Assembly: GCA_016125375.1 (NCBI GenBank) | Contig: WGLU01000001.1 | Location: 124,001 to 188,000 of the forward strand | Direction of reading: 5' to 3' | Source: Pseudomonadota bacterium | Lineage (GTDB): Bacteria; Pseudomonadota; Alphaproteobacteria; UBA1280; RI-95 | Length of the DNA: 64,000 nucleotides | Shown: positions 1 to 64,000 of the stretch, piece by piece | Layout of the letters: each line of letters opens with the position of its first letter | Numbering within the stretch: the stretch's first letter is position 1 | Notes under the pieces: model-generated | Told to the model about the DNA's origin: nothing | The model's database searches: none | Seen by the model: the letters and a program-made list of their open reading frames with translations, nothing else | Translations under genes and position numbers: made by a program

Positions 1-49
1 ACACGCATTCGGTGATGAAAAGCCCCCAAAATAAAAAAAGAGGCCCCCG

Positions 50-1597
50 ATGACCATGCCAGTCCATTCGTCCCAAACACCTCGCGACCTTGTGCGCATT
101 CAGCGCGCGCTGCTGTCGGTATCGGATAAGAGCGGCCTTGTGCCGCTTGCGCATTTTCTGGCTGATAGGGGGGTGGAAATCCTTTCCACCGGCGGGACGG
201 CGAAAACCCTGCGCGAGGCAGGTATCCCTGTCGTGGATGTAAGCGATGTGACACACTTCCCCGAAGTGATGGACGGACGTGTAAAAACGCTCCACCCCGC
301 AATCCACGGCGCGCTGCTGGCACGACGGGACGTGCCGGCACACATGCAAACGCTGACAGAGCACGCTTTCAAGCCCATCGACCTGCTGGTGGTGAACCTT
401 TATCCTTTTGCGCAAACCGTCGCAAGCGGTGCCGACGCAGCTACCTGTATTGAGAATATCGATATTGGCGGCCCTGCCATGTTGCGCTCGGCTGCCAAAA
501 ACCATGCGGCCGTGACCGTTGTCAGTGATCCCGCGGATTACGAACGCCTGATGGCAGAGATGGAAAAAACGCAAGGCCATACAACCTACGCGCTACGCCG
601 CGAACTGGCTGCGCACACCTATGCCCGCACGGCTGCTTATGACGCAGCGATTACCGCATGGATGCAGGGACTGCCTGCCGAAGGAGCCGCCGCCACCACG
701 CCGCTGCGCTACGGGGAAAATCCGCACCAGAGTGCCCACGTCGTCAGGACAGGGGATACAGGCGTGGCTGCTGCGCGCTTTTTGCAGGGCAAGGAGCTCA
801 GCTATAATAATTTGAACGATGCTTCTGCCGCATGGGAACTTGTCTGCGATTTTGACCTGCCCGCTTGTGCGGTGATCAAGCATACAAACCCCTGTGGGGC
901 GGCCTTGGGCAAAGATGCGGCAGAGGCCTTTGCCCGCGCACTTGCTGGCGACCCCGTAAGTGCCTTCGGCGGCATTGTTGCCTTTAACACCGTTGTGGAT
1001 GCTGCGGCTGCCGAGGCCCTGACAAAATTGTTCCTGGAGGTTGTGCTGGCGCCAGAGGTAACGACCGAGGCACAGACTATTCTGGCGAAGAAGAAAAACC
1101 TGCGCGTGCTGTGCGTGAAAAAAGATGCGGAGGGTCAGGTGCCGATGACGTTCCGCAGCATCTCCGGGGGCTATCTGACGCAGCAGGCGGATGTGGTACG
1201 CCCAACAACAGACAAATTACAGGCCGTAACAGCCGCCACACCCTCGGCCAGCCAGATAAACGACCTGATATTTGCCCAGACTGTTTGCAAACATGTAAAA
1301 TCAAATGCGGTGGTGCTGGCCAAGGATGGCGCGCTGGTAGGTGTTGGTGCGGGGCAGATGAGCCGCGTGGACGCCGCCCGTATCGCCACCGAAAAAGCAG
1401 GCGACAAAGCCAAGGGCGCAGTCGCGGGATCGGATGCGTTTTTCCCGTTTACGGACGGGGTGGAGGTTTTGGCCGGAGCAGGGGTAGTGGCCGTTGCCCA
1501 GCCCGGCGGCTCCAAGGGAGATGCGGACGTGATTGCCGCCGCCGATAAGGCAGGGCTGGTGATGGTCTTTACCAGCACACGCCACTTTAGACATTAA
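50..1597 (+). CDS. purH: Bifunctional AICAR transformylase / IMP cyclohydrolase PurH
   Basis: Catalyses the last two steps of IMP synthesis: formylation of AICAR with 10-formyl-THF, then ring closure to IMP in the cytoplasm. The 515-residue length is normal for the family. The N-terminal 160 or so residues form the MGS-like cyclohydrolase domain (KSGLVPLA, STGGTAKTLR, DGRVKTLHP, NIDIGGPAMLRSAAKN). The rest is the transformylase, with RYGENPHQ near residue 220 and KHTNPCGAA near residue 277. An ATG two codons downstream is an alternative start. The purL gene follows after 14 bases, so the two are probably co-transcribed. Identification is secure. Confidence 0.97.
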   Translation: MTMPVHSSQTPRDLVRIQRALLSVSDKSGLVPLAHFLADRGVEILSTGGTAKTLREAGIPVVDVSDVTHFPEVMDGRVKTLHPAIHGALLARRDVPAHMQTLTEHAFKPIDLLVVNLYPFAQTVASGADAATCIENIDIGGPAMLRSAAKNHAAVTVVSDPADYERLMAEMEKTQGHTTYALRRELAAHTYARTAAYDAAITAWMQGLPAEGAAATTPLRYGENPHQSAHVVRTGDTGVAAARFLQGKELSYNNLNDASAAWELVCDFDLPACAVIKHTNPCGAALGKDAAEAFARALAGDPVSAFGGIVAFNTVVDAAAAEALTKLFLEVVLAPEVTTEAQTILAKKKNLRVLCVKKDAEGQVPMTFRSISGGYLTQQADVVRPTTDKLQAVTAATPSASQINDLIFAQTVCKHVKSNAVVLAKDGALVGVGAGQMSRVDAARIATEKAGDKAKGAVAGSDAFFPFTDGVEVLAGAGVVAVAQPGGSKGDADVIAAADKAGLVMVFTSTRHFRH

Positions 1598-1611
1598 GGA
1601 TTGGATAAAAG

Positions 1612-4599
1612 ATGACATTCCGCATCAAGGTGCTGACAAAGGTTAAAGACGCGCGCGCCGATGTGCTCAAAAGCCGTTTTGGTCTGTCAGGTCTCAAAAT
1701 CATGGATGTGTACACCGTAGATAAACCCTTTGCGCCGGATGTGCGCAAGCGTATCGCCCACGCCCTCCATAACCCCGTCGCGCAGGAGGTGTTTGTGCTG
1801 GGTGACGATATGGCCGAACCCGCAGGCTATACCCAGATGCTGGGGCCCTTTGACAGTGCCGTGGAAACCGGTTACCTGCCTGGCGTGACCGATAATGTGG
1901 GCAAAACCGCCCGCCAGTTGATAGAGGACTTGACCGGTGAAGCCTTTGCTATAGAGGAAGGCGTGTACAGCGGGCGTATTTACCTGATTCAGGGTGACCA
2001 GAAGCTGAACAAGGCCAAACAACTCGCCCACGACTTGACCAACCCGCTGGTCCACAGCGCCCATGTGATGAGCAAGGCAGATATGGCAGCGGGCAAGCGT
2101 GTTGTAAGCGTGCCGCGTGTGCGCCTTGCCGGTAGCGATACGGTGCTGAGCGTCGATCTGAATGTGGATGATACGGCGCTGGGTACCATCGGCAAGCAGG
2201 GGATTACAGGCGCGGATGGTAAACTCCGTGGCCCGCTGGGGCTGGACCTGCCTGCCATGAAAGTGATACAGGCACACTATGCCAAGCTGGGGCGCAACCC
2301 GACCGATGTGGAGCTGGAAACCCTTGCGCAGACATGGTCCGAGCACTGCAAGCACACCATCTTCGCTGCCAAAATGGATAACCTGAGCGAAGGGTTGTAC
2401 AAGGGTTACATCAAAAAGGCGACCGAAGAGGTCCGTCGCCGCAAGGGCAAGGACGATATTTGCGTCAGCGTTTTTTCCGACAATGCAGGCGGCATTGTTT
2501 TTGATGACGACTGGGTGATTTGCGACAAGGTGGAAACCCATAACACGCCCAGCGCACTAGATCCCTTTGGCGGCGCGATGACCGGCATTGTGGGTGTTAA
2601 CCGGGATTGTATCGGCTTTGGTCTGGGTGCCAAACCCATCCTCAACCGCTACGGTTTTTGTCTGGCGTACCCCGAGAACCGCCACGAACTTTTCCGTGAT
2701 GCCAAACGCAAACAGCCGCTGCCCAGCGCCCATGCCATTATGGATGGGGTGATAAAGGGCGTGGAGGCGGGCGGTAACTGTTCCGGCATTCCCACACCAC
2801 AGGGCTTTTTGTATTTTGACGACCGCTACCGCGCCAAGCCGCTGGTCTTTTGCGGCACCATAGGTCTGTTGCCCCGCACCCTGAACGGCAAGCCGGCTCA
2901 CGAGAAGAAGGCCAACCCCGGTGATGTTATCATCATGGCGGGTGGCCGCGTGGGGGCGGATGGTATTCACGGGGCAACATTCTCGTCCGAAGCGCTGGAT
3001 GAAGGCTCGCCCGCAACAGCGGTACAGATTGGCGACCCGATTACGCAGAAAAAGCTCTCCGACGCCCTCCTGAGGGAGGTTCGTGGGCAGGGGCTCTACA
3101 CCAGTATTACCGATAACGGCGCGGGTGGCCTGTCCTCATCCGTCGGTGAAATGGGACGCGAAAGCGGCGGGTTCGAGGTTGACCTCGACAAGGTTCCCCT
3201 CAAATATGCCGGGCTGGAGCCGTGGCAGATATGGGTGTCGGAATCGCAGGAGCGGATGACGCTGGCCGTACCGCCAGCCCATGTGGACACGCTGATCGCC
3301 CTGCTGAAAAGCCGCGATGTGGAAGCTACACCCATCGGCACCTTTACCGACAGCGGCAAGGCAGTTGTGCGCTATAAGGGCAAGGTGGTGATGGAGATGG
3401 CGATGGCGTTCCTCCATGACGGCCTGCCGCAAAAAGAACTGAAAACACGCATTGCGCCACCGCTGAGCGTCGAGCCGGAGATTGACCTGCCTGAAGACCC
3501 TGCCGATGTGGAAGAGGCGCTGCTGGACATGCTCGCCCACCCGAACATACGCAGTCATGCCTTTGTCAGCACGCTGTTCGATCACGAGGTGCAGGGCACA
3601 TCTGTCCTCAAACCTCTGCAAGGTGCAGGGCAGGTGAACGGCGATGCGACGATCATTCGCCCGCTGCCGACAAGCTGGAAGGGGGTTGCTGTCTCTCAGG
3701 GCATATTCCCGCGCTATGGCGATATTGATACCGCGGCCATGACGGCTGTGGGGATAGACTTTGCTATCCGCGCCATCATCGCCGCAGGTGGGGATATGGA
3801 TAATATTGCCCTGCTGGATAACTTCTGCTGGTGCAGTCCGGACGACCCCAAGCGCCTGTGGCAGCTGACCCGTTCCGCCAAGGCCTGCTACGAATACGCC
3901 GTGCAGTTCGAGGTGCCGTTCATCAGCGGCAAGGACAGCATGTATAACGACTTCAAGGGCTACGACCATACAGGAGAGGCGATTAAGTTGTCTGCCCCGC
4001 CAACCGTGCTCATTTCAGCCGTAGGTGTTGTTCCTGATGTCCGCAAGGTTGTCAGTCTTGAGCCTAAAATGCGTGGCGACCATGTGTACGTGCTGGGGTT
4101 GACGGGCGACGAACTGGGCGGGTCTATTTTCTACGATCTGTTTGACGAGCTTGGCCGTAAAACACCGCAGGTGTTCGGGCGCGAGGCGCGCAACCTGTAT
4201 CAGGCTATCAGCAAGGCAACGGCCAAAGAGCTGGTTGCCTCCGCATTGCCATTAGGTCGTGGCGGTCTTGCCGTTGCCGCTGGTAAGGCTGTTGTGGCGG
4301 GTGGTTTAGGCCTCAAGCTCAACCTGGCGGATGTGCCCACCACCGAGGATGTGGTGCGCGATGATACGATTCTGTTCAGCGAGTCTGCCAGCCGGTTGCT
4401 GGTGACCGTGGCACCCGAGCACAAGAATGCCTTTGAAAAGCTGATGCACGGCGTGGACTGGGCGCGCATTGGTGTGGTGATTGACGAGCCGGAACTGATT
4501 ATCCACGGTACCGATGCCGAGGTAACATTCATGTGGGAACGTGCCGAGCTGGAAGAGGCCTACAAAACCCCTTACGAAGGATTTGCAAGCAATGTCTGA
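1612..4599 (+). CDS. purL: Phosphoribosylformylglycinamidine synthase, long PurL (PurS-like N-terminus plus PurL)
   Basis: Synthetase subunit that converts FGAR, ATP and glutamine-derived ammonia to FGAM in purine synthesis. At 995 residues it is far longer than the stand-alone PurL of about 740 residues. The first 80 or so residues look like a PurS-type segment, followed by a linker and the FGAM-synthase core with TWSEHCKH near residue 241 and ATP-binding Gly-rich stretches such as DNGAGGLSSSVGEMG. There is no C-terminal glutaminase domain; that is supplied by the next gene, whose start overlaps this stop by 8 bases. From memory this long-PurL plus separate PurQ arrangement is typical of deltaproteobacteria rather than of most alphaproteobacteria, which carry separate purS, purL and purQ. 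Confidence 0.94.
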   Translation: MTFRIKVLTKVKDARADVLKSRFGLSGLKIMDVYTVDKPFAPDVRKRIAHALHNPVAQEVFVLGDDMAEPAGYTQMLGPFDSAVETGYLPGVTDNVGKTARQLIEDLTGEAFAIEEGVYSGRIYLIQGDQKLNKAKQLAHDLTNPLVHSAHVMSKADMAAGKRVVSVPRVRLAGSDTVLSVDLNVDDTALGTIGKQGITGADGKLRGPLGLDLPAMKVIQAHYAKLGRNPTDVELETLAQTWSEHCKHTIFAAKMDNLSEGLYKGYIKKATEEVRRRKGKDDICVSVFSDNAGGIVFDDDWVICDKVETHNTPSALDPFGGAMTGIVGVNRDCIGFGLGAKPILNRYGFCLAYPENRHELFRDAKRKQPLPSAHAIMDGVIKGVEAGGNCSGIPTPQGFLYFDDRYRAKPLVFCGTIGLLPRTLNGKPAHEKKANPGDVIIMAGGRVGADGIHGATFSSEALDEGSPATAVQIGDPITQKKLSDALLREVRGQGLYTSITDNGAGGLSSSVGEMGRESGGFEVDLDKVPLKYAGLEPWQIWVSESQERMTLAVPPAHVDTLIALLKSRDVEATPIGTFTDSGKAVVRYKGKVVMEMAMAFLHDGLPQKELKTRIAPPLSVEPEIDLPEDPADVEEALLDMLAHPNIRSHAFVSTLFDHEVQGTSVLKPLQGAGQVNGDATIIRPLPTSWKGVAVSQGIFPRYGDIDTAAMTAVGIDFAIRAIIAAGGDMDNIALLDNFCWCSPDDPKRLWQLTRSAKACYEYAVQFEVPFISGKDSMYNDFKGYDHTGEAIKLSAPPTVLISAVGVVPDVRKVVSLEPKMRGDHVYVLGLTGDELGGSIFYDLFDELGRKTPQVFGREARNLYQAISKATAKELVASALPLGRGGLAVAAGKAVVAGGLGLKLNLADVPTTEDVVRDDTILFSESASRLLVTVAPEHKNAFEKLMHGVDWARIGVVIDEPELIIHGTDAEVTFMWERAELEEAYKTPYEGFASNV

Positions 4600-5398
4600 A
4601 CCACGGGTACTGGTGCTGAGCGGGTACGGCCTGAACTGCGAGGATGAAACCCTGCACGCCTTCAAGCAGGCGGGTGCGGTTGGCGATATTGTGCATGTGA
4701 ACGACCTGATTGATGACCCGGACCGGCTGGCCGAGTATCAGATACTGGCTATTCCCGGGGGATTCTCCTTCGGGGACGATACGGGTTCGGGCAGTGCGCT
4801 GGCCGTGCGGCTGCGCGAACATCTGGGACAGCAGTTGCTGGATTTTGTCGCGTCCAAAAAGCTGGTCATCGGTATTTGTAATGGGGCGCAGGTGCTGGTG
4901 AACCTTGGTCTGGTACCGGGGTTTGACGAGAGCCTCCACCGCGATGCCGCCCTGCTGGCCAATGCAACCAACCGCTACCAGTGCCGCTGGGTTCACCTTA
5001 AAGTGAATGCGAGCAACCGCTCGCCGTGGCTGGTGGGTATAGATGAGCTGTTCATCCCCGTCGCGCATGGCGAGGGCAATTTCATGCTGGCGCCGGAGGC
5101 GCTTGACCTCGTGCGTGAACGGGATATGGTCGCCGCGCGTTATATCGACGTGCAGGGGCACCGTGCCGGTGGCAAGTTCCCCGCCAACCCGAACGGCAGT
5201 ACGGACGACATGGCCATGCTGACCGATACGACCGGGCGGGTGCTGGCCACCATGCCCCACCCGGAGCGGGCCATCGCCTTTACCCAACGTCCGGACTGGC
5301 CGCTGAAAAAAGAACAGCTGCGCCGTGCGGGCGACAAAATACCGGCTGCTGCCGACGGGTTGAAGATCTTTAAAAATGCTGTGGCGTATTTTCAGTAA
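4592..5398 (+). CDS. purQ: FGAM synthase glutaminase subunit PurQ
   Basis: Class I glutamine amidotransferase that feeds ammonia to PurL. The start at 4592 (MSEPRVLVLSGYG) is preferred over an in-frame ATG 51 bases upstream because GAAGGA lies about ten bases before it and the beta-strand of the domain begins there. The nucleophile elbow GICNGAQVL (Cys near residue 95) and the C-terminal MPHPERA His-x-Glu are present. At 268 residues it is longer than the 220-230 residue PurQ of the PurS/PurL/PurQ type and fits the form that partners with a long PurL. The overlap with purL implies translational coupling. Confidence 0.93.
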   Translation: MSEPRVLVLSGYGLNCEDETLHAFKQAGAVGDIVHVNDLIDDPDRLAEYQILAIPGGFSFGDDTGSGSALAVRLREHLGQQLLDFVASKKLVIGICNGAQVLVNLGLVPGFDESLHRDAALLANATNRYQCRWVHLKVNASNRSPWLVGIDELFIPVAHGEGNFMLAPEALDLVRERDMVAARYIDVQGHRAGGKFPANPNGSTDDMAMLTDTTGRVLATMPHPERAIAFTQRPDWPLKKEQLRRAGDKIPAAADGLKIFKNAVAYFQ

Positions 5399-5442
5399 TG
5401 TTATTGCCAAAACCTTTCCGTATCCGCTGGAGGAAACATATC

Positions 5443-6354
5443 ATGCACCTGCTCCTTGCTGTCCCTGCCGTATCCGGCGCCTACACATATGCGGAAGTGA
5501 AGCGGCTGGAGGCCGCATTTCCGCCAAACGGCCAGTTTGTCACTGTGGGGGGCCATAAGGTGCACTACGTGGAGCGTGGCATTGGCAGGCCTATTGTCCT
5601 CATGCACGGGGCAAACAGCACGGCGCAGGATTTTGTCTTCAGCCCAATTTTTGATGAACTGGCCAAGACGCACCGGGTTATTGCGGTAGACCGCCCGGGT
5701 TATGGTTACAGCGAGCGCTTTATCGGTGCCGAAACACCGGCGGCCCAGGCGCGGCACCTGCATGCTTTTCTGGAGCAGAAGAACATCGAAAAGCCTGTGC
5801 TGGTGGGGTTCTCGTGGAGCGGTGCGCTGGTTGCCTCCTACGCTGTACAGTTTCCGGACAGTCTGACCGGGCTGGTTGTGATTAACGGCGCAACGCACCC
5901 GTGGCCGCTGCCCGATAGCTGGATTGATAAGGCAGGCAATACACCGCTGTTGGGCGAGCTGATGGCGTGGACGCTGACCATGCCGCTTGGAAAAGCCAAG
6001 ATTCCCGGTGGCGTGAAACGGGTCTTCAGCCCCAACCCAGTCCCTGCATGGTATGGCAGGATTCCCATGGATATGATTCTACGGCCCGGGCAGTTCCTTG
6101 CCAATTCTACAGATATGATCAACCTCAAATCTGCTGCTGCCGCCCAAAAGGACAGCTACGCAAACATTACCACGCCTACGGTTATTCTGGTGGGTGAGGA
6201 GGACCGTGTCGCCTCCCCGAAAATCCACTCGGAGCCGTTGCATGAAGCGGTCAAAGGCTCGCGCCTTATCCGCGTCAAAGGGGCGGGGCATCCGCTGCAC
6301 CATACCCACCCCGCTGTTGTTGTGAGTGCGATTGAAAGTCTGCTCAGCGAATAG
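5443..6354 (+). CDS. Alpha/beta hydrolase, possibly membrane-anchored
   Basis: A 303-residue alpha/beta-fold hydrolase. The start at 5443 has GGAGG about eight bases upstream, better than the in-frame ATG at 5398. The hydrophobic N-terminus (MHLLLAVPAVSGAYTY) may be a signal anchor. Visible features are the oxyanion strand IVLMHGAN, the nucleophile elbow GFSWSG near residue 123 and the late catalytic His in GAGHPLHH. It resembles haloalkane-dehalogenase or epoxide-hydrolase-like members, but the substrate cannot be told. It follows purQ closely without being part of purine synthesis, and may be read from the same transcript. Confidence 0.8.
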   Translation: MHLLLAVPAVSGAYTYAEVKRLEAAFPPNGQFVTVGGHKVHYVERGIGRPIVLMHGANSTAQDFVFSPIFDELAKTHRVIAVDRPGYGYSERFIGAETPAAQARHLHAFLEQKNIEKPVLVGFSWSGALVASYAVQFPDSLTGLVVINGATHPWPLPDSWIDKAGNTPLLGELMAWTLTMPLGKAKIPGGVKRVFSPNPVPAWYGRIPMDMILRPGQFLANSTDMINLKSAAAAQKDSYANITTPTVILVGEEDRVASPKIHSEPLHEAVKGSRLIRVKGAGHPLHHTHPAVVVSAIESLLSE

Positions 6355-6384
6355 GTCTTGCATCTTCTGCCAGAGATACGTATC

Positions 6385-6409
6385 TTTATTTCGGTAATAT
6401 TGAAATAAA
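6385..6409. promoter_or_regulatory. Inverted-repeat operator upstream of the OYE gene
   Basis: A 25-bp perfect inverted repeat with 8-bp arms TTTATTTC and GAAATAAA around a 9-base centre ending in AATATT. It ends 12 bases before the ATG of the Old Yellow Enzyme gene, next to the ribosome binding site. The same arms, spacing and centre end occur at 18427-18447 beside the ArsR-type regulator. Operator function is inferred. Confidence 0.7.
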
Positions 6410-6421
6410 AGGAATCGTCCC

Positions 6422-7540
6422 ATGTCCGCTACCCTGTTCGACAGTATAAAAGTAGGTGACCTGACTGTGCCAAACCGCTTGGTCATGGCGCCGCTAACCC
6501 GCATGCGCAGCAAACAGCCTGGCAATGTGCCGTGGAGCCTGAACGCCACGTACTATGCCCAGCGTGCATCGGCAGGGTTGATTGTTTCCGAAGCTACACA
6601 GGTTATGCCGGAAGGGCAGGGGTATCCTGCAACGCCGGGCATCCACAGTGCCGAACAGGTTAACGGGTGGAAGCTGGTAACCGATGCTGTTCATAAAGCC
6701 GGCGGCCATATCTTTTTGCAATTGTGGCATGTGGGACGGGTTTCGCATTCGTCCTTCCAGCCCGGCGGTGTGCTGCCTGTTGCGCCCTCGGCAATTGCTA
6801 TTAACGGCACGGGCATGACGGCCGACTGGAAACAGGAACCGTTCCAAACGCCCCGCGCTCTGGAACTGGGCGAGATTCCCGGGATTATCCAGGCCTACCG
6901 CCAGGGTGCGGAAAATGCCAAGGCAGCAGGCTTTGACGGTGTAGAGGTGCACGGCGCCAATGGCTATCTGCTCGAGCAGTTCCTGCAGGACGGGACGAAC
7001 AAACGGACCGACAGCTACGGCGGCAGCAAGGAAAACCGTGCACGACTGTTGCTGGAGGTTGTGGACGCCGTTATTGGTGTATGGGGCAAAGGGCGCGTTG
7101 GGGTGCGGTTGTCACCTTACGGCACAACAAACGATATGCATGACAGTGACCCGATGACGCTCTACACCTACGTACTGGCAGAGCTGGACAAGCGCGGCGT
7201 TGCCTATGCGCATATTATCGAGCCACGCTCGTCCGGTTCCGGTCAGGGCAAGGCACCGACGGAAGGCGCACCGGAAACAGCCAAGCTGTTCCGCAAGGCC
7301 TTTAAGGGCATCTTGATTTCAGCCGGCGGTTATACACCTGAAACGGCCAAACAGGTTGTGGACCAGGGCTATGCCGATATGGTGGCATTCGGCCGTTACT
7401 TTATCTCCACGCCCGACCTGCCTGCGCGCATCAAGGCCGGTGTGGCACTTACCCCGTATGACCGCAGCACATTCTATGGCGGGACGGAGAAAGGCTATAC
7501 GGACTATCCGATTATGGATAAACAGGCCAAATCTGCCTGA
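6422..7540 (+). CDS. Old Yellow Enzyme family alkene reductase (N-ethylmaleimide reductase type)
   Basis: FMN-dependent NAD(P)H oxidoreductase of 372 residues that reduces activated C=C bonds in electrophiles such as enones, maleimides or nitro compounds. The TIM-barrel N-terminus (VPNRLVMAPLTRMRS), the GRVSH motif and the signature HGANGYLLEQFL with following DSYGG and RLLLEVV are all clear, as in NemA and plant OPR-type enzymes. The ribosome site AAAAGGAA overlaps the edge of an inverted repeat that is shared with the ArsR/SDR intergenic region. Expression is therefore likely to be controlled by that regulator in response to reactive electrophiles. A terminator follows directly. Confidence 0.93.
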   Translation: MSATLFDSIKVGDLTVPNRLVMAPLTRMRSKQPGNVPWSLNATYYAQRASAGLIVSEATQVMPEGQGYPATPGIHSAEQVNGWKLVTDAVHKAGGHIFLQLWHVGRVSHSSFQPGGVLPVAPSAIAINGTGMTADWKQEPFQTPRALELGEIPGIIQAYRQGAENAKAAGFDGVEVHGANGYLLEQFLQDGTNKRTDSYGGSKENRARLLLEVVDAVIGVWGKGRVGVRLSPYGTTNDMHDSDPMTLYTYVLAELDKRGVAYAHIIEPRSSGSGQGKAPTEGAPETAKLFRKAFKGILISAGGYTPETAKQVVDQGYADMVAFGRYFISTPDLPARIKAGVALTPYDRSTFYGGTEKGYTDYPIMDKQAKSA

Positions 7541-7542
7541 TG

Positions 7543-7570
7543 AAAAGACCGCCGGAAGGCGGTCTTTTTT
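7543..7570. terminator. Rho-independent terminator after the OYE gene
   Basis: Stem AAAGACCGCC / GGCGGTCTTT with a short GGAA-type loop and a T-run on the plus strand; an A-run on the other side allows it to work for the converging minus-strand operon too. The minus-strand gene's TAA stop overlaps its right edge. Confidence 0.88.
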
Positions 7571-8396
7571 AGCGGACATTCCATTTGGCTGTGGCAGCGG
7601 GCGGTCTGGCCCAGAAGATATGCCCGAAGGACAAAACAATGAACAGGGCAATGAACTGGTAGTAATAGAACTCCCAATGGCGCAGTGCCAGTGCCAGCAC
7701 ACCCAGTGTAATGCCGTAGGCCCACTGCGCCTTTGGTGCGCGGGGCGAAGTTTGGGGGTCGGTCAGCATCAGGAAGACGAAAATAAGGGTGCTGGTATTC
7801 ACCTCCGGCCCGATAACCCAAAGCGGGTGATACCCCATTGTCGCGCCAATGGGTACGCCAACCATCAGAATGCCGGCAAAGTATCCCAGTGTGGCCCGCC
7901 AGCTGTTCCCCCGCCATGTGGCCAGAGGGCCAAATGTGCAAATGGTCAGGATGGTCCAGAACCCGGTGGAAAACACATCGGTCCGGTAATCCAGCAGGTT
8001 AGGCATGGTGAGGATGGCACACACGATGGCAAAGTTCGTGGGGTTATAAATATGACGGCCATGCTGGTCGAGCAGGAAGTACTTGGCCAATACCCCCAGC
8101 GTGCTCAGGAAACCGTAGAACCACCACTCGGTAGAGCGCACAAGAATCAGGGCACCTGCGGCCAGAACATAGGCCGAGAGAACACGGTCATAAATACGCA
8201 GGTTTTCGCCGTGTTTGCGTGACAGGCAGGCAATGGCAACCTCGGTCACAATAGCCGCTCCGAAGGCCAGCGCAACTTGTGTGAGCGAGCGCTGCATACT
8301 GTAAAGGCTCATCGCCAATACAATTAGGCACGTATGGTTCAGGGCCAGAAAATACCTGGGGTCAATGGCGCGGATAAAGGTCAGCAGCGTCTTCAT
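7569..8396 (-). CDS. RnfD/NqrB-like integral membrane protein
   Basis: A 275-residue protein with about eight to ten membrane segments, related to the NqrB/RnfD/RnfE family. The family-like landmarks are NPTNFAIV (compare FNPAMSARV in the true RnfD at 46295) and FVFLMLTDPQTSP (compare the RnfD motif around IVTDPVTAP). The Ser/Thr-Ala-Thr flavinylation site of RnfD is not visible, so it may not carry covalent FMN there. Its start overlaps the stop of the upstream FG-GAP gene by ATGA, so the two are translated together. A role in electron transfer or as a membrane scaffold for the partner is inference. Confidence 0.75.
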   Translation of the reverse strand: MKTLLTFIRAIDPRYFLALNHTCLIVLAMSLYSMQRSLTQVALAFGAAIVTEVAIACLSRKHGENLRIYDRVLSAYVLAAGALILVRSTEWWFYGFLSTLGVLAKYFLLDQHGRHIYNPTNFAIVCAILTMPNLLDYRTDVFSTGFWTILTICTFGPLATWRGNSWRATLGYFAGILMVGVPIGATMGYHPLWVIGPEVNTSTLIFVFLMLTDPQTSPRAPKAQWAYGITLGVLALALRHWEFYYYQFIALFIVLSFGHIFWARPPAATAKWNVR

Positions 8397-10219
8397 ACGG
8401 CTTCTCCTTTGCCGTAAACCAACTGATTGTACTGGTTCAGGTGCAGGTTATCCGGCTTGAAGACTTCGTGATAGCCGTCCGGCCAGCGGACCAGAATGCC
8501 GAAACCAATCGTTTTGTCTCCCAAGCCAAAGTGCAGTCGCGGATCAGCCTGTGCAAGGTGGCCATTAGTGGGGAACAGCTCGCGCAGAACAGGCTGCCCG
8601 TCACTGCGCATCAGGGTAACCCGGGCACCGATAGGCACGCGGTGACCGGCAGGGCCGACAAGATCAATCCCAATCCAGTTCCCCTGAGGGGGGGTGAGGT
8701 TATGGTACAGCATAAGCGGACCGCCCATGTTGGCCACAACAGCGTCCATACGACCATCGTTGTCGATATCGACCAGCGTCATGCTGCGCCCGTTCTCGGT
8801 ATCCGTAATACCGGCTGTTTGGGCCACATCATAGAAATGGCCATCCTTTTGCCAGAACATGCAACTATGCTGAAAACTATAAAGCTGGTAATTGTCAAAA
8901 GCAGGCAGCATGTGCTGCATATTTTCCCGCAGGAAGAGGGGTGTGCTACGGATCTCATTCCGCGCATAAGCAAAGGACTTGGATGATTTATAGTCTTTGG
9001 CGTCCTTGCCTTTGACGCGTCCATTGGTCACGAAAAGGTCTAGTTGCCCATCATTGTCGAAGTCAGCGAACTTGGCCGACCATGCCCAGCCGCAGCGGTC
9101 GACGCCATACTCGGCGGACTCTTTCTCGAACGCCGTGCTTATTTTGTCGTGGCGCATCCACAGCAGGTTGTCCTTACGTGAAGAAGGCGGGGTATAGCCG
9201 TTGGAGATGAACAAGTCCAGCTTGCCGTCCTGATTCACATCAATAAAGTCTACATTCATGCCGGAGAAGCCGTGCAGATAGCGTGGAATACTCTCGCCCG
9301 TGACGTTGCGGAAGTTTCTGCCGTCAATGTTCAGGTACATATCGTCATAGCTGTAGTCATTTGTCGCAACCACATCAACCCACCCGTCGTCATTGATGTC
9401 GGATACACCAACAGACTGTGTATGGCTGCCATTCGGGCGCATCTTCTCGACGTCATAAACGGCAAAACCACCGGGCGTCCCGTACAGAATGTCGTTACGG
9501 GCGCCGTTATGCTGGATGTCATCCGGGCTGAACAGGGGGTCAAAAGGGGTAAAATCGTAGCCTTTCTCAAGGAACTTTTTACTGTGATAGTTACCTACAT
9601 AAACATCCAGCCAGCCGTCACGGTTAAAATCTGCAAGGGCAAGGGCGCGTGGATAGGAGCAGTAGTGCGGCAGAAAGGCCTTGGTATAGTCGGCAAATTT
9701 ACCGTCCGGTTGCTGCAGGTAAACCGAGTGGCAGCCGTATCTGCCAATGAGCACATCCGTCAGCCCATCCTGATTGATGTCAAACCAGGCCGATACTGTA
9801 GGCGGTGACGCGGCGTCCACATCATCCAGCCCTACATCTTTGGCAACATCGGTAAAGCTGGTACCGCCATTATTACGGAAAAGCTTGTTGGGCTCTTTGG
9901 GATTATTGTTAATCACAAAAATATCCATAAAACCGTCGCCGTTATAGTCCACAACCGCGACGGAGGGCGGCATGCTGTAAAGGGGCACAAACCCTCTGGC
10001 ATCAGGGTTTTGCGAATAGTAGGTATGTGTGTTGATGAGCCCCAGTTTCCGGGCAGTTTCCTCAAATTTGAGAGGGGATTCCTTCAGTATATTCTCGGGC
10101 GCTTGCCGGTATTGCAGATCGGTATAATCATTCAGGCGCTTATAGTTGAGCAAGCCTGCAAGCAGGAGCGTACCCACGGCAATGCCTGTGTATTTGCTTC
10201 TGATGAGGTAAAGAGCCAT
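8393..10219 (-). CDS. CRTAC1-type FG-GAP/VCBS repeat protein with ASPIC/UnbV domain
   Basis: A 608-residue exported or membrane-anchored protein. An N-terminal hydrophobic helix (residues about 9-24) is followed by a chain of VCBS/FG-GAP beta-propeller repeats with Ca-binding loops of the D-x-N/D-x-D-G type (DYNGDGFMD, DINQDGLTD, DFNRDGWLD, DVNQDGKLD, DFDNDGQLD, DIDNDGRMD). The C-terminal 90 or so residues match the ASPIC/UnbV domain (GNWIGIDLVG, FPTNGHLAQADPRLHFGLG, VRWPDG). It would sit outside the cytoplasmic membrane. Coupling to the RnfD-like gene suggests a joint complex. The function of this protein family in bacteria is not settled. Confidence 0.88.
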   Translation of the reverse strand: MALYLIRSKYTGIAVGTLLLAGLLNYKRLNDYTDLQYRQAPENILKESPLKFEETARKLGLINTHTYYSQNPDARGFVPLYSMPPSVAVVDYNGDGFMDIFVINNNPKEPNKLFRNNGGTSFTDVAKDVGLDDVDAASPPTVSAWFDINQDGLTDVLIGRYGCHSVYLQQPDGKFADYTKAFLPHYCSYPRALALADFNRDGWLDVYVGNYHSKKFLEKGYDFTPFDPLFSPDDIQHNGARNDILYGTPGGFAVYDVEKMRPNGSHTQSVGVSDINDDGWVDVVATNDYSYDDMYLNIDGRNFRNVTGESIPRYLHGFSGMNVDFIDVNQDGKLDLFISNGYTPPSSRKDNLLWMRHDKISTAFEKESAEYGVDRCGWAWSAKFADFDNDGQLDLFVTNGRVKGKDAKDYKSSKSFAYARNEIRSTPLFLRENMQHMLPAFDNYQLYSFQHSCMFWQKDGHFYDVAQTAGITDTENGRSMTLVDIDNDGRMDAVVANMGGPLMLYHNLTPPQGNWIGIDLVGPAGHRVPIGARVTLMRSDGQPVLRELFPTNGHLAQADPRLHFGLGDKTIGFGILVRWPDGYHEVFKPDNLHLNQYNQLVYGKGEAV

Positions 10220-10284
10220 GACACACCTTTTATATCTTATGCTTTTATCATAAGTTTGTTTGGCGTTCTGAGGAAGGGGCTGAA

Positions 10285-10310
10285 AAACAAAAAACCGCCA
10301 AAGGCGGTTT
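10285..10310 (-). terminator. Terminator downstream of tRNA-Ser(GCU)
   Basis: Stem AAACCGCC / GGCGGTTT with a three-base loop; on the minus strand it is followed by a T-rich run. It lies four bases after the tRNA CCA end. Confidence 0.8.
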
Positions 10311-10313
10311 AAG

Positions 10314-10405
10314 TGGCGGAGAGTGAGGGATTCGAACCCTCGATAGGGAAATCGCCCTATACCACCTTAGCAGGGTGGCGCCTTCAGCCGCTCGGCCAAC
10401 TCTCC
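10314..10405 (-). tRNA. tRNA-Ser (anticodon GCU)
   Basis: Type II tRNA of 92 nt with encoded CCA. The acceptor stem GGAGAGT/ACTCTCC, the long variable arm, GGTTCGAATCC in the T-arm and a seven-base anticodon loop CTGCTAA giving GCT (reads AGC/AGU) are all present. Confidence 0.96.
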
Positions 10406-10526
10406 ACGTAGAGCCAGCACAGAATGCAGTTTTTATGGGGTGCTGTCAACCGCGCATTTTCAGATTATCTGCAATAAATTAGCGCTTGTGCCAAGCGGTT
10501 AAATCCAGTAAAAAGTAAACCCATGT

Positions 10527-10602
<76 letters not shown>

Positions 10603-10608
10603 TTCTTT

Positions 10609-10631
10609 GCCCCCTTTCGGGGGCTTTTTTT
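10609..10631 (+). terminator. Terminator after tRNA-Thr
   Basis: Stem GCCCCC / GGGGGC with loop TTTC followed by a run of seven T. Confidence 0.9.
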
Positions 10632-10677
10632 GTGGGAATATGCTACTCTGGGAAAAAGAAATAAGGGGGGAGAGCCA

Positions 10678-10935
10678 TTGTTTTTTCTGCATTTACGTCA
10701 TTGGATGAAGGAGTATGGCAACTTGCTGCTCACCGCCTTCTGTTGGATACCGGGCATTGTGTTTGGCCTGTTTGCCAACGCGTTGCTCACACAGTTCGCT
10801 AAGGTGAATATCGGTTTTATTCCTGGCGTTATACTTGGCTTTGTCGTCGGGTTCTATGCGTCCAAATATCTGATCTTGGGCCTTGTGAAGACTGTCGGCT
10901 ACGTCGTGATGTGTGTCAAGAAAGAGAAGGCATAA
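10678..10935 (+). CDS. Small two-helix membrane protein, hypothetical
   Basis: An 85-residue protein if translation starts at the TTG at 10678, which has the strong ribosome site AAGGGGGGAG six bases upstream. An in-frame ATG at 10705 is the alternative. Two hydrophobic segments rich in Gly and Phe are seen (around residues 14-34 and 44-62), and the C-terminus is Lys-rich (VKKEKA). No known family was recognised. It stands alone between tRNA-Thr and a terminator. Confidence 0.6.
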   Translation: MFFLHLRHWMKEYGNLLLTAFCWIPGIVFGLFANALLTQFAKVNIGFIPGVILGFVVGFYASKYLILGLVKTVGYVVMCVKKEKA

Positions 10936-10941
10936 GCAATT

Positions 10942-10968
10942 AAAAGCCCCTCTGTGAAGGGGCTTTTT
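10942..10968. terminator. Terminator between convergent genes
   Basis: Stem AAAAGCCCC / GGGGCTTTT with an eight-base loop and a T-run, between the small membrane protein gene and the minus-strand Gly/Cys-tail gene; could serve both. Confidence 0.8.
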
Positions 10969-10980
10969 GAAGTCTGTTAC

Positions 10981-11406
10981 TCAGCAGCCGCCGCCACCGC
11001 CACCGCCACTGCCGCCGCTGCCGTCACCACTACCGCCGCTGCCGCCGCTGCCGGCGCCACTTCCGCCATCATCGCTGCCACCGCCATCACCGCCGAGGCT
11101 GTTGTTGGCGTAAGTATATACTGTGATGGTTTCTTCTTTGGGTTGGTATGTGGAAATATAGTCCTCAAGGCGCGAAATCTCGTAGTCAACCACATCCTTT
11201 ACCGTATCGTTCACGCGGGTAATGTCTTCCTGCGTTTTTTCGGTTTCTACACCACCGATCAGTTGTGACGACAAGGCAGTGTCCGAAAGGTCACCCGTGT
11301 TGCCACCGATGACGCGGCCTGCACGCTCCATTTCATCTGCCTGTACCTGTGGTGCTACAAGCGCGAAGCAGCTCATCAAGCCGATTAGCCATACAAAATA
11401 AGGCAT
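10981..11406 (-). CDS. Small exported protein with Gly/Ser tail ending in Cys
   Basis: A 141-residue protein (start at the second ATG, which has AAAGGA seven bases upstream; the ATG nine bases earlier overlaps that site). A signal peptide runs to about VQA-DEM. The middle is polar with a short helical stretch (TVKDVVDYEISRLEDYI) and a beta-like TITVYTYA. The last 40 or so residues are almost only Gly, Ser and Asp and end in seven Gly and a terminal Cys. It is the last gene of a minus-strand run after a Sco-like gene and a second exported protein with a Gly-Cys tail. No family was recognised. The lone terminal Cys could be a metal or disulfide site (inference). Confidence 0.65.
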   Translation of the reverse strand: MPYFVWLIGLMSCFALVAPQVQADEMERAGRVIGGNTGDLSDTALSSQLIGGVETEKTQEDITRVNDTVKDVVDYEISRLEDYISTYQPKEETITVYTYANNSLGGDGGGSDDGGSGAGSGGSGGSGDGSGGSGGGGGGGC

Positions 11407-11430
11407 GCCATACATCCTTTCGTGACTGTT

Positions 11431-11772
11431 CTAACCGCAACCGCCGCCATCGGCATTGTCGCCGCTGTCGTCTGTGTTGGGGTCATATCCTTGTAGCTCC
11501 ACAGTGACCGTTTTATAAATGATAGTTTCCAGATTGTTGATCGTGCGGCGCAGTTGCTCCAGCTTTGCGGAACGGGATGTGATGGATGCATTATTGATGG
11601 AGAGCTGGCCTTCCAGAGCATTCATGACCTGCTCGTAGGTGTTGGCAATGCTCTCGACCTTTTGCGCATCACTGGATTCGCTCCCGGAGCCGGTGCGCAC
11701 TGTGTTGTCCTGCGCCATGGCGTAAGAGCCAAAGACGGCAAGAAGCGCAAGACTGGTGTGGCTGAATGGCAT
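11431..11772 (-). CDS. Small exported coiled-coil protein with Gly-Cys tail
   Basis: A 113-residue protein whose ATG lies one base past the stop of the Sco-like gene. A signal peptide ends at AMA-QDN. It is followed by a heptad-like helix (about residues 40-85, with LEQLRRTINNLETII), a beta-like TVTVEL segment and an acidic Gly-rich tail ending in GGGCG. The order signal peptide, helix, TVTV-type strand, Gly-rich tail with Cys at or next to the C-terminus matches the following gene, so the two may be distant paralogues. Function unknown. Confidence 0.65.
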   Translation of the reverse strand: MPFSHTSLALLAVFGSYAMAQDNTVRTGSGSESSDAQKVESIANTYEQVMNALEGQLSINNASITSRSAKLEQLRRTINNLETIIYKTVTVELQGYDPNTDDSGDNADGGGCG

Positions 11773-11773
11773 A

Positions 11774-12685
11774 CTAACGGTCACCCCCTAGGTTTGTAGG
11801 TGTATAAAAGTAAGGGTTTTGGACCTTTTTCTCGGTTACAGGTGCTGTAGCCACGGTTTCCGGCTCATCTGCCTCCGGCAGGGCATCCGCCATAAGGACA
11901 CTCCGGAGCTCAGCAACAGAAGAGTCCTCTTGCGCCAGATCAAATCGGCCGTAGAACTGCGCTTCAGGGTTTATGTAGAACGTGGTTGTTGTATGGCGGA
12001 AGAGCCAGCTGTCCTGGTCGGCCTGATTGCCAAAATCCACCTTGTCGGCAACAACTGCAAAGTTCTGCATGACTTTTGTCATTTCATCCGGGGCATTCTG
12101 CGGTGATTTGACACCCTTGAATGTATCGTCGAAGGCAGTTACAAAATTGCCTAGTTTCTTGCTGTTGTCTTTCGGATCAACAGTAAAGAAATAGATATCA
12201 GTCCGGGCGCGTTCGGAACGGGGGAGGGACTGATACAGGCTCGCCAGGTGGTCCAATGTATTTGGGCACATGTCAGGACAATTGGTGAATCCGAAATAAA
12301 TCAGTGACTTGCGGCCTTCAAGGCTTTGGCGGGTCAATACCTTACCGTTATGGTCTACCAGTTTGAAGTCACTGACACGGGCAAGGCCAAAGTCGTCGGG
12401 TAGTTGTTTCTCACGAACGGGGACCCGGCTCCCATTATTGCCTGCCGCATACTTTGCCGCCAGAAGGGTGTACAGCTCATCAATGGTTTGACTGAGCTTG
12501 GTGGTTTCACCCTTTTGCAGGATAAGTTCTTCGTCAATTTTGCGCCCCATGTCGAGAATCTTGACGTTTTTTTCCTGAACTTTCGTCTCAATCCCGCTGG
12601 TTGTTTGAGCGTATCCGGAAGTCGCGCAAGCTGCCCACAATGTTGTGGCCGAGAATACAGTTGCAAGTAAATACTTAAGCTCCAT
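11774..12685 (-). CDS. Sco/SenC-like thiol-copper protein with N-terminal coiled coil
   Basis: A 303-residue exported protein (signal peptide to about GYA-QTT). It has an N-terminal predicted coiled coil (residues about 30-75), then a thioredoxin-fold Sco1/SenC/PrrC domain with the CPDMCP metal/redox motif after YFGFTN, the FFTVDP segment and the late conserved His in WLFRHTTTTFYI. Together these give the Cys-x3-Cys plus His copper site. The C-terminal 40 residues are an extension rich in Pro, Glu and Thr. Classical Sco proteins deliver copper to cytochrome oxidase CuA, but no oxidase genes are nearby. The neighbours are two exported proteins with Cys-ending tails. Confidence 0.85.
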   Translation of the reverse strand: MELKYLLATVFSATTLWAACATSGYAQTTSGIETKVQEKNVKILDMGRKIDEELILQKGETTKLSQTIDELYTLLAAKYAAGNNGSRVPVREKQLPDDFGLARVSDFKLVDHNGKVLTRQSLEGRKSLIYFGFTNCPDMCPNTLDHLASLYQSLPRSERARTDIYFFTVDPKDNSKKLGNFVTAFDDTFKGVKSPQNAPDEMTKVMQNFAVVADKVDFGNQADQDSWLFRHTTTTFYINPEAQFYGRFDLAQEDSSVAELRSVLMADALPEADEPETVATAPVTEKKVQNPYFYTPTNLGGDR

Positions 12686-12768
12686 GCCGCACCTAACAGA
12701 TGACAAAATTAAGCCATTATAACCCAGATATGTATGTTGTCAGCTGCTAACAAGATAGCTGACGTATA

Positions 12769-15700
12769 TCAGGAGGTTAAGGCTGTCAGTGCATGGTCGT
12801 TCAGGTCGAGGCCGAGCTGAATAAAGATGGTCGCGCCATTGCCCGTAAAGGTTGCGTAGTCGTTGCCGTTAATCTGCACATCACCACCACGGAACAGGGT
12901 GTCCGTTGTCAGGACATTGTCCCCTGCATCACCACTGATAGTCATGATGCCTGTGTCAGAAACACGCAGCACATCGGCGATCTTGAGCGTCATGGTATTG
13001 TCACCGCTGCCGTTGGTCATGTCTACGGCTTCGATGCCGCGGATAGCCTTCAGGCTCAGGTCCAATGTTTGGCTCTGGTTGGCAAGGAGAAGGGTATCTT
13101 CACCTGTATCACCCCATATCCAGCTGTCAACACTATCGAAAACCAGAATGTCATTGCCGTTACCGCCACGGAGGTAATCGACCCCGTCACCGCCGTCCAG
13201 ATAGTCATTACCATCCATGCCCGAGAGGACGTCATTACCGGCGCCGCCGTAGATGATGTCATTACCACTGCCGGCTTGAACGTTGTCATTGCCGTCGCCG
13301 CCGTAAATGGTGTCGTTACCGTCGCCGCTGACAAGCGTGTCGTTACCGGCACCGCCATCTAGGTAGTTGTTGCCACCATTCGCGAGCAGAGCACCGGATT
13401 TGCTGTGAGAGGCATAAAGCCAGTCATCGCCATCACCGCCGTACAGGGTGTCATTACCGGTGCCACTGTAGATTTTGTCATTACCACCCAGTCCGTAGAT
13501 GGTATCGCTGCCGTCTGTGCCGATAATGGTATCGGCATTGTTGGTGCCGTTGATTGTCAGCAATGCGTCGCTAATCTGCGCAACTGTCAGGGACTGTCCT
13601 GCTTCGGCAAAGGTAAACGTCTGGATTGGGTTACTGGCCCACTGGTCAATGTGCAGGGTATCGCCCGTGCTCATGACTTCAATAACCACAGAGCTACCAT
13701 TGCGATAGAACGTCAGGTCGTTGGCGAAAATGCCGGTGCCAAAGGATACGGTATTGATTTGGCCGGCTTCTTGCGTGTCATAAACGCTGACGCTGTTGTC
13801 GCCCAGGTTGAAGAGGTAGGTATCGCTGCCAGCGCCGCCGTACAGGTGGTCCGTACCGGAACCACCGCTCAGGATGTCATTCCCGCCATCACCATAGATA
13901 AAGTCGTCACCTGCGCCACCATACAGACGGTCATTCCCCTGACTGGCCTGTACAACGCCATAAATGTCGCGGTCGCCGTACAGGAAGTCATTACCATCGC
14001 CACCGTAGATGATGTCATTACCGGAGTGACCGAAAATTTTATCATTCCCGGCCAAGCCATAAATAGTGTTGTCACCCGAGGTGCCGCCGAGGCGCAAGTC
14101 GTTGCCTGCCGTACCATAAATGGTCATCAGGCTTTGATTGATGTCTGCAACGGTCAGGCTCTGGCCCGCTTCCACGAAAGTGAAAGCTTGAATCGGGCTG
14201 CTGTTCCAGCTGTCGATCTGTACGCGGTCATTGGTTGTACCGATGCGGATGACAAGCGAGTTGCCATCACGGGTAATATTCAGGTCATTGGCAAAAATAC
14301 CCGCGCCAAAAGCAATAGTGTTGGTCTGGCCGATTTCTGCACTGTCATAAACAGCGTTCAGGCCATCACCGATGTTCATGGTGTAGGTGTCGCTGCCTGC
14401 GCCGCCATACATCTGGTCGTCACCTGCACCACCCATGAGGATGTCGTTACCGCCATCACCGTACAGGAAGTCATCACCAGCGCCGCCGTCAAGGATGTCA
14501 TCACCCTGATTGGCCTGCAGCGCGCCTGTACCTGAGCGGTCACCGTACAGGAAGTCGTTGCCAGCGCCGCCGATCAGCTTGTCGTTACCCGAACCGCCAT
14601 AGACCTTGTCGTTACCGTCAAGGGCATAGATAGTATCGTTTTTGTCCGTACCTGCAAGGCTATCGATACCATTGGTACCGTAGAACGTTTGCGGTCCGTT
14701 GTTAATGTCGTTCAAGGTCAGGCTCTGGCCGGACTCTGTGAACACAAAACGATCGATAGGGTGTGTGCTGTCCCAGTTGGACAGACGCAGAATATCGCCT
14801 GTGCTGATAACACGGATATCAACGTGCTCACCATTGCGCACAATTTCCAGATCACTGCGGAAAATACCCGCGCCAAACACTACCGTGTTTGTTTTACCTG
14901 CTTCGGCACTGTCATAGACCCGGATCATCTGGTCGCCGATGTTGAAGAGGTAGGTATCGCTGCCTGCGCCGCCATACAGGTGGTCGTCGCCTTTACCGCC
15001 AATCAGAATGTCATTCCCGTTGCCGGCGTAAATAGAGTCATTACCGCCAAGGCCGTAAATGACGTCATTCTTGGCTGTACCGTTAATGCGGTTGTCGCCC
15101 TCGGTACCGTAGATTTCCACCGGTGGAATGTAAATCTTGCCGCCATTACCCAGAATGGTGCCAATATCACCCGGAACAACGGTTGTGCCGTCGGCAAAAG
15201 CAATGCTGCCCATGGTATTGGCGCTGTTTGCGAACCAGCCCTTAACGGTGACAGCATCGTTTGTGCCGTCGATGGCAATGACCAGATCGTTGCCATTCTG
15301 GCTGAATGTAGCCGCTTCAAAGTTAATGCCGCTGCCAAATATCAGGCGGTTCACATCTGTGCCGCTGACGGTATCAGTAATGGTATCGCGGCCGAATCCT
15401 GCGTCCAGAATATACGTGTCCGAGCCAGTGCCGCCGAACAGCTGGTCATTACCAGTGCCGCCGTTCAGGGTGTCATTACCGGCTTCGCCGTAAAGGATGT
15501 CATCGCCGCCGCGGCCGTTCAGAATATCATTGCCTGTGCCGCCGTAGAGTTTATCGCCAATACCGCCGCCTGTAATAGTGTCATTACCGGCACCACCGTA
15601 CACATCAATGGTGGAATCTGCGGAATCGTTGGTGAAGATGTCATCCCCACCGTTGAGGTTGACCCAGGCACCGGCCAGAGGCAGGCTCGTCGTGCTGACA

Positions 15701-17862
15701 AGGCTATCAATGCCCAGCGTGCCGTCGCCAAAGCGGAAGTTCTCTACATCACGTACGGTGTCCGTGCCGTCGCGTCCGGCAACATTGTCTGTAACTGTGT
15801 AGGAGCCGTCATTATTGCGGGTGATCGTGTACTCGCTGCGCAGACCGGCATAAACAGCCGTGTCGTTACCGCCGCCGCCGTAAATGGTGTCGTTACCTGC
15901 GCCACCGGAAATGGTGTCATTACCATCGCCAGAGGTGTAGTAGCGGTAATCGGCGTAAATCACATCGTCCCCGGCACCGCCAGAGATAATATCGTCCCCG
16001 CCGCCGGCGATAATCGTATCGTTACCTGCGCCGCCAGAAATCCGGTCGGCACCAGCGCGGTTGGTCTGCCAGTCAAAATCGCCATAAATGGTGTCGTCAC
16101 CGTCACCACCCAGAATGTCGTCGTTACCGTCGCCGCCGGTAATGGTGTCATTGCCGGCACCGCCATCCAGAACATCGTTACCGGGATTGTTAATTTCCCA
16201 GCCAAAATCACCCTGAATGGTGTCGTTACCGTTACCACCGACAATCGTATCATTGCCGCGGCCACCAACCAGAAGATCATTGCCATCACCGCCATAGATG
16301 ATGTCATCGCCACCGGTGTTGGTGTCCCAGTTAAAATCGCCGTAAATCTCGTCGTTGCCAGCACCGCCGATAATCTGGTCGTTACCGCCGCCGCCTGTTA
16401 CATAGTCATTGCCGGCGCCTGCATTGATAATGTCGTTACCAAAATCGTTGGTATCCCAGTGCAGGTCACCATGCAGGGTGTCATTGCCATCGCCGCCGGA
16501 AATCGTGTTGTTACCCGCGCCACCTGAAATGGTGTCGTTACCCGAGGTTCCTACCAGAGTGTAGGTGGCCGGCTCGGTAATCTGGGCCGGGTTAATTGTG
16601 ATTCCCAGGTTGGTGTCGCTACGGCCAATGGTCCATGACCCGCTGATGCTAACAATGTCATTGCCACCAGTGGTGTCAGTCAGGTTATCCAGCGAGGTAT
16701 CAATATCCCCTGCAAGGCGGAATCCGTTTATGTCCTGACCGACGAAAGTCAGGGCGATTGTATCGTTACCAGTACCGCCACGAACCAGAGCTGCGCCATC
16801 ACGGTCAATAATCGTATCGCTACCGGCGCCGCCATCAAGAATATCGCCGTAACCGGCGCCACCGTCGATGTAGTCGTCTCCGGCAGAGGTCCAGATTACG
16901 TCATTGCCACTGCCGCCCATAACTGTAATGCTGCCATAGGTAAAGCGGTCGCTGGTCAGGTCAATAACGTCATTACCGGCACCGGCATCAATAATCTCGA
17001 TGGATGTGAAACGCGGGGTGCTGTTGGGGCCGCTGGAGTAGGGGTCGTCCAGGAAAATGGCATCATTGCCTGAACCCATAAGCAGCTGGTCGGTACCGTC
17101 ACCGCCGTCAAAAGCGTCATAGCTACGGTTGTAGCCGTTGATATCCACTTGTTGGCCAGTGACCGTGTTACGGGCGGACCAGCCGCTTGTCCATAGGGCG
17201 TCTGCGCTGTAGACAAGGGTATCGTTGCCAGCGCCGCCGGAAAGAACGTCTGTGCCGACACCGCCATCCAGATAGTCATCGCCGCCACCGCCGATCAGGG
17301 TGTCGTTGCCGGCACCGCCAAATGCACGAATGCCCGAGGTCGCGGAAGTGTTAATCAGGGTATCATTGCCACCGTTCAGGTTCACAACTGCGGTCGTGCC
17401 GCCAATCCAGGAACCGCGCAGGGTCACAACATCGTTGCCGCCGTTATTGTCGTTCAGGTTGTCCAACGTCGTGTCGCTGTCGCCACTGATGAGCAGGCTG
17501 CTAATATCTTGTCCGCTAAAAGTCAGGTCAATGGTGTCATTGCCTGCATCGCCCTGAATGTAGGTAGGGGTAGTCAGGGCGCCATTAAAATAAACAACAA
17601 TGCTGTCGTTCCCGTCACCGCCGCTCGCAACCTCCACACCATCTTCATCGTCGATCTGGTCGTTGCCGTCATCGCCGTACAGCTTGTCTTTTGCGCCCGT
17701 GCCGCCATCAATATTGTCGTTACCCTCGCCACCGCGCAGGGTATCGTCTCCACCCAGACCCTCAATGTGGTCGTTTCCCTTCAAGGCATCAATCACATCG
17801 GCATTTTCAGTGCCGACAATGTGATCATTCCCGTTTGAGGGGGTGTTGTTATCTTTGGCCAT
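12769..17862 (-). CDS. Giant RTX (hemolysin-type Ca-binding repeat) protein
   Basis: A 1697-residue secreted protein made almost wholly of GGxGxDxLx-type nonapeptide repeats, which form Ca-binding beta-rolls. Sub-structure: two copies of a segment with a D-T-x-LDNL core near residues 110-160 and 390-430; about five tandem 45-residue units with GDxxW-TN spacers (about residues 465-700); then four modules of about 190 residues starting at GSDTY, whose last three are close copies (GAGIF/GTGIF, SGQSLT/AGQSLT), spaced about 575 bases apart. No signal peptide is seen; the Asp/Leu-rich C-terminus (LGLDLNDHALTALTS) fits a type I secretion signal. No ABC exporter or outer-membrane channel gene lies nearby. 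Likely a surface or S-layer-like protein, or an adhesin; no enzymatic domain was recognised. Confidence 0.93.
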   Translation of the reverse strand: MAKDNNTPSNGNDHIVGTENADVIDALKGNDHIEGLGGDDTLRGGEGNDNIDGGTGAKDKLYGDDGNDQIDDEDGVEVASGGDGNDSIVVYFNGALTTPTYIQGDAGNDTIDLTFSGQDISSLLISGDSDTTLDNLNDNNGGNDVVTLRGSWIGGTTAVVNLNGGNDTLINTSATSGIRAFGGAGNDTLIGGGGDDYLDGGVGTDVLSGGAGNDTLVYSADALWTSGWSARNTVTGQQVDINGYNRSYDAFDGGDGTDQLLMGSGNDAIFLDDPYSSGPNSTPRFTSIEIIDAGAGNDVIDLTSDRFTYGSITVMGGSGNDVIWTSAGDDYIDGGAGYGDILDGGAGSDTIIDRDGAALVRGGTGNDTIALTFVGQDINGFRLAGDIDTSLDNLTDTTGGNDIVSISGSWTIGRSDTNLGITINPAQITEPATYTLVGTSGNDTISGGAGNNTISGGDGNDTLHGDLHWDTNDFGNDIINAGAGNDYVTGGGGNDQIIGGAGNDEIYGDFNWDTNTGGDDIIYGGDGNDLLVGGRGNDTIVGGNGNDTIQGDFGWEINNPGNDVLDGGAGNDTITGGDGNDDILGGDGDDTIYGDFDWQTNRAGADRISGGAGNDTIIAGGGDDIISGGAGDDVIYADYRYYTSGDGNDTISGGAGNDTIYGGGGNDTAVYAGLRSEYTITRNNDGSYTVTDNVAGRDGTDTVRDVENFRFGDGTLGIDSLVSTTSLPLAGAWVNLNGGDDIFTNDSADSTIDVYGGAGNDTITGGGIGDKLYGGTGNDILNGRGGDDILYGEAGNDTLNGGTGNDQLFGGTGSDTYILDAGFGRDTITDTVSGTDVNRLIFGSGINFEAATFSQNGNDLVIAIDGTNDAVTVKGWFANSANTMGSIAFADGTTVVPGDIGTILGNGGKIYIPPVEIYGTEGDNRINGTAKNDVIYGLGGNDSIYAGNGNDILIGGKGDDHLYGGAGSDTYLFNIGDQMIRVYDSAEAGKTNTVVFGAGIFRSDLEIVRNGEHVDIRVISTGDILRLSNWDSTHPIDRFVFTESGQSLTLNDINNGPQTFYGTNGIDSLAGTDKNDTIYALDGNDKVYGGSGNDKLIGGAGNDFLYGDRSGTGALQANQGDDILDGGAGDDFLYGDGGNDILMGGAGDDQMYGGAGSDTYTMNIGDGLNAVYDSAEIGQTNTIAFGAGIFANDLNITRDGNSLVIRIGTTNDRVQIDSWNSSPIQAFTFVEAGQSLTVADINQSLMTIYGTAGNDLRLGGTSGDNTIYGLAGNDKIFGHSGNDIIYGGDGNDFLYGDRDIYGVVQASQGNDRLYGGAGDDFIYGDGGNDILSGGSGTDHLYGGAGSDTYLFNLGDNSVSVYDTQEAGQINTVSFGTGIFANDLTFYRNGSSVVIEVMSTGDTLHIDQWASNPIQTFTFAEAGQSLTVAQISDALLTINGTNNADTIIGTDGSDTIYGLGGNDKIYSGTGNDTLYGGDGDDWLYASHSKSGALLANGGNNYLDGGAGNDTLVSGDGNDTIYGGDGNDNVQAGSGNDIIYGGAGNDVLSGMDGNDYLDGGDGVDYLRGGNGNDILVFDSVDSWIWGDTGEDTLLLANQSQTLDLSLKAIRGIEAVDMTNGSGDNTMTLKIADVLRVSDTGIMTISGDAGDNVLTTDTLFRGGDVQINGNDYATFTGNGATIFIQLGLDLNDHALTALTS

Positions 17863-18055
17863 ATCCTTAACCGTCCGTTCTCAGCAAGTGTGTCTGGATG
17901 TGCTGCTTGTTTATTTTGGCTTGCCAAACTCATGCCAAATATCCGCACGTATTTATATGTATCAATACAAGCTGTCTACCTAACTTTACTTAACAGTATA
18001 GCATAGAACTCCCCATTTATGGGGCCTTTGCATACATTTTTGTAGTTAAAAAAAA

Positions 18056-18370
18056 TTATTTATTTTGATTGTGTTCTGTAAGAACGGCGTGAAGGAGGCC
18101 AGGGAAGCGTTGCTCAACGTCTGCGGCACGCAGGCTATTGTAGTGGGAAACCCCACGTTTTTCGGTCTTAATCAGCCCCGCATCGCGCAGGATTTTGAAG
18201 TGATAACTGAGCGTGGAAGGCGCCACCCCGTCAGGTGCACAGTTCTGACAGGCCAGTGCTTCGCCTTCGGCGAGCTTGCGGACAATACACAGGCGGATAT
18301 CATCGCCCAAAGCAGCCAGAATGCTTGGCAGTTGCAGGTCGTCGGTGCGGGGATGGAAAAACTTACTCAT
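18056..18370 (-). CDS. ArsR/SmtB-type winged-helix regulator, probable thiol sensor
   Basis: A 104-residue DNA-binding protein with an ArsR-type winged helix: ILAALGDDIRLCIVRKLAEGE at the N-terminus, the recognition helix VAPSTLSYHFKILRDAG and wing KTEKRGVSHYN. Three cysteines are present: Cys28 in the first helix, and Cys41 and Cys44 in a C-x2-C just before the recognition helix. They could bind a metal or react with electrophiles. It is divergent from an SDR oxidoreductase gene, with an inverted repeat between them that recurs before an OYE gene at 6422. Repression of both, relieved by thiol modification, is inferred. Confidence 0.87.
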   Translation of the reverse strand: MSKFFHPRTDDLQLPSILAALGDDIRLCIVRKLAEGEALACQNCAPDGVAPSTLSYHFKILRDAGLIKTEKRGVSHYNSLRAADVEQRFPGLLHAVLTEHNQNK

Positions 18371-18426
18371 ATTATTAATCTAATTCAAAGTGTTGGGTTT
18401 GAAAAGTCCTTAGTACGAAAATTTTA

Positions 18427-18447
18427 TATTTCAAAAATATTGAAATA
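18427..18447. promoter_or_regulatory. Inverted-repeat operator between arsR-type and SDR genes
   Basis: TATTTC and GAAATA arms around a 9-base centre AAAAATATT, 57 bases from each start codon. It matches the element at 6385-6409 in arms, spacing and the AATATT end of the centre. Probable binding site of the adjacent ArsR-type regulator. Confidence 0.72.
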
Positions 18448-18503
18448 ATAATTTCCGCATGCTACATCTAATCACACAACCCGATGAGAAAGGATTTCAG
18501 GTA

Positions 18504-19235
18504 ATGAGCTTTAAAAATAAAACAGCGATTGTAACTGGCGGCAGCCGTGGTATCGGTGCTGCAATTGTGCTCAAACTGGCAGGCGAGGGGGCAAACGTTC
18601 TCTTTACGTACTCCAAATCCGCCCAGCAGGCAGAAGAAACCGTCCAGCGTGCCAAAGGTCTGAGCGGTAAGGTAGTGGCTATTCAGGCCGATGCCCGCAA
18701 GCCCGAAGATATGGGCGCCGTTGTGGAGAAAGCCATGGCCGAGTTTGGCCGTCTGGACATTCTGGTCAACAACGCAGGCGTGTTCAATATGAAGCCGTTT
18801 GCTGAGACGACACTGGATGAGTTTACCAACGATCTGAACGTCAACCTGAAGAGCGCCATTACACTCAGCCATGCAGCCGCCGAAAAAATGAAAACAGGTG
18901 GCCGTATCATCAACATCAGCAGCATTATCGGCGAACGTGCCATTATGCCGGGCCTGACTGTTTATACGACGACCAAGTTTGCCCTGACCGGCTTTACCCG
19001 CAGCTTGGCTTGGGATATGGGTGCACGCGGCATTACAGTGAACACGGTTCAGCCCGGACCGGTTGATACCGAAATGAATCCGGCTGACAGTGGCTCGGGC
19101 ATGGAGAAAATGACTGCGCTTGGCCGTTATGGCAAGCCGGAAGAAGTTGCCGCTGCTGTTGCCTTTTTGGCAAGTGACAGTGCCAGCTACATCACGGGTA
19201 CAACCCTGAACGTAGATGGTGGTGCAAACGCCTAA
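18504..19235 (+). CDS. SDR family NAD(P)-dependent oxidoreductase
   Basis: A 243-residue short-chain dehydrogenase/reductase. The start at 18504 (MSFKNKTAIV) has GAAAGGA about ten bases upstream and places the Rossmann strand at the very N-terminus; an in-frame ATG 45 bases earlier is unlikely. It has TGGSRGIG for the cofactor, NNAG, the catalytic Ser in INISSIIG and YTTTK near residue 154 in place of the usual YxASK, with PGPVDTEMN after it. It resembles FabG-like and glucose-dehydrogenase-like members; the substrate is unknown. Regulation together with the OYE at 6422 suggests a role in carbonyl or quinone detoxification. Confidence 0.9.
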   Translation: MSFKNKTAIVTGGSRGIGAAIVLKLAGEGANVLFTYSKSAQQAEETVQRAKGLSGKVVAIQADARKPEDMGAVVEKAMAEFGRLDILVNNAGVFNMKPFAETTLDEFTNDLNVNLKSAITLSHAAAEKMKTGGRIINISSIIGERAIMPGLTVYTTTKFALTGFTRSLAWDMGARGITVNTVQPGPVDTEMNPADSGSGMEKMTALGRYGKPEEVAAAVAFLASDSASYITGTTLNVDGGANA

Positions 19236-19252
19236 GGCCTTGCAGGCACGTC

Positions 19253-19283
19253 AAATGCCCGCGGCTGGCCGCGGGCATTTTTG
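19253..19283 (+). terminator. Terminator after the SDR gene
   Basis: 12-bp stem AAATGCCCGCGG / CCGCGGGCATTT with loop CTGG and a following T-run. Confidence 0.92.
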
Positions 19284-19331
19284 CATTTATAGCACTTGTT
19301 TTTTAACGGCACTGTGTGTAAAACCGTCGGT

Positions 19332-19419
19332 GGAGTTGTGGCCGAGAGGTTTAAGGCGCCGGTCTCGAAAACCGGTTGGCGGAAACGCCTCGCGGGTTCG
19401 AATCCCGCCGACTCCGCCA
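19332..19419 (+). tRNA. tRNA-Ser (anticodon CGA)
   Basis: 88-nt type II tRNA with encoded CCA. Acceptor GGAGTTG/CGACTCC, anticodon loop CTCGAAA giving CGA (reads UCG), long variable arm and GGTTCGAATCC T-arm. Confidence 0.96.
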
Positions 19420-19571
19420 TAAACCAGAACCCCCGCCACGGTGGGGGTTCTGGTTTATGGCAGAAACGCGAGAACCCGCGAGGAGCGGGTTCGACAAAAG
19501 TGATAGTACGTCACTTTTGGAGCGCGAGCCTTGCGAGCGACCCGAAGGGCAGGCGGGCAGCAGGCCGCCTG
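19417..19571. repeat. Array of strong hairpins after tRNA-Ser(CGA)
   Basis: At least four successive inverted repeats without a T-run: an 18-bp perfect stem at 19417-19434/19443-19460 that includes the tRNA CCA; 8 bp at 19472-19479/19485-19492 (GAACCCGC/GCGGGTTC); 9 bp at 19495-19503/19511-19519 (CAAAAGTGA/TCACTTTTG); and 7 bp at 19550-19556/19565-19571 (CAGGCGG/CCGCCTG). It ends at the stop codon of the minus-strand gene. May be a REP-like element, a bidirectional terminator or a structured RNA. Confidence 0.75.
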
Positions 19572-19880
19572 TCAATCCTGTTGGTTAGAAGCCGCCTGAT
19601 GTCTGGGTCCGTGATTCTGGTAGTGTTTTTGTGCCAAGCCTGTAGGAATAGCAATGAGTACCAGAGTTAGGCCATATAACCACCAGCCGGTTTTTGGCTT
19701 ATGGCATATGAAGGCGATTGAACCTAGTGCCAGAAGAACCGGTACTCCTGTGTAGAAAAGCGATGAAAAGCCGGTAAGGCTTGGAATATAAAATGCATAA
19801 ATCAGTATGCAGACAAGCTTTATCCATAGCCAAAGCACAACCAAGGTAACGCCGGATAGCAGCCATACAATATGACGCAT
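19572..19880 (-). CDS. Small three-helix membrane protein, hypothetical
   Basis: A 102-residue protein with three hydrophobic segments (about residues 5-30, 42-60 and 66-84) and a polar, Gln/His-rich C-terminus. Its ATG overlaps the stop of the upstream EamA/GGDEF gene by one base, so it is probably translated by coupling and may be a partner of it. No family was recognised. Confidence 0.6.
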   Translation of the reverse strand: MRHIVWLLSGVTLVVLWLWIKLVCILIYAFYIPSLTGFSSLFYTGVPVLLALGSIAFICHKPKTGWWLYGLTLVLIAIPTGLAQKHYQNHGPRHQAASNQQD

Positions 19881-21559
19881 TAGCGGCCCCCCTTCTTATC
19901 CGAATACATCCCTTTATCGGCCATATGCAGGAGCTCATCGGCATCTGTACCGTGGTGGGGGGTGCTGGCCATGCCGATGCTCGCAGAGACATCCAGCGGC
20001 TGGCCGATATCTGCGAACATGAAGGGGGCAGCAATGACCTCCAGCAGCTTGTTGGCCTTTTGGCTCGCTTTTGTGTGGGGAACGCCTTTGAGGAGGATGC
20101 AGAACTCATCCCCGCCCAGTCGGGTGATGGCCGCCTGTGGCGCAAAGTCACGCAGACGGTCGGCCACCCCTTTAAGGATACGGTCACCGGCCTCGTGCCC
20201 GTAAGTGTCGTTAATGGGTTTGAACTTGTTCAGGTCGATATAGAACAATGTATGAACTTGACCACTGGTGCAGGCGCCGCGCAGGGCGGTCATGAATCCG
20301 GCGCGGTTGAGAAGCCCGGTCAGGGGGTCGGCCTGCGCCACCTTCGCGCGGTAAGCACGTGTGACCTGCTGCATCACCTCGGGCCGGAAGGCAACGACAC
20401 GCTGTGCGTCGTTCAGGAACACATCAATAACCGAACGGGGCACGCCCAGAAGCTCGGCAGATTGCTTGATGTTGTGACCTGTATGCTCCAGCGTGGCGGC
20501 AATCATGTCACGGCTGTCATCAACAGCTGCCGGGTCCTGAGCTGCGTAAACTACGTAGGCCTCCCAGTCCTTGGCTTTCTCGGTTCGGCGCATTTTACTC
20601 AGCGCCATGACAACGCCGCCAAGGGTAATGATGACACCGGCGGCAAAGTCGGCCTCGCTCAGGGTTGTCAGCTCCAGCCCGGTCAGCGGGCGGGTGAGGC
20701 TCTCCCAGAACCATGTGGCTACCGAAGACAGGGAAGTGACGGCGAGGAAGTTCTCCGCTTTAATCAGGTGTGAGCTGGAGAACTCGAACAGGCGCAGTGG
20801 TGCAATAAGTACCATGCCGGCACCCAGTCCTGCCAGAATGCTGGGCGCATGGTGGAAATCTGCCAGCGAGGGGAAGGGGGCCAGCAGTGGAATCGGATGC
20901 GTTGACGCATTTTTCACCATGGCCAGGCCGAACATGATGGTCAGGAACAGGCCGCTGATAACAAACATCACAAACCCGACAACGCGGCATTTGGCCTTGG
21001 GGCTGTTATCCATAACGGCGGCTTTGGCATGCGGGCGGTGGAACTCCGCCACAAAAACGCGCGCGGCCTGAAAAAAGCCGGACAGGGCCATCAGCACATA
21101 GATGGTGACGTGGTCGGCGTTGGGAATATCGCTCATCACCAGTGCAATGCCTGCAAGAATCAGCAATGTCCCTGTTATCTGCCCCTTGTTGGGTGTTCGT
21201 GCCAGAAACAGCCAACTCGCAAACAGGCTGAAAACCAGACTGCATCGTTGCAGCAGACTACCCTCGGTCGAGGTGATGATGGCAAACAGGCTGAGCGAAA
21301 GAATATAGCTGAACAGCAGAATAATGCCGTACATCCATGTATCCAGACTGCGCATGGTTTCCCGCGCCAGCGGACCGCGCCCGCCAATCAACAACAGCAC
21401 AAGGGCGCTGCTGGTGAAGGCCGAGCATGAGTAGACCAGTGTATTGGCGTGCAGGGCGTGGGCGGCATAACGGATCATGACGTTGTTGAGACCCCAGAGA
21501 ATGAGGACGGTAAAAAACGCCTGTGCCCAGCCGATGTTGATGTCGCGCGCTGTGGTCAT
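19880..21559 (-). CDS. EamA-like membrane domain / Fis-type helix / GGDEF fusion protein
   Basis: A 559-residue protein starting at the ATG that overlaps the previous stop by ATGA. Residues about 10-330 have around ten membrane segments resembling EamA/DMT transporters (LNNVMIRYAA, GTLLILAGIALVMS). Residues about 350-400 contain a Fis-like helix (AATLEHTGHNIKQSAELLGV). The C-terminal 160 residues are a diguanylate cyclase domain with DPLTGLLNRAGF and an intact GGDEF at residues 482-486. No RxxD inhibitory site is visible just before it, so product inhibition may be absent. It likely makes c-di-GMP in response to a membrane signal (inference). Confidence 0.82.
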   Translation of the reverse strand: MTTARDINIGWAQAFFTVLILWGLNNVMIRYAAHALHANTLVYSCSAFTSSALVLLLIGGRGPLARETMRSLDTWMYGIILLFSYILSLSLFAIITSTEGSLLQRCSLVFSLFASWLFLARTPNKGQITGTLLILAGIALVMSDIPNADHVTIYVLMALSGFFQAARVFVAEFHRPHAKAAVMDNSPKAKCRVVGFVMFVISGLFLTIMFGLAMVKNASTHPIPLLAPFPSLADFHHAPSILAGLGAGMVLIAPLRLFEFSSSHLIKAENFLAVTSLSSVATWFWESLTRPLTGLELTTLSEADFAAGVIITLGGVVMALSKMRRTEKAKDWEAYVVYAAQDPAAVDDSRDMIAATLEHTGHNIKQSAELLGVPRSVIDVFLNDAQRVVAFRPEVMQQVTRAYRAKVAQADPLTGLLNRAGFMTALRGACTSGQVHTLFYIDLNKFKPINDTYGHEAGDRILKGVADRLRDFAPQAAITRLGGDEFCILLKGVPHTKASQKANKLLEVIAAPFMFADIGQPLDVSASIGMASTPHHGTDADELLHMADKGMYSDKKGGR

Positions 21560-21774
21560 TGGTGGCCTCCCCACAGGGCCATGCCCAGCAACAAAAGGTT
21601 CATGGCTGCGCACAGCCCAACTGTTGTCAGCCAGACGCGGCGCTGTTGGCGAACCTCCATCAGGCGGGCCAGTTCGTCGCGGCGTCGCTCCTTGTCAATA
21701 AAGGCGCGCAGGTCGCTGGCTTTATAGAGGACTTCGTCCGGGACCGGTTTGTTTTTGCGGCGTTCTGCGGTCAT
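21556..21774 (-). CDS. Small membrane-anchored protein, hypothetical
   Basis: A 72-residue protein with a charged helical N-terminal half (RAFIDKERRRDELARLMEVR) and one C-terminal membrane helix (about residues 49-68). It is the first gene of the unit with the EamA/GGDEF fusion, with which it overlaps by four bases. No family was recognised; a regulator or partner of the cyclase is possible. Confidence 0.6.
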   Translation of the reverse strand: MTAERRKNKPVPDEVLYKASDLRAFIDKERRRDELARLMEVRQQRRVWLTTVGLCAAMNLLLLGMALWGGHQ

Positions 21775-21820
21775 TAGGCTACATCTTTGTTTTTATTGTC
21801 GAACCTCTTATGCAGACTAA

Positions 21821-21848
21821 CAAAAAAAGCCCCCTTGCGGGGGCTTTA
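21821..21848 (-). terminator. Terminator after the LplT-like gene
   Basis: Stem AAAGCCCCC / GGGGGCTTT with a TTGC loop and a T-run of seven on the minus strand. Confidence 0.9.
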
Positions 21849-21862
21849 TTCTTGCTGGCGGC

Positions 21863-23158
21863 TTAGCCGAAGTGCTTACGGCAGAGCCAGACGATCCAGA
21901 GGTTGGCAACCCCCACCAGTGCAAAGATGTGCAGCAGGTTGAGGCCGACGGCCAGCAGGCCCATCACTGCGATCGCCGACGCCACCATGAACAGGGCGTT
22001 GACGACGTTGTTGGCCGCGATGGTGCGGGCAGTTTCGCTCTTCTCGCTGTCATGCTGGAGCACGACATACAGCGGAACGATGAAGATACCGCCGCAGATG
22101 GCGATACCGATCAGATTGGCCAGCACGAGCCAGTGCAGCAACCCGCCGCCGAGGAAGGCAAGGATGCTCTGTTCCGCACCGGCGCTTGCCGGCAGGCAGA
22201 ATACCGATGCACAGAAACCGAGCGTAAACACCGTCAGACCCAGCGCGCCTTTCCAGACGAACGAGGTACGCGGGTGACCGCCGGAGAGCTTGTTGCAGAG
22301 CATGGAGCCGACCCCGATGCCGACCGAAAAGGCCGCCAGCAGCAGCGTGACTACCTGCTCGTTACCGCCTAGGAAGTCCTTTGTCAGGGGCGGGAACTGG
22401 CCCAGGAAGGTGGCACCCACCAGCCAGAACCACGAGATGGCGACGATGGCCATGAACACGCGCTTGTTAACGGTGCTCGCCTTCATAACGCGGAAGGTCT
22501 CGGTGACAAAGTTGGGCGAGATGACCAGATCCGCCGAGCGCTGATCCTCCCGAATGGGGGGGATGAAGCAGCTGGCAATCCAGCCGAGCACGGCCACGGT
22601 GATGACGATACCGGCAACGATGACGGGACCGTTCGGCTCCAGCATGACCAGCAGGCCACCGGCAATGGTGCCGAGGAGGATGGACAGGAATGTTCCCGTC
22701 TCGATGAGGGCATTACCGCCCATCAACTCGTCCTCCGACAAATGGTCGGGCAGGATGCCGTACTTCAGCGGGCCGAACAGGGCGGACTGTGCGCCCATCA
22801 GGAACAGCAGGCTCATCAGCACCCAGAGGTTGCTGGTGTAAAAGCCCACCGCCGCCGTGGTCATGACGATGACTTCCAGTATCTTTGTCGCGCGGATGAG
22901 ACGCGCCTTCTCGAACTTGTCGGCCATCTGGCCGGCGGTCGCCGAGAACAGGAAGAATGGCAGGATGAAGATGCCGGATGCCAGTGCCACCATGCTCACC
23001 ACCGCATCGGCGCTCAGGCCGAAGGCGGCGTACTTGAAGGTGACCATCAGCAGCAGGGCATTCTTGAAAACGTTGTCGTTGAAGGCACCCAGAAACTGGG
23101 TGAGGAACAACGGCAGGAAGCGCCGTTTTCCCAACAGGGAGTATTGGCTGTGTGCCAT
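21863..23158 (-). CDS. MFS transporter, LplT-like lysophospholipid flippase
   Basis: A 431-residue, 12-helix major facilitator protein. The N-terminal QFLGAFNDNVFKNAL is the hallmark of the LplT group, which flips lysophospholipids (mainly lyso-PE) to the inner leaflet for re-acylation; PLKYGILPDHL and GGNALIETGTF also fit. In many bacteria LplT is fused or adjacent to Aas. Here an Aas-type acyltransferase/ligase lies apart at 54763. Codon use is strongly G/C-ending compared with the neighbouring EamA and phosphatase genes. The flippase role is inferred from family membership. Confidence 0.85.
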   Translation of the reverse strand: MAHSQYSLLGKRRFLPLFLTQFLGAFNDNVFKNALLLMVTFKYAAFGLSADAVVSMVALASGIFILPFFLFSATAGQMADKFEKARLIRATKILEVIVMTTAAVGFYTSNLWVLMSLLFLMGAQSALFGPLKYGILPDHLSEDELMGGNALIETGTFLSILLGTIAGGLLVMLEPNGPVIVAGIVITVAVLGWIASCFIPPIREDQRSADLVISPNFVTETFRVMKASTVNKRVFMAIVAISWFWLVGATFLGQFPPLTKDFLGGNEQVVTLLLAAFSVGIGVGSMLCNKLSGGHPRTSFVWKGALGLTVFTLGFCASVFCLPASAGAEQSILAFLGGGLLHWLVLANLIGIAICGGIFIVPLYVVLQHDSEKSETARTIAANNVVNALFMVASAIAVMGLLAVGLNLLHIFALVGVANLWIVWLCRKHFG

Positions 23159-23237
23159 GGGCAGGGTCCTTGTTATCTAAAAGGGAACAAGTACATCTTG
23201 AAGGGGCAATATAGGCATAGGGGCTAGGGTGTGGCAA

Positions 23238-23266
23238 AGAAAAAATGCCCCGCGGTCAGCGGGGCA
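23238..23266 (-). terminator. Terminator after the DsbA-like small gene
   Basis: Stem GCCCCGC / GCGGGGC with a five-base loop, followed on the minus strand by a T-rich run. Confidence 0.85.
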
Positions 23267-23273
23267 GGGGAAG

Positions 23274-23525
23274 TTAGTTGGCAATCGCGTAGAGGTCTTC
23301 AAGCTCTTCGTTCTGATTGCGTATCTCGGGGAAGTTGCCTTTTTCCATTGCTTTGAGCACTTTGCGGGCAATGGAGGGCTTAATGTCGTGGTCGTTTTTC
23401 AAAACGTCCAGAATGTCACGCATTTCGGCGCGGCTCTCGTCGATGGCACGTTGAACGCTCAGGGCTTGTTTGAGGTATTCCTTGACCTTGCGGCGATCTT
23501 CATCGGTGACAATGCTCATAGGCAT
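23274..23525 (-). CDS. Small helical protein resembling T4-type DsbA dsDNA-binding protein
   Basis: An 83-residue, charged, all-helical protein. The pattern of a long helix (AIDESRAEMRDILDVLKNDHDI), then IKPSIARKVLKAMEKGNFPE and an acidic end with EELEDLYAI recalls the phage T4 DsbA family, which binds double-stranded DNA at late promoters. This is from memory of the family and not certain. The ribosome site AAGGA is ten bases before the ATG. It lies alone between tRNA-Pro and the LplT-like gene. A chromosomal nucleoid or RNA-binding role is the alternative. Confidence 0.5.
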   Translation of the reverse strand: MPMSIVTDEDRRKVKEYLKQALSVQRAIDESRAEMRDILDVLKNDHDIKPSIARKVLKAMEKGNFPEIRNQNEELEDLYAIAN

Positions 23526-23572
23526 GGCGGCTTTATCCTTAATTCTTTTTGAGGGAACAGCGCAAAAAAAAA

Positions 23573-23649
<77 letters not shown>

Positions 23650-23777
23650 ACTGTGGGGCATTGTAACCATCGCGCGCAGAATTGCAAGCGCCCAACAAAA
23701 AAAATACAAGGCGTTATAAATGGCGGGGAATCTGGTGTATTGTGGGGCCGTAAGTCATTAATTCCGGGAGCAGATCC

Positions 23778-24629
23778 ATGCCGTTCACGCGTGAAGAAAT
23801 TGTACAAAAACTCCTTAGTATTGGTCAGGAAGCTGTCAAACTGGCCACCGATTCCAAGCTGCGTGCGCAGGTCACCATAAAGCCGGATAATTCGGTGCTA
23901 ACGGCAACTGACCTTGCCATTGCCAAGCTGACGCATCTGCATCTGGCCGACTGGATAAAAAGCGGCGAGCACCTGCTGGTTGACGAGGAAGACCCCAAAA
24001 AGTATGGCTACTTCAGCGACGCCGCAGTGGATAAAGCCACCTACGTCTGGAGCATTGATCCGATTGACGGAACACGTAACTACGCGGCGGGGCTACCTGT
24101 ATATGGCGTAAGTATCGGGGTCCTGAAAAACCGCAAACCATGGCTCGGGATGGTGATTATGCCCCACATGGAAGAAATGTACTTCTGTGACGGTGAGCAG
24201 ACCTGGTACATCACCGCACCGTTCACACCGCAGGAGCAGCGGCATGCCCTTAAACCAGCGGGCACTGCCAAGATTGATGATGCTACGATTGTGGTCACCA
24301 ACGAGGCATTCCAGAAAAAATGGCGCTTCAATGTGGCCCAGAGCATCATCCTCGGTGCCAGCGTAGTGGACTTGTGCTGGGTTGCCCACAGCCGGGCACT
24401 GGCAACACCTTTCAAAGGCCGCCTGTGGGATTTTGCCGGCCCGTGGGCAGTGCTGCAGGGCATGGGCATGGAGATGCGCCACATAGAAACGGGCAAGGTG
24501 ATGGACAGCCTTGACCTGAGCCTGTTTGTCGACAGTGAGGATGACCCGTGGCTATTGCGGGATTTCCACCTTGTTGCGCCAAAGGGAATGTATACAGAAA
24601 TCGTTGAAAAATACCTGACCAGAGTCTAA
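23778..24629 (+). CDS. Inositol monophosphatase family phosphatase
   Basis: A 283-residue Mg-dependent sugar- or nucleotide-phosphatase. Metal ligands are visible in LVDEEDP, in the signature WSIDPIDGTRNY near residue 94, and in LWDFAGP in the C-terminal half. Length and motifs fit the SuhB/CysQ/histidinol-phosphatase superfamily; the substrate cannot be chosen. It has the ribosome site GGGAG before the ATG. It ends 31 bases before queC, and the queC ribosome-site hairpin lies in that gap. Confidence 0.87.
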   Translation: MPFTREEIVQKLLSIGQEAVKLATDSKLRAQVTIKPDNSVLTATDLAIAKLTHLHLADWIKSGEHLLVDEEDPKKYGYFSDAAVDKATYVWSIDPIDGTRNYAAGLPVYGVSIGVLKNRKPWLGMVIMPHMEEMYFCDGEQTWYITAPFTPQEQRHALKPAGTAKIDDATIVVTNEAFQKKWRFNVAQSIILGASVVDLCWVAHSRALATPFKGRLWDFAGPWAVLQGMGMEMRHIETGKVMDSLDLSLFVDSEDDPWLLRDFHLVAPKGMYTEIVEKYLTRV

Positions 24630-24632
24630 ATT

Positions 24633-24656
24633 GCCCCCAGCAGCTAAAAAGGGGGC
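24633..24656 (+). promoter_or_regulatory. Hairpin that can mask the queC ribosome binding site
   Basis: A perfect 6-bp G/C stem GCCCCC (24633-24638) / GGGGGC (24651-24656) with the 12-base loop AGCAGCTAAAAA. The right arm is the only Shine-Dalgarno-like stretch for queC, whose ATG is five bases beyond. Known preQ1 riboswitch consensus is not clearly met. A translational control role is inferred. Confidence 0.5.
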
Positions 24657-24660
24657 GCAA

Positions 24661-25350
24661 ATGAGCAAAGCACTGGTGGTTCTTTCCGGCGGGCAGGACA
24701 GTACAACCTGCCTGTTCTGGGCGCTGGAGAAATACGACAGCGTAAGCGCGCTAACCTTTAACTATAACCAGCGCCACAAAATCGAGCTGGAAAGCGCGAC
24801 CAAAATTGCAAAGCTTGCCGGTGTGCCGCATCGGATTGTGGACATGGGGCCGATTTTTGGCGGCGTAAGCCCATTAACAAACTACGACCATGAGGTCGAG
24901 GAGTACACCGACGCCGAAAGCCTGCCCGGCGGGCTGGAGAATACCTTCGTCCCGGGGCGGAATATCCTGTTTTTGACGGTGGCGGGGTCCCAAGCCTATG
25001 TGGACGGGGCCGACAGTATTATTCTGGGCGTGTCGGAAGAAGACTTTGGTGGTTACCCCGACTGCCGCGAGGATTTTATCCGCAAGATGGAAGCTGCGCT
25101 TGCCAGCGGGCTGGATAAGCCGATTAAGATTGAAACGCCACTGGTGCACCTGAACAAAAAGCAGACGGTAGAGCTGGCCCAGTCACTGCTCGGTTGCATG
25201 GAGGCTTTGGCCTTCAGCCATACCTGCTATAACGGGGCGGTGCCGCCGTGCGGTACGTGCCATGCCTGCCTGTTACGCGCACGCGGCTTTGCGCAGGCTG
25301 CTGTGCCTGACCCGCTTGTTGAACGCCTGAAAAACGAGACCGCCGCATGA
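24661..25350 (+). CDS. queC: 7-cyano-7-deazaguanine synthase QueC
   Basis: ATP-dependent conversion of CDG to preQ0 in queuosine synthesis. The 229-residue protein has the N-type ATP pyrophosphatase loop LSGGQDSTT at residues 8-16 and the zinc site C-x8-C-x2-C-x2-C (CYNGAVPPCGTCHAC) near residues 189-203. The start at 24661 is chosen because MSKALVVLSGG is the usual family N-terminus; an in-frame ATG 30 bases upstream sits inside the hairpin region. First gene of a six-gene operon with four-base or zero-base junctions. Confidence 0.96.
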   Translation: MSKALVVLSGGQDSTTCLFWALEKYDSVSALTFNYNQRHKIELESATKIAKLAGVPHRIVDMGPIFGGVSPLTNYDHEVEEYTDAESLPGGLENTFVPGRNILFLTVAGSQAYVDGADSIILGVSEEDFGGYPDCREDFIRKMEAALASGLDKPIKIETPLVHLNKKQTVELAQSLLGCMEALAFSHTCYNGAVPPCGTCHACLLRARGFAQAAVPDPLVERLKNETAA

Positions 25351-25781
25351 GCCAACCCATCACCGCTGTCCGCCGTATCCAGTTCTGTGCAGGCCACCGT
25401 GTGTGGCAGCACGAAAGCAAGTGCAACAACCTGCATGGCCACAACTACGTGGCGTTTTTCCATGCACAGGCGGATGACGGGCTCGACGACCTCGGCCGCG
25501 TCATCGACTTTTCTGTGCTCAAAGCCAAGCTCGGCGGCTGGGTGGATGCCCACTGGGACCACGGTTTTATTCACCATGCCGACGATGCGCAGACCATCGC
25601 AGCGCTGGCCGCGGTACCGGGGCAGAAAACCTTTGCCCTGCCCAATAACCCGACGGCAGAGAACATGGCCGACTATCTTCTGCGCGTCGTAGGGCCTGCA
25701 CAATTGGCGGGAACTGGCGTTGTGCTGACCAAAGTCGTTCTGTGGGAAACAGAAAACTGTTTTGTGGAAGTCGCCCTGTAG
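25347..25781 (+). CDS. queD: 6-carboxy-5,6,7,8-tetrahydropterin synthase QueD
   Basis: Converts dihydroneopterin triphosphate to CPH4. A 144-residue member of the PTPS family with the zinc ligands in FCAGHRVW and LHGHNY, the catalytic Cys in KCNNLHGH, DFSVLK after it and the AHWDHGFIH segment. Starts with an ATGA overlap of queC, so the two are translationally coupled. Confidence 0.95.
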   Translation: MSQPITAVRRIQFCAGHRVWQHESKCNNLHGHNYVAFFHAQADDGLDDLGRVIDFSVLKAKLGGWVDAHWDHGFIHHADDAQTIAALAAVPGQKTFALPNNPTAENMADYLLRVVGPAQLAGTGVVLTKVVLWETENCFVEVAL

Positions 25782-26477
25782 ATGTTCGGCAAAAACCCCG
25801 CCCGTGCACAAGAACATACCGACGGCCTACAGCTGTGGGTGCAGGAAGTTTTTTATACCTTGCAGGGCGAGGGGCCGTTTATCGGCCAGCCTGCTGTTTT
25901 TGTGCGACTCGCCGGGTGTAATCTGGTCTGCACATGGTGCGATACGGAGTTCGAATCCTCCACATGGCGGCCATCACTGGATGAGCTGCTGCTGGATATA
26001 GACGCCAAGCGTCAGGCCGGGTGCGACCTGGTGGTGCTGACCGGGGGAGAGCCTTTCCGCCAGAACGTCGTGCCGTTGATTCAGGCGCTGCTGGCCAAAG
26101 GCATGCGGGTACAGTTCGAGACCAATGGCTCCCTATGGCTGGACGATATGCCGCTGGACGATAACCTGTTCATCATCTGCAGCCCCAAAACCAAAAATCT
26201 GCATGACGATATTCTGCCGCGCATCAGCGCCTACAAATACGTACTGGCCGCGGGCGAAGTGGATGCGGATGATGGCCTGCCCGTCACCAGTACGCAAAAG
26301 GTCGGGCAGGCCTGCCGTCTGGCCCGCCCCGTCGGCGATGTGCCGGTGTACGTGAGCCCGCGGGACGACTACGACACGCATAAGAACGCCGCAAATATGG
26401 CCCTGTGCCGGGATGTGGCGCTAAAACACGGCTACCGGATGACGATTCAACTGCATAAGATGATAGGTGTGGCATGA
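25782..26477 (+). CDS. queE: 7-carboxy-7-deazaguanine synthase QueE (radical SAM)
   Basis: Radical SAM enzyme that turns CPH4 into CDG. The 231-residue protein has the cluster-binding C-x3-C-x2-C in [13 protein letters not shown] near residue 46, the family start [17 protein letters not shown], the LTGGEPF motif and FETNGS. The ATG follows the queD stop with no gap. A few bases of its 3' end overlap folE. Confidence 0.95.
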
Positions 26478-27073
26478 CTGAGCCCGTACAACTGCACGCG
26501 ATGACAACAGACGACGCCCGTAACAAAGAGCTTGAGCGCCTGTTTCGGCGGTTTTTGGAAATCGTCGAGCCTGAATCCGGCCGTCAAGGGCTGGCCGAAA
26601 CGCCGCAACGCATGGCCAAAGCGTGGGGAGAATGGACCGCTGGCTATGCAGAGGACCCAGCCGACATTTTAAAGACCTTTGACGACGGCGCTGAGAACGT
26701 AGATGAAATGGTGCTGGTGCGGGATATTCCTGTCTACTCACACTGCGAGCATCATCTGGCGCCGATTATCGGCGTGGCCCATGTTGCGTATATCCCGAGC
26801 GGCAAAATTGTGGGCTTGTCCAAGCTCGCGCGGTTGGTAAACGTGTATGCCCGCCGCCTGCAGGTACAGGAGCGCCTGACCAACCAGATCGCCGACGCGT
26901 TGAATGACAACTTGTCGCCGCTCGGGGTGGGGGTTATCCTGAAATGCCGCCATATGTGCATGGAATCGCGGGGCATTCGCACACCGGGTGCGCTGACCGT
27001 TACCAGTGCCCTGCGCGGCTGTGTGAAAGACGAGCCGGACTGCCGTGCCGAATTTTTGGAACTTTGCCGATGA
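26474..27073 (+). CDS. folE: GTP cyclohydrolase I (FolE)
   Basis: Makes 7,8-dihydroneopterin triphosphate from GTP, the first step of both folate and queuosine synthesis. 199 residues with the zinc/catalytic motifs [25 protein letters not shown] and [11 protein letters not shown]. It overlaps queE by ATGA. Its place inside the que operon suggests that it mainly supplies the deazaguanine route, possibly next to another folE elsewhere (inference). Confidence 0.96.
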
Positions 27074-27336
27074 GCCAGGAACAGCTTGCCGCCATTCTTG
27101 CCCGGAACGAACGGGTTGAGGCGGACAAAGCGTGGGAAACATCCTACACGCGGCGCGGCTGTATTATGCTGATAACCTACTTAAGTGCGTGTACTATTTT
27201 ATGGGTGATTGGCGTGCCAAACTGGTATGCGGGTGCGGTTGTACCAGTGGCGGGCTTTTGGCTGTCTACCCTTGGGTTGCCATGGCTGCAGCAGCGGTGG
27301 ATGCGGCGCTATATCGATAAAAGGAACAAAAAATGA
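27070..27336 (+). CDS. Small membrane protein within the queuosine operon, hypothetical
   Basis: An 88-residue protein: a charged N-terminus of about 28 residues, two hydrophobic segments (about residues 31-49 and 53-72) and a basic C-terminus ([10 protein letters not shown]). It overlaps folE by ATGA upstream and queF by ATGA downstream, so it is fully embedded in the operon. No family was recognised. A link to deazapurine transport or membrane association is only a guess from position. Confidence 0.65.
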
Positions 27337-27839
27337 CGGCAGGTAAAAAACAAGATTTTAAACATCTGGGCAGTGTATCAACCAGCTATTGCACAACAGG
27401 GCCGGATGCTGGCCTGCTGGAAAGCTTTGACAATCCCTTCTGGGACAAACAGCAAAACCCCAATGGCGTGACGGGCACCTTGCATATCGAGGTGCCGGAG
27501 TTTACCAGCCTGTGCCCGATTACCGGCCAGCCCGACTATGCCACTATTGTGATTGACTACCTGCCGCGCGCCAAATGTGTGGAGAGCAAATCCCTCAAGC
27601 TGTACATGGTCAGCTTCCGCAACGCGGGGGAGTTTCACGAGGCCTGCGTCAACCGCATCGCCAACGACCTGATTGCCCTGCTTGACCCCGAATACCTGAT
27701 GGTGGAAGGGCGCTTTACGCCACGTGGTGGTATCCCGTTCTGGCCCACGGCCGAGTACTTTAAGAGCGGCGAGAAGACCATCGGTTTTCTGGCTGGCCAG
27801 CAGGCCCGTGCAACCCGCGGGGTAGGGAGCAAAAAGTAA
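27333..27839 (+). CDS. queF: NADPH-dependent 7-cyano-7-deazaguanine reductase QueF
   Basis: Reduces the nitrile of preQ0 to preQ1 with two NADPH. The 168-residue unimodular form has the catalytic Cys in FTSLCPITGQPDYA and the QueF motif ESKSLKLYMVSFRN with the following GEFHE. With FolE, QueD, QueE and QueC it completes GTP to preQ1 in one operon. Tgt, QueA and QueG are not in the window. Confidence 0.95.
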   Translation: MTAGKKQDFKHLGSVSTSYCTTGPDAGLLESFDNPFWDKQQNPNGVTGTLHIEVPEFTSLCPITGQPDYATIVIDYLPRAKCVESKSLKLYMVSFRNAGEFHEACVNRIANDLIALLDPEYLMVEGRFTPRGGIPFWPTAEYFKSGEKTIGFLAGQQARATRGVGSKK

Positions 27840-27841
27840 CC

Positions 27842-28390
27842 ATGCCTTTGCGCCGCGTCCTGCCGAGCGACCATTTACTGCTGGATATCAAATATGCGAC
27901 AGCAGACAACTTTACCGGTCAGCCTGTTTATAAAAAACCGCTGTGTTTTATCCATGCCGATGCGTATGAACCGTTGATGGCGGCCGTTCGTGCGGCGGCC
28001 GCGCAGGGCTTAAAGGTGAAGGTGTTCGACGCCTTTCGCCCGCAGGAAGCTCAGGAGCTCTTCTGGGCCCATACGCCGGACCCTGATTTTCTGGCGCCGC
28101 CGGAAAAGGGCTCCAACCACTCCCGCGGCGTGGCTGTGGACCTGACACTCTGTGACGCACAGGGCAACGAACTGGATATGGGCACGGCGTTTGACGCTTT
28201 TACGCCCCTGTCGTTCCATGCGGCGGAGGGCGTGCCCGATCATGCCAAACGCAACCGCCAGACGTTGCTGACCATTATGCAAGGCGCCGGCTGGGTGATG
28301 AACCCCAAAGAGTGGTGGCACTACCAGCTACCGGACGCCAAACGGTACACCGTTCTGCGGGACAGGGACCTGACAGAGCACATGATGTAA
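27842..28390 (+). CDS. D-alanyl-D-alanine dipeptidase, VanX/DdpX type
   Basis: Zinc dipeptidase of 182 residues (peptidase family M15D). It has the metal site SNHSRGVAVDLTL (S-x-H-x3-G-x-A-x-D) and the EWWHY motif with catalytic Glu and the third ligand His, and the family N-terminus with LDIKYATADNFTG. Without vanHA-like genes nearby a role in D-Ala-D-Ala recycling is more likely than glycopeptide resistance. It begins two bases after queF, so it is probably co-transcribed. Confidence 0.92.
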   Translation: MPLRRVLPSDHLLLDIKYATADNFTGQPVYKKPLCFIHADAYEPLMAAVRAAAAQGLKVKVFDAFRPQEAQELFWAHTPDPDFLAPPEKGSNHSRGVAVDLTLCDAQGNELDMGTAFDAFTPLSFHAAEGVPDHAKRNRQTLLTIMQGAGWVMNPKEWWHYQLPDAKRYTVLRDRDLTEHMM

Positions 28391-28418
28391 AAACACCCCG
28401 CTGTTGCGGGGTGTTTGC
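28391..28418. terminator. Terminator between vanX-type and lipoprotein genes
   Basis: 11-bp stem AAACACCCCGC / GCGGGGTGTTT with TGTT loop; A- and T-runs on both sides allow use in both directions. Confidence 0.88.
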
Positions 28419-28435
28419 ATGTGGCGCCTGTCACA

Positions 28436-28999
28436 CTAGAAGCCGAAGATCTTGCTCACAGTTTGTACCGGGCCCAGAGGCTGGAGCTTCTGCTCGTACT
28501 CGTTTACCTCAGGTACACCGTTCCAGGCTTTGAACACGACCACGTCATCCACAATGGCGATGGCGGCGTCGGCCCGCCAGCCCTCGATGCGTGTCTCCTG
28601 TTTGAAGCCCAGCAGGTCAAGAGCCACGTTACCGACACGTTTCTTGGTAATGTTCTCCAACTGGATGTAGATCACGTCACACTTCTCGCCGGCGCTGATA
28701 CATTTTTGCAGACCTTCCGGCAATTTATTCTGGGTGGTTGCCGCGTTGTAGCGGTTCAGAATCTCTGGCATGGACAGCAGGCGGATGTTGCCACTGCCTT
28801 TCGGGTCATAACCGATTTCGGCCAGTTGATCGCGTTTGGTTTCGTTAGTGACAATCTTCTCAAAAGCGTCGCTGGCTTCTTTGTAGGTTTTCCAGCTTGT
28901 TTCTGTCCGTTTAATCTCACTCGGCAGCACACTTGCGCAGCCTGTTATTGTGGTGGCTATCATAGCCAGAATCAGCATCTTGCTGGTAAGGGTACGCAT
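28436..28999 (-). CDS. Lipoprotein, hypothetical
   Basis: A 187-residue protein. The start at 28999 (MRTLTSKMLIL) is supported by AAGGAG six bases upstream. A signal peptide ends in a lipobox ITGC-A, so the mature protein is lipid-anchored. The rest has a helical section (about residues 35-60), and a segment with two cysteines (LQKCISAGEKC) that could form a disulfide. No family was recognised. A terminator and the NfeD/SPFH genes lie upstream. Confidence 0.72.
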   Translation of the reverse strand: MRTLTSKMLILAMIATTITGCASVLPSEIKRTETSWKTYKEASDAFEKIVTNETKRDQLAEIGYDPKGSGNIRLLSMPEILNRYNAATTQNKLPEGLQKCISAGEKCDVIYIQLENITKKRVGNVALDLLGFKQETRIEGWRADAAIAIVDDVVVFKAWNGVPEVNEYEQKLQPLGPVQTVSKIFGF

Positions 29000-29114
29000 G
29001 CGTAACTCCTTTTTTAAGTTGAACGGCAAACAATGGTTACCTACATAACTTATTATGGCCCTTAACCCGCTAGTATCAAGGCAGAGCGCGGGTTTTAGCA
29101 GTGCGCCGCAACAA

Positions 29115-29148
29115 AAAATCCGCCCCATAGGGGCGGATTTTGTTTTTG
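29115..29148. terminator. Terminator after the first NfeD gene
   Basis: 12-bp perfect stem AAAATCCGCCCC / GGGGCGGATTTT with loop ATA and flanking A/T runs. Confidence 0.92.
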
Positions 29149-29155
29149 GCGTGCA

Positions 29156-29626
29156 TCAGGGCTTGACTGTAAGGGTCGACCCGCTTGCGGCAACAACCTT
29201 TACAGTTGCGCCTACAGCAACCTCATTCACATCGGCATCTTCTGCCAGCAAGGCGCGCATGGTTGTGCCCGACCAGCGGACACTACCGCGCTTGCCTTTG
29301 ACCAGCGGAGCCTCTGTCACTTCAGCCGTTGTGCCAATCACATCGCTATAGTTGCCGCGCCCTTGATACAAGGATTTCAAAGCTTTCCAAAGGGCCACAC
29401 CACTGACGACGGTCACACTGAAGAACACCGTGAAAGCCATCATGGGTGTGCTGTCCACCCAGCCCATATGCAAGCACACGGCAGCAGCCAGTGCACCCAA
29501 GGCGGCGAAGATAAAACCAATCGCGGGGATGGCAAAAATCTCTACCGCTGCAAACAGCGCTGCGAGCATCAGCCACGTCTGCGGCCAGATGAATAGATCA
29601 GGCGAAGTCAGGAATGTAGCATCCAT
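29156..29626 (-). CDS. NfeD-like protein (short form), pair 1
   Basis: A 156-residue membrane protein with a short N-terminal stretch, three to four membrane helices and a C-terminal OB-fold domain (about residues 95-156; IGTTAEVTEAPLVKGKRGSVRWSGTTMRA). Short NfeD proteins partner with SPFH proteins in membrane microdomains. Its ATG follows directly on the stop of the SPFH gene. A second NfeD/SPFH pair lies 1.7 kb away. Confidence 0.88.
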   Translation of the reverse strand: MDATFLTSPDLFIWPQTWLMLAALFAAVEIFAIPAIGFIFAALGALAAAVCLHMGWVDSTPMMAFTVFFSVTVVSGVALWKALKSLYQGRGNYSDVIGTTAEVTEAPLVKGKRGSVRWSGTTMRALLAEDADVNEVAVGATVKVVAASGSTLTVKP

Positions 29627-30616
29627 TTATTTGGCTCCTTTGGCCGCTTTGTCATCACCGCGCAGAATACGGCCGGCATCACCGGTACGAACGGCGTTGA
29701 AAGTTGTCAGCGCCTGCGTGACCAGGCTGTTCACATCACCAGTGTTGGTGGGCAGCATAATCACGGTGCCGGCACGCATACCGGATTGGAAGGCATCCAC
29801 GTACTTCTCGGCAATCTGTTGGGCAACCGCACCGTCACCGCCTTTGGCGCTGATGGCTTCCGCAATTTTACGGATACCGTCGGCACGGGCTTCGGCCACG
29901 GCGCGAATGGCGTTGGCTTCGCCCTCGGCGATGTTGATTTGCTCGAGTTTTTCACCTTCGGAGCGCAGGACCTGTTCCTGGCGGGCGGCTTCCGCCATAT
30001 TGATTTGCGCCTGGCGTTTGCCTTCGGAGTCCAGAATCAGCGCACGCTTTTCACGTTCCGCAGCAACCTGCAACTCCATGGCTTTCAGAATGGTGGCAGG
30101 GGGCTGGATGTCTTTAATCTCGTAGCGCAGGCATTGTACGCCCCACGAATCGGCAGCCTCGTTGATAGCTTTGACGATAGATACGTTCAGGTGTTCGCGC
30201 TCTTCAAACGTTTTATCCAGACCAATTTTACCGATTTCGGAACGCATGGTGGTTTGCGCCAGCTGCATGATGCCGAAGCGCATGTCCTCAATACCGTAAG
30301 AGGCTTTTACCGGGTCGATGATTTTGATGTAAACGATACCGTCAATCTCAAGCTTTACGTTGTCCTGCGTAATGGCGGACTGGGCGGCAACATCAACAGC
30401 AACTTCCTTAAGGGAGTGGATGTACGAAACACGGTCGATGAACGGGATGATAAAGTGCAAACCGCCGGACAGGGTGCGGTCATAGCGGCCAAGACGCTCC
30501 ACGATATAGGCATAGTTCTGGGGGACAATCTTGATGCCTTTCCACATGGCCAGGGCGGCAATGAGGGTGAGGGTGACGGGGAACATTTCTCCGAACATCA
30601 CGTGAAAGGGATTCAT
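29627..30616 (-). CDS. SPFH/stomatin-prohibitin protein (QmcA/paraslipin type), pair 1
   Basis: A 329-residue membrane-anchored SPFH protein: an N-terminal hydrophobic segment, IVPQNYAYIVERLGRYDRTLSGG, then the band-7 domain to about residue 190 and a long Ala/Glu-rich coiled coil (to about residue 265). The conserved IKDIQPP is present. Such proteins form large ring- or cage-like oligomers and assist membrane proteases or organise microdomains. Codon use is like the genome average here, in contrast to its paralogue at 31868. Confidence 0.92.
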   Translation of the reverse strand: MNPFHVMFGEMFPVTLTLIAALAMWKGIKIVPQNYAYIVERLGRYDRTLSGGLHFIIPFIDRVSYIHSLKEVAVDVAAQSAITQDNVKLEIDGIVYIKIIDPVKASYGIEDMRFGIMQLAQTTMRSEIGKIGLDKTFEEREHLNVSIVKAINEAADSWGVQCLRYEIKDIQPPATILKAMELQVAAEREKRALILDSEGKRQAQINMAEAARQEQVLRSEGEKLEQINIAEGEANAIRAVAEARADGIRKIAEAISAKGGDGAVAQQIAEKYVDAFQSGMRAGTVIMLPTNTGDVNSLVTQALTTFNAVRTGDAGRILRGDDKAAKGAK

Positions 30617-30686
30617 GGCGACTCCGTTACTTTTATGTTGTTTTGCCGCTTATCTTAACGGGGCAGGAGCAAGGGGACAATAAAAT

Positions 30687-30714
30687 ACAGCCGCCCCCCG
30701 AAGGGAGCGGCTGT
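30687..30714 (-). terminator. Terminator after the DUF3307 gene
   Basis: 8-bp stem ACAGCCGC / GCGGCTGT followed on the minus strand by a T-rich tract. Confidence 0.75.
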
Positions 30715-30721
30715 CTGCGCT

Positions 30722-31138
30722 TTACGACACGCTGCCCGTGCCTGCCAGAAGCAGGATCACGATGAACGCGAAGTGGGTGAGGTTGTGTGCCTCCTGGTCC
30801 GCTCCCAAAGCCCACCAGAAATAGGGCTGGCTGGGGTTGAACCGTCCGCCGATGGACGGACAGGCTTTGATGCGGTCAACGGTGAAGTGAATCACCATAT
30901 CGACGGCACCGAGCCAGATGAAGGCCGGGTTGGCAATCGCGCAAATCAGCGCCGTGGCCGCCCCGTGGATACCCGCATGAACAACAAGCGGGGAAAACCA
31001 CTGAGTCGCCTTGCCTTTGCCCAACGCCATCCAGGTCGTCTGCAACGGGTAGTCGCAGAGGAACTGTTTGGCACGGAAGGCCAGATACAGGGCGATAATG
31101 GTCACAAGATTCACCTGCACATCAAGAAGCTCCAACAT
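30722..31138 (-). CDS. DUF3307-like integral membrane protein
   Basis: A 138-residue protein with four membrane segments. The start at 31138 (MLELLDVQVN) has AAGGA at a good distance. The pattern AKQFLCDYPLQTTWM, then VHAGIHGAATALI and HFTVDRIKA, and a final EAHNLTHFAFIV fits the DUF3307 family, whose function is unknown. It separates the two NfeD/SPFH pairs. Confidence 0.78.
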   Translation of the reverse strand: MLELLDVQVNLVTIIALYLAFRAKQFLCDYPLQTTWMALGKGKATQWFSPLVVHAGIHGAATALICAIANPAFIWLGAVDMVIHFTVDRIKACPSIGGRFNPSQPYFWWALGADQEAHNLTHFAFIVILLLAGTGSVS

Positions 31139-31280
31139 GGGTAGCATCCTTTCAAGGCTGAGGTGTTCCCGGACAATTGAGAACATTTGGTCCTAATATG
31201 GAGGATTGGATATGAAAAGGTAGATTATGAGTGATACATAAAACGGTATATGTGACCGAATGCCCCACTTTTCAATGCAT

Positions 31281-31311
31281 TAAAAAAGCCACCCTTCGGA
31301 AAGGGTGGCTT
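31281..31311 (-). terminator. Terminator after the second NfeD gene
   Basis: 11-bp perfect stem AAGCCACCCTT / AAGGGTGGCTT with CGGA loop and a T-run on the minus strand. Confidence 0.9.
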
Positions 31312-31327
31312 ATCGTTTGTGGAGGTA

Positions 31328-31795
31328 TCAGTCAGCCAGAACGACGACGAGGCGCTGCTCGTGGTCGCGGCCGGTCACCTTCACGCGCGTGCCGGACGGC
31401 ACGGTCGTGACGCTGAGGTCCTTGGCCAGCACCGCAGACATGCGCACGTCATGGATGCGGATGGTGCCGCCCTGCACGGTCAGCGACTCGCTGACGACGG
31501 TGCCGGTGTCACCGATGAAGCCGACCAGGCCTTCTTCCTCGTCCGTGGTCTTCCGCCCGATGTAGAACTTCTTGAGCGGGAACCACAGCAACGCGGCCGA
31601 GGCCAGCGTGCCGAGGGTAAAGCCGAGCGCGATGCCCGGGAAGGTGGTGGTCAGGCCGTAGTGGACCAGGAACATGGTGATGAAGCTGCCCGCGGCCAGG
31701 AAGCCGGCCACGAAGCCGGCAGTCCCCAGCTCGATGAGGGCGAAAACCACCACCAGCGCACCCCAGAGAAGGGGATTGGTGAGGATCTCGGTCAT
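31328..31795 (-). CDS. NfeD-like protein (short form), pair 2
   Basis: A 155-residue paralogue of the NfeD at 29156, with an N-terminal hydrophobic region of three helices and a C-terminal OB-fold (IGDTGTVVSESLTVQGGTIRIHDVRMSAV). Codons end almost always in C or G, in clear contrast with the first pair. It lies 72 bases after the SPFH gene. Probably partner of that SPFH protein. Confidence 0.87.
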   Translation of the reverse strand: MTEILTNPLLWGALVVVFALIELGTAGFVAGFLAAGSFITMFLVHYGLTTTFPGIALGFTLGTLASAALLWFPLKKFYIGRKTTDEEEGLVGFIGDTGTVVSESLTVQGGTIRIHDVRMSAVLAKDLSVTTVPSGTRVKVTGRDHEQRLVVVLAD

Positions 31796-31867
31796 GGCGA
31801 GGTCTCCGTTAGAGGGTCAGAGGGAAGGCAGAGAGGCGGCTTTGCAGCCGCCTCTCCAACACTTGGC

Positions 31868-32860
31868 TTAGGACTTGGCGCTGTCGGAGCCCTTGGCACC
31901 GTCGGCGGTCTTGGCGACAGCCGGCGAAACCGCAGCAGCGACGGCCAGCGCCTCGGCGACGATGTCGGCAGCACCGGCGGCGCCCTTGCTGCCGTCCTTC
32001 AGGACGACAGTGGACTCCTTGCCGATGACTTCCTGTGCGGCGATGGCGCGCTTGGCGAGATCGAACTGCACAGCCTTTTCGCCTTCGGGGCTGGAAGCGG
32101 CCTTACCGACCGTCGTGAGGGCCTCGGCCTGTGCCTTGGCTTCGATCTCGACGGCCTTCGCGCGGCCCGTGGCTTCGTTCGTCAGGCGGATGGTTTCCGC
32201 CTCCGACTCGAGCTCGGCCTCACGCTTCTTGCCTTCGGCGACCGTGATACGCGCGGTCTTGTCGGCGTCGGCGCGCTTGATGGTCTCGCGCGCTTCACGC
32301 TCGGCACGGGCCTGGCGCTTCATGTCCTCGATCATGTCCTCGGGCGGACGGATGTCGTTGATCTCGTAGCGCTTGACGACCACACCCCACGGCTTGGCCG
32401 CGGCGTTGACGGCGTCGACGACGGCGTCGTTGATCTTCTGGCGCTCGGAGAGCGTCTGGTCCAGCGTCATGGTACCGATCTGGGCACGCATGGTGGTCTG
32501 GGCCAGCTCGATGACCGACTTGATCGGGTCCTGCGAGCCGTAGGAGGCCAGCTTGGAATCGACCAGCTGGACATACAGCACGCCGTCGATGATGACGCGG
32601 ATGTTGTCCTCGGTCGTGGCGGACTGCTCCGGCACATCGGTCGGCGCTTCGCGCATGTCCCACTTGTAGGCCACGCTGTCGATGTACGGGACGATGATGT
32701 TCAGGCCGCCCTTGATGGTGGAGGTGTAGCGGCCGAAGCGCTCCACGATCCACTCTTCGTTCTGCGGAACCTGCCGGATGCCCTTGAGCACGCCGATGAG
32801 CAGGAACAGACCGACCGCCAGCAGCGCGATGGTCCCGAAGGGAATGTCGAATCCGAACAT
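31868..32860 (-). CDS. SPFH/stomatin-prohibitin protein, pair 2
   Basis: A 330-residue SPFH protein; the start at 32860 (MFGFDIPFG) has AGAGGAAA about seven bases upstream. It has an N-terminal membrane segment, RQVPQNEEWIVERFGRYTSTIKGG, the band-7 domain, IND-IRPP and a long coiled coil, then an Ala-rich C-terminal part of about 50 residues. Strong G/C-ending codon use sets it and its NfeD partner apart from pair 1. Either high expression or separate ancestry would explain this. Confidence 0.92.
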   Translation of the reverse strand: MFGFDIPFGTIALLAVGLFLLIGVLKGIRQVPQNEEWIVERFGRYTSTIKGGLNIIVPYIDSVAYKWDMREAPTDVPEQSATTEDNIRVIIDGVLYVQLVDSKLASYGSQDPIKSVIELAQTTMRAQIGTMTLDQTLSERQKINDAVVDAVNAAAKPWGVVVKRYEINDIRPPEDMIEDMKRQARAEREARETIKRADADKTARITVAEGKKREAELESEAETIRLTNEATGRAKAVEIEAKAQAEALTTVGKAASSPEGEKAVQFDLAKRAIAAQEVIGKESTVVLKDGSKGAAGAADIVAEALAVAAAVSPAVAKTADGAKGSDSAKS

Positions 32861-33058
32861 GTTCGGTTTCCTCTTTGAGATAGGGTGAAAAAATATAAGG
32901 GGGGTAACAGAATCAGGGAACGTAAACGGTGTGCAAGCGATGTTTCGTTTTGTCTGTCTTGCAGGGGTGTTTGTATACAAAAAGCCCGCGCTATGCAATA
33001 AATATCGGAAAAAATCGGCAACGATAATCGCTTGCATTCCGGGGTGGCTGGGGGTCAA

Positions 33059-34153
33059 ATGGAGCGCTGTAAAAAGAGGGAACTTTACGCATTGAATCGC
33101 CAGAATAATTTTGACCTGCTGCGTTTATTTGCAGCCTTGCAGGTTGTTTATTTTCATGCCATGGAACACCTGCATCTTGGTAGTCACGACAGCAGCCTCT
33201 TCAACAAGATTTTTGCCCAGTTCCCGGGTGTCCCAATCTTTTTTGTTATCAGCGGTTTCCTGATTACGGATTCCTATTTGCGTAATAGGCAAACCGTTGG
33301 TCAGTATTTGCGTAACCGTGCCTTGCGGATTTTCCGGGCGCTGATTGTTTGCACCTGTTTAACAACACTGATGTTGGGGCTGTTGGGCTTTTTACCGGCC
33401 GACTGGCGCGTAGGCGCTTGGTTTGTCGGGCAAATAACTGTTCTGCCGATTTATAACCCGGTGTTCTTGAGGGATTTTGGTGTGGGTGACCCCAATGGGG
33501 CCTTGTGGACGATACCCGTAGAGATGCAGTTCTATCTGTTCATTCCCATTGTCTTTGCGCTGATGTATGGCGTGCTTGGTGAAAAGAAACGCAGCCACCT
33601 GCTGGCATTAACAGGGGCGTTGCTGGTGTCATTTGGCGTGTACACATGGTTTATGGCGGCTGACCGCACGCCTTTGTGGATGCAGGTTTTCTATATCACT
33701 ATCTTCCCGCACTTGTGGCTGTTTTTGTTGGGGGCTTGTGCTCAGGTCGGCTGGCAGTGGGTGCAGCCATTCATTCAGGGCAAGGTGGTGTATTGGCTCG
33801 TGTTCTATGCGGCTATATGCATGGCTAAAGCATATACACCTATAGGTGATTTGGGTGTGCTTCTGGCACATGTCGGGTTGGCTGGTTGCGTTCTTTCTGC
33901 AGCGTTCAGCCTCCCGTGGCTGGCGCACAAACTGCTCGGCAAAACGGATATTTCGTACGGTGTGTACCTCTACCACATGCCGGTGATGAACCTGTTTGTT
34001 GAACTGGGCAAAACGGGCAGTTGGCTGAGCATGGTAGCCGTGACCGGATTGTCGGTTATTCTTGCCGGCGCATCATGGGCGTTTATCGAGAAACCCGCGC
34101 TTTCCCTCAAGAAGCGAAAGACAGCCTTTGCACCTGTATCTGCTTTACGTTAA
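33059..34153 (+). CDS. Acyltransferase 3 family membrane protein (OafA/NodX type)
   Basis: A 364-residue protein with about ten membrane helices that probably transfers acyl groups to a surface glycan. The conserved R-x10-H is seen near the N-terminus (NFDLLRLFAALQVVYFHAMEHL, split by family position), then VPIFFVISGFLITDSYLRNRQ and the late SYGVYLYHMPV. The ATG at 33059 is the best start; a TTG at 33092 closer to the domain start is possible. The lower G/C at third positions contrasts with the SPFH gene beside it. Confidence 0.86.
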   Translation: MERCKKRELYALNRQNNFDLLRLFAALQVVYFHAMEHLHLGSHDSSLFNKIFAQFPGVPIFFVISGFLITDSYLRNRQTVGQYLRNRALRIFRALIVCTCLTTLMLGLLGFLPADWRVGAWFVGQITVLPIYNPVFLRDFGVGDPNGALWTIPVEMQFYLFIPIVFALMYGVLGEKKRSHLLALTGALLVSFGVYTWFMAADRTPLWMQVFYITIFPHLWLFLLGACAQVGWQWVQPFIQGKVVYWLVFYAAICMAKAYTPIGDLGVLLAHVGLAGCVLSAAFSLPWLAHKLLGKTDISYGVYLYHMPVMNLFVELGKTGSWLSMVAVTGLSVILAGASWAFIEKPALSLKKRKTAFAPVSALR

Positions 34154-34197
34154 ACTTGCTCCCGTTCGAACAAAGATAATAAAGGACAGCTCCCCCT

Positions 34198-35325
34198 ATG
34201 AAAATTGGTGTGCTGAAACAGACTGCCGCGGGTGAAACCCGCGTCGCCATGACGCCGGACAGTATTAAACGCCTGATGGATAAGTGCCCCGGTGTGGAGA
34301 TTGTTGTCGAAAAAGGCGCCGGTGACGGTGCTTTTATTGCAGATGACGCTTTTAAAGGTGTGGGTGCCAAGGTAGGTACCACCAAACAGGCTTGGGAAGC
34401 GGACGTTGTCCTGACCATTCACCCGCCCAAAGAGGCGGAGGTGAAAAATCTTAAAAAAGGTGCCCTGCTGATAGGTCTGCTTGACCCTCATGGAAGTGCG
34501 AAGCTGTTTGCAGCCCTCGCAAAGGCTGGCGTTAACGCGGCCTCTCTGGAGCTGATTCCGCGCACGTCCCGGGCGCAGGCCATGGATGTCCTGTCCAGCC
34601 AAGCCAACATTGGCGGGTATCGTGCCGTGTTGGAAGCTGCGACGCACCTGCCTAAGTTTTTCCCTATGATGATGACAGCGGCAGGCAGTGCCAAAGCCGC
34701 TAAAGTGATTGTACTGGGGGCAGGGGTGGCAGGTTTGCAGGCTATTGCAACAGCACGCCGCTTGGGTGCGATTGTAGAAGCCTTTGATGTGCGCCCCGAA
34801 GTGAAGGAGCAGATTGAATCCCTTGGTGCCAAGTTCATCGATATCGACCTTGGTGAAACAGGGGCAGGCAGCGGCGGTTATGCCAAAGAACTTTCCGCAG
34901 ATGCCAAGAAGAAACAGCAAGCAGCCCTGCAAGAGCGCCTTAAAGGCGCAGATGCCGTTATTACAACTGCATTGATTCCCGGCCGTCCTGCACCCGTGCT
35001 GGTAACCGCAGATACCGTTAAAGGTATGGTGTCTGGCAGCGTGATTGTGGATATGGCGGCTGCAAATGGCGGTAACTGCGAGCTGAGCAAAGCCAATAAA
35101 GTGGTTGTGGAACACGGTGTGACGATTATCGGCCACACCAATTACCCTGCCATGATGCCGCGTGATGCAAGCTTGTTCTACGGCCGTAACGTCCTGAACT
35201 TGCTGCAGCTCCTGCTGAAGGTAGAAGGCAAGGCCAGCACGCTGAATCTGAACCTTGAGGATGACATTGTTGCTGGCTGTCTGGCCGTGCACGATGGCGC
35301 TGTCCGTTTTGGAACTAAAAAATAA
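34198..35325 (+). CDS. pntAA: NAD(P) transhydrogenase subunit alpha part 1 (PntAA)
   Basis: NAD(H)-binding domain I of proton-translocating transhydrogenase, which makes NADPH from NADH using the proton gradient. 375 residues; the N-terminus MKIGVLKQTAAGETRVAMTP, the RTSRAQAMDVLSSQANIGGYRAV segment and the Rossmann loop VIVLGAGVAGLQAI are clear. Three-gene split form as in Rhodospirillum rubrum. Followed by pntAB after 12 bases. Confidence 0.95.
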   Translation: MKIGVLKQTAAGETRVAMTPDSIKRLMDKCPGVEIVVEKGAGDGAFIADDAFKGVGAKVGTTKQAWEADVVLTIHPPKEAEVKNLKKGALLIGLLDPHGSAKLFAALAKAGVNAASLELIPRTSRAQAMDVLSSQANIGGYRAVLEAATHLPKFFPMMMTAAGSAKAAKVIVLGAGVAGLQAIATARRLGAIVEAFDVRPEVKEQIESLGAKFIDIDLGETGAGSGGYAKELSADAKKKQQAALQERLKGADAVITTALIPGRPAPVLVTADTVKGMVSGSVIVDMAAANGGNCELSKANKVVVEHGVTIIGHTNYPAMMPRDASLFYGRNVLNLLQLLLKVEGKASTLNLNLEDDIVAGCLAVHDGAVRFGTKK

Positions 35326-35337
35326 GGATTGCACGCT

Positions 35338-35775
35338 ATGTCTATGTTTGTAATTGGATTTATGGTTTTTGTGCTGGCGTGCATTATTGGCTATCACGTC
35401 ATCTGGAACGTTACTCCCGCGCTGCATACGCCCCTGATGGCGGTGACGAATGCGATTAGCGGTATTATTGTTGTGGGCGCTGTTGTGTTGGCGGGGATCA
35501 CCTTTGACGTGCCAAACGTTGCCGACCAATTACGCCCGCTGATGGCACAGCTCAAAGAGCAGAACCCTGAAAAGTTTGAGGAGTTCCTCAAGTCGGATGA
35601 CTATGACTACCTCAAAAAACAAATGGACTATGCGGATGACCGGACAGCCAAGCTGAAGAAAAACTACGGGTTCCCCAAGGTTTTGGGTTTTCTGGCTGTT
35701 GTACTGGCATCTATCAATATTTTCGGCGGGTTTGTTGTCACGCGCCGGATGCTTGCAATGTACCGTAAGCGCTAA
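35338..35775 (+). CDS. pntAB: NAD(P) transhydrogenase subunit alpha part 2 (PntAB) with an unusual insertion
   Basis: Membrane part of the alpha subunit. The start at 35338 ([13 protein letters not shown]) is preferred to an ATG nine bases earlier. Of 145 residues, about 55 (residues 57-112) form a charged soluble stretch ([21 protein letters not shown]) between the helix with GITFDVPN and the last helix [24 protein letters not shown]. The usual subunit is about 100-110 residues with a much shorter loop. The rest, including [11 protein letters not shown] and NIFGGF, is standard. Confidence 0.92.
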
Positions 35776-35793
35776 GGTAAGGACGGAAGAACA

Positions 35794-37296
35794 ATGGAAA
35801 AGATTTTTGCCCTGCAAGCTGCCTTCGGTACATGGAAGGACACTGTTAACCCGCTCCTGAGCCCCGACCTGTTCGGCGTCATTTATCTTGTCGCGGGTGT
35901 ATTCTTTATCTTTGGCCTGAAAGGTCTGAGCCATCCATCCACGGCGCGCCGAGGGAACCTGTTGGCCATGGTCGGGATGCTGATTGCAATTATCGCAACG
36001 TTTATGCACCCGGATGTAAAAGATTTGACGTGGGTTGTTGGCGGATTGGCTGTCGGTGCGGTGATTGGTATTCCGCTGGCATTGCGGATTCAGATGACGG
36101 CCATGCCTCAGCTGGTGGCTATTTTGCACAGCTTTGTCGGTCTGGCGGCAGTTCTGGTTGCGGCCGGCATGTTTATGCTGCACGACATGCTGGATCAATC
36201 GACGGTTGTCTTGACCTTTGAGGTCTTTATCGGTGCGTTTATCGGCGCGATTACCTTTACAGGCTCTGTGATTGCTTTTGGTAAGTTGCAAGGTATCTTC
36301 CGCTCGGCTCCAGTGATTTTCCCGGGCCAGCATTTGCTGAATCTGCTGCTGTTTGTTGTAATGGTCGGTTTTGGCCTCTACTTTGCGTATCCTGCGGAAG
36401 GGCATGACCTGCTGACCCAGATGAGCGGTGGCGGCCTGCCCGAGCTTGGCCGTATGACAGCGTTCTGGGTGATGGTCGGTATTGCGTTCCTGCTCGGTAT
36501 CACGCTGATTATTCCTATCGGTGGCGCGGATATGCCGGTGGTTGTGTCGATGTTGAACTCGTACTCCGGCTGGGCTGCTGCTGCAACCGGCTTTACGCTG
36601 GGTAACGTGGCGCTGATTGTGACCGGTGCGCTGGTTGGCTCTTCCGGTGCCATTCTGTCCTACATCATGTGCAAGGCCATGAACCGCTCGTTCATAAGCG
36701 TTATTCTGGGCGGCTTCGGTGCCGAAGCCGGGGCAGGTGGCGACCGCGTTTCCGCTGCCGAGAAGGGCATCCGCGAGGCTGCTGTTGACGATGCCGCCTA
36801 TATGATGGGCGAGGCTGGCAAGGTGATTATTGTCCCGGGATACGGGATGGCGGTTGCACAGGCCCAGCACGCGATTAAAGACATCTACTACGCGCTGACC
36901 GAAAAGGGTATCGAGGTGAAGTTTGCCATTCACCCGGTGGCAGGGCGTATGCCTGGCCATATGAACGTGTTGCTGGCAGAAGCTGACGTGCCGTATGACG
37001 TGGTCTTTGAGCTGGAAGAAATTAATAACGAGTTTGCTGCTGCCGATGCCGTGTTTGTTGTCGGTGCCAATGACGTGGTGAACCCGGATGCCAAGAACGA
37101 GCCTTCCAGCCCGCTCTACGGGATGCCAATTCTGGACGCCTATAAAGCCAAAATGGTGTTTGTAAACAAGCGTTCGCTGAACCCCGGTTATGCTGGGGTG
37201 GAGAACAGCCTGTTCTACATGGACAACACCTATCTGGTTTTTGGTGACGCAAAATCTGTCTGCGAGCATTTGGCCGCAGCCATTCGGGGAGCTTAA
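35794..37296 (+). CDS. pntB: NAD(P) transhydrogenase subunit beta (PntB)
   Basis: 500-residue beta subunit with the membrane domain II (about nine helices) and the NADP(H)-binding domain III at the C-terminus, with VIIVPGYGMAVAQAQH, HPVAGRMPGHMNVLLAEA and VFVNKRSLNPGYAGVENSLF (shown here as separate family landmarks). Spacing of 18 bases to pntAB fits an operon. Completes the complex. Confidence 0.96.
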   Translation: MEKIFALQAAFGTWKDTVNPLLSPDLFGVIYLVAGVFFIFGLKGLSHPSTARRGNLLAMVGMLIAIIATFMHPDVKDLTWVVGGLAVGAVIGIPLALRIQMTAMPQLVAILHSFVGLAAVLVAAGMFMLHDMLDQSTVVLTFEVFIGAFIGAITFTGSVIAFGKLQGIFRSAPVIFPGQHLLNLLLFVVMVGFGLYFAYPAEGHDLLTQMSGGGLPELGRMTAFWVMVGIAFLLGITLIIPIGGADMPVVVSMLNSYSGWAAAATGFTLGNVALIVTGALVGSSGAILSYIMCKAMNRSFISVILGGFGAEAGAGGDRVSAAEKGIREAAVDDAAYMMGEAGKVIIVPGYGMAVAQAQHAIKDIYYALTEKGIEVKFAIHPVAGRMPGHMNVLLAEADVPYDVVFELEEINNEFAAADAVFVVGANDVVNPDAKNEPSSPLYGMPILDAYKAKMVFVNKRSLNPGYAGVENSLFYMDNTYLVFGDAKSVCEHLAAAIRGA

Positions 37297-37301
37297 AGCT
37301 G

Positions 37302-37880
37302 ATGCACAAACGCTATATAGCCCTGCGGGAGTTTCACAACGCGTTTCTGTTGCCACTGGATATGCCGTGGCAACAATTCGTGACGGAGCGGGGTGCATTC
37401 CGCTATGCCCTGCTGGAAGAAGAGTTTAATGAATGGTTGGAGGCAACCCGCAATGCCGACCGTGTCGAACAGTTGGATGCCCTTGTGGATGTTCAGTACA
37501 TTGCATTGGGCACACTGGTTGAGTGCGGGGGTATGCCGGATATGGCACGTTATGCTGCAAACCCCATCGGGCAGGAGAGTTTGCCTGCCATGGTTGAGGC
37601 TACAAGAGTAGAACAGCTACACGCGCTGGATATGCAGACTTTCAGTGCGCAGCTGATGCACCTGATTGACCGGGTGGAGTTTATCGGTCGCAACCTGCTG
37701 TTTGATATGGAAGCCGCCTTTAACGAGGTGCACCGCTCCAATATGGCCAAGCTGGGGCCCGACGGCAAACCGCTGCTCAACGGGATTAACTGCCCGCTCG
37801 ATAGCAGCAAGCCGGAAGGGAAAGTCCTGAAGCCTGCCGGCTGGACGCCCCCTGTGTTGCATCCGTTTGTTGGTTTGTAA
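37302..37880 (+). CDS. PRA-PH/MazG-like nucleotide pyrophosphohydrolase
   Basis: A 192-residue all-alpha NTP pyrophosphohydrolase-type protein. The metal-binding pattern is seen as EEEFNEWLEA followed by QLDALVDVQYIALGT, and the C-terminus AFNEVHRSNMAKLGPDGKP with a following GKVLKPAGWTPP matches a family seen in both phage and bacterial genomes. It likely hydrolyses non-canonical nucleoside triphosphates; the substrate is unknown. It starts five bases after pntB. Confidence 0.82.
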   Translation: MHKRYIALREFHNAFLLPLDMPWQQFVTERGAFRYALLEEEFNEWLEATRNADRVEQLDALVDVQYIALGTLVECGGMPDMARYAANPIGQESLPAMVEATRVEQLHALDMQTFSAQLMHLIDRVEFIGRNLLFDMEAAFNEVHRSNMAKLGPDGKPLLNGINCPLDSSKPEGKVLKPAGWTPPVLHPFVGL

Positions 37881-37899
37881 GGGCAAGAAAGAGACGTCT

Positions 37900-38394
37900 A
37901 TGCTGAAATGCTGTAAGAACTGGTTAAACCCCTGTGGCGGGGCACTTGATGCCGCCACATTTGCTGTTTATGCCGCAGTTTACTTGATTGTCGCTCCGCT
38001 GATTCCTCAGCTGGTTAATGCGCTCTGGGTGGCTTTGCAGTTCTTTGGCATGGACTTTCTGAGCGAGGCTTTTGGTGGCCTGCTGATGTACTACACCATG
38101 ATCGGTCTGGCAGCAGCTATGCCATTGCTGCTGACGCCGGTTGTCATCCGCCGTTTGCGCACGATGGATAAATCAGCTTTGTGGTCACTACTGTGGCTGC
38201 AGTCCTGTATCCTTACGCCAACATTTGTCAGTATTATGGAAGAAAAGCTGGGACTTTACGAAAGCTCCTATGACGAGGGTATCGGCGGCGCATTCTTTTT
38301 CCTGACAACAATGGGCAGCCAGCTGGTTGCAGGGATTTTCCTGCTCACCCTGATTTGCGGTTGCTGTGCAAAGAAAGAATGTGCAAATGACTGA
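37900..38394 (+). CDS. Integral membrane protein, hypothetical
   Basis: A 164-residue protein, start at 37900 (MLKCCKNWLNPCGG). Four membrane segments are visible (about residues 23-42, 62-80, 95-113 and 130-155). Cysteines cluster at both ends (KCC and CG near the N-terminus, CGCCAKKEC at the C-terminus), all likely on the cytoplasmic side, so a metal site is possible. Its end overlaps the cutA start by 8 bases. No family was recognised. Confidence 0.68.
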   Translation: MLKCCKNWLNPCGGALDAATFAVYAAVYLIVAPLIPQLVNALWVALQFFGMDFLSEAFGGLLMYYTMIGLAAAMPLLLTPVVIRRLRTMDKSALWSLLWLQSCILTPTFVSIMEEKLGLYESSYDEGIGGAFFFLTTMGSQLVAGIFLLTLICGCCAKKECAND

Positions 38395-38704
38395 TATTGT
38401 TCTGATTTACAGCACATTTCCATCGGTGGAAGAGGCCCGTAGCATGGCCGAGGATGTGGTCGAGCGTCGTTTGGCTGCCTGCGCCAACATTTTCCCCGGT
38501 GTAGAGTCTGTTTACGAATACAACAATGAGTTTGCCAACACCTCGGAAAACGTGGTGATTTTCAAGACCACAAAAACCAAGCAAGAGCAGGCCATCAGCC
38601 ATATCAAAGAGTTCCATCCGTACGAGGAGCCTGCGCTGATGGTGGTGCCTGTTACCGGTGGTGATACGGCCTATCTGAACTGGATTACCCGTCAAACAGC
38701 TTAA
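38387..38704 (+). CDS. cutA: Divalent-cation tolerance protein CutA
   Basis: A 105-residue protein of the trimeric CutA1 family. The start at 38387 (MTDIVLIYSTFP) lies in the overlap with the previous gene. Landmarks are RRLAACANIFPGVESVY, a conserved KTTKTK and the end HPYEEPALMVVPV (separately typical). Role in copper tolerance is historically named but the biochemical function is unclear. The Cys-rich membrane protein just before it may be linked. Confidence 0.92.
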   Translation: MTDIVLIYSTFPSVEEARSMAEDVVERRLAACANIFPGVESVYEYNNEFANTSENVVIFKTTKTKQEQAISHIKEFHPYEEPALMVVPVTGGDTAYLNWITRQTA

Positions 38705-38713
38705 GCGTTGTAA
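38705..38713. repeat. Half-site GCGTTGTAA near cutA stop
   Basis: Nine bases identical to the right arm (with one extra base) of the inverted repeat at 38774-38793, in the same intergenic region. Confidence 0.4.
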
Positions 38714-38773
38714 AATTTCGCTTAACTGTGTCGTTTTTTTAGCAATACGCCTTGAAATAGCACCCGCAAGACA

Positions 38774-38793
38774 TTACAACGAGGGCGTTGTAA
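38774..38793. promoter_or_regulatory. Inverted-repeat operator-like site upstream of the 692-residue gene
   Basis: Perfect 8-bp arms TTACAACG / CGTTGTAA with the spacer AGGG, about 100 bases before the ATG at 38892. A further half-site occurs at 38705-38713, and a short GC hairpin (CGCCCGC / GCGGGTG) at about 38801-38818. Suggests a regulator site; the regulator is unknown. Confidence 0.5.
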
Positions 38794-38891
38794 GTCTTAT
38801 ACGCCCGCGTGCGGGTGTTGCCTTTTCCATCTTTTCCCTATCGTCTTTTTTATGGCCCGCATCTGGGCCTTCAACCTGAGAAGGAAAGCAC

Positions 38892-40970
38892 ATGCTGTCC
38901 ATTCCTCACTTCCCGTTGGAGCTCCTGCTCTGGACGCTCTTCATCGGGGCCATCACCTACTGGAGCGTGCGCAACACGTTCAAGGGCATCAACATCCCGC
39001 GTCTGAACCTGAAGCCGTACTTCGGCATCGGCTGGCTCGTCAACAAGCTGGTCAACGTGCCGCTGTGGGTCCTTACCACGGCGGGCGGGTTCACCTTCAC
39101 CGCGATGGTGATCTTCGCCGGCGCCTGCCTCAAGTGGGAGCCGGTGCTGCATCCGCTGTTCGCCGAAGGCTGGCAGACGCTTCTGGCGGTCACTCTGGTG
39201 CTGCTGGCCATCAACAGCGTTCAGGCGCTCGGTGGTCTGCTCAGCGCCGGCGGTTACCGCACCGCCCGGATCGCCCGCAACCTGGGTACCCGCATCGTCA
39301 ACGTCTTCCGCAGCAACAAGAAGCCGCTGGAGAACGTGGGCGACGGCGAGAGCCTCAAGGGTATCCCGTCGTTCCGCTTCCTGATGGTGCTGACCGCGAT
39401 TGGCGTGCTGGGTGGCTACCTGGTGCCGATGGCGCTGGCCTCCCGGGCCGAAGTGGTGCTGCTGACGGTGTCTTCGGGCATCGGCACGCTGGCGCTGCTC
39501 TGGTTCCTGATGAAGAAGGTCATCAAGACCGATAAGGGTCGCTTCGTCCGCCGTGTGGCGGCTGCGGTGGCCATGTCGGTGACGGCCTACTTCGCCTATC
39601 AGGTCCAGCCGGACTTCTGGGTCGGTGCATCCGTGCAGGAGATGATCTTCAGCACCAAGATGCAGAAGCTCATCGGCAACGGTCAGGACGTCCCGTCCTA
39701 TGACCTGCGCACCCAGGAAGGCGTCGACGCGTTCAACCGTCTGGTTCCCGCCCTGCACAAGGAAGGGGACATGCCGAACCTGCGTCTGGTGGGCCACGAT
39801 CTGGCTCTCAAGCAGGCGCGTGAGCGTATCGGCGCGGATGGTTCGTGGCTCCAGGTCGCTCCGGAGATGACCAACCAGAAGATCAATGGCTCGTTCTGGG
39901 TCATGAACGGCATCGGCGACAATGCGCGCCCGATGTGCTTCACTTCCGAGAACGCGTTCTGGTGGGCGGGTACGCTCACCTACGTGGACTTCTGGAAGTT
40001 CTTCTGGAATACGGAGTACCGTTGGTCGGTGCCGGCATACGTGCTGGTGAGTGCGACCAACGCCGACCAGGTCTACTACGTCTCGGCCTATGGCCCGAGC
40101 TGCAAGCCGACCGACACCTTCAACGACAGCATCAAGGCGCAGATGACCCCGGTCAAGATGCGCGTGCAGAAGTACAACGGGTACCTGTTCGGCCTCAAGC
40201 CGTGGGCCTATGGCTTCGGCACCGTGATGCACGGTCTGACCGACCACTCGTTCGAGGTGACCAACGATGGCGCGCCCCGTTGGGTCGTGACCACCTACAC
40301 CCACGCCGCCGGCATGTCCGTGCCGAAGGCGGTCGGTGTGCTGGTGATCGATCCGCGTCATGGCCTGCTGCACAACTACAGCATCGCCAAGGCGCCCGAA
40401 TGGATCGACCGCATCCAGCCGGAAGGGATGGTCTATGACCTGATCAACCACTGGGGCAGCTACATCGGTGGCTACGACAACTGGCGCTTCGCCAAGAAGG
40501 GCCTGCTGCAGGTGACGAACGGCCGCGAGGATCTTACCCTCGTCGGCGGTGCGGCCTTCCGGTCGTACTGGACCACGGGCATTCAGGCCCACGGCGTGAC
40601 CAACAACGAGTCCGCCGCCGGTTACATGTTCGTCAACACGCGCAACCAGTCTGCGACCTTCTTCCGTGTGGAAGGCGCGACCGAGGCCAAGGCCGACCGC
40701 TCTGCGGAAGGTCTGTATCAGGCCGAGGGCTACAAGGCTGGCGAGTCGTACATCGTCAACATCGCCGATGTGATGCTGGACGACGGCCATGGCGGCATGA
40801 AGCCGAGCAACCTGCCGGCGATTCTGGTCACCCTCGTGGACAACGCGGGTCTGATCAAGAAGGTCGCGATCGTGCCGATCTACGGCTCCACTCTGGTGGG
40901 CGGTGGCGACACCGTGCAGGAGGCGATTGCCGACCTGCATGCCAAGATCGCCAAGCGCGGCGGCCTGTAA
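38892..40970 (+). CDS. Unrecognised 692-residue membrane protein with large soluble domain
   Basis: The first 210 residues hold about five to six membrane helices (for example WTLFIGAITYWSV, VLTTAGGFTFTAMVIF, FLMVLTAIGVLGGYLV, VLLLTVSSGIGTLALLWFL). After a Lys/Arg-rich stretch and another hydrophobic segment, residues about 230-692 form a soluble, Trp/Tyr-rich domain with mixed alpha/beta character and few cysteines. AGGAAAG precedes the ATG by about five bases. Codon choice is extremely biased to C/G endings (AAC, ATC, TTC, AAG), unlike cutA upstream. It stands alone with its own putative operator and terminator. I do not recognise the family. High expression or phage-like ancestry are possible. 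Confidence 0.75.
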   Translation: MLSIPHFPLELLLWTLFIGAITYWSVRNTFKGINIPRLNLKPYFGIGWLVNKLVNVPLWVLTTAGGFTFTAMVIFAGACLKWEPVLHPLFAEGWQTLLAVTLVLLAINSVQALGGLLSAGGYRTARIARNLGTRIVNVFRSNKKPLENVGDGESLKGIPSFRFLMVLTAIGVLGGYLVPMALASRAEVVLLTVSSGIGTLALLWFLMKKVIKTDKGRFVRRVAAAVAMSVTAYFAYQVQPDFWVGASVQEMIFSTKMQKLIGNGQDVPSYDLRTQEGVDAFNRLVPALHKEGDMPNLRLVGHDLALKQARERIGADGSWLQVAPEMTNQKINGSFWVMNGIGDNARPMCFTSENAFWWAGTLTYVDFWKFFWNTEYRWSVPAYVLVSATNADQVYYVSAYGPSCKPTDTFNDSIKAQMTPVKMRVQKYNGYLFGLKPWAYGFGTVMHGLTDHSFEVTNDGAPRWVVTTYTHAAGMSVPKAVGVLVIDPRHGLLHNYSIAKAPEWIDRIQPEGMVYDLINHWGSYIGGYDNWRFAKKGLLQVTNGREDLTLVGGAAFRSYWTTGIQAHGVTNNESAAGYMFVNTRNQSATFFRVEGATEAKADRSAEGLYQAEGYKAGESYIVNIADVMLDDGHGGMKPSNLPAILVTLVDNAGLIKKVAIVPIYGSTLVGGGDTVQEAIADLHAKIAKRGGL

Positions 40971-40996
40971 GGGCTAGCGCCTGACAAACGAAACGA

Positions 40997-41028
40997 GAAC
41001 CCCCGGCATTGCCGGGGGTTCTTTTTTT
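40997..41028 (+). terminator. Terminator after the 692-residue gene
   Basis: 11-bp stem GAACCCCCGGC / GCCGGGGGTTC with loop ATT and a run of seven T. Confidence 0.93.
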
Positions 41029-41050
41029 AGAAGATGCTTTTTAAAAAAGC

Positions 41051-42214
41051 TTAGGCGGCAGCAGGTACCTGACTGAAGGCCATCCGCAATTGTTGACGGA
41101 ATTGCTCGCGCGCTTCCATCCACTGTGCCTGAGCATCTTCCAGCTTGGCTTTCATGTCATCCAGCTTGGCGGAGGTTTCCTCGCGCTTTTCGGCCAGCAT
41201 GGCCTGCATTTGCTCTTTCATGTCTTCCCAGTGGCTGATTTTCTCCAGCATTTTAGCGCGGAGTTCTTCCAACTGGGTTTGAACGGTCGCCCAGTTCTCA
41301 TAGCGGGAGAGCTTCTTGTCCGCACGCTTCATCGCCATGCTGGTTACAGCATTGTTGATTTGCAGCGTTGTTGCACGGCGCAGGTCAGTTACCAGTCCCA
41401 GCTTTGCCAGACCGGCAATCAGCCATTTGGTAGAGTCCAAATCGTACCAGTGGTGGCCGTTGCGATAGTCATACTCAAAACGGTGGTGGAAGTTGTGATA
41501 CCCTTCGCCCAGCAGGAACAGCCCCATCAGGTGGGAGTCTGTTGCGCTATTGGCATCGGTATACGGACGCTTGCCCCACATGTGGCACAGGGAGTTTGTG
41601 CTGAACATGATGTTTTCCACAACAAACAGGCGCAGAACGGTCGCGAACATGAACATACCGAGCGGACGGCCAACCAGCAGGCCCAGGCCTACAGGGATAA
41701 TCACGTTCATGACGAACACGATGTACCAGTAGTACTTGTGTTGCCACATAACGATGGGGTCCTTGTACAGGTCACGCAGGTTCACGTGGTCCATTTCGGG
41801 GTTGTGGTTCTGCTTTTTCAGTACCCAGCCAATGTGGGCGTGCAGGAAACCGCGGGTAATCGGGTAGGGGTCTTTGACCGGATCATCCACAAATTTATGG
41901 TGTACGCGGTGGTGGCGCGACCAGGCCAGAATGCTGTTCTGCACGGCGGCAGCACCAAAAATGGCATAGGCAAGGCGGACAGACCAGTGAGCCTTATAGG
42001 CCTGGTGGCTGAACATGCGGTGGTAACCGGCGGTAATCGCGTAACCAGGGACCATGTGATAAAAAATGTAGGCGGCGACCTCGTACCCGGTTACGCCATT
42101 GTAGTAGACGTAGGCGGGCACACCGATAACGGCCAGTGCTGTTACAAACAGCGCAATAAAGACGTTGGTCGGCATATAAGGTTCATCAAACATGTCGTGA
42201 CGGGCTGTCGTCAT
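41051..42214 (-). CDS. Acyl-CoA delta-9 type fatty acid desaturase with C-terminal coiled coil
   Basis: Di-iron membrane desaturase that introduces a double bond into saturated acyl chains. The 387-residue protein (start at 42214, MTTARHDMF) has the three histidine boxes HRMFSH, HRVHH and HNFHH, and four membrane helices. The last 100 residues (about 285-387) are a highly charged heptad-rich coiled coil (YENWATVQTQLEELRAKM, KLDDMKAKLEDAQAQW) that is not part of the desaturase fold. Function of the tail is unknown; it may oligomerise or recruit a partner. Confidence 0.9.
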   Translation of the reverse strand: MTTARHDMFDEPYMPTNVFIALFVTALAVIGVPAYVYYNGVTGYEVAAYIFYHMVPGYAITAGYHRMFSHQAYKAHWSVRLAYAIFGAAAVQNSILAWSRHHRVHHKFVDDPVKDPYPITRGFLHAHIGWVLKKQNHNPEMDHVNLRDLYKDPIVMWQHKYYWYIVFVMNVIIPVGLGLLVGRPLGMFMFATVLRLFVVENIMFSTNSLCHMWGKRPYTDANSATDSHLMGLFLLGEGYHNFHHRFEYDYRNGHHWYDLDSTKWLIAGLAKLGLVTDLRRATTLQINNAVTSMAMKRADKKLSRYENWATVQTQLEELRAKMLEKISHWEDMKEQMQAMLAEKREETSAKLDDMKAKLEDAQAQWMEAREQFRQQLRMAFSQVPAAA

Positions 42215-42299
42215 AAGGCATATCCAATCTGTTGGCAATAGTTTGTCATTTATCCCATATGAGGGTGGCACAGGCAAGAAAGAAGGGGCACAAAAAGAA

Positions 42300-43037
42300 T
42301 TATTTCTTGTGCCAGCACATCATGTAGTTAACAACTTGAAAATGCGAGAAACTAAAGCGTTTTGAGAGAGGGTTGAGTTTGACGCCGGTACTATTGGTAC
42401 AGGTCATCCCCGCGGTGCGTAGAACGTGCCCGACCTCGGCAGGTTTGACAAAGCGCCGCCAGTGGTGTGTACCGCGTGGCAGGAGACGCAGAATATATTC
42501 CGCCCCAAGGATGGCAGTCAGATAGGAACGCAGGGTGCGGTTGAGTGTTGCAACAACCAGAATCCCACCGGGCTTAACCATCTGGGCGGCCATACGTAGA
42601 TGTTCGGCCGCATCGGCTACATGTTCCACCACCTCAAGGGTTAGAACAACGTCGTAGCTATGACCTTCTGCCAGCATGCTATGTACGTCACTGGTGCGAT
42701 AGGTAATGTTTGCACCGCTTGCAGCGGCGTGGGCCTGTGCAGTGCGGATGTTGGCCTCCACAATATCAATGCCTGTGACATTGGCGCCTGCCTGTGCCAG
42801 TGCTTCACTGGCGAGTCCGCCACCGCAGCCAATATCCAACACTGTTAGTCCCTGTAAGGGCTGGTGGGTATGTGTGGGCCTGCCGAGAGCAGTGCATGTG
42901 TTCTCGATGATATAGGGGATGCGTAGGCCGTTGAGTCCAATAAGCGGCCAGAATGGCCCATCTGCTTGCCACCAGAGGGCTGCACGGCGCTCAAAGTAGT
43001 CCTGCTCGTCTTGCGGTGTTTCCGGCGGACGACTCAT
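42300..43037 (-). CDS. ubiG: Ubiquinone biosynthesis O-methyltransferase UbiG
   Basis: SAM-dependent methyltransferase for both O-methylation steps of ubiquinone synthesis. Start at 43037 (MSRPPETPQDEQDYFERRAALWW split by family) via an ATGA overlap with the upstream gene. 245 residues with the SAM motif VLDIGCGGGLASE, the post-I acidic GIDIVE and the typical ATLNRT and FVKPAE (the family's INRTxKS and xPxE region). Length is normal. Confidence 0.93.
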   Translation of the reverse strand: MSRPPETPQDEQDYFERRAALWWQADGPFWPLIGLNGLRIPYIIENTCTALGRPTHTHQPLQGLTVLDIGCGGGLASEALAQAGANVTGIDIVEANIRTAQAHAAASGANITYRTSDVHSMLAEGHSYDVVLTLEVVEHVADAAEHLRMAAQMVKPGGILVVATLNRTLRSYLTAILGAEYILRLLPRGTHHWRRFVKPAEVGHVLRTAGMTCTNSTGVKLNPLSKRFSFSHFQVVNYMMCWHKK

Positions 43038-43597
43038 GCATCCTCGTAATAGGGCTGTTCCATGTTGAAGAGCTTTTTGGCAAGCGCCGGGCTGCAAACG
43101 TGTACATCGCCGATAAAGCGTCGCAGGTACTTAACACCCATATTCGGCGAATCTACGCTGTGCAGCAGCTTGTCACGCATATTGGTCTGCTGGTTGGTAA
43201 AACGGCGGCTGACCATGGCGGCAATATGCTCGAGGAACTTAATCGCGATTGCCGGATGCTGCTCTTTGATTTCCTGAACCTTTTCATAAGGCAGGACGTA
43301 GTAGGTGGTGTCGGCGCTTACAACAACAGCGGCACTGCGTTTCTCACCCAGCAGCATGTTTGTCTCGCCCAGCATGAGGGGGGCATTGACACTGGCAACG
43401 CGCAGGGCAAAGAGCTTGCCGGCAATGAAGAACTTCTGGTAAATCTCGCAGGTACCTTCGGAAACAAGGTAAATATCGCGGTCATCTTTCCCCATCTCCA
43501 ACAAAATGGCGCCACGGGGAGCTTTTTTCTCCACCAGCATAGGGCGGATAACATCCAAGTCCTCAGCGCTCAAGTTTGGCAGCAGTTTTTCCAGCAT
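43034..43597 (-). CDS. Cyclic-nucleotide-binding domain protein (CRP-fold sensor)
   Basis: A 187-residue protein (start at 43597, MLEKLLPNLSAEDLD; AAGGA upstream). Residues about 10-120 form a cNMP-binding beta-roll (GAILLEMGKDDRDIYLVSEG, then LMLGETNMLLGEKRSAAVV in place of the usual FGExAL-x-RxA phosphate cassette). The remaining part is helical, without an obvious winged helix, so it is more likely a stand-alone sensor than a transcription factor. ATGA overlap with ubiG. Confidence 0.8.
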   Translation of the reverse strand: MLEKLLPNLSAEDLDVIRPMLVEKKAPRGAILLEMGKDDRDIYLVSEGTCEIYQKFFIAGKLFALRVASVNAPLMLGETNMLLGEKRSAAVVVSADTTYYVLPYEKVQEIKEQHPAIAIKFLEHIAAMVSRRFTNQQTNMRDKLLHSVDSPNMGVKYLRRFIGDVHVCSPALAKKLFNMEQPYYEDA

Positions 43598-43725
43598 GGG
43601 GTGGGGTGTCCTTGTTAGAATTTTTGTTAAACCCATGACATATTATAATATCCGTCACAAAAAAGAACACCTTTCAGTCCTGACACATCTTGTGGTTCAC
43701 AGTTGCCAGCGGTATACATGCAACT

Positions 43726-44304
43726 ATGAAAGAGGTTCTGCTCATCCTGCTGTCTGCAACGCTGGTCAATAATTTTGTGCTGACCCGCTTTTTGGGTGTG
43801 TGTCCGTTTATGGGTGTCTCCCAGCGGTTGGAAACCGCCGTGGGCATGGCAATGGCAGTTACCTACGTTCTGACACTGACATCGGCAGCCACATGGATGT
43901 TGAATGCCTATATCCTTGTTCCTTTATCGGCTGAGCATCTGAGGCTGATGGCCTTTATTGTGCTGATTGCTGTTGTTGTGCAGATGACCGAGATTCTGGT
44001 GCGCCATTTTATGCCGGCCCTTCATAGAGCAATGGGGCTTTTTCTACCCTTAATTACAACCAACTGTGCTGTGTTGGGGGTAACGCTCCTGAATGTGGGC
44101 GAGCAGCTCGGATTTATGGCTGCAACAGTGCAAGGGTTCGGCGCCTCCCTCGGGTTTGGTCTGGTTCTGATTGTTTTTGCAGGACTGCGCGACCGGTTGG
44201 ATGGCTGCGATGTGCCGGAGGCTTTCAAAGGCACCCCGATTGCGCTGATTACAGCGGGGATTATGGCCATGGCTTTCCTGGGTTTTGACGGGATGGGCCG
44301 CTGA
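43726..44304 (+). CDS. rnfA: Rnf complex subunit RnfA
   Basis: Membrane subunit of the Rnf ferredoxin:NAD oxidoreductase. The start at 43726 (MKEVLLILLSATLVNNFVL) is chosen because it matches the family N-terminus; a TTG 36 bases upstream is unlikely. 192 residues, six helices, with NNFVLTRFLGVCPFMGVS and LFLPLITTNCAVLG containing the Cys of the membrane 2Fe-2S site. First gene of the cluster. Confidence 0.95.
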   Translation: MKEVLLILLSATLVNNFVLTRFLGVCPFMGVSQRLETAVGMAMAVTYVLTLTSAATWMLNAYILVPLSAEHLRLMAFIVLIAVVVQMTEILVRHFMPALHRAMGLFLPLITTNCAVLGVTLLNVGEQLGFMAATVQGFGASLGFGLVLIVFAGLRDRLDGCDVPEAFKGTPIALITAGIMAMAFLGFDGMGR

Positions 44305-44819
44305 TGGAAATGATAAGCGCACTGATTGTGATGGGGGCGTTGTGTCTTTCTGGCGGTCTGGCGCTTGCCTGGGCGGCGCGTAAATTCGCCGGTAATGAAA
44401 ATGCGCTGGTCGTGCAGATAGAAGAGCTTTTGCCGCAGACGCAATGTGCGCAGTGCGGTTACCCCGGCTGCAAGCCCTACGCAGAAGCCATTGTGGCGGG
44501 GGAGGCCGACATTAATCAGTGCCAGCCCGGTGGCGAACGTGTTGTGAAGGCGCTGGGACAGCTGCTCGGCGCTGACTACCGTCCGCCTGCCAAAGTGGCA
44601 GAAAAGCCGATGGTGGCCTTTATCCGTGAAGCAGAGTGCATTGGTTGCACCCTCTGCATCAAAGCCTGTCCGGTAGATTGTATTATTGGTGCGCCCAAAC
44701 AAATGCATACGGTCATTACTGCCGATTGCACAGGCTGTACGCTTTGTATTCCGCCGTGTCCGGTGAACTGTATTGATATGGAAATGCTGCCCCCACGCTG
44801 GCAGCCGGAGCGGCCATGA
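44304..44819 (+). CDS. rnfB: Rnf complex subunit RnfB
   Basis: Iron-sulfur subunit, 171 residues: an N-terminal membrane helix, a 4Fe-4S domain with CAQCGYPGCKPYAEAI and C further on (NQCQPGG), and a 2[4Fe-4S] ferredoxin domain (CIGCTLCIKACPVDCI and CTGCTLCIPPCPVNCI). Its ATG shares one base with the rnfA stop. Confidence 0.95.
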   Translation: MEMISALIVMGALCLSGGLALAWAARKFAGNENALVVQIEELLPQTQCAQCGYPGCKPYAEAIVAGEADINQCQPGGERVVKALGQLLGADYRPPAKVAEKPMVAFIREAECIGCTLCIKACPVDCIIGAPKQMHTVITADCTGCTLCIPPCPVNCIDMEMLPPRWQPERP

Positions 44820-46294
44820 TGTTCGGTCTCGCGAAAAAGTTTGATGGCGGATTAAAGTTGCCGCCGAACAAGCACGGGGCAGAAGCTCCATCGCGTATAC
44901 TGCCTATACCGGAATCACTGACGTATTATTTAACAAAAAACATAAAAGAAACACACCAGTGCATTGTAAATATTGGTGAAACTGTTCTTTTTGGCCAGTC
45001 AATTGCTCGAGGGTTGGGGCACCAGCCTGATATCCATGCGGCGTATGGCGGCGTCATAGAAGCCATCGGTAGCAAAGCCGGCCCATATGATGCCCCCGAA
45101 GAGCAGGCAGTTATTATCCGAACTTCTGAATATAAAAATGTTTATAAACATGATGATAAAATAAAAAATAAAAGTGATTTATTAAAATCAATGGGCGTTG
45201 CTGGTATGGGTGGTGCAGCATTCCCGACCGGGGAAAAGGTGCAGGCAGCCGGAGCACCCCGCGTGTGGCTCATCAATGGTGTGGAATGTGAGCCCATGCT
45301 GAGTTGCGATCAGTGTCTGATGCGGGAGCAGGCCGACAAACTGGTGCAGGCGATACGCTATCTGGCTGCCGAAATTATGCCGGGGCGGGTGATTCTGGCG
45401 CTTGAATCTGACAAAGCGGACGCCGTATCGGCCATGCGTCTTGCCTTGGGTGATGTGACGGATATCGAGCTTGCCTGCTTGCCACCACGCTATCCGCAAG
45501 GTGGCGAGAAACAATTGATACAAACACTGCTCGGACTGGAAGTGCCTTCCGGCACGCATGCGGCGCACTTGGGTATTCTCGTTCTGAACGTGGCAACGGT
45601 TATGGCTGCCTTTGACGCGCTGGCATATCACCTGCCGCTGACGCACAGGCTGGTCACAGTTGCCGGGCAGGGCGTGAGTGCCCCGGGTAATGTCTGGGTA
45701 CCAATCGGTGCAGCTTTAAAAGATGTTCTGGATTTTTGCGGGTATGACGGGGCGGCCACCCTGCGTGTAACTGTGGGCGGGCCCATGATGGGGCGGGCCG
45801 TAAACAGTCTGGATGTTGCCGTTACAAAGGGAACTTCCGCTATTCTGGCGCTGACAGCGGCAGATGAACTTGCCGTATATAGCGCCCAACCGTGTATCCG
45901 CTGCGGCGTATGTACAGAAGTATGTCCGGCACGCCTCCAGCCGGAAGATATGTATTTTAATATTCGAGCAGGTCGTTTGAACCGCACCCGGGAAACAGGC
46001 TTGATGGATTGTATCGCCTGCGGTGCTTGCGCGTATGTCTGCCCGTCGGAAATCCCTCTTGTGGCATCCTTCCTCTATGCACAGCAAATATGCAGAATAG
46101 AGGATGAACAAAAAGCCCGGGCAGCGTATATTGGTGACTTGGTAAAGGCGCGGGATGCGCGTCTGGCTGCCCGCCGGTCTGTGCGCATGGGTAAGTCTGC
46201 AAGCCGCGAGGCGGCCGCGCGGACTGTTGACCCTGCTGCAATGGAAAAAGTTGATGCAGCACGTGAAAAGGCACGCTCAAAAATAGATAAATAA
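44816..46294 (+). CDS. rnfC: Rnf complex subunit RnfC
   Basis: NADH- and FMN-binding subunit, 492 residues, homologous to NuoF. It has GVAGMGGAAFPTGEKV for nucleotide binding, LINGVECEPMLSCDQ, and two 4Fe-4S motifs, CIRCGVCTEVCP and CIACGACAYVCP, followed by a charged coiled C-terminus. Two stretches inside the gene (about 44926-45010 and 45118-45195) are markedly AT-rich with Lys/Asn codons. It overlaps rnfB by four bases and abuts rnfD. Confidence 0.95.
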   Translation: MMFGLAKKFDGGLKLPPNKHGAEAPSRILPIPESLTYYLTKNIKETHQCIVNIGETVLFGQSIARGLGHQPDIHAAYGGVIEAIGSKAGPYDAPEEQAVIIRTSEYKNVYKHDDKIKNKSDLLKSMGVAGMGGAAFPTGEKVQAAGAPRVWLINGVECEPMLSCDQCLMREQADKLVQAIRYLAAEIMPGRVILALESDKADAVSAMRLALGDVTDIELACLPPRYPQGGEKQLIQTLLGLEVPSGTHAAHLGILVLNVATVMAAFDALAYHLPLTHRLVTVAGQGVSAPGNVWVPIGAALKDVLDFCGYDGAATLRVTVGGPMMGRAVNSLDVAVTKGTSAILALTAADELAVYSAQPCIRCGVCTEVCPARLQPEDMYFNIRAGRLNRTRETGLMDCIACGACAYVCPSEIPLVASFLYAQQICRIEDEQKARAAYIGDLVKARDARLAARRSVRMGKSASREAAARTVDPAAMEKVDAAREKARSKIDK

Positions 46295-47317
46295 ATGGAA
46301 AAAGAACTTAAACCAATCAAGCAGGGACCTGCGGTACATGGCAAGTCACAGCTTCAGCTATTGATGCTGAAGGTGGTGCTGGCGTTGTCTCCTGCGTTGA
46401 TATGGGCGTTCTATGTTTTTGGCTGGGCGGCGTTTATTGCGCTGATGCTGACATGCGTGAGCGGGTTTGTGTTTGAGTGGGTGGCATTGCGCTTACGCAG
46501 TCGAGGCCGCACACGGCAAGCGTATGACGGTTCCGGCCTGCTGAGTTGCATTCTGCTTGCGATGTCGCTACCGCCTATGGGCCCTTGGTGGCTGTATGTT
46601 CTGGGCAGTTTCGTGTCTATTGTTATTACCAAACAGTTATTCGGCGGGTTGGGACAGAACGTGTTCAATCCCGCCATGTCTGCCCGAGTTTTCCTGCTCT
46701 TGTCATGCCCTGCATACATGACTGCCTGGCTGGATCCCGATAAGAAAGCGGGTCTGGTGGACACACTGCGGTATATGTTCATCGACTGGCACCGGGAAAG
46801 TTATGACGCACTGACAACCGCAACCACACTGGATGCCTGGAGGAATGCCAAACTGACCGGCCTGCCGTTGCCGCAGCCCGAGTTGACGGATATGTTCGTG
46901 GGCTCTACAGCAGGCTCAATGGGGGAAGTATCGGCCATGTTGCTGTTGCTGGGTGGTATGTACTTGCTCTTCTCGGGGATTATCCGCTGGCATTTGCCTG
47001 CCGGGTTTCTGGCAGGTGTCATGCTGCCTGCAACGCTGTTCTGGCTCCTTGGGCCGGAAGGGACTCATTTATCCCCGCTGGTCTATTTGGTTGCCGGCAG
47101 TACGATGATGGGCGCCTTCTTTATTGTGACCGATCCCGTAACCGCACCGGTAACACCGCACGCCCGTTTTGTTTTTGCGTTTCTTATCGGGGCGCTCAGC
47201 TATCTGATTCCTGCTTACGGATTGTATCCGGTGGGGCTGTCGTTCGCTGTGTTGTTGATGAACAGCACCGTACCGCTGCTTGAGCGCCTTTTCCGCCCCC
47301 GTATTTTCGGACGTTAA
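46295..47317 (+). CDS. rnfD: Rnf complex subunit RnfD
   Basis: Membrane subunit with covalent FMN, 340 residues and about nine helices. The flavinylation site is seen as DALTTATTL near residue 170 (family S/T-x-A-T). NVFNPAMSARVFLL, and FFIVTDPVTAPVTPHAR near the C-terminal part are typical. It starts directly after the rnfC stop. Confidence 0.95.
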   Translation: MEKELKPIKQGPAVHGKSQLQLLMLKVVLALSPALIWAFYVFGWAAFIALMLTCVSGFVFEWVALRLRSRGRTRQAYDGSGLLSCILLAMSLPPMGPWWLYVLGSFVSIVITKQLFGGLGQNVFNPAMSARVFLLLSCPAYMTAWLDPDKKAGLVDTLRYMFIDWHRESYDALTTATTLDAWRNAKLTGLPLPQPELTDMFVGSTAGSMGEVSAMLLLLGGMYLLFSGIIRWHLPAGFLAGVMLPATLFWLLGPEGTHLSPLVYLVAGSTMMGAFFIVTDPVTAPVTPHARFVFAFLIGALSYLIPAYGLYPVGLSFAVLLMNSTVPLLERLFRPRIFGR

Positions 47318-47321
47318 TCCC

Positions 47322-47840
47322 ATGTCGCGTGCTGTTTCCGTACTCTTGGCTACAGGGGGCATTCTTGCTGTTCTGCTCACAGGGGCTCGCTGGTTGACAG
47401 AACCCCGTATCAAGGAGGCACAGGCCGCCTTTATGCAACGCCAACTGGCTGCGCTGACCAATCAGATGGTGACGCCTTACCAACTCGCTGCGGCGCCTTT
47501 CCTGACGCCGGATGCAAAGGGATATAAAATGGCTGACGGGCGTTTTATCCTGCCTGTGCGTGCATTGGATGGGTATGCCGGTCCCGTGGATATGCTCGTT
47601 ATGTATGACAGTGCCGGAACGGTGTTTGGGGTGAGGGTGCTAAGTCACCGCGAAACCCCGGGGCTAGGGGACCACATTACGGATGACGTGTGGCTGGAAA
47701 GTCTGAAAGGCCACCCGCCGTATCATATTCGCAAAGATGGTGGGCAGATAGACAGTTTCAGCGGCGCCTCTGTGAGTCCACGTGCTGTCCTGCGGGCGCT
47801 GAATCAGGCCGCAGACTGGATAAGAAAACCTGCCTTGTAG
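47322..47840 (+). CDS. rnfG: Rnf complex subunit RnfG
   Basis: Periplasm-facing subunit with covalent FMN, 172 residues. The start at 47322 (MSRAVSVLLATGG) gives an N-terminal membrane helix; an in-frame ATG 42 bases earlier lies in rnfD. The FMN_bind motif reads DSFSGASVSPRAV, so the acceptor is Ser where most RnfG proteins have Thr (SGAT). HRETPGLGD is also typical. No rnfE follows: the next gene is on the other strand after a terminator. Confidence 0.93.
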   Translation: MSRAVSVLLATGGILAVLLTGARWLTEPRIKEAQAAFMQRQLAALTNQMVTPYQLAAAPFLTPDAKGYKMADGRFILPVRALDGYAGPVDMLVMYDSAGTVFGVRVLSHRETPGLGDHITDDVWLESLKGHPPYHIRKDGGQIDSFSGASVSPRAVLRALNQAADWIRKPAL

Positions 47841-47844
47841 CAAT

Positions 47845-47873
47845 GAAAACGCCCCGCAAAATGCGGGGCGTTT
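47845..47873. terminator. Terminator after rnfG
   Basis: 12-bp perfect stem AAACGCCCCGCA / TGCGGGGCGTTT with loop AAA; can work for both converging genes. Confidence 0.92.
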
Positions 47874-47877
47874 GATT

Positions 47878-48240
47878 TCAGGCTGCAAGAGCTTCCGCAT
47901 CTGCGGCTTCGAGGCAGAAGGCGCGGAGCGCATCGATGGCCTTGCGGACATCGCTGTAGGGCGCGGTAAAGGTTTCCGCCCACTGGCGCAGATGATGCTC
48001 GGCCATGCGGTAGTTCAGGCGCCGGGGGTATTCGGTCGGCAGGCTGATGTTGACACAGTCGTCGTAGAGGACGACCAGCACGGTGTGCGTGCCGTAGTCC
48101 AGCTTCTCGCTGCCGAAACGCAGGCGCATCAGCATGACGGCGTCGTCACTCTTGATGCTCACGCGGTCGCACAGGCTGGGACGGACATGGGCCAATAAGG
48201 CGCGCATGCTCCCCGGGGGGAGGAGTCGGATGATGTTCAT
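47878..48240 (-). CDS. Hypothetical protein
   Basis: A 120-residue soluble protein (start at 48240, MNIIRLLPPGSMRALL, with GGA-rich sequence upstream). It has a mixed alpha/beta pattern: a strand-rich middle (DYGTHTVLVVLYDDCVNISL) and a helical C-terminal half with two Ala-rich helices. No family was recognised. Codons end mostly in C or G, like the next gene on the same strand, and unlike rnfG. Confidence 0.6.
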   Translation of the reverse strand: MNIIRLLPPGSMRALLAHVRPSLCDRVSIKSDDAVMLMRLRFGSEKLDYGTHTVLVVLYDDCVNISLPTEYPRRLNYRMAEHHLRQWAETFTAPYSDVRKAIDALRAFCLEAADAEALAA

Positions 48241-48330
48241 GGGTGGGAATCCTGTCCAGGGGGAAACGTGAAATGGGATAGCGTCTATGAAACATAGAGG
48301 CTGAACAGGGCAATGACAACCGCAGAAAGC

Positions 48331-48360
48331 AAAAAAAATCCCCCGCGCAAGGCGGGGGAT
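48331..48360 (-). terminator. Terminator after the second hypothetical gene
   Basis: 9-bp stem ATCCCCCGC / GCGGGGGAT; on the minus strand it is followed by a run of eight T. Confidence 0.88.
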
Positions 48361-48376
48361 GACGAAAGGCGGGGGT

Positions 48377-48883
48377 TCAGCCTTCGGCTTCCAGCGGCAG
48401 GGCGTAATGCCGTTGACCGATGGAAACGAGGGTGAGGGTGAAGAAGACGCGCAGGTACAGATCGGCCGGAATGCCGTAGCGCTCGAGGTTCTGGAGCTCT
48501 TTCTGGCGCAGGTACTGCAGCGGGGCAACCCAGCTGCCCTTGCAGGCCTGCTTGAAGGTATCGAACACCTCGTTGCGGAGCTTGGGTTCAGTCCAGCATA
48601 CGCTTTCGGTCATGGACAGGTGGAGCCAGCCCGAGAGGTCGCGCACGACGCTGTCGATGCTGGCATTACGGCGCTCGAAGCCCGCGGTATTGCGGACGCT
48701 CATGTTGACGCCGTGCTCGTGGCGGTGGAAGGTGAGGGTCAGGCCGTGGACGACACGGGTGCCCGTACCGGCGAGCATGTTGAAGGTGATGCTGTCACCC
48801 TCGCCGGAGATGATTTCGTAGTGGGAGAGCTTGGCCAGCTTGGGGCAGCTCAGAAAAAGGCGCGCGATGGGGGATTGCTTCAT
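48377..48883 (-). CDS. Hypothetical protein
   Basis: A 168-residue soluble protein (start at 48883, MKQSPIARLFLSCPKLAKL, AAGGA nine bases upstream). It has a strand-rich first half with TRVVHGLTLTFHRHEHGVNMSV and a helical second half. No family was recognised. Strong G/C-ending codon bias is shared with the downstream hypothetical gene, so they may have common origin or expression level. Confidence 0.6.
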   Translation of the reverse strand: MKQSPIARLFLSCPKLAKLSHYEIISGEGDSITFNMLAGTGTRVVHGLTLTFHRHEHGVNMSVRNTAGFERRNASIDSVVRDLSGWLHLSMTESVCWTEPKLRNEVFDTFKQACKGSWVAPLQYLRQKELQNLERYGIPADLYLRVFFTLTLVSIGQRHYALPLEAEG

Positions 48884-48917
48884 AGCGGAATCCTTGTCGG
48901 AGTAAAAGGTGAGGAAG

Positions 48918-48940
48918 GTGCGGCATAAAAGTGCGGCATA
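48918..48940. repeat. Short direct repeat GTGCGGCATA x2
   Basis: Ten-base perfect copies at 48918-48927 and 48931-48940 (13-base period) between the hypothetical gene and murA. Purpose unknown. Confidence 0.4.
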
Positions 48941-49049
48941 TATGGCGCTGTAAAAGGGTTCCGTCAAGGGATTTTACGCATAAACCCATTGCAAAATTAC
49001 CCCGATGCGCCATGATGTGTGCCACACCGGCAACAGGAAAGGATAAGCC

Positions 49050-50306
49050 ATGCAAACCCTGATTATCGAAGGTGGTCACAAGCTCAAGGGTACAGTCAAA
49101 ATCAGCGGCGCCAAGAATGCCGCCCTTCCGCTTATGTGTGCCTGCTTGCTGACGGCCGAGCCACTGGTGCTGGAAAATGTTCCCGAACTGACGGATATGC
49201 AAACCCTGTGTGATGTGCTGGGTAGTCTGGGAGTGGTAAGCGACCTTTCCGGTACAACACTGCGGTTGCAGGCACAAACAATTCATAACACCCGCGCTTC
49301 GTACGAACTGGTATCCAAAATGCGTGCATCAGTATTGGTGCTAGGGCCGCTGCTGGCCCGTTTTGGGCACGCGGAAGTATCCTTGCCCGGTGGCTGTGCC
49401 ATCGGTGCCCGCCCGATCGACGTATTGCTGGATGGTCTGCGCGCCCTTGGTGCGACCATCGAACTTGAGAACGGATACGTCCACGCGCGTGTTAATGGCC
49501 GCCTGAAAGGTGCCGAGCTGTACCTGCCAAAACCTGCAGTGACAGGGACGGAGAACCTGATGATGGCTGCCACGCTGGCGGAAGGCACAACAACTATCAG
49601 CAATGCTGCCCGTGAGCCCGAGGTTGTTGACCTTGCCAACTGTCTGAACAAGATGGGTGCCAAAATTACGGGTGCGGGTACCAGTGTTATTACAATCGAA
49701 GGTGTGGATGCGCTCAATGGAACCACACATACCGTTATGAACGACCGTATCGAGGCAGGTACCTATTTGCTGATGGCGGCTATGGCTGGTGACGGCATTA
49801 TGGTAGAAGGCGCTGTTTCCGGAGATAACCAGGCACTGTTAACCCTGATGAAGCAGGCAGGTGTGCGGATGGACAAAACAGAGAAGGGCATCTTTGTCCA
49901 CGGTGGTAACGGCTATACGGCAGTAGACGTAACAACGAACCCCTATCCCGGCTTTGCCACTGACCTGCAAGCGCAGATGATGGCGTTTCTGACCCAGGCT
50001 AACGGCACCTCTATTGTTAAGGAAACCGTTTACGAGAATCGCTTCATGCACGTGCCCGAGCTTAACCGCATGGGTGCCAGACTGACGGACGAGGGGCACT
50101 GTGTCCGCGTTGCCGGCAATGCCCGCCTGATTGGTGCCGACGTTATGGCGACCGACCTGCGTGCCTCGGCCTCTCTGGTCATGGCTGGCCTGATTGCCAA
50201 AGGCACAACAACGGTACATCGTGTGTATCACCTGCACCGCGGGTACGAGCGGCTGACGGAAAAGCTTACCGGGTTGGGAGCGCGTATCTCGGCAGGTAAC
50301 GAATAA
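49050..50306 (+). CDS. murA: UDP-N-acetylglucosamine 1-carboxyvinyltransferase MurA
   Basis: First committed step of peptidoglycan synthesis: transfers enolpyruvyl from PEP to UDP-GlcNAc. 418 residues with [20 protein letters not shown] at the N-terminus (family start), the active-site loop [13 protein letters not shown] with Cys116 (the fosfomycin target equivalent to E. coli Cys115) and [21 protein letters not shown] precedes the ATG. First gene of a run murA-UPF0262-maf-RNase E/G. Confidence 0.96.
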
Positions 50307-50309
50307 TCC

Positions 50310-50762
50310 ATGCAGGTTATACGGACACTGGCACTTGCCGACGGAGTGGCACTGACACCCGAGTTGAAAGCCGTATTGGAGGACCTCCACAGAGATGCGG
50401 ATATAGCAGTGACAGGTATAGCCGCTCCTTATGCCTTGGAAGTAGGCTATGTAGAAGGGGAAGTCCTGCTTTCTCTGGCCGGTAGCGAAAGCCATGAGAC
50501 CTTCGCCGTGCCCTTGCGTGCCTTGCGTGGCGTCTTGCGCGATTATCTGCGCATCAGCGAAAGCTTCCATGCCGCGATTAGCAGTGGCGACCTCCAGCGC
50601 TTTGAAGCCATCGACCTGGGGAAGAAGGCTCTGCATGACGAGGCGGCGGAGATGCTTGTGGATATGCTTGCGCCACAGCTGCGTTTGGGGCATGGTACTG
50701 CTCGTAAGCTGTTTACGCTCATATGCGCCTTACAGCCGAGTGGTAAAACATTGCTGGAATAA
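50310..50762 (+). CDS. UPF0262 family protein
   Basis: A 150-residue protein of a family known mainly from alphaproteobacteria. The typical parts are the central PLRALRGVLRDYLRISESFHAAI, then LQRFEAIDLGKKALHDEAAE and the end TARKLFTLICAL. Function unknown. It begins three bases after murA and is followed by maf, a neighbourhood commonly seen in this class. Confidence 0.88.
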   Translation: MQVIRTLALADGVALTPELKAVLEDLHRDADIAVTGIAAPYALEVGYVEGEVLLSLAGSESHETFAVPLRALRGVLRDYLRISESFHAAISSGDLQRFEAIDLGKKALHDEAAEMLVDMLAPQLRLGHGTARKLFTLICALQPSGKTLLE

Positions 50763-50771
50763 CAAAATACC

Positions 50772-51356
50772 ATGACGCAAAATCACAAGCTTGTGCTTGC
50801 CTCGTCCTCCCCACGTCGGCAGGAGATGCTTAAAGGCTTGGGCCTTACCTTTACGATTGACCCCGCAGATGTGGATGAAACTCCCCATAAGGGAGAGGCT
50901 CCCCGTGACTATGTGCGCCGCGTGGCAATAGATAAAGTCCGTACCGTTGCAGCCCGGCAGGGCGGTGCGCTCGTGTTGGGTGCGGATACAACAGTTGCTG
51001 TTGGGCGCCGTATTCTGGGCAAAGCTGAATCGGCAGAAGAAGCAGCGGACATGTTGCGTTTGATGGCGGGTCGCCGCCACCGCGTATTCACAACTGTCGT
51101 TCTCGCATTGTCTGATGGCACGATAAGAGAGAAAACGACCAATACCGTTGTTAAAATCCGCCCCTTGACGGAGGCGATGATTGCGGCCTACGTCGCGCAG
51201 CCTGCTGCGTGGCGGGGGGTTGCTGGTGCCTATGGTCTGCAAACGGCTATTGGCGGCGCACTTGTTGCCGAAATTAACGGCTCTGCTAGCGGCGTGATTG
51301 GTATGCCACTGGTGGAAACCGTGAACTTACTCAGGAGTGCCGGCCTTGATGTATGA
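50772..51356 (+). CDS. Maf-type nucleoside triphosphate pyrophosphatase
   Basis: A 194-residue Maf/HAM1-like enzyme that hydrolyses non-canonical nucleoside triphosphates (dTTP/UTP or m7GTP types). The start LVLASSSPRRQEMLKGLGL, VLGADTTVAVGRRILGKAES (separate family blocks), RRHRVFTTVVL and the late GAYGLQTAIGG are all present. Which substrate subgroup it belongs to was not decided. It overlaps the RNase gene by 8 bases. Confidence 0.94.
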   Translation: MTQNHKLVLASSSPRRQEMLKGLGLTFTIDPADVDETPHKGEAPRDYVRRVAIDKVRTVAARQGGALVLGADTTVAVGRRILGKAESAEEAADMLRLMAGRRHRVFTTVVLALSDGTIREKTTNTVVKIRPLTEAMIAAYVAQPAAWRGVAGAYGLQTAIGGALVAEINGSASGVIGMPLVETVNLLRSAGLDV

Positions 51357-52479
51357 TGTCCTCTATGAAGCGTGCCCGTGGCATGCCCGGGTGGCGCTTT
51401 TTGACCCCAGTGGCCGGTTGATTGCCGTGCACTATGACGACGAACTGCGTCCGGCACTTGAAAGCGCCGTTATTCTGGGGCGTGTGCGGAAAATGGTACC
51501 CGGGCTGAATGCTGCTTTTGTGGATATCGGCGAGATTGTGGATGGCTTCCTGCCTCTCAATACGCTGCCAAAGGACAAAAAATCCGTCAGCGAAGGTGAG
51601 GAAATTATGGTTCGCGTCACCCGTTCGTCCATTCTGGGCAAGGGTGCCAAGCTGGATGCCCGCGTTATTGACCGGCGCCCTGAAGGGCAGGTGAAAGTAC
51701 CGTCAGTCGTCAGGCCTGCGCCCATTGCGCTGAGCCGTACCCTGATGGATGCTGGCGACCACCCTGTACGGGTGTGGATTACCGACAGCCGTTTCCGTAA
51801 CGAAATCCTGCCCTATGTGCCGGATAGCTCCATCTTCCAACTGGACCAGCATCCGGATGTGGATTTGCTGGCTGAGTTGGATGACCAGTTGGATAAGGCT
51901 GCTGGGCCGATGTACAACATCCCGGGTGGCGGTATGCTGCGGGTGGAGATGACCAGCGCTCTGACCTCCATCGATGTGGACTCTGCCAGCGCACAGAGCG
52001 GGCTTGTGAAACAGACTGCGCTGGAAATCAATAAACGTGCCGCGCAGGAGATTTTCCGTATCTGCTATCTGCTGGAGCTGGGCGGCAATATTATTGTCGA
52101 CTTTATCTCCATGCGCTCCAAACAGGACCGCGAGGATCTGCAGGCGTTTGTGCAGGATATGTTCAGCTATGACATACGCCGTGTGAACGTGCTGCGTATG
52201 AGCCGCTTCGGCCTGATGGAAATCAACCGGGAGCGGGTGGGTGAGAACCTGATGATCCGTTTGAAATGGCCCATGTATGTGGCCGGTGAGACGCTGCTCA
52301 AGCTCTGGCGGAATCGGCTCCTTAAAGGTCCGGTACATATTGAGGCCGCGCCCGATGTGGCAGATATTCTCAAGGCCCGTCTGACACACGACCACGCACT
52401 GGCCTATCTTGGGCAGCCTGTGGACATTGTTAGCAACGGCACACGCCGTATCACGGATTACGCCGTTTCCTTCAGTTAA
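51349..52479 (+). CDS. Ribonuclease E/G family protein (short, RNase G-like)
   Basis: Endoribonuclease with 376 residues. The start at 51349 has AGGAG about twelve bases upstream. S1-like segment with PGLNAAFVDIG near residue 50, the catalytic Mg-binding Asp in TSIDVDSAS and the second Asp in GGNIIVDFISM, and VLRMSRFGLMEINRER. It stops before the zinc-link Cys-pair and lacks the long scaffold tail of RNase E, as is usual for the short form next to maf in alphaproteobacteria. A full RNase E is expected elsewhere. Confidence 0.92.
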   Translation: MYDVLYEACPWHARVALFDPSGRLIAVHYDDELRPALESAVILGRVRKMVPGLNAAFVDIGEIVDGFLPLNTLPKDKKSVSEGEEIMVRVTRSSILGKGAKLDARVIDRRPEGQVKVPSVVRPAPIALSRTLMDAGDHPVRVWITDSRFRNEILPYVPDSSIFQLDQHPDVDLLAELDDQLDKAAGPMYNIPGGGMLRVEMTSALTSIDVDSASAQSGLVKQTALEINKRAAQEIFRICYLLELGGNIIVDFISMRSKQDREDLQAFVQDMFSYDIRRVNVLRMSRFGLMEINRERVGENLMIRLKWPMYVAGETLLKLWRNRLLKGPVHIEAAPDVADILKARLTHDHALAYLGQPVDIVSNGTRRITDYAVSFS

Positions 52480-52480
52480 A

Positions 52481-52510
52481 AAGAGCAGCCCGTGGGCTGC
52501 TCTTTCTTTT
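52481..52510. terminator. Terminator between RNase E/G and Wzy-type genes
   Basis: 11-bp stem AAGAGCAGCCC / GGGCTGCTCTT with two-base loop; A- and T-rich flanks on both sides. Confidence 0.88.
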
Positions 52511-54629
52511 AGAGTTTATCAATGGTTGCCGGGCCGACGTGAATCCAGCCTTTACGCTCGTTCATGTGCTCGGCCATGCTCAGGCCGTTGACGGCAGGAA
52601 CATATGCGGGGTCAATGGCAACTGCCCTCTTGAATTGCGCCAGAGCATCGGCGCTGTTGTCTGTATAGAGGTATACAAAGCCCCGTATTGTATATGTCTG
52701 TGCCGAGAAATCAGCAACTGCTTGCAGACGGTCAGCCAGTTCCAGAGCTTTATCTCGCAGGGCAATAACCTCTTCTTTAGGTGCCTGGAAGCTGAGCAGC
52801 TCAAGCATTTTTGCCATGTAGAGACCGCCGAGGTTAACCAGATTGTTTGGTGCATACGGGTCGTTCTTCAGTGTTGCCTCGACAGCGGCAATTTTGGTAT
52901 CGGTTGCAATCTCTTTCCCATTTGGATCTGCATAGTTCGCATAAATAACGGCCCGGAACTCCTGAATACGTGGATGCTCAGGGTAGATGCTATAGGCCTT
53001 CTCAATATATTTGCGCGTTTCTTCAGAATAAATCTGCCCGCGCACATCGTACATTGCGCGCTTCAGGTACATGTTTGCGCGGCGGTAACGCATATCGTCT
53101 TTCCAGACGGTGTATGTGTACAGGCCGACTGCTACGCTGCAAAGTGCTGCTGTAAGCGTGGCACCACGGGGTACCAGATTAAATGCAGTTTCCATTTTGG
53201 CCGGTATACGCAGGGTAACTTGCTTGCGTTTATGCATGATCCATGTGCCGCTAATCATGCCCATAAAGGTCCACATGAGAATGGGAGCCGTTGGCATTTG
53301 CAGAGGAAAGTCGCCTAAAGCATTCACGCCCAATACCATCAGGCTAATCGTCAGTCCTGCGAACAGTGCACGCTCTTGCGCCGGTATGTCTTCATCACGT
53401 GCCAGTTTGAACGCTGCCAGCACGCTGCTCAATACAATAAACAGCAGCAGCAAACCACCGGGCAGACCAAGTTCAATAAACGCCTGCAGCCAGTCGTTGT
53501 GGGCCCGTTGAGGGCGTGCGTCTATCGCATAGCCAACAGTCGGCGTTGCCATCCAGGCGTTATGGTACTTGGGATATACTTTATGAAAAGAGCCAACACC
53601 CCAGCCAGTTATAGGTTTATCCATAAACATTTTGAAGCCGTTAAGGTTATAGGCGATACGGGTGCCAAAGTCGCTTTGGCCCATCTGGATAATTGTGCCA
53701 ACCTGCTGACTGACGGATTTATCCAACGAGTGGAATCCTTGCAGTGGCGATTGTACGAAAGAGGCAACAATTGCAATTGCAAGCGCAACACCAAACAAGC
53801 CTGCTGAACGTCTGTTAAAGGCATGCTGTATGCCTGTGCGGGTTTGTTTGTCCAAAATCAGCCATGCAACGCACAGGACTGCACCTATAAACAGGGCGAC
53901 CCAACTGCCGCGGCTGCGGGTATAGGCAAAAGTTGTAGCGGCCAAACCAAAAACCACGGCAGCCAGGAGCTGGCGGGGCAAAGAGCGTGTGGTCAATGCA
54001 AGGATAGTAAAGACCGGCAGGCACATAGCCAGATAAGAACCCAACAGGTTTTTGTTCGACATAGTCCCCGCCGGTGGCGCCGCTGGGCGGAAGTAATCAA
54101 TTGTCAGGCTGGGCCACGCAGAAATAAGGTGCTGCATAGTGGCATCGGAGATGTCCAAGAACTGAAGAATGGCCAGCAGGCAGTTAAAAGCCATCGGCAG
54201 GGCCATCAGCCAGAGCAGATTACGGTACCATTTGGCATCCCGTAAAAACATCACAGCAAGGAAAAGCCCCATATAAGCGAGCTGATTGAACAGTTCTTGT
54301 TTGGCGGACACAGGATCGAAAGAGTTTAATGTGCAGAACGTTACCCACAGCATCAGCCCTACTACAGCCCAGGCTGTTAACGGCAGGGACAGGGTGGGCA
54401 GCCTGTGACGTGCGGCAAAGAAAGCAAAAATGCCAGCCAGACATAGGCCACTGGTGAAGTGGACGAGTGTCCAGCGCATATCGCCGGAAACCTCCGGCAC
54501 CATCCGGTCGTAGACAACTGGCATAACCAACAGGAACAGACCGATGAGTAACCGACCGCCAAAGCCCAGCCAATAGGGCATGTGCGCAGCATCAACCGTA
54601 CCAAGAAGGGGCAGCGTTTTTTTAGACAT
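52509..54629 (-). CDS. O-antigen ligase/polymerase-type membrane protein with TPR-like C-terminus
   Basis: A 706-residue protein. Residues about 20-480 have some twelve membrane segments and a long periplasmic loop in which GWGVGSFHKVYPKYHN and QRAHNDWLQAFIELGLPGG are typical of the Wzy_C/WaaL superfamily. Residues about 530-700 are helical with TPR-like units (ADALAQFKRAVAIDPAYVPAV). It may ligate or polymerise O-antigen or glycosylate proteins (PglL type); the acceptor cannot be told. It is divergent from aas. Confidence 0.86.
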   Translation of the reverse strand: MSKKTLPLLGTVDAAHMPYWLGFGGRLLIGLFLLVMPVVYDRMVPEVSGDMRWTLVHFTSGLCLAGIFAFFAARHRLPTLSLPLTAWAVVGLMLWVTFCTLNSFDPVSAKQELFNQLAYMGLFLAVMFLRDAKWYRNLLWLMALPMAFNCLLAILQFLDISDATMQHLISAWPSLTIDYFRPAAPPAGTMSNKNLLGSYLAMCLPVFTILALTTRSLPRQLLAAVVFGLAATTFAYTRSRGSWVALFIGAVLCVAWLILDKQTRTGIQHAFNRRSAGLFGVALAIAIVASFVQSPLQGFHSLDKSVSQQVGTIIQMGQSDFGTRIAYNLNGFKMFMDKPITGWGVGSFHKVYPKYHNAWMATPTVGYAIDARPQRAHNDWLQAFIELGLPGGLLLLFIVLSSVLAAFKLARDEDIPAQERALFAGLTISLMVLGVNALGDFPLQMPTAPILMWTFMGMISGTWIMHKRKQVTLRIPAKMETAFNLVPRGATLTAALCSVAVGLYTYTVWKDDMRYRRANMYLKRAMYDVRGQIYSEETRKYIEKAYSIYPEHPRIQEFRAVIYANYADPNGKEIATDTKIAAVEATLKNDPYAPNNLVNLGGLYMAKMLELLSFQAPKEEVIALRDKALELADRLQAVADFSAQTYTIRGFVYLYTDNSADALAQFKRAVAIDPAYVPAVNGLSMAEHMNERKGWIHVGPATIDKL

Positions 54630-54762
54630 CGGACGTCCTCTTTATAAAAAATGCGGGCTGAGTATAGGTCATAACACAGGCAGGGGCAATGGTCGGTTGC
54701 GGCTTTGTGCCAGTTGCCATAATCTAGGACAATAAAATAAATCAATAAGGTAGTCGTCGGTT

Positions 54763-56943
54763 ATGGAGCTTTTCTCCCGTCTGGTGTTGCGGCTGGTATA
54801 TTTTCTGTTCGATTCTATCCTGCGTGTGCGGGTTGTAGGGCTGGAGAATGTCCCGCCTGCCAATGAATCCATTCTGATTGTTGCCAATCACCAGTCATTT
54901 CTGGATGCGCCTCTGCTGACACGATACCTGCCCGGCACACTCACGTTCCCCATCAACACATTTATTGCCCGCCAGAAGTGGATTCAGACCGCCATGCGTA
55001 TTGGCGGTAATAAAACATTCCCGCTGGATCCGGCGAACCCGCTGGCCATTCGTGCGCTCATCAAACACTTGGAGGCGAATCCGGATACACGGACCGTCAT
55101 TTTCCCGGAAGGGAGGATTACCCTGACAGGCCGCCTCATGAAAGTTTATGAAGGTGCTGGCCTGATTGCGGACAAAACAGGCGCAAAAATCCTGCCTGTA
55201 CGGATTGATGGGGCCGAGTTCAGCAAACTCTCCCGCCTTGGCGGCGTGGTACCGCGGACATGGTTGCCACGTATCACGATTACCATCCTTCCCCCAGAAA
55301 CACTGGATGTAGATAAAAAGCTCAAAGGTCGCGCGCGCCGTCAGGTCATCGGCAAGCAAATGTCGCAATTGATGGTGGATACGGAGTTTAAAACCCGCAA
55401 ACTCGATCGCACGTTGTTCGAGGCTATGCTGGATACAACACGCCACTTTGGCATGAATTACCCGCTTGTAACGGACATTGAGCGCAAGCCGCTGACATAC
55501 CGCAAACTCTGTATCGGTAGCCATGTGCTGGGCGAGAAACTGGCCCACTATGTGCCGGAGGGAAAATATGTCGGCCTGATGCTGCCTAACAGTGTGGGCG
55601 CGGTCGTAACATTCTTCGCCTTGCAGTACATCAACCGTGTACCGGCCATGATTAACTTCAGCGCTGGTGCGCAGGCTATTCTGGCCGGATGCGAGGCGGC
55701 AGAGATAACAACAATTTTCACCTCCCGCCGTTTCGTGGAACTCGGCAAGCTGGGGGGGCTGGTTGATCAGCTTCGCCAGAAGGTGACGATTGTCTATCTG
55801 GAAGAAGTCCGTCAGGACATTAGCGGCTTCGACAAGATTGCAGGCCTGCTTCGCAGCTATATCATGCGGCAGACGTACAAGAGCAAAGCCGGTGCCAATG
55901 ATCCTGCAGCTGTTCTGTTTACATCCGGTTCCGAAGGTGTGCCAAAGGGTGTGGTCCTGAGCCATAAAAACCTGCTGGCGAACTGCTATCAGGCTGCCGC
56001 AACGGTTGACTTTAACCCTGCGGACAAGATGCTTAACGCCATGCCGATGTTCCATGCTTTTGGTCTTATCCCGGGTACCATTTTGCCCGTCGTGATGGGC
56101 GTGCCCGTGTTCATGTATCCATCGCCCCTGCATTTTAGAATCGTGCCAGAATTGGCTTATGACATCGGTGCAACGCTGATGTTCGGCACCGATACCTTCC
56201 TGTCCCGTTACGGCAGATACGCGCATCCCTATGATATGTTCCGGATGCGCCATGTGTTTGCCGGTGCGGAGAAGCTTAAACCCGAAACACGCCAGCTCTG
56301 GGCTGATAAGTTCGGTGTACGGATACTGGAAGGCTACGGCGCTACAGAAGCAAGTCCTGTTGTTGCGGTGAATAGCCCCATGGCCTGCCGCCACGGAACG
56401 GTTGGTCGCCTGATGCCGGGTATGGAGTACTATCTGGAAACTGTCAAAGGCGTGAGCGACGGCAAGCGGTTGTTCATCAAAGGGCCAAACGTCATGCTCG
56501 GTTATCTTAAAACCGATAAACCCGGCGTCATCCAGCCGCCCGTCAGCAAAAAGGGCGAGGGTTGGTACGACACGGGCGATATTGTTGCGATAGATGAAGA
56601 TGGTTTTGTCACAATTAAGGGGCGTGCCAAGCGTTTTGCCAAAATCGCCGGCGAGATGGTATCGCTCGGGGCTGTGGAGGATGCCATCCAGACCCTGTGG
56701 CCGGATAACCGCCACGCCGTTGTTACTCTACCGGACGATAAGCGCGGCGAGAAACTGGTTCTGGTGACTGACCACCACAAGGCAAAGCGTGCAGATGTCA
56801 TGGAACACGCTAAAAAGACTGGTCTTGCCGAACTGTACGTCCCACGAGATGTGCTGTGTGTGGACAAACTGCCCCTTTTAGGCAGTGGCAAGCCGGACTA
56901 TCCGGCCATTCAAAAACTGGTGGAAAAGAAACTCGGCTCATAA
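54763..56943 (+). CDS. aas: Bifunctional acyltransferase / acyl-ACP synthetase Aas
   Basis: A 726-residue fusion. Residues about 1-210 are a PlsC-type acyltransferase with NHQSFLDAPLL (NH-x4-D) and FPEGRITLTG. Residues about 225-726 are an AMP-binding acyl-acyl carrier protein synthetase with FTSGSEGVPKGVVLSH, GYGATEASPV and YDTGDIV. Aas re-acylates lysophospholipids at position 2 with the fatty acid it activates. It pairs functionally with the LplT-like flippase at 21863, although the two are 31 kb apart here. Confidence 0.93.
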   Translation: MELFSRLVLRLVYFLFDSILRVRVVGLENVPPANESILIVANHQSFLDAPLLTRYLPGTLTFPINTFIARQKWIQTAMRIGGNKTFPLDPANPLAIRALIKHLEANPDTRTVIFPEGRITLTGRLMKVYEGAGLIADKTGAKILPVRIDGAEFSKLSRLGGVVPRTWLPRITITILPPETLDVDKKLKGRARRQVIGKQMSQLMVDTEFKTRKLDRTLFEAMLDTTRHFGMNYPLVTDIERKPLTYRKLCIGSHVLGEKLAHYVPEGKYVGLMLPNSVGAVVTFFALQYINRVPAMINFSAGAQAILAGCEAAEITTIFTSRRFVELGKLGGLVDQLRQKVTIVYLEEVRQDISGFDKIAGLLRSYIMRQTYKSKAGANDPAAVLFTSGSEGVPKGVVLSHKNLLANCYQAAATVDFNPADKMLNAMPMFHAFGLIPGTILPVVMGVPVFMYPSPLHFRIVPELAYDIGATLMFGTDTFLSRYGRYAHPYDMFRMRHVFAGAEKLKPETRQLWADKFGVRILEGYGATEASPVVAVNSPMACRHGTVGRLMPGMEYYLETVKGVSDGKRLFIKGPNVMLGYLKTDKPGVIQPPVSKKGEGWYDTGDIVAIDEDGFVTIKGRAKRFAKIAGEMVSLGAVEDAIQTLWPDNRHAVVTLPDDKRGEKLVLVTDHHKAKRADVMEHAKKTGLAELYVPRDVLCVDKLPLLGSGKPDYPAIQKLVEKKLGS

Positions 56944-56972
56944 AAAAACACCCCCGCATCGCGGGGGTGTTT
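56942..56972. terminator. Terminator between aas and the convergent hydrolase gene
   Basis: 12-bp perfect stem AAACACCCCCGC / GCGGGGGTGTTT with ATC loop and flanking A-run. Confidence 0.92.
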
Positions 56973-56979
56973 ACGTTCA

Positions 56980-57948
56980 TCAGGCGCTCTTGAAGACGCT
57001 CAGCAGATGCTTGACGCCGCTGGGCAGGCCTTTGCTCAAGGCAAACAGCGCCGTCATGCTCAGGCTGCCGATGCGCTTGCGCCGCCATTCCATGTCCTCT
57101 GCCAGCTCGGCAGCGGACAGCGGAGGCAGGGGCGCCAGTTTTTCACCGACCGCAGCACCTTGCAGGAAGGCCAGGATATCCGGGTAGATGTCCGGTACCT
57201 CGTAGGTGGCGATATGACCGCTTTCCTTTTCGAGGAAACGGGCATTGGGCAGGCGCTGTGCCAGCTCTCGGCCACCGTCGACATTGATGATGTTGTCATC
57301 GTTGCCGTGTATGACCAGCGTCTGTTGCCGGATGTTGGCCACATAGGCGAGGCTGGAGAACTTGATGGCGCAGAAGAAGTGGGCCGCGTAGACCTTTTCC
57401 GGTACGCGCGGATTGGTGCGGGACTCCACAAAAGCGGCGTAGCCTTGAGGATTGCGCGTCGGCGTATTGCGGCCGACGGCAAACTTGAAGGCCTCGTGCG
57501 GGTTGGTCTTGAGCAGCTTGCTCTGTGCTGGCCAGATGGGCAGCATGTGCGCCAGCACGTGGCGGATGTCCGCATCGGTGGCGCGGCCACCGAAGGACGT
57601 GGAAATCAGCACCAGACGGTCCACCATATCGGGACGCAGGCCCGCCAGCCGCTGGGCAATGTAACCACCCATGGAGTGGCCGATGACGTGGGCTCGGCTG
57701 ATGCCCAGCTCTTCGAGCTTGGACAGAACGCCAAGTGCCAGATCGTTGACCGTGAACACCTTGGCATCGGGGCAGCCGTCAACACCCGGGTTGGCAAATA
57801 CCACAACGCGGTAATCGGGCTTAAGGGTGGGAAGCAGGTTGTCCCAGAAACGGACACCGCAGCCCACACCCGGCAACAGAACGACGACCTGTGCATCGGG
57901 GTTGCCGTGGGGATGGTCTTCGTGAAGGAGGTTAAGGAATTTGGGCAT
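56980..57948 (-). CDS. Alpha/beta hydrolase
   Basis: A 322-residue alpha/beta-fold hydrolase with VVLLPGVGCGVRFW (oxyanion), the nucleophile elbow GHSMGG near residue 91, LVIHGNDDNI with the acid and the late His in KESGHIATYEVP. The C-terminal 60 residues are an extra helical part. Codons end predominantly in C or G compared with aas beside it. Substrate unknown. Confidence 0.83.
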   Translation of the reverse strand: MPKFLNLLHEDHPHGNPDAQVVVLLPGVGCGVRFWDNLLPTLKPDYRVVVFANPGVDGCPDAKVFTVNDLALGVLSKLEELGISRAHVIGHSMGGYIAQRLAGLRPDMVDRLVLISTSFGGRATDADIRHVLAHMLPIWPAQSKLLKTNPHEAFKFAVGRNTPTRNPQGYAAFVESRTNPRVPEKVYAAHFFCAIKFSSLAYVANIRQQTLVIHGNDDNIINVDGGRELAQRLPNARFLEKESGHIATYEVPDIYPDILAFLQGAAVGEKLAPLPPLSAAELAEDMEWRRKRIGSLSMTALFALSKGLPSGVKHLLSVFKSA

Positions 57949-58042
57949 GTGAGTTGCCGTCCTTTCGTCAGGTCACACAAATAAAGACCGGAAAAGAAAA
58001 CAAGGTTTGTTAACAAACCGCACTATAGAGGGATTATGCATC

Positions 58043-58228
58043 ATGAGCAACGATTTGCAGGAAAAAATCCGCCAGATTGCCGCCGCCAAAGGCATGCAGC
58101 AGGATATTGTCAACGATTTGCAGAAATCGGTACAACGTCAACGGACAATCGAGCGCAATCAGCCTAAGACGCTGAAAGAAGCCGAGGGTGTGATTGGCAA
58201 GTTCTTTGCCATGCTCAAAGGCAAGTAA
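58043..58228 (+). CDS. Small basic helical protein, hypothetical
   Basis: A 61-residue protein starting at MSNDLQEKIRQIAAAKG, with AGAGGGA upstream. It is charged (many Lys, Arg, Gln) and probably fully helical, ending in IGKFFAMLKGK. It lies between a divergent hydrolase and a convergent symporter. No family was recognised; coding is supported by the ribosome site and composition only. Confidence 0.5.
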   Translation: MSNDLQEKIRQIAAAKGMQQDIVNDLQKSVQRQRTIERNQPKTLKEAEGVIGKFFAMLKGK

Positions 58229-58230
58229 CG

Positions 58231-59643
58231 TCAGCTCTTGTTGGGGCTGACGACTTCCTTAACCTCGGCCACCACCTCGTCGAGCACGTCACTCAGCTCT
58301 TCCTGCAGGTTACGGCCCAGCAGCTTATCCATGACTGTCGAGGCGACAAGGTCGCCGGTCACGTTGATGGTGGTGCGGCACATGTCCAGAATCCGGTCAA
58401 CGCCGATAATCAGCGCAATATAACCGGCATCCACGCCAATGCCATGTAAAATGGTGGAGAGAATTACAACGCCAACGCCCGGCATACCCGGTGCGCCGAT
58501 GGATGCCCCCAGTGCTGTGAGGATAATCAGCAGATATCCGGACATGCTGATGTCGATGCCCGTCACTTGTGCCAAAAAGACTGCTGCAATGGTTTGGTAA
58601 ACCGCCGTGCCGTCCATATTAACGGTGGTACCAAGTGGAATAACCAACTGAGGGATAGACGGTCGCAGACCGAGCTTTTCCTGCGCGATACGCATGGTCA
58701 CAGGCATGGTGGCTGCGGAGCTCGATGTTGAAAAGGCAACCAGCTGAGCCTCGCGGATGGTACGGAAAAACTCGCCGACTTTGCGCCCGACGGCTCTGAC
58801 CATACACATATAAAAGGCCAGAATACACAACAACCCCAGAATGACGGTACCCATGTAGGCTGCCATGCCAAGCAGGGCTCCGGCACCTACCTGAGCGGTT
58901 ACCTCCGCAATCAGTCCAAATACGGCCATAGGTGCCAGTCTGAGCACCCAACCGACTACGACCATACATGCCTCCTGCAGGGAGATGGAAAGGTCAATGA
59001 GCGGGCGCGACGTACTGCGTGGCATGCCCAGAAGGGCAAGACCAAAAAAGCCAGCGAAAATAACGATTTTCAACATATCGCCTTCGGCCATTGTTTTAAT
59101 AATGTTCCGCGGCAGGATGGTCGTAATCTCCTTGGGCAGGTTGTCCACGTGGGCATTTACCAGAGGCGGCACGTATTTGGAGCCCGAGGTTACAGCTTCT
59201 TTGACTGCCATTTTGTCCATGTAGTCACCGGGCTGAATGATAGACACAAGGGTTAGGCCAATACCGATAGCGATGCAGGTCGTTACAACGAAGTAGGCGA
59301 GAACGCGCAAGCCGACCTTTTTAACCATGGCGGGGTTTTTACTATCTGCAATACCGCGGACAACGGAGGAGAAAATGAGGGGAATAACCACCATCTGCAA
59401 CACAGCAAGGAAGATGTAACCGGGCAGTGCCAGCCAATGCCCGATCTGGACAGACAGGTGCTCGGGTGCAAAGGCCCACGTCTCATGGACGCTGGTGATC
59501 GCAGTGTTTAAGGCTGTCGGTATCAGGTAATCAAATGCGGGTCCGAGGAGGAGGCCTGTCAAACAGCCGAGGAGCAGGCCGATAAGAACTTTCATCCACA
59601 ATTGCGTGCGTGCGGCGTGTTTCATACGGTGGAACAGGGGCAT
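58231..59643 (-). CDS. Dicarboxylate/amino acid:cation symporter (SDF/DAACS family)
   Basis: A 470-residue secondary transporter of the GltPh/DctA/GltP family. The serine-rich hairpin STSSSAATMP, the TM7 motif VNMDGTAVYQ and the second hairpin region GAPGMPGVG with the following cation-site NVTGD are clear, with eight helices and two re-entrant loops. It may carry glutamate, aspartate or C4-dicarboxylates with Na or protons. The C-terminal 30 residues are acidic. A short inverted repeat overlaps its stop. Confidence 0.92.
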   Translation of the reverse strand: MPLFHRMKHAARTQLWMKVLIGLLLGCLTGLLLGPAFDYLIPTALNTAITSVHETWAFAPEHLSVQIGHWLALPGYIFLAVLQMVVIPLIFSSVVRGIADSKNPAMVKKVGLRVLAYFVVTTCIAIGIGLTLVSIIQPGDYMDKMAVKEAVTSGSKYVPPLVNAHVDNLPKEITTILPRNIIKTMAEGDMLKIVIFAGFFGLALLGMPRSTSRPLIDLSISLQEACMVVVGWVLRLAPMAVFGLIAEVTAQVGAGALLGMAAYMGTVILGLLCILAFYMCMVRAVGRKVGEFFRTIREAQLVAFSTSSSAATMPVTMRIAQEKLGLRPSIPQLVIPLGTTVNMDGTAVYQTIAAVFLAQVTGIDISMSGYLLIILTALGASIGAPGMPGVGVVILSTILHGIGVDAGYIALIIGVDRILDMCRTTINVTGDLVASTVMDKLLGRNLQEELSDVLDEVVAEVKEVVSPNKS

Positions 59644-59789
59644 AGAGCATCCTCATTTATCAACTGGTGGAACACAAGTTAGGTAAACAAGTACATAATA
59701 GCAAGGATGATATTTGTTAACGGTACTTGATATCCTGCTGCAATGCCTACACATTGATAGGTGGATTCCATTACATTGCAGTAGGGCTG

Positions 59790-61724
59790 ATGCACGACAG
59801 AAGTAGTACGGCTTTTCAGGAAGACTACCGCGAAGGCGATGAGCTGCGAAGTTCACCGCGGACTCAAGTTCCCTTCACGCCCGAACGGGCAATCGCCAAT
59901 ATTAACCGCTCAGTGGACGCTTATCTCATTCATAAAGGGCAAGAACTGGCCGAACTGGAAGCTCAGCGCCGGATTGCTGATTATGAACAAAAGGCCGATC
60001 TGATCAGCATGGAACAGTTGGAGCATCCTTCTACCGCGCGTGTTATGGAGCTGGGGGCCCGCATTCGGTCATTGCGCGCAGACAGGCAAAAAGGGGCTCT
60101 ACAGCTGGCGCTGGAGAACGACCTTGTGGACCGGGGCTTTGAGGGTCTTTCTCTGCCAGATGGTAAGAACCGCGGTGCGGCATTTCTGGATATGGTCAAC
60201 GCCTACCGCAACATGAACGACGATGCGCGGCGCGAAACCATCATGTGCCAGTATCAGATATATGAATATGCAGCCTCTCAAGGTGTAGAAGTAGAGGAAC
60301 TGGCCACCCCCCATAATGACCGGACGGTTGAGCCGGAACTGTACGATTTAGGTGTCTGCGCCATCTCTCACGAAGATGAGCGCGGCCATCATCTTAAAAT
60401 TCATGCACAATCCTGCACCTTTGCATGTGGTGCGGCATCTGCCCTGACTGCGCTCGAGTCTGTGCGCCCGGATCTGGTCCAGCACAATAATCCCCTTCAA
60501 CAGTACGATTTGTATCGCCGTGCTAACGCAGGCTTTATGGGTGAGGGCATGCCGGGTTGTTCACCTTTTGGTCTAGCCCGCGGCGTGCGCGAAATGGGCG
60601 TTGATGTTGAAGTGTGGGCGAACAAGCGTAGTTATTTTGATGGCTGGACGCCCGGCGAGCGCGGGCAAATTGCCGACCGGCTACAAAGCTATGACGAGGG
60701 CATTTGCCGTGAGATGGGCATACCTATTCGTGAAGGTGGCTATGACATTTCCGATATTGCAGATGCTTTGAAGAGTGGCGCTAAAGTTCAGGTATTGCGT
60801 GGCTATACCGATGAAGGACTGGAAGACATGAGGCACTGGATTACGGTGCTGGAAGTGGATACCGAAAAAGGCCTGGTCAAAGTTGGTGACCCCTGGGTAG
60901 AGGGGGTAACCTTGGATGAAAAATATGGCTCGGCAATTCAGGATATCCCGTTTGATGAGTTCCGTCAGATTATTCGTCATAACGGGGATGAGCGCGCACA
61001 GGCGGCATTGATTTACCGCCCCAAGCATAAGGAACCTGTTGAACCAGTGTTGCACGATTTATCTGCACCAGATCGTATGCCTGATGAAGTGATGTACCGC
61101 GCAAGTCAGTCGTTCACATCAGGTGCGGCTGCTTTGCTGACAGCGGCAAGTGCGCTGGATAAGAACTTCAAGCCCAGCCAGAACCTTGAGCTCGATCTGT
61201 GGCGACGCAGTAACATGATCTACAGCGGTACAGAGCTGGCCCATTGCGATATGGTTGCTTTGGCGCGCTCCGCTAAAACAATGGGGCTCGAGGTGGACCT
61301 TGTGCACCAGAATCTAGACCGGCATGTGTTTGGCGAACGTAATATGCCAGAACAGGATAAGCAGGATCTTCAAATCCTCCTGCGCAAAATGGATTCGCTT
61401 GAGGCGGAGCTTGATGGTATTCAGGCACAGGAGCTTGTACACCGCGCATCGTTGGGTGCCGACTACCTGCAGGCTTATGCCTCCAAGGAACGTCAGGCGA
61501 TTGTCCTGCTGGGCAAAGACGCCGACGGGCACGAGCAGCCCTATGGTTCATATGCCGTTGTTAAGCATATAGACGATAACAGTGTCACCTATTACGACGT
61601 ACGTCAGGACGGGGGTGGAGAGCGCACTGTGGACAAGGAGACCTTCAACAGCATGATGCGTTACGGCAGAGAAGGGGAGAATGTTGCCACTGCCGTTATG
61701 TTTGTTTCTTCGCGCGCATATTAA
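59790..61724 (+). CDS. Tandem C39-like (DUF3335-type) peptidase, second domain inactive
   Basis: A 644-residue cytoplasmic-looking protein (start MHDRSSTAF, no signal peptide seen). Residues about 20-200 are charged and helical. Residues about 200-400 resemble a C39-like cysteine peptidase of the DUF3335 kind: SCTFACGAASAL with likely nucleophile Cys213, CSPFGLARGVREMGVDVEVW, His349 in RHWITVLE and Asp367 in VGDPW. Residues about 430-640 repeat the fold (QSFTSGAAALL, LELDLWRRSN, CDMVALARSAKTMGLEVDLV), but Ser444 stands where the nucleophile Cys should be, and the His motif is changed. An active plus pseudo-enzyme pair in one chain. Substrate unknown; a recombinase gene lies next to it. Confidence 0.75.
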   Translation: MHDRSSTAFQEDYREGDELRSSPRTQVPFTPERAIANINRSVDAYLIHKGQELAELEAQRRIADYEQKADLISMEQLEHPSTARVMELGARIRSLRADRQKGALQLALENDLVDRGFEGLSLPDGKNRGAAFLDMVNAYRNMNDDARRETIMCQYQIYEYAASQGVEVEELATPHNDRTVEPELYDLGVCAISHEDERGHHLKIHAQSCTFACGAASALTALESVRPDLVQHNNPLQQYDLYRRANAGFMGEGMPGCSPFGLARGVREMGVDVEVWANKRSYFDGWTPGERGQIADRLQSYDEGICREMGIPIREGGYDISDIADALKSGAKVQVLRGYTDEGLEDMRHWITVLEVDTEKGLVKVGDPWVEGVTLDEKYGSAIQDIPFDEFRQIIRHNGDERAQAALIYRPKHKEPVEPVLHDLSAPDRMPDEVMYRASQSFTSGAAALLTAASALDKNFKPSQNLELDLWRRSNMIYSGTELAHCDMVALARSAKTMGLEVDLVHQNLDRHVFGERNMPEQDKQDLQILLRKMDSLEAELDGIQAQELVHRASLGADYLQAYASKERQAIVLLGKDADGHEQPYGSYAVVKHIDDNSVTYYDVRQDGGGERTVDKETFNSMMRYGREGENVATAVMFVSSRAY

Positions 61725-61726
61725 CA

Positions 61727-61756
61727 TCTTCCTCTCTCAGGTCTTCCTCTCTCAGG
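61727..61756. repeat. Perfect 15-bp tandem repeat TCTTCCTCTCTCAGG x2
   Basis: Two direct copies at 61727-61741 and 61742-61756, between the stop of the C39-like gene and the end of the recombinase gene, whose TGA stop lies in the second copy. Could be a slipped duplication or a recombination core. Confidence 0.85.
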
Positions 61757-62345
61757 ATGATCCCCACATTCTTTCTGCTAGGTTACGCTCTTCCGGGCCC
61801 TGCGCGTTTGCATAGATTGCAGTTGTGCTGATCTGGGCATGCCCCAGCCATTTCTGAATCATATTGAGTGGGACGCCAGCAGATACCGCGAATACGCCGA
61901 AGCCATGCCTTAGACCCTTCGGGCTGGCTTGCGGGCCAGCTTCGATGCCCGCTGATCCCATGACGGTCTTGATAGCACGCCATGCCGTGGGGCGGCTCAT
62001 GGTCCATATATGTGCCAGATGCACGGAATGCTGAATTTGTTTCAGACTTCGCAAATCATGCACATCATCCAGCATATCGAGCAATGAGGATGGCACCGGA
62101 ACCCCTCTATACACGCCTTTACGGCGCTTCTTCAGGCTCTCAAAGATGATTTGTCCGCTTTCAAAGTCCACTCGGTCTGCGGTCAAAGCCAATGCTTCCG
62201 AGATTCTGCACCCGGTAAATGCAAGGACATGACAAAGAGTTCGCACTTGTTCAGGCGAGTCTTCTGCAGCTTTGAGGAAGGCTCTGCGCTCTCTGGCAGT
62301 CAGATATTTTCGGCGGCCGCCTTGGTCGAATAGTTGTTCAGACAT
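61752..62345 (-). CDS. Tyrosine recombinase / site-specific integrase (catalytic domain)
   Basis: A 197-residue protein consisting of the catalytic domain with a short N-terminal helix; the SAM-like core-binding domain of full integrases is missing. Catalytic landmarks: Arg in FTGCRISEAL, Lys region SLKKRRKG, LRHGFG (Lys replaces the first His of H-x-x-R, as in a known subgroup), WLGHAQISTTAIY with the second His and the Tyr nucleophile. Such short recombinases act on plasmids, transposons or invertible segments. It is divergent from a large exported protein gene, with palindromes in between. Confidence 0.87.
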   Translation of the reverse strand: MSEQLFDQGGRRKYLTARERRAFLKAAEDSPEQVRTLCHVLAFTGCRISEALALTADRVDFESGQIIFESLKKRRKGVYRGVPVPSSLLDMLDDVHDLRSLKQIQHSVHLAHIWTMSRPTAWRAIKTVMGSAGIEAGPQASPKGLRHGFGVFAVSAGVPLNMIQKWLGHAQISTTAIYANAQGPEERNLAERMWGSS

Positions 62346-62397
62346 CAGTCGTGTTACATCCCTTAAGACACGGCTGTCGGGCTCGCGCCACTGAACA

Positions 62398-62416
62398 ACA
62401 GAATTACCAATTCTGT
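62398..62416. repeat. Perfect palindrome near the recombinase start
   Basis: 8-bp arms ACAGAATT / AATTCTGT with three-base centre ACC, 53 bases before the recombinase start. Candidate operator or recombinase core site. Confidence 0.55.
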
Positions 62417-62522
62417 CAAATTACGGAATTATTTCACAATTTCTTATGGGGGTTCAAACAAATTGTACATATTCACAAAGCCAACGATTTGTAAGATGTT
62501 GAAATACATTGAATATTTCTTC

Positions 62523-62549
62523 TGAAACAAAATTGGTAATATTGTTTCA
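62523..62549. repeat. Inverted repeat in the recombinase/exported-protein gap
   Basis: 8-bp arms TGAAACAA / TTGTTTCA around 11 bases that contain AATTGGTAAT, the reverse complement of ATTACCAATT in the 62398-62416 palindrome. Confidence 0.5.
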
Positions 62550-62709
62550 ACATTATTTGTCGTGAATAGGTAATTTTTTTCAGATAACGGTTCACTGAAC
62601 ACGCGGATTTTGGAGAGTATTCAGCTCTCATGTAAGCAAATATATTCCCTTGAACAGAGGGGCCATGACTGTCGGAAGTGAGATGTTTTAACCAATATTG
62701 AGGGCAGTC

Positions 62710-64000
62710 ATGCGTAGTAAAATGTTTATTCGCGGCACATCCATTATGTCCGCCAAGTCAGAAGGTGCGCTTACCGAGAAGTGTATTCTCACAGCGTACT
62801 ACGGAATCAGAGAAGTCATCAAAAGCGCTGTACATTTTATCTGTATAGCCGTTATGGGGCTCTTGCTATTCAGTACGAATGCAAATAGCCAGAATAAGTT
62901 CTTCAGTACGCCAGAACGGGGAGGTGCAGAAGGAGCGAAAAGTCAGGCGATTCTCCAGATGCTGATGGATGAGAATGCAGCGCGTCACACCGAGACATCA
63001 GCAAATGCGACGAGCATTACAGCGCTCAGTGCATCAACAGAGGCCAGCTTTACAACGGTCGGCAGCTGTGGCGCGCAGGGCATGATATTCGGCCCCGGCC
63101 ACACGCTTGCCGATGGCAATGACTGTATCCCATCCATGCAGGTAGATAATGACGGGCGGATTGCGCTGCAGGCAGGGATGACCTTTGGCGACTATGAGAT
63201 ATGTTCTCCGACGACGGCTGGGACCATCCGCTACAACGCGTCCGCCAAACGCATGGAGTTCTGCAACGGTGATGTATGGGGCATGCTCGGCGGGAATACA
63301 GGTTGCTCGATTAACTTTCCCGCCATATCTGACGCAGATCCGGATAGCTATTACGACACCACAGATGCTGTTTACAGCGGCTCGACCGCAACAGCAGCGG
63401 TAAATGGGGCAACTTCGGCAACACTGCGCCGCAATGGGGGCAATACCGGTACCGCCTCTGGCGTAACCATCAATCCGGGTAATAGTGTCGGTATTCACGG
63501 CAAGTCAGCCACGATGTACAACCAGACTGCTGCGTTCACGCTTGATATCGGCGCTTACACTGCCTGCTGGCAGATTACGACCAAACAACAGGACGTCACG
63601 CCGAACAGCTTCTCTTTTACGAACGTATCGAATCAGAACCTCGATACGTTAGTTACCTCTAACAGTGTAACCGTCAGCGGTTTTGATGGTGCTCTGACTG
63701 CATCAGTATCGGGTCAGGGCAATCCACAAGTCAGCGTAGATGGTGGGGGATGGGCCTCATCCGCCTCTATCAGTGCCGGCCAGTCAGTCAGACTCAGGCT
63801 AACGTCGAACAACGCTTATAGCAGTGCGGTATCTGCTTATCTTAACATAGGTACCTACTCGACCTCATGGAGCGTTACCACAAAGCCAAATGGCTGTAAT
63901 ACGCCATGCGGGTTTGTTGCTAACGGCGGAACCTGGAAGGCGAACGGCGCCAATACTGCCTGCGGTGCAAGTTGGTCCTGCCCGCACATTGTGTTCTACA
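62710..64000 (+). CDS. Large exported surface/adhesin-like protein (3' end outside the window)
   Basis: An open frame of 430 codons from the ATG at 62710 (GAGGG upstream) to the window edge, with no stop. The N-terminus has about 40 polar residues, then a hydrophobic segment (FICIAVMGLLLFSTNANS), a late-placed signal peptide. After it come Ser/Thr/Asn/Gly-rich stretches, GTIRYNASAKRMEFCNGDVWG (a phage-tail or pilus-tip-like motif seen in surface proteins), and a repeat-like domain (FSFTNVSNQNLDTLVTSN-type Ig-like fold). It has paired cysteines (CNTPCGF, CGASWSC) late in the seen part. Probably an adhesin, pilus-tip or fibre-like protein. The frame is antisense-free of competing genes. Confidence 0.75.
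   Translation, partial: MRSKMFIRGTSIMSAKSEGALTEKCILTAYYGIREVIKSAVHFICIAVMGLLLFSTNANSQNKFFSTPERGGAEGAKSQAILQMLMDENAARHTETSANATSITALSASTEASFTTVGSCGAQGMIFGPGHTLADGNDCIPSMQVDNDGRIALQAGMTFGDYEICSPTTAGTIRYNASAKRMEFCNGDVWGMLGGNTGCSINFPAISDADPDSYYDTTDAVYSGSTATAAVNGATSATLRRNGGNTGTASGVTINPGNSVGIHGKSATMYNQTAAFTLDIGAYTACWQITTKQQDVTPNSFSFTNVSNQNLDTLVTSNSVTVSGFDGALTASVSGQGNPQVSVDGGGWASSASISAGQSVRLRLTSNNAYSSAVSAYLNIGTYSTSWSVTTKPNGCNTPCGFVANGGTWKANGANTACGASWSCPHIVFY

Follow-up and report, generated by a model that had tools for sequence, protein, structure and literature searches.

A Sco-type protein encoded next to two exported proteins that end in a glycine-cysteine tail: a possible thiol module outside the cytoplasm

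Besides binding copper, Sco proteins are able to serve as thiol-disulfide oxidoreductases; for one of them, ScoI, the thioredoxin TlpA is the reductant (PMC6696091). The DUF4266 proteins are small and secreted, carry a C-terminal CXC and are encoded in thioredoxin/DsbD gene clusters; a cycling of their redox state has been proposed (PMC8238504). In the window, which is the whole 64,000-nucleotide stretch of DNA analysed here, a Sco-like gene is accompanied by two genes, s1 and s2, whose exported products each end in a glycine-rich segment with one Cys. As the s1-s2 pair is duplicated in the genome and the end Cys residues persist in the copy, the genes may belong to a new extracytoplasmic thiol system that is specific to the lineage. 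The features are listed in Table 1.

Table 1. Positions of the features in the window and at two further loci of the same genome
Feature	Position	Strand	Remarks
Sco-like gene	11774..12685	-	303 aa; signal peptide, two-helix N-terminal domain and Sco thioredoxin-fold domain
Sco N-terminal helical domain	12383..12604	-	residues ~28-101; about 75 residues
SCO1/SenC domain	11954..12373	-	residues 105-244
s1	11431..11772	-	exported helical (coiled-coil-like) protein; GGGCG end; one Cys
s1 GGGCG end	11434..11448	-	codons; residues identical in the C4 paralogue
s2	10981..11406	-	exported protein; Gly/Ser/Asp-rich tail; last residues are seven Gly and Cys
s2 Gly-rich tail	10984..11094	-	terminal Cys codon 10984-10986
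Promoter-like site	12716..12743	-	CTGACA-16-TATAAT, 11/12; 5' of the Sco gene; consensus match only
Intrinsic-terminator-like stem-loop	10942..10967	-	3' of s2
s2-like protein fused to Hint domain	L076 (G000:C8:150000-162000) 4422-5156	-	Gly-Cys junction
Two adjacent exported proteins with C-terminal Hint domains	L086 (G000:C7:86000-100000) 5440-7059, 7222-8955	-	N-terminal KFFS..RGGAEGAK common to both

Operon layout and the Sco-like protein

The Sco-like gene, s1 and s2 are arranged head to tail in this order on the minus strand. The ATG of s1 at 11772 is located one base past the Sco stop codon, and the ORF is as given in the preliminary description, a coiled-coil exported protein ending in GGGCG; an alternative in-frame GTG at 11784 would overlap the Sco gene. 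The gap between s1 and s2 is 15-24 bases, set by the ATG chosen for s2, for which an alternative lies at 11415. Because a promoter-like site precedes the Sco-like gene and a terminator-like hairpin follows s2, the three genes appear to form one transcription unit. Promoter-like matches in the region are no more frequent than in shuffles, and terminator-like sites number 8 versus 3.1 expected. The codon-position base composition is gene-like in Sco and s1; in s2 the Gly codons distort it, but the s2 core resembles Sco.

The gene directly upstream (12769-17862, minus strand) encodes a 1697-aa protein composed mostly of RTX calcium-binding repeats. An operon shared with this gene was judged unlikely, with ~80 bases and the promoter-like site between them. 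The operon end is adjoined by tRNA-Ser and tRNA-Thr genes (10314-10602), the two RNA features found near the operon. The G+C content is 0.51-0.52 over 10-14 kb and about 0.57 in the flanks, and this tRNA-bearing, lower-G+C zone is a possible insertion site. Further along (7569-10219, minus strand), a gene for an RnfD/NqrB-like membrane protein shares bases with the end of an FG-GAP/UnbV_ASPIC gene, and these two also look like one operon.

The assignment of the first protein as Sco1/SenC-like, with CPDMCP and a late His, was borne out. The domain matches PF02630 with 103.9 bits (cut-off 22.8) over model positions 2-134 of 134. CPDMCP occupies residues 136-141 (CPDMC codons 12266-12280) and the late His is His231 (codon 11993-11995). 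Cys136, Cys140 and His231 align with the Cu ligands of solved Sco proteins (4wbj) and are invariant in seven homologues; the DPxRDT motif retains its Asp but lacks its Arg. Bradyrhizobium ScoI (4wbj) is the best PDB match both by sequence (E 2.1e-20) and in a Foldseek search with the Sco model (E 2.1e-13, TMt 0.84). The model has the thioredoxin-type fold and is confident in the Sco core, with block pLDDT values mostly of 84-97 and lower values at residues 211-230.

The N-terminus reads, by eye, as a cleavable signal peptide (GYAQ/TT), and the protein is apparently soluble. Between the signal peptide and the Sco domain lies a helical N-terminal domain, which was not found in the other Sco proteins of the alignment; its helices (residues 30-56 and 61-81) fall in a low-confidence part of the model. 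A stand-alone paralogue of this domain with 38% identity is encoded on contig C6, and a CxxC thioredoxin gene is located nearby. The same C6 locus (L045 5448-9702, plus strand) encodes three exported proteins, each about 410 aa long and lacking a Pfam match; the second and third are 25% identical and the first looks alike. One of the three has an HAVAH motif, which may be a zinc-peptidase relic.

No oxidase genes were found near the operon, as had been stated before; the only COX2 match of the genome is located on another contig, which lacks a Sco gene, and close to it are ORFs that read like Cox10 and Cox11. The genome contains three Sco genes, the window copy and two others whose N-termini look like ordinary membrane anchors; the seemingly cleavable signal peptide and the N-terminal domain set the window protein apart from these two. 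It could be argued that s1 and s2 are Cu(I) shuttles with which the Sco-like protein loads the cytochrome c oxidase encoded elsewhere, and both the intact metal ligands of Sco and the presence of a COX2 gene on a contig lacking Sco agree with this. However, the two other Sco proteins with ordinary-looking anchors could serve the oxidase, s1 and s2 contain no Met/His-rich metal motifs, and the operon holds no copper gene. Because two more ordinary Sco genes remain, copper delivery to the oxidase is less likely than a role of s1 and s2 as thiol carriers, and we regard it as rather improbable.

The Cys-tail proteins and their duplicate

s1 comprises a signal peptide, a long helix and a DGGGCG end. 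Its single-sequence model, which is of low confidence (pLDDT 65), consists of a single long helix (residues 38-97). s2 comprises a signal peptide, a helical-looking core and the Gly/Ser/Asp tail with seven Gly and Cys that was recognised in the preliminary description; the tail was found to be about 37 residues long. The signal peptides of the exported proteins in this work were judged by eye. The tails contain neither a membrane anchor nor a known sorting motif (no NCBIfam sorting-model match), and no convincing family match was found for s1 or s2 in Pfam, NCBIfam or PHROGs. A PHROG match of s1 to a spanin (E 0.005) was read as coiled-coil noise. A common origin of s1 with either s2 or the N-terminal domain of Sco is unsupported, as hhalign aligns the signal peptides only.

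A second adjacent s1-s2 pair in the same order (s1' and s2') was observed on contig C4 (L044). s1' shares 47% identity with s1 and keeps the GGGCG end; s2' shares 43% identity with s2 and keeps the GGGC end, with 39% identity over the core (E 3e-21, a single comparison). Because the C4 pair keeps the same ends, the Cys tails are more than chance. Each of the four predicted mature chains contains one Cys, always within the last two residues; by deduction, any disulfides would link separate chains. Across the genome, for which all statements rest on targeted searches, the GGG-Cys-stop pattern occurs at five places. Two are likely gene ends, namely s2 and its C4 paralogue; the other three end no gene-like ORF, and the backwards control pattern gives 2 matches. 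A Cys within the last two residues is present in 5 of 150 ORF calls from loci of the genome (s1 and s2 being two of the five), a set made by a greedy caller that missed s1' and s2'.

The C4 pair converges with two tandem genes for DsbA-like proteins, which each match Thioredoxin_4 in two stretches and are 21% identical to each other. Beyond these follow, in a row, another Sco gene and the gene for a CxxC thioredoxin, so that the C4 Sco gene is about 3 kb from s1'-s2' with two opposite-strand genes between. The earlier suggestion that the tail Cys residues are tied to the Sco thiol/copper site thus gained partial support, from the common operon in the window and from the Sco, thioredoxin and two DsbA-like genes on C4. 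The tandem DsbA-like proteins were seen in this genome alone among the matches listed; as a tracer of the system elsewhere they were set aside, as the outside matches listed cover one ordinary DsbA domain only.

In 385 genomes of the class, which include members of the order and no other genome of the source's family, neither s1 and s2 nor the N-terminal domain of Sco turned out to have relatives. The searches used s1 as a single sequence in 76 related genomes and profiles of two or three rows in the 385 class genomes. Plasmids and viral contigs likewise yielded no relatives for the queries tried. Marginal matches (E 0.002-0.008), of which the s2 one (L080) alone was inspected, look like chance helical matches. 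As far as the genomes searched extend, the system thus appears to be a lineage-specific orphan. With homologues found in none of the other genomes, the linkage between Sco and the tails rests on one genome, and a linkage derived from duplicates could partly reflect their copying history. The proposed conservation of this linkage is seen in the window and for the C4 pair; it does not extend to an s2-like gene on contig C8, which has no Sco neighbour.

These results raise the alternative that s1 and s2 are lineage-specific orphans with no common pathway, duplicated small exported proteins for which the Sco link is incidental. Their lack of homologues in the class genomes and plasmids would fit, and low-complexity Gly tails evolve easily. 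Nevertheless, the end Cys is kept in 4/4 copies despite identity down to 43-47%, and one of the only three Sco genes in the genome lies close to the second pair. This alternative is therefore considered unlikely.

An s2-like Hint protein and the possible use of the tails

The core of the C8 protein is only weakly similar to s2: in a search with a profile built from the two tail copies, it comes first among the 2295 other frames of the tested loci, but with an E value of 0.045. Shuffled sequences reach its alignment score in 1/2000 cases for s2' and 19/2000 for s2, and the C8 protein is tentatively considered a relative of s2. As in s2, its sole Cys is preceded by Gly; here, however, this Cys is the first residue of a Hint domain (PF05203, 33.9 bits, cut-off 32.1) with a Hedgehog-like GCF junction. 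Its TPEH presumably corresponds to the TxxH block of Hint domains. The chemistry of Hint domains is an acyl shift at their first Cys. A loss of the tail Cys in homologues, named earlier as an outcome that would refute the proposal, was not seen in the two s1-s2 pairs; in the C8 protein the Cys begins the Hint domain. The C8 gene directly follows a further tandem DsbA-like gene, which overlaps it by four bases. A 575-aa ORF on C8 (L076 1701-3428, plus strand) keeps the KFFS..RGGAEGAK motif of the two C7 Hint proteins and has a Gly/Cys-rich end instead of Hint. The link between Hint domains and the s2 tails is a lead only.

The main rival to the thiol-carrier model is a cross-linked surface scaffold, in which s1 and s2 are envelope proteins whose terminal Cys residues cross-link them into a surface layer or attach them to another molecule. 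The thioredoxin-fold proteins would merely catalyse disulfides, and the Gly-Cys end and the C8 Hint domain would be two routes to a covalent C-terminal linkage. The helical and Gly-rich make-up with a single end Cys is consistent with such a scaffold, as are the Hint domain after Gly-Cys on C8 and the exported C7 proteins that end in Hint too. Conversely, the operon includes no outer-membrane, sortase-like or secretion gene, the homology between the C8 protein and s2 is weak, and the tail has no membrane anchor or known sorting motif. We consider the scaffold somewhat unlikely. A further reading is a lineage-specific system in which the thiol module at the C-terminus of exported helical proteins is interchangeable (a Gly-rich tail with a final Cys, or a Hint domain that begins with this Cys) and dedicated Sco, thioredoxin and DsbA-like proteins control covalent coupling in the envelope; it has only a slim chance of being correct.

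By analogy with the Sco and DUF4266 proteins, a role as mobile thiol carriers is proposed here for s1 and s2, whose Cys residues would be reduced, oxidised or metallated by thioredoxin-fold partners. Both would be exported to the periplasm as helical proteins, where their helices probably pair or oligomerise and flexible glycine tails would hold out one reactive Cys each. Two tail Cys residues could then come together in a disulfide between chains or in a dithiol able to bind Cu(I), or a mixed disulfide could arise between a tail and a partner. The redox or copper state of the tails would be controlled by the apparently co-transcribed Sco-type protein through its CxxxC and His; at C4, the Sco, thioredoxin and DsbA-like proteins would do so. 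The intact Sco ligands, the one-base spacing, the terminator in common, the single Cys of each predicted mature chain and the end Cys kept in the duplicate pair are consistent with this model. So are the thioredoxin-fold neighbours at C4, at C8 (the tentative s2 relative) and at C6 (the stand-alone domain). On the other side, flexible Gly tails could fit any thiol use, and the C4 Sco gene is set apart from the tail genes by about 3 kb. A periplasmic thiol module, with s1 and s2 as exported carriers whose state is set by thioredoxin-fold partners, is thus a plausible reading that falls somewhat short of probable. The earlier view of the locus as a new metal-delivery or anchoring system exceeds the evidence; the locus is still more than an ordinary Sco operon.

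If the thiol-carrier model is correct, Sco-type proteins serve substrates other than respiratory oxidases, namely small secreted proteins with one thiol on a flexible tail. The locus would then offer a simple model of how thiols or copper are moved, or of how surface structures are built through disulfides, in a bacterial lineage that has been little sampled.

Comparison with known systems

The window Sco protein shares the domain, the CxxxCP motif and the late His with Bradyrhizobium ScoI (Blr1131) and other SCO1/SenC proteins. In contrast to these, it would have a seemingly cleavable signal peptide and a helical N-terminal domain in place of the membrane anchor, its DPxRDT motif lacks the Arg, and its operon partners are Cys-tail proteins. 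The s1 helix exhibits weak similarity to the N-terminal helical domain of CpoB (E 0.00055). However, its score of 20 bits against a cut-off of 383 is typical of any exported coiled coil, and s1 is too short for the remainder of CpoB. Among Hint and bacterial intein-like domains, that of the C8 relative begins exactly at its only Cys, whereas s1 and s2 have no Hint domain and stop right after Cys (s2) or Cys-Gly (s1).

The closest known kind is DUF4266 (PF14086), of which s1 and s2 are not members: neither matches PF14086 at E 1 and no match was found in the genome, in a search whose control was positive in Bacteroides ihuae. Like s1 and s2, the DUF4266 proteins, which occur in ApbE/DUF3570/thioredoxin/DsbD clusters, are small and exported, with Cys at the extreme C-terminus and thioredoxin-fold neighbours. 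In s1 and s2, a single Cys is present instead of CXC, the helical core is followed by a long Gly tail, and the partners are Sco and DsbA-like proteins. If the thiol-carrier model holds, the system described here is parallel to, and separate from, DUF4266.
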